From the NCBI GenBank assembly GCA_902795835.1, contig CADBNA010000181.1, positions 1 to 5,182 of the forward strand: a DNA stretch of 5,182 bases. The letters are read 5' to 3'. Every line of letters begins with the position of its first letter. Positions within the stretch are counted from its first letter, which is position 1. The notes below the pieces were generated by a model that was not told where the DNA came from, did no database searches, and saw only the letters and a list, made by a program, of their open reading frames with translations. Below are positions 1 through 5,182 of this stretch, piece after piece. Origin of the DNA: an uncultured Lachnospiraceae bacterium. Lineage in GTDB: Bacteria > Bacillota_A > Clostridia > Lachnospirales > Lachnospiraceae. The position numbers were made by a program, and so were the translations under genes.

Positions 1-1698
1 ATAGTTACCAATGGAAACAGCCTTCTCAGACATCCACTCAGGCGCGCAGCCTACCAGCGGGATCTGGGAAATGTTCCAGCCGGAATCCTTTGCGATATCG
101 GAAGCCAGGATCATCATACGGCTGATATCAACGCAGGAGCCCATGTGCAGGACCGGCGGAATGTCGGCCAGCTTGCAGACTCTCTCGAGACCCGCGCCGC
201 AGAGATCTTTCGCCTGCTTGTCCATCAGGCCGGCCTTGGCGGCAGCCTGTGCGGAACATCCGGAAGCGACGATGATAATGTCATTCTCCAGCAGCTTTCT
301 CATCAGGCCGATGTGAGCGGTATCCGGACGGACTCTCGGGTTGTTGCAGCCGACCATGGCCACAGCGCCGCGGAGAACACCGGAGGTCACGCACTCGACG
401 AGCGGCTTCAGGGTGCCGAGCTCATCAACCTGGGAATTCGTAACGGTATCCAGGGTCTTCTTGATCGCTTCAACGGAATAACCGACAACTGCCTTCTGGG
501 TCATCTGCGGGATGTGTACCAGATCCGGCTTTCTGTTCTTGAAGTTCTCACAGGCCATGGTGACGATCTTCTTCGCCTGCTCCCATGCATGCTCCGGATC
601 GAACTCGATGTACTCGGACTCGGGCATTCTCGCGATCGGAGAAGTGGTGACGAACTTCGTGTGGAAGCATTTGCTTAAGGGGCCGAGAGCCGGGAAGATA
701 CACTGCACGTCTACGACGATCAGCTCACAGGCACCGGTCAGAACAACGTTCTCCTGCTGCAGGAAGTTGCCTGCCATCGGGATGCCGCGGCGCATCGCGA
801 CCTCGTTGGAGGTACAGCAGACACCGGAGATTGAGATTCCCTTTGCGCCCTGAGCCTTTGCCAGTGCCACCATCTCCGGATCCTCAGCCAGGTCACAGAT
901 CAGCTCGGACAGAGCCGGATCGTGGCCGTGAACGATAATATTGACATTTTCTTCTTTCATAACGCCGAGGTTGGCAGTGGTCTCGATCGGCTTCGGCGTT
1001 CCGAACAGAACATCGGAAAACTCTGTGCCGGCCATGGAACCGCCCCATCCGTCGGACAGACCGGAACGCAGGGACTGTCTGACCAGCGCTTCCGGCAGGG
1101 AGGAACAACCCATATGGGTCATATGCATGGAGCAGGAAACCTCGCGGTCGATGGCGCGCGGACGGATATCTGCCTTGTCCCACAGCTCCTGGGTGTGCTT
1201 CGGTGCTCTCTCTGTGAATTTCTGGTATCCGAATACCTTTCCGTATTCGCCGAGAGCCATGTAGGCAACCTCATGAGCCAGATCGTAAATATCCTTGCCC
1301 TCGGTCTCTACGCCCCATTCTTTTGCGATGCGGATCAGCTTCTCGGGATCCTTGACTGTATAGGCGCCGTCCGGAGCCGTATGATACAGAACATCACAGA
1401 TGTTGCGGCCGTGATCGGAATGTGTGGCGGAGCCGCCTGCCGTGAAACGCAGGTAGTTACGGCCTACGATACCGTGGGCATCACATCCGCAGATGCCTCT
1501 CGGAGCCTTCGGGGTGATGCGGCACGGTCCCATGGTGCAGATCCGGCAGCAGATGCCCTGCTCACCGAACTTACAGTGCGGAGTCTGGTTCTTTACTCTG
1601 AACTGGTAAGCATCCGCACCTACCTTGGCACCGGTCTCCAGAAGTCGGTTAGTCGCACCCTCGAACTCCTCGACTGTTGTCAGTTTGAATTCACTCAT
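1..1698 (-). CDS. cooS: Anaerobic carbon monoxide dehydrogenase, catalytic subunit (3' end cut by window edge)
   Basis: Ni-Fe-S CODH, which reversibly oxidises CO to CO2 in the cytoplasm; the family also supplies CO to acetyl-CoA synthase in acetogens. The window holds 566 codons without a stop, and family members are roughly 620-670 residues, so about 60-100 C-terminal residues lie off the left edge. Visible ligands, matched from memory to the Carboxydothermus enzyme: Cys42 and Cys50 (bridging D-cluster); Cys51, Cys54, Cys59 and Cys70 (B-cluster, motif CCRIC-x4-C); His259 (HGH motif), Cys295, Cys333, Cys451, Cys481 and Cys522 (C-cluster); and probable catalytic His93 and Lys559 (motif SEKAVSIG). 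All are intact. The start at 1698 is preceded by TAAGGAGG at 1705-1712. It is the last visible gene of the minus-strand unit, 173 bases after cooC. Whether acetyl-CoA synthase or cooF genes follow cannot be seen, so the role (acetogenesis or CO oxidation) stays open. Confidence 0.96.
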   Translation of the reverse strand, partial: MSEFKLTTVEEFEGATNRLLETGAKVGADAYQFRVKNQTPHCKFGEQGICCRICTMGPCRITPKAPRGICGCDAHGIVGRNYLRFTAGGSATHSDHGRNICDVLYHTAPDGAYTVKDPEKLIRIAKEWGVETEGKDIYDLAHEVAYMALGEYGKVFGYQKFTERAPKHTQELWDKADIRPRAIDREVSCSMHMTHMGCSSLPEALVRQSLRSGLSDGWGGSMAGTEFSDVLFGTPKPIETTANLGVMKEENVNIIVHGHDPALSELICDLAEDPEMVALAKAQGAKGISISGVCCTSNEVAMRRGIPMAGNFLQQENVVLTGACELIVVDVQCIFPALGPLSKCFHTKFVTTSPIARMPESEYIEFDPEHAWEQAKKIVTMACENFKNRKPDLVHIPQMTQKAVVGYSVEAIKKTLDTVTNSQVDELGTLKPLVECVTSGVLRGAVAMVGCNNPRVRPDTAHIGLMRKLLENDIIIVASGCSAQAAAKAGLMDKQAKDLCGAGLERVCKLADIPPVLHMGSCVDISRMMILASDIAKDSGWNISQIPLVGCAPEWMSEKAVSIGNY

Positions 1699-1834
1699 CT
1701 TTTTCCTCCTTAGATCAAATTTTCCCTTCTGAAAAAGTGAATTGATTGTCAGCGCCCATCATTACACAAATACACATAAAGGGGGTCTCACATCATGCAT
1801 GCCGCCGCAGACAGAGGCATGACGGAGGCTGTAT

Positions 1835-1862
1835 ATTCCACTCCCGGCGGGAGAATTGGAAT
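1835..1862 (-). promoter_or_regulatory. Intercistronic hairpin just after cooC
   Basis: Inverted repeat starting nine bases past the cooC stop: outer arms ATTCCA/TGGAAT (1835-1840 and 1857-1862), inner arms CTCCC/GGGAG (1841-1845 and 1849-1853), a three-base loop, and a three-base asymmetry (AAT, 1854-1856). On the minus-strand transcript it would make an 11-pair hairpin. No run of U follows, so it is a poor intrinsic terminator; it could protect or process the mRNA end, or partly attenuate read-through into cooS. Confidence 0.6.
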
Positions 1863-1871
1863 CATGATGCA

Positions 1872-2639
1872 TCACAGCTCCAGCTTGTTGATGATCTCTT
1901 TCAGGGCGGCCCTTACCGGAGAATCAGCCGGAAGATTGACGGTCGGCTTGCCGTCGCTGTCATATTCGTAAACCGTATCGTCATGCGGAACGACGCCGAG
2001 CAGTTCGAGACCCTGTTTTTCGATCTCTTCCTTTGTGCCCTCGTTGAGCACGCCGCCCTGTGCGCGGTTTACGATGAGGCCGATCTTTTTGGGATGCATG
2101 CCGCACTCCTTAATCAGCTCGGCGATCCGTCCCGCGGCCTGCACGCCTCTGCGGGAACTGTCGCTGACCAGGATGGCCACATCCATGCCCGGCAGAATTC
2201 CTCTGCTGATGTGCTCCATGCCGGCCTCATTGTCCACAACAATATACGGGTAATTGTTCTGAAGCTTCTGCAGCTGCATCTGCAGCAGGCCGTTCACATA
2301 GCAGTAGCAGCCCTTGCCCTGTGAGCGTCCCATGACCAGAAGGTCAAAATTGTCTTCCTCCTCCAGTGCGCCCTGCAGCTTGAACTCCGCAAAATCCGTC
2401 TTGCTCATGCCGGGCGGAAGCGCGCTGCCGAAATCTTCGGAGTGATTGATCTCCTCCCGGACCTCGCCCAGAGTCGGCGGAGCCTCGACACCCAGAACCT
2501 CATTCAGGTTCGAGTTCGCATCCGCGTCCACGGCAAGGATCGGCCCTTTTCCGCTCTCGGCCAGATACTGAATCAGCAGGCCGGTCAGTGTCGTCTTGCC
2601 GACGCCGCCCTTTCCTGCAACAGCGATTACAAAAGCCAT
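1872..2639 (-). CDS. cooC: CooC-type nickel-insertion ATPase for CODH maturation
   Basis: Cytoplasmic SIMIBI/MinD-type ATPase that, in this family, dimerises with ATP and helps insert nickel into the CODH C-cluster. The 255-residue length is normal. The deviant Walker A GKGGVGKTT spans residues 9-17, with signature Lys10 and catalytic-loop Lys15. A switch I-like DADANSNL lies at 38-45, the metal motif Cys111-x-Cys113 (GKGCYCY) sits where CooC proteins bind Ni or Zn at the dimer interface, and the Walker A'-like VVDNEAG is at 134-140. The base-recognition region IVNRAQ is at 189-194. The start is supported by AAAGGAGG at 2650-2657, ten bases upstream. It lies 67 bases after cooT and 173 bases before cooS, which fits co-expression with its client. 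An Mrp/MinD-like ATPase of another function is unlikely given the C-x-C motif and the neighbouring cooS. Confidence 0.94.
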   Translation of the reverse strand: MAFVIAVAGKGGVGKTTLTGLLIQYLAESGKGPILAVDADANSNLNEVLGVEAPPTLGEVREEINHSEDFGSALPPGMSKTDFAEFKLQGALEEEDNFDLLVMGRSQGKGCYCYVNGLLQMQLQKLQNNYPYIVVDNEAGMEHISRGILPGMDVAILVSDSSRRGVQAAGRIAELIKECGMHPKKIGLIVNRAQGGVLNEGTKEEIEKQGLELLGVVPHDDTVYEYDSDGKPTVNLPADSPVRAALKEIINKLEL

Positions 2640-2681
2640 TGGTCAAGCACCTCCTTTACCTGATCAGAATGTCCCGGATCC

Positions 2682-2697
2682 CGGACTGCGCAGTCCG
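2682..2697. repeat. Perfect 16-base palindrome between cooT and cooC
   Basis: CGGACTGCGCAGTCCG is exactly self-complementary. In RNA it can fold as a six-pair stem with a GCGC loop. It lies in the 67-base gap, 25 bases upstream of the cooC ribosome binding site. It may be an mRNA processing or stability element, or a dimeric protein site. Confidence 0.55.
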
Positions 2698-2706
2698 TAT
2701 CTCCGG

Positions 2707-2889
2707 TCAGTCGCAGACGAGTTTTACCTCGCTGTTCGCAAGGTCGACATACAGGATCCGCCCCTGTATTCTCGTCTCGTCGCCCAGAATGTCCTTGATG
2801 GTGACAAAATCACCGTCTACTTCTATCCTCGCTGCATTGCGCATCAGAACAGTATTGTCTCCTTCTTTGTATACGGTAGCAAGACACAT
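2707..2889 (-). CDS. cooT: CooT-family small nickel-binding protein
   Basis: A 60-residue protein beginning MCLATVY and ending in a beta-rich pattern (RIEVDGDFVTIKDI, then QGRILYVDLANSEVKLV). Size, the Met-Cys start and the alternating hydrophobic beta strands fit the CooT family (Pfam family earlier called predicted RNA-binding protein). In Rhodospirillum rubrum CooT is a dimer that binds Ni(II) through its Cys2; Cys2 is present here. Expected role: a nickel chaperone or carrier for CODH maturation, acting with CooC. The start at 2889 has GAGGAGG nearby (AGGAGG at 2899-2904, nine bases upstream). It sits between the His/Cys-rich gene and cooC, all on one strand. The family is recognised by pattern from memory, not by a profile search. 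Cys2 and a C-terminal Cys59 are its only cysteines. Confidence 0.85.
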   Translation of the reverse strand: MCLATVYKEGDNTVLMRNAARIEVDGDFVTIKDILGDETRIQGRILYVDLANSEVKLVCD

Positions 2890-2910
2890 ATTGTAAGTCC
2901 TCCTCTCATT

Positions 2911-2945
2911 CGGTCAGCTGATGCGGTCTGTTACTGTCCGGTCAG
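2911..2945. repeat. Three short CGGTCAG-like repeats between the His/Cys-rich gene and cooT
   Basis: CGGTCAG (2911-2917), CGGTCTG (2924-2930) and CGGTCAG (2939-2945) have starts 13 and 15 bases apart. The outer two extend to eight identical bases (CGGTCAGC). A further CGGTCAG lies at 2704-2710 over the cooT stop. They are short enough to be chance, but are clustered in a 70-base non-coding gap. Confidence 0.3.
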
Positions 2946-2959
2946 CCGCCATAGTCTGC

Positions 2960-3319
2960 TCACTCCGCTGAAATGCCTTTTTCAAGCAGATGCTGTTTAT
3001 ATAAGGAAAAGGCAAGGTTCAGATACATGTTGCCCTTCTGGAAATCCGCCGCGCTGCGCCGGATCTGTGCCGCGGCATCAGGCATTCCCTTTTCATCGGT
3101 CTGCGCAGCCAGACGGTCAATCGCCGCCGTCAGCTGTTCGTTGTGCCGGATCAGGTGAGCCAGGGCGGAAAGCGTCTCGTCTGCGCACTGCTCTTCACCA
3201 CAGGCGCCGCAGTGTCCGTTGCCGCCGCAGCCCTTTTCATCGGTTCCGGGATGCCGGTGTGCATCACTGCCGGTCCCATGCGGCATCGGTGTGCCGTTCT
3301 CATCATAAATAATATGCAT
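2960..3319 (-). CDS. Small His/Cys-rich putative metal-binding protein, first gene of the CODH operon
   Basis: Family not named with confidence. The protein has 119 residues. The N-terminal third (about 1-48) is rich in Gly, His and Cys: His2, His14, His21, His23, His36 and Cys31, Cys37, Cys40, Cys45, including the compact motif GHCGACGEEQC (35-45). This suggests a soft-metal site, for example Ni or Zn. From about residue 49 to 115 the sequence looks alpha-helical, with two helices (about 48-73 and 80-112) and a conserved-looking ALAHLIRHNEQ at the start of the first. There is no signal peptide or membrane segment, so it is probably cytoplasmic. The start at 3319 has AGGAG at 3325-3329, only five bases away, and a near-consensus promoter about 50 bases upstream. 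Being first in a cooT-cooC-cooS unit argues for a metal-delivery or storage role comparable to, but not visibly homologous with, His-rich CooJ. That role is inference; the reading frame itself is well supported. Confidence 0.8.
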   Translation of the reverse strand: MHIIYDENGTPMPHGTGSDAHRHPGTDEKGCGGNGHCGACGEEQCADETLSALAHLIRHNEQLTAAIDRLAAQTDEKGMPDAAAQIRRSAADFQKGNMYLNLAFSLYKQHLLEKGISAE

Positions 3320-3367
3320 GAAAGCTCCTGTCAGGTTATAAAAAGACAGACTTATACAGATAGAGTA

Positions 3368-3396
3368 ATTATAAATGATTGCGTTTTTTTTATCAA
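3368..3396 (-). promoter_or_regulatory. Sigma-A-type promoter of the CODH maturation/cooS unit
   Basis: On the minus strand: -35 TTGATA (3391-3396), a 17-base spacer (3374-3390) containing a run of A residues, and a perfect -10 TATAAT (3368-3373). Transcription should start near 3361, giving a leader of about 40 bases before the ATG at 3319. That is too short for a riboswitch, so regulation is more likely by protein binding around the promoter. The match is seen in sequence; activity is inferred. Confidence 0.8.
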
Positions 3397-3456
3397 TATG
3401 CAGTTTGGCAGATGTGAAAAAGTTTATGTATTTTTTCCAGTACGTTTTAGTTCTCT

Positions 3457-3478
3457 AACAAAAATTCAGAATTTTGTT
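3457..3478. repeat. AT-rich inverted repeat in the divergent spacer
   Basis: AACAAAAATTC (3457-3467) faces GAATTTTGTT (3469-3478): ten matching pairs if one A is bulged. It lies about 60 bases upstream of the CODH -35 box and about 85 bases upstream of the fruK -35 box. It is not followed by a U-tract in the right place for a terminator, so an operator-like site is the likelier reading. Confidence 0.4.
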
Positions 3479-3513
3479 CCGCCGCCTCCCGCTCTCTCTT
3501 TTCAGAAGTCAGG

Positions 3514-3546
3514 ATGCACAAAAAAATGCCCTGTTTTTCATGCACA
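3514..3546. repeat. Direct repeat ATGCACA, two copies 26 bases apart
   Basis: Identical seven-base copies lie at 3514-3520 and 3540-3546, upstream of the fruK -35 box. A 26-base period is about two and a half helical turns. This could be a paired regulator site; chance cannot be excluded. Confidence 0.3.
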
Positions 3547-3553
3547 TATTTGA

Positions 3554-3571
3554 ACGGTAAGGATTGACCGT
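3554..3571. promoter_or_regulatory. Inverted repeat overlapping the fruK -35 element (candidate operator)
   Basis: Half sites ACGGT (3554-3558) and ACCGT (3567-3571), separated by eight bases, flank and overlap the TTGACC -35 box. The placement suits a repressor site, but five-base arms can occur by chance and no regulator family is assigned. Confidence 0.3.
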
Positions 3572-3593
3572 GATCGTTTTCCAATGCTATTCT
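3564..3593 (+). promoter_or_regulatory. Extended -10 promoter of fruK-fruA
   Basis: -35 TTGACC (3564-3569), an 18-base spacer (3570-3587), and -10 TATTCT (3588-3593) preceded by TGC, forming an extended -10 element. A start near 3600 would leave a leader of about 32 bases before the fruK ATG. It is the best plus-strand promoter match in the spacer and has the expected distance to the ribosome binding site. Confidence 0.65.
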
Positions 3594-3631
3594 GAAATCA
3601 AGCAACAAAGTGAAAAGGAGGCAGACGCGCA

Positions 3632-4537
3632 ATGATCTACACAGTAACTTTTAATCCGGCTCTCGATTATGCGATCCATGTCGACAACTACCGTCCCGGT
3701 GAAGTCAACCGCATGTCGTTTGAGCAGATTCTTCCCGGAGGCAAGGGCATCAATGTATCCATTGTGCTCAAAAATCTTGGCGTGGAAAGCATCGCGCTCG
3801 GGTTTATTGCAGGCTTTACGGGTGAAGAGATCCGCCGCCGGCTTACAGAAGATTTCGCCTGCGCGAGTGATTTTATCGTCCTTCCCGCAGGTACGTCCCG
3901 CATCAATGTCAAGCTGAAAACAGATACCGAAACGGACATCAACGGACAGGGCCCGGATATCAGCCGGGAGGCCATAGACGCCCTGTTTGCCAAGATTGAT
4001 GCCCTTTCCGAAGGCGATCTGCTGGCTATCTCCGGCAGCATACCGGACACTCTTCCGGATGACATCTACGAGCAGATCATGCAGCGCCTGGAAGGCAGGA
4101 ACATCCGCATCGCCGTCGATGCGACAAAGGACCTGCTGACAAACGTTCTCCGGTACCGTCCCTTCCTGATCAAGCCGAATAACCATGAGCTCGGCGAGAT
4201 CTTCGGTGTCACGCTCCGCACACGCGAAGAGGTCGTGCCCTACGCCCGCAAGATGCAGGAAAAAGGCGCGGTAAACGTCCTGGTGTCCATGGCCGGGGAA
4301 GGCGCCGTCCTGGTAGACGGGGACGGCGGCGTGCATATGCATGAAGCCCCGAAGGGAACTGTCGTCAACTCCGTTGGCGCCGGCGATTCCATGGTTGCGG
4401 GATTCCTGGCGGGCTATCTGCAGACTGGCAATTATGAAGACGCCTTCCGGCTTGGTATTTCCTCGGGCAGCGCAAGCGCCTTTTCCGCGAATCTTGCCAC
4501 CCGTGAAGAAATAATGAAACTCTTAGACACACTCTGA
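3632..4537 (+). CDS. fruK: 1-phosphofructokinase (PfkB/ribokinase family)
   Basis: Phosphorylates fructose 1-phosphate with ATP to fructose 1,6-bisphosphate, feeding PTS-imported fructose into glycolysis. The length of 301 residues is typical. It begins MIYTVTFNPALDY, as FruK/LacC-group kinases do. The first PfkB signature region GGKGINVS lies at 36-43, the substrate-side TSRINVK at 88-94, KPNNHE at 181-186, and the second signature with the anion hole and catalytic base GAGDS at 249-253 (Asp252). The start at 3632 follows AAGGAGG (3615-3621) by ten bases. fruA follows 40 bases after the stop, which favours FruK over tagatose-6-phosphate kinase (LacC), its closest alternative. No fruR-like regulator gene precedes it; the upstream neighbour is the divergent CODH unit. 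Confidence 0.92.
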   Translation: MIYTVTFNPALDYAIHVDNYRPGEVNRMSFEQILPGGKGINVSIVLKNLGVESIALGFIAGFTGEEIRRRLTEDFACASDFIVLPAGTSRINVKLKTDTETDINGQGPDISREAIDALFAKIDALSEGDLLAISGSIPDTLPDDIYEQIMQRLEGRNIRIAVDATKDLLTNVLRYRPFLIKPNNHELGEIFGVTLRTREEVVPYARKMQEKGAVNVLVSMAGEGAVLVDGDGGVHMHEAPKGTVVNSVGAGDSMVAGFLAGYLQTGNYEDAFRLGISSGSASAFSANLATREEIMKLLDTL

Positions 4538-4577
4538 ATGGCACTTTTAAACTGACTCTAAAAGAGGGGGAAGCACT

Positions 4578-5182
4578 ATGAAAATTACTGATCTTCTGAA
4601 AAAAGAAGGCATCAAAATCGGCGGCGCTCCCGTTGATAAGCAGGATGCCATCAACCAGATGGTCGACCTGATGGTCAGCGAGGGCAACATCAACGACAAG
4701 GAAAAATACAAAGCGGCCGTTCTGGCGCGTGAGGCCGAGAGCACAACGGCAATCGGCGACGGCATTGCCATCCCGCATGCCAAGACCGACGCCGTCACCC
4801 GTCCCGGCCTGGCCGCCATGACCGTCCCGAATGGCGTCGACTATGAGGCGCCGGATGACGAGCCTTCCGATCTGATCTTCCTGATCGCGGCTCCCAACAG
4901 CAAGGACAATGTGCACCTGGAGGTTCTCTCCCGCCTGTCCACGCTCCTGATGGACGACGACTTTACGGACGCCCTGCGCGGAGCCAAAGACGCCGATGAA
5001 TTCCTGAGCATCATCGACAAGACAGAAAATGCAAAGGAAGAAGCCGAGGCGGAAAAGGAAGCCGCCCAGGCAGCAGCCTCCGCCAGCGGCAATTATCCGG
5101 ATTTCCTGGCCGTCACCGCCTGCCCGACCGGCATTGCCCACACCTATATGGCCGCCGAGGCGCTGGAAAAAGAAGCAAAGGC
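4578..5182 (+). CDS. fruA: Fructose-specific PTS transporter, EIIA-EIIB part (3' end cut by window edge)
   Basis: Membrane phosphotransferase-system permease that takes up fructose as fructose 1-phosphate. The 201 complete codons seen cover a full fructose/mannitol-type EIIA domain (about 1-148) with the phosphorylatable His67 in AIPHAK and a second conserved His113 in NVHLEVL. A charged Ala/Glu/Lys-rich linker follows (about 149-170), then the start of EIIB with phosphocysteine Cys182 in the motif AVTACPTGIAHTYMAAEAL (178-196). The membrane EIIC domain should follow beyond the right edge; the product would be about 600-650 residues. The ATG at 4578 has a G-rich Shine-Dalgarno (GAGGGGG, 4564-4570) seven bases upstream. 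It is presumably co-transcribed with fruK. EIIA and EIIB are fused in one chain in the order A-B. No stop or frameshift is seen. Confidence 0.94.
   Translation, partial: MKITDLLKKEGIKIGGAPVDKQDAINQMVDLMVSEGNINDKEKYKAAVLAREAESTTAIGDGIAIPHAKTDAVTRPGLAAMTVPNGVDYEAPDDEPSDLIFLIAAPNSKDNVHLEVLSRLSTLLMDDDFTDALRGAKDADEFLSIIDKTENAKEEAEAEKEAAQAAASASGNYPDFLAVTACPTGIAHTYMAAEALEKEAK

Follow-up and report, generated by a model that had tools for sequence, protein, structure and literature searches.

A 5,182-nucleotide stretch of DNA from an uncultured Lachnospiraceae bacterium (the 'window' in what follows) encodes a 119-residue protein that, in our judgement, probably serves the carbon monoxide dehydrogenase (CODH)/acetyl-CoA synthase (ACS) system as a CooJ-like accessory protein for nickel. 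The protein belongs to Pfam family PF26551, in which it represents a variant poor in His and with a Cys core. Most likely it works alongside CooT and CooC in carrying nickel or handing it over; a storage function is improbable, given how few His it has. Wherever metal handling is ascribed to this protein below, we infer it.

The protein is encoded on the minus strand (2960..3319, stop codon included; the frame is read from 3319 to 2960), a strand left unstated in a sequence-only reading of this DNA made earlier. The protein starts with Met-His (residues 1–2; 3314..3319, minus). Five bases 5' of the ATG is a ribosome-binding site, AGGAG (3325..3329, minus), and 48 bases separate the ATG from a promoter-like site, TTGATA-17-TATAAT (3368..3396, minus), recognized by its match to the consensus only, at 11 of 12 positions. 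The small gene is the first of a unit that lies wholly on the minus strand. It is followed by cooT (2707..2889; PF10133, E 2.2e-15), by a gene for a CooC-type P-loop ATPase of the CbiA/ParA/NifH-like kind (1872..2639), named cooC by homology and because relatives have it between cooT and cooS, and by cooS, for the CO dehydrogenase catalytic subunit (1..1698, continuing past the window edge; TIGR01702, E 4e-165, over the cut-off). The successive gaps measure 70, 67 and 173 bases; in the last, between cooC and cooS (1699–1871), candidate hairpins fold no better than shuffles. Genes for a 1-phosphofructokinase and a fructose PTS protein flank the small gene on its other side, pointing away. The earlier reading was right, then, about the frame, about its own ribosome-binding site, about a near-consensus promoter and, as the Pfam and TIGR01702 matches bear out, about first place in a cooT-cooC-cooS unit. 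That the frame exceeds chance follows from its own sequence cluster (P0001, six member sequences on three contigs), from a second cluster at 64% identity and from the profile matches described next.

A single-sequence search returned just these two clusters, both with precomputed assignments to PF26551.1; P0001, one of the two, is 100% identical to the window protein over 100% of its length. A profile search returned 5,536 protein matches at E 0.01 or better, some of which may reflect His content because the profile was whole-length, with the His-rich part included; all of the 120 best-listed of these 5,536 carry PF26551.1. The earlier description of the protein as unnamed and as a candidate new chaperone is therefore mistaken: Pfam already covers the family, and the profile search shows no orphan. 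Among the listed relatives, the few that bear a name go by 'cobalt transporter', 'hypothetical protein' or that of a zinc transport protein. PF26551 embraces both the relatives found at 73 cooS loci (the 'locus relatives', described below) and a Eubacteriaceae type, P0123–P0134, a label based on two named records, P0123 and P0131. At the level of the family, the window protein is the same; its own copy differs in being His-poor and in lacking H63 and E66. The term PF26551 was not met in the open-access literature searched.

The window protein contains eight His and four Cys. Five of the His (2, 14, 21, 23 and 36) and all of the Cys (31, 37, 40 and 45) fall within residues 1–45, as had been counted, and the GHCGACGEEQC core singled out earlier is found at residues 35–45. 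The Cys/His core as we delimit it (residues 31–45, with C31, H36, C37, C40 and C45; 3185..3229, minus) occupies the place of the His-rich part of the relatives, and is modeled with mostly low confidence. It is followed by a domain that AlphaFold, supplied with 38 sequences, predicts to be a helical hairpin (residues 48–113; 2981..3178, minus), in agreement with the helical C-terminal half anticipated for it. The two predicted helices comprise residues 48–76 and 80–113; block-mean pLDDT is 97–99 over residues 51–110, and pLDDT is below 50 for residues 16–42. Fold matches to the monomer model are unspecific helical pairs. Locus relatives have 9–31 His (median 22) and 2–7 Cys (median 4), and a CxxC occurs in 63 of the 71 counted; these and the motif counts cover ATG starts only (n = 71), with L034 and L038 left out for their TTG and GTG start codons. 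The window protein has one CxxC and, with eight, the fewest His of the set. The remark that no CooJ-like His tail is present was correct for the window copy, but does not extend to the relatives, which carry a His-rich part at the N-terminus. His follows the start codon in 73 of 73 locus relatives (71 ATG, one TTG, one GTG), and 10 of the 12 Eubacteriaceae-type relatives start with Met-Cys.

Helix 1 of the predicted hairpin carries a three-His motif, with conserved His spaced by one helical turn. In more distant relatives (L094–L096 and L089) and in P0123–P0134 it reads HWxxHxxxH. This form is invariant in the 17 rows of alignment A3, which includes P0123–P0134 and omits L089, and its three His are invariant across eight diverse rows. 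The locus relatives, which are nearest to the window protein, read YMxxHxxxH at the same columns, with Tyr replacing the first His in all 71 rows that have a letter there. The window protein, for its part, reads H55-L56-x2-H59-x3-L63 (residues 55–63; 3131..3157, minus), that is, HLxxHxxxL: the first His is present and the third is lost, H63 and E66 having disappeared and H55 having been gained. H63 and E66 are both present in 73/73 locus relatives, and in 117/117 listed relatives with a letter there among the best 120 of the 5,536 matches. The remaining three rows of the 120, of which only the last 95 residues were taken, are gapped at the motif and are probably CooT fusions. Exceptions occur elsewhere: a tandem copy at L088 (17468–17875) is without H59, H63 and E66, and the tail-less L094–L096 have Gly at 66. 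The HW-type set (A3) and the locus set are homologous (hhalign probability 95.5%), and the same helical hairpin is predicted for both. A direct BLASTP comparison of the window protein with P0128 (E 1e-5 for the single comparison) places H55 opposite the first His of the motif. Of the other alignments, A1 comprises 36 of the 73 locus relatives, P0002 and the window protein, and A2 takes in P0002 whole. Cys/His positions that are not conserved had been named beforehand as evidence against a metal-related role, and such evidence exists in part, in the two residues that the window copy lacks and every locus relative has.

Gene order ties the family to CODH. Just 5' of cooT, a relative of the small protein is present in 73 of 80 cooS loci, a linkage biased towards close relatives because the 80 are the best of 383 by closeness to the window CooS; by their titles, they come mostly from Lachnospiraceae, Blautia and unclassified Clostridia. 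CooT lies between the relative and cooS in 73 of the 73, and cooC does so in 70. A second CooC homologue lies 3' of cooS in 72 of the 73, and this would presumably be the ACS maturation ATPase, AcsF. L069 was followed further: there an acetyl-CoA synthase gene comes next, and cooT is separated from cooC by a gene resembling methylenetetrahydrofolate reductase. Among the seven loci without a relative, L030 ends 220 bases, and L071 1.75 kb, upstream of cooS; for L016, L075 and L077, the genomes have the gene outside the stretch that was fetched; L065 and L078 are unexplained. In Acetoanaerobium noterae (L092), whose CooS is 58.7% identical, neither a relative nor CooT was found within 12 kb on each side. 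Homologues residing mostly away from cooS and cooC, a pattern that the sequence-only reading held would overturn its proposal, are thus not what the 80 loci display, nor what the family sample of genomes described next does.

Whole genomes give a view of the same linkage from the small gene itself. In a sample of 150 genomes from one bacterial family, that of G001, the C-terminal profile A2 matches 20, and CooT matches the same 20; cooS matches 31, of which 18 are shared with the small gene. The small gene adjoins cooT in all 20, with 10–64 bases between the matched segments, and in 17 it is no more than 2.4 kb from cooS. In G065 the distance is about 10 kb, and in G025 and G096 no cooS was found. 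In a class-level sample of 245 genomes, A2 matches eight and the HW-type profile A5 matches 11, including those eight. All 11 are among the 28 genomes with CooT, and 10 of them have cooS, the exception being G385, in which none was found. In G226, G326 and G388 the small gene and cooT lie away from the genome's own cooS, and in G220 the contig ends, so that the distance cannot be told. One genome, G001, is common to both samples, leaving 30 distinct genomes, in six of which the gene–cooT pair is either away from cooS or without a cooS found; the genomes are phylogenetically non-independent, and a missing cooS may be an assembly gap. The cooS that adjoins the small gene scores 531–622 bits against TIGR01702, versus 478–506 or 690–880 bits in the 13 of 31 cooS genomes that lack the small gene. 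From these scores, the latter look like other CODH types.

Fusions tie the domain to CODH/ACS nickel handling more directly than gene order does. In P0020, P0028 and P0046, PF26551 and CooT are joined in one frame of 191–196 residues. In genome G367, a 973-residue frame (L089, 6700–9618, minus) combines a His-rich start, a PF26551-type domain and a whole acetyl-CoA synthase (PF18537, PF03598 and PF19436). In G276, tandem copies precede cooT (L088, 17468–17875 and 17930–18457), of which the first begins with a Cys-rich segment and lacks the His motif; the second has that motif in addition to a long His-rich part. Copies devoid of the His-rich part were also seen. HLxxHxxxH versions of this kind (L085, 7943–8296; L086, about 8590–8790, minus; L087, 7780–7989) adjoin cooT among unrelated genes, away from any cooS found. 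HWxxHxxxH proteins of 72–82 residues, likewise without the His-rich part, occur near cooT at L095 (8356–8571), L096 (6768–6986, minus) and L094 (8794–9039), and L095 and L096 also have a His-rich protein nearby.

CooJ of Rhodospirillum rubrum is a helical coiled-coil homodimer. From Alfano's 2019 work, the motif H(W/F)x2Hx3H is said to be strictly conserved in CooJ. The likenesses are several: the window gene, too, encodes a small protein and stands with cooC and cooT in the operon of a CODH; relatives of the window protein combine a separate His-rich segment with a helical domain; and those of the HW type have a three-His helix motif like that of CooJ. There are differences also. The helix motif is absent from the window protein (HLx2Hx3L), and the family's His segment is N-terminal, whereas R. 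rubrum CooJ has a C-terminal tail with 16 His (PMC6006190, which reviews CooJ, available part), of which the window protein has no counterpart. We tested for motif and C-terminal tail, found neither, and therefore stop short of classing the window protein as a strict-sense CooJ. Three sequence searches of the PDB, with two profiles and one sequence, brought up no R. rubrum CooJ. The partner protein CooT binds nickel via Cys2, according to the same part of PMC6006190. A further comparison is with HypA, which starts MHE and whose His2 is critical for nickel (PMC7055735, in the text available). The Met-His start of the window protein and of 73/73 locus relatives recalls HypA, but residue 3 of the window protein is Ile, not Glu, and it has one CxxC in place of the two-CxxC Zn domain of HypA; neither Pfam nor NCBIfam yielded a HypA match to it.

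The CooJ-like idea in general is not new, given a deletion study of 2023 and counts of potential CooJ genes in 2026. The former, as its accessible text reports (PMC10230548), deleted a His-rich gene, hp, and its neighbour nbp, a CooT gene, at the C1-fixing cluster of Clostridium autoethanogenum. Either deletion slowed growth in rich medium, each lowered the amounts of AcsB and CooS1 1.5–1.8 fold, and neither altered autotrophic growth in minimal medium; nickel addition made no difference for the nbp-deleted strain, and deletion of hp shifted the amounts of many proteins. We liken hp (LABRINI_07945, CAETHG_1604) to the small gene by description, His-rich and beside a CooT gene, and not by sequence. 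The 2026 eLife survey of CODHs (PMC13056359, from the portion of text accessible) tallied 68 'potential CooJ' genes; its starting point was operons of clades E and F that contain CooS and CooT, and PSI-BLAST extended the set. It found CooT in 16% and CooJ in 12% of clade E operons, and linked these CooT/CooJ operons to one-carbon genes, with one exception. PF26551 proteins likely overlap these 68, as far as that portion allows. CooJ is also mentioned in PMC7079680, PMC6344411 and PMC11247825, without these proteins in such text as was available. The open-access literature searched was not seen to report the ACS fusion, to assign the motif or to describe a variant poor in His. These points are new here, together with the CooT fusions and the possibility of a second client enzyme.

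The mechanism that we propose has two putative nickel sites. The flexible N-terminus, with its Met-His start and Cys/His core (and, in relatives, its His-rich stretch), would collect nickel. The second site, with tighter binding, would be formed by the motif on helix 1 and would probably lie where the two subunits of a dimer meet, as in R. rubrum CooJ. From there nickel might pass, with the help of CooT and CooC-type ATPases, to CODH and/or acetyl-CoA synthase. Since its His stretch is nearly gone and its helix site is changed, the window copy is expected to hold less nickel than the relatives do, and for the same reason we propose that it acts through its Cys/His core as a delivery or docking partner, not as a store. 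The CooJ-like role suggested by the earlier reading thus gains from the linkage to cooT and cooS, from the conserved His/Cys elements and from the fusions to CooT and ACS, and loses something from the absence of H63 and E66 in this copy.

Its main client could instead be acetyl-CoA synthase, with its Ni-Ni A-cluster, and not CODH, the linkage to cooS being a by-product of the CODH/ACS cluster that they share. We consider this somewhat unlikely, albeit the most serious of the alternatives. The L089 domain is fused to a whole ACS and not to CODH, the cooS beside the small gene scores apart from those elsewhere, which we take for other CODH types, and deletion of hp lowers AcsB (PMC10230548, accessible text). 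Moreover, two of the genomes with the gene and CooT and no cooS found have an adjoining small CdhC-like protein, and in a third such a protein shares the contig. Nevertheless, the same deletion lowers CooS1 too, only one ACS fusion was found, and the window gene forms one unit with cooC and cooS in a window that has no ACS. Alternatively, the window copy may have decayed or been repurposed, no longer handling nickel, its Cys core binding zinc or persulfide. Its loss of H63 and E66 and its low His count fit this idea, as does the first tandem copy of G276, whose start is likewise Cys-rich, whose motif is absent and whose neighbour is a canonical copy. We regard it as unlikely, for the frame, the start signal, the Met-His start, the helical domain and the place in the operon are all intact, the six member sequences of P0001 come from three contigs, and P0002, as the nearest relative, has retained H63 and a total of 12 His. 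Far less probable is an action on the expression or stability of C1 enzymes and not on metal carriage. The many protein amounts altered by deletion of hp, with no growth effect in minimal medium (PMC10230548, accessible text), would suit it, but enzymes that receive too little metal can change in amount too, and the His-rich segments, the helix 1 His motif and the constant pairing with CooT all point to metal. A CooJ-like nickel accessory protein is the reading that we prefer. Position, motif and fusion now connect a family thousands strong, several of whose members are named 'cobalt transporter' in databases, with CooT and CooJ, and its role is thereby directly testable. CODH/ACS is essential to the way of life of acetogens. 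The window copy, being poor in His, amounts to an experiment of nature in which the His-rich stretch can be considered apart from the helix site.

The pair of CooT and PF26551 protein, with a CooC-type ATPase, might be a general nickel-insertion cassette without a special tie to CODH, serving ACS, its fusion partner in one genome, in CODH/ACS organisms and, in G025, G096 and G385, an undescribed nickel enzyme composed of paired subunits resembling 2-hydroxyacyl-CoA dehydratase, a BadF-type ATPase and a CdhC-like (acetyl-CoA synthase beta) protein. This broader reading we offer tentatively and think improbable. In these three genomes the gene–cooT pair is in the neighbourhood of a CooC homologue and of HGD-D (2-hydroxyglutaryl-CoA dehydratase) pairs. 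G025 and G096 also have a BadF ATPase and a CdhC-like protein of 242–265 residues (E 8e-7 and, only just at the cut-off, 4e-5), and the same contig in G385 has a CdhC-like match 12 kb further along. Such a cluster is possibly that of an undescribed nickel enzyme. The CdhC-like protein occurs in 13 of the 150 and four of the 245 genomes, 16 of them distinct. Five of the 16 have the small gene (G025, G096, G385, G042 and G347), and three (G025, G096 and G385) have it in the same stretch. Viewed from the small gene in genomes without a cooS found, the link is thus 3/3; viewed from the CdhC-like protein, it is 3/16. At the level of loci, paired HGD-D proteins and a CooC homologue were observed near the gene–cooT pair, with no cooS found, at L081 (5955–11704), L082 (8573–17785) and L084 (9006–18998); the L081 and L082 clusters also hold the BadF ATPase and the small CdhC-like protein.

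CooT alone is commoner than the pair. No relative of the small protein was found at 10 further CooT loci that we looked at, and at nine of these a conserved gene of 134–148 codons precedes CooT. In the other clostridia in which CooT follows this gene (L093, L097 and L099–L105), an ABC-type ATPase gene could be seen nearby, by eye, at six of the nine loci.
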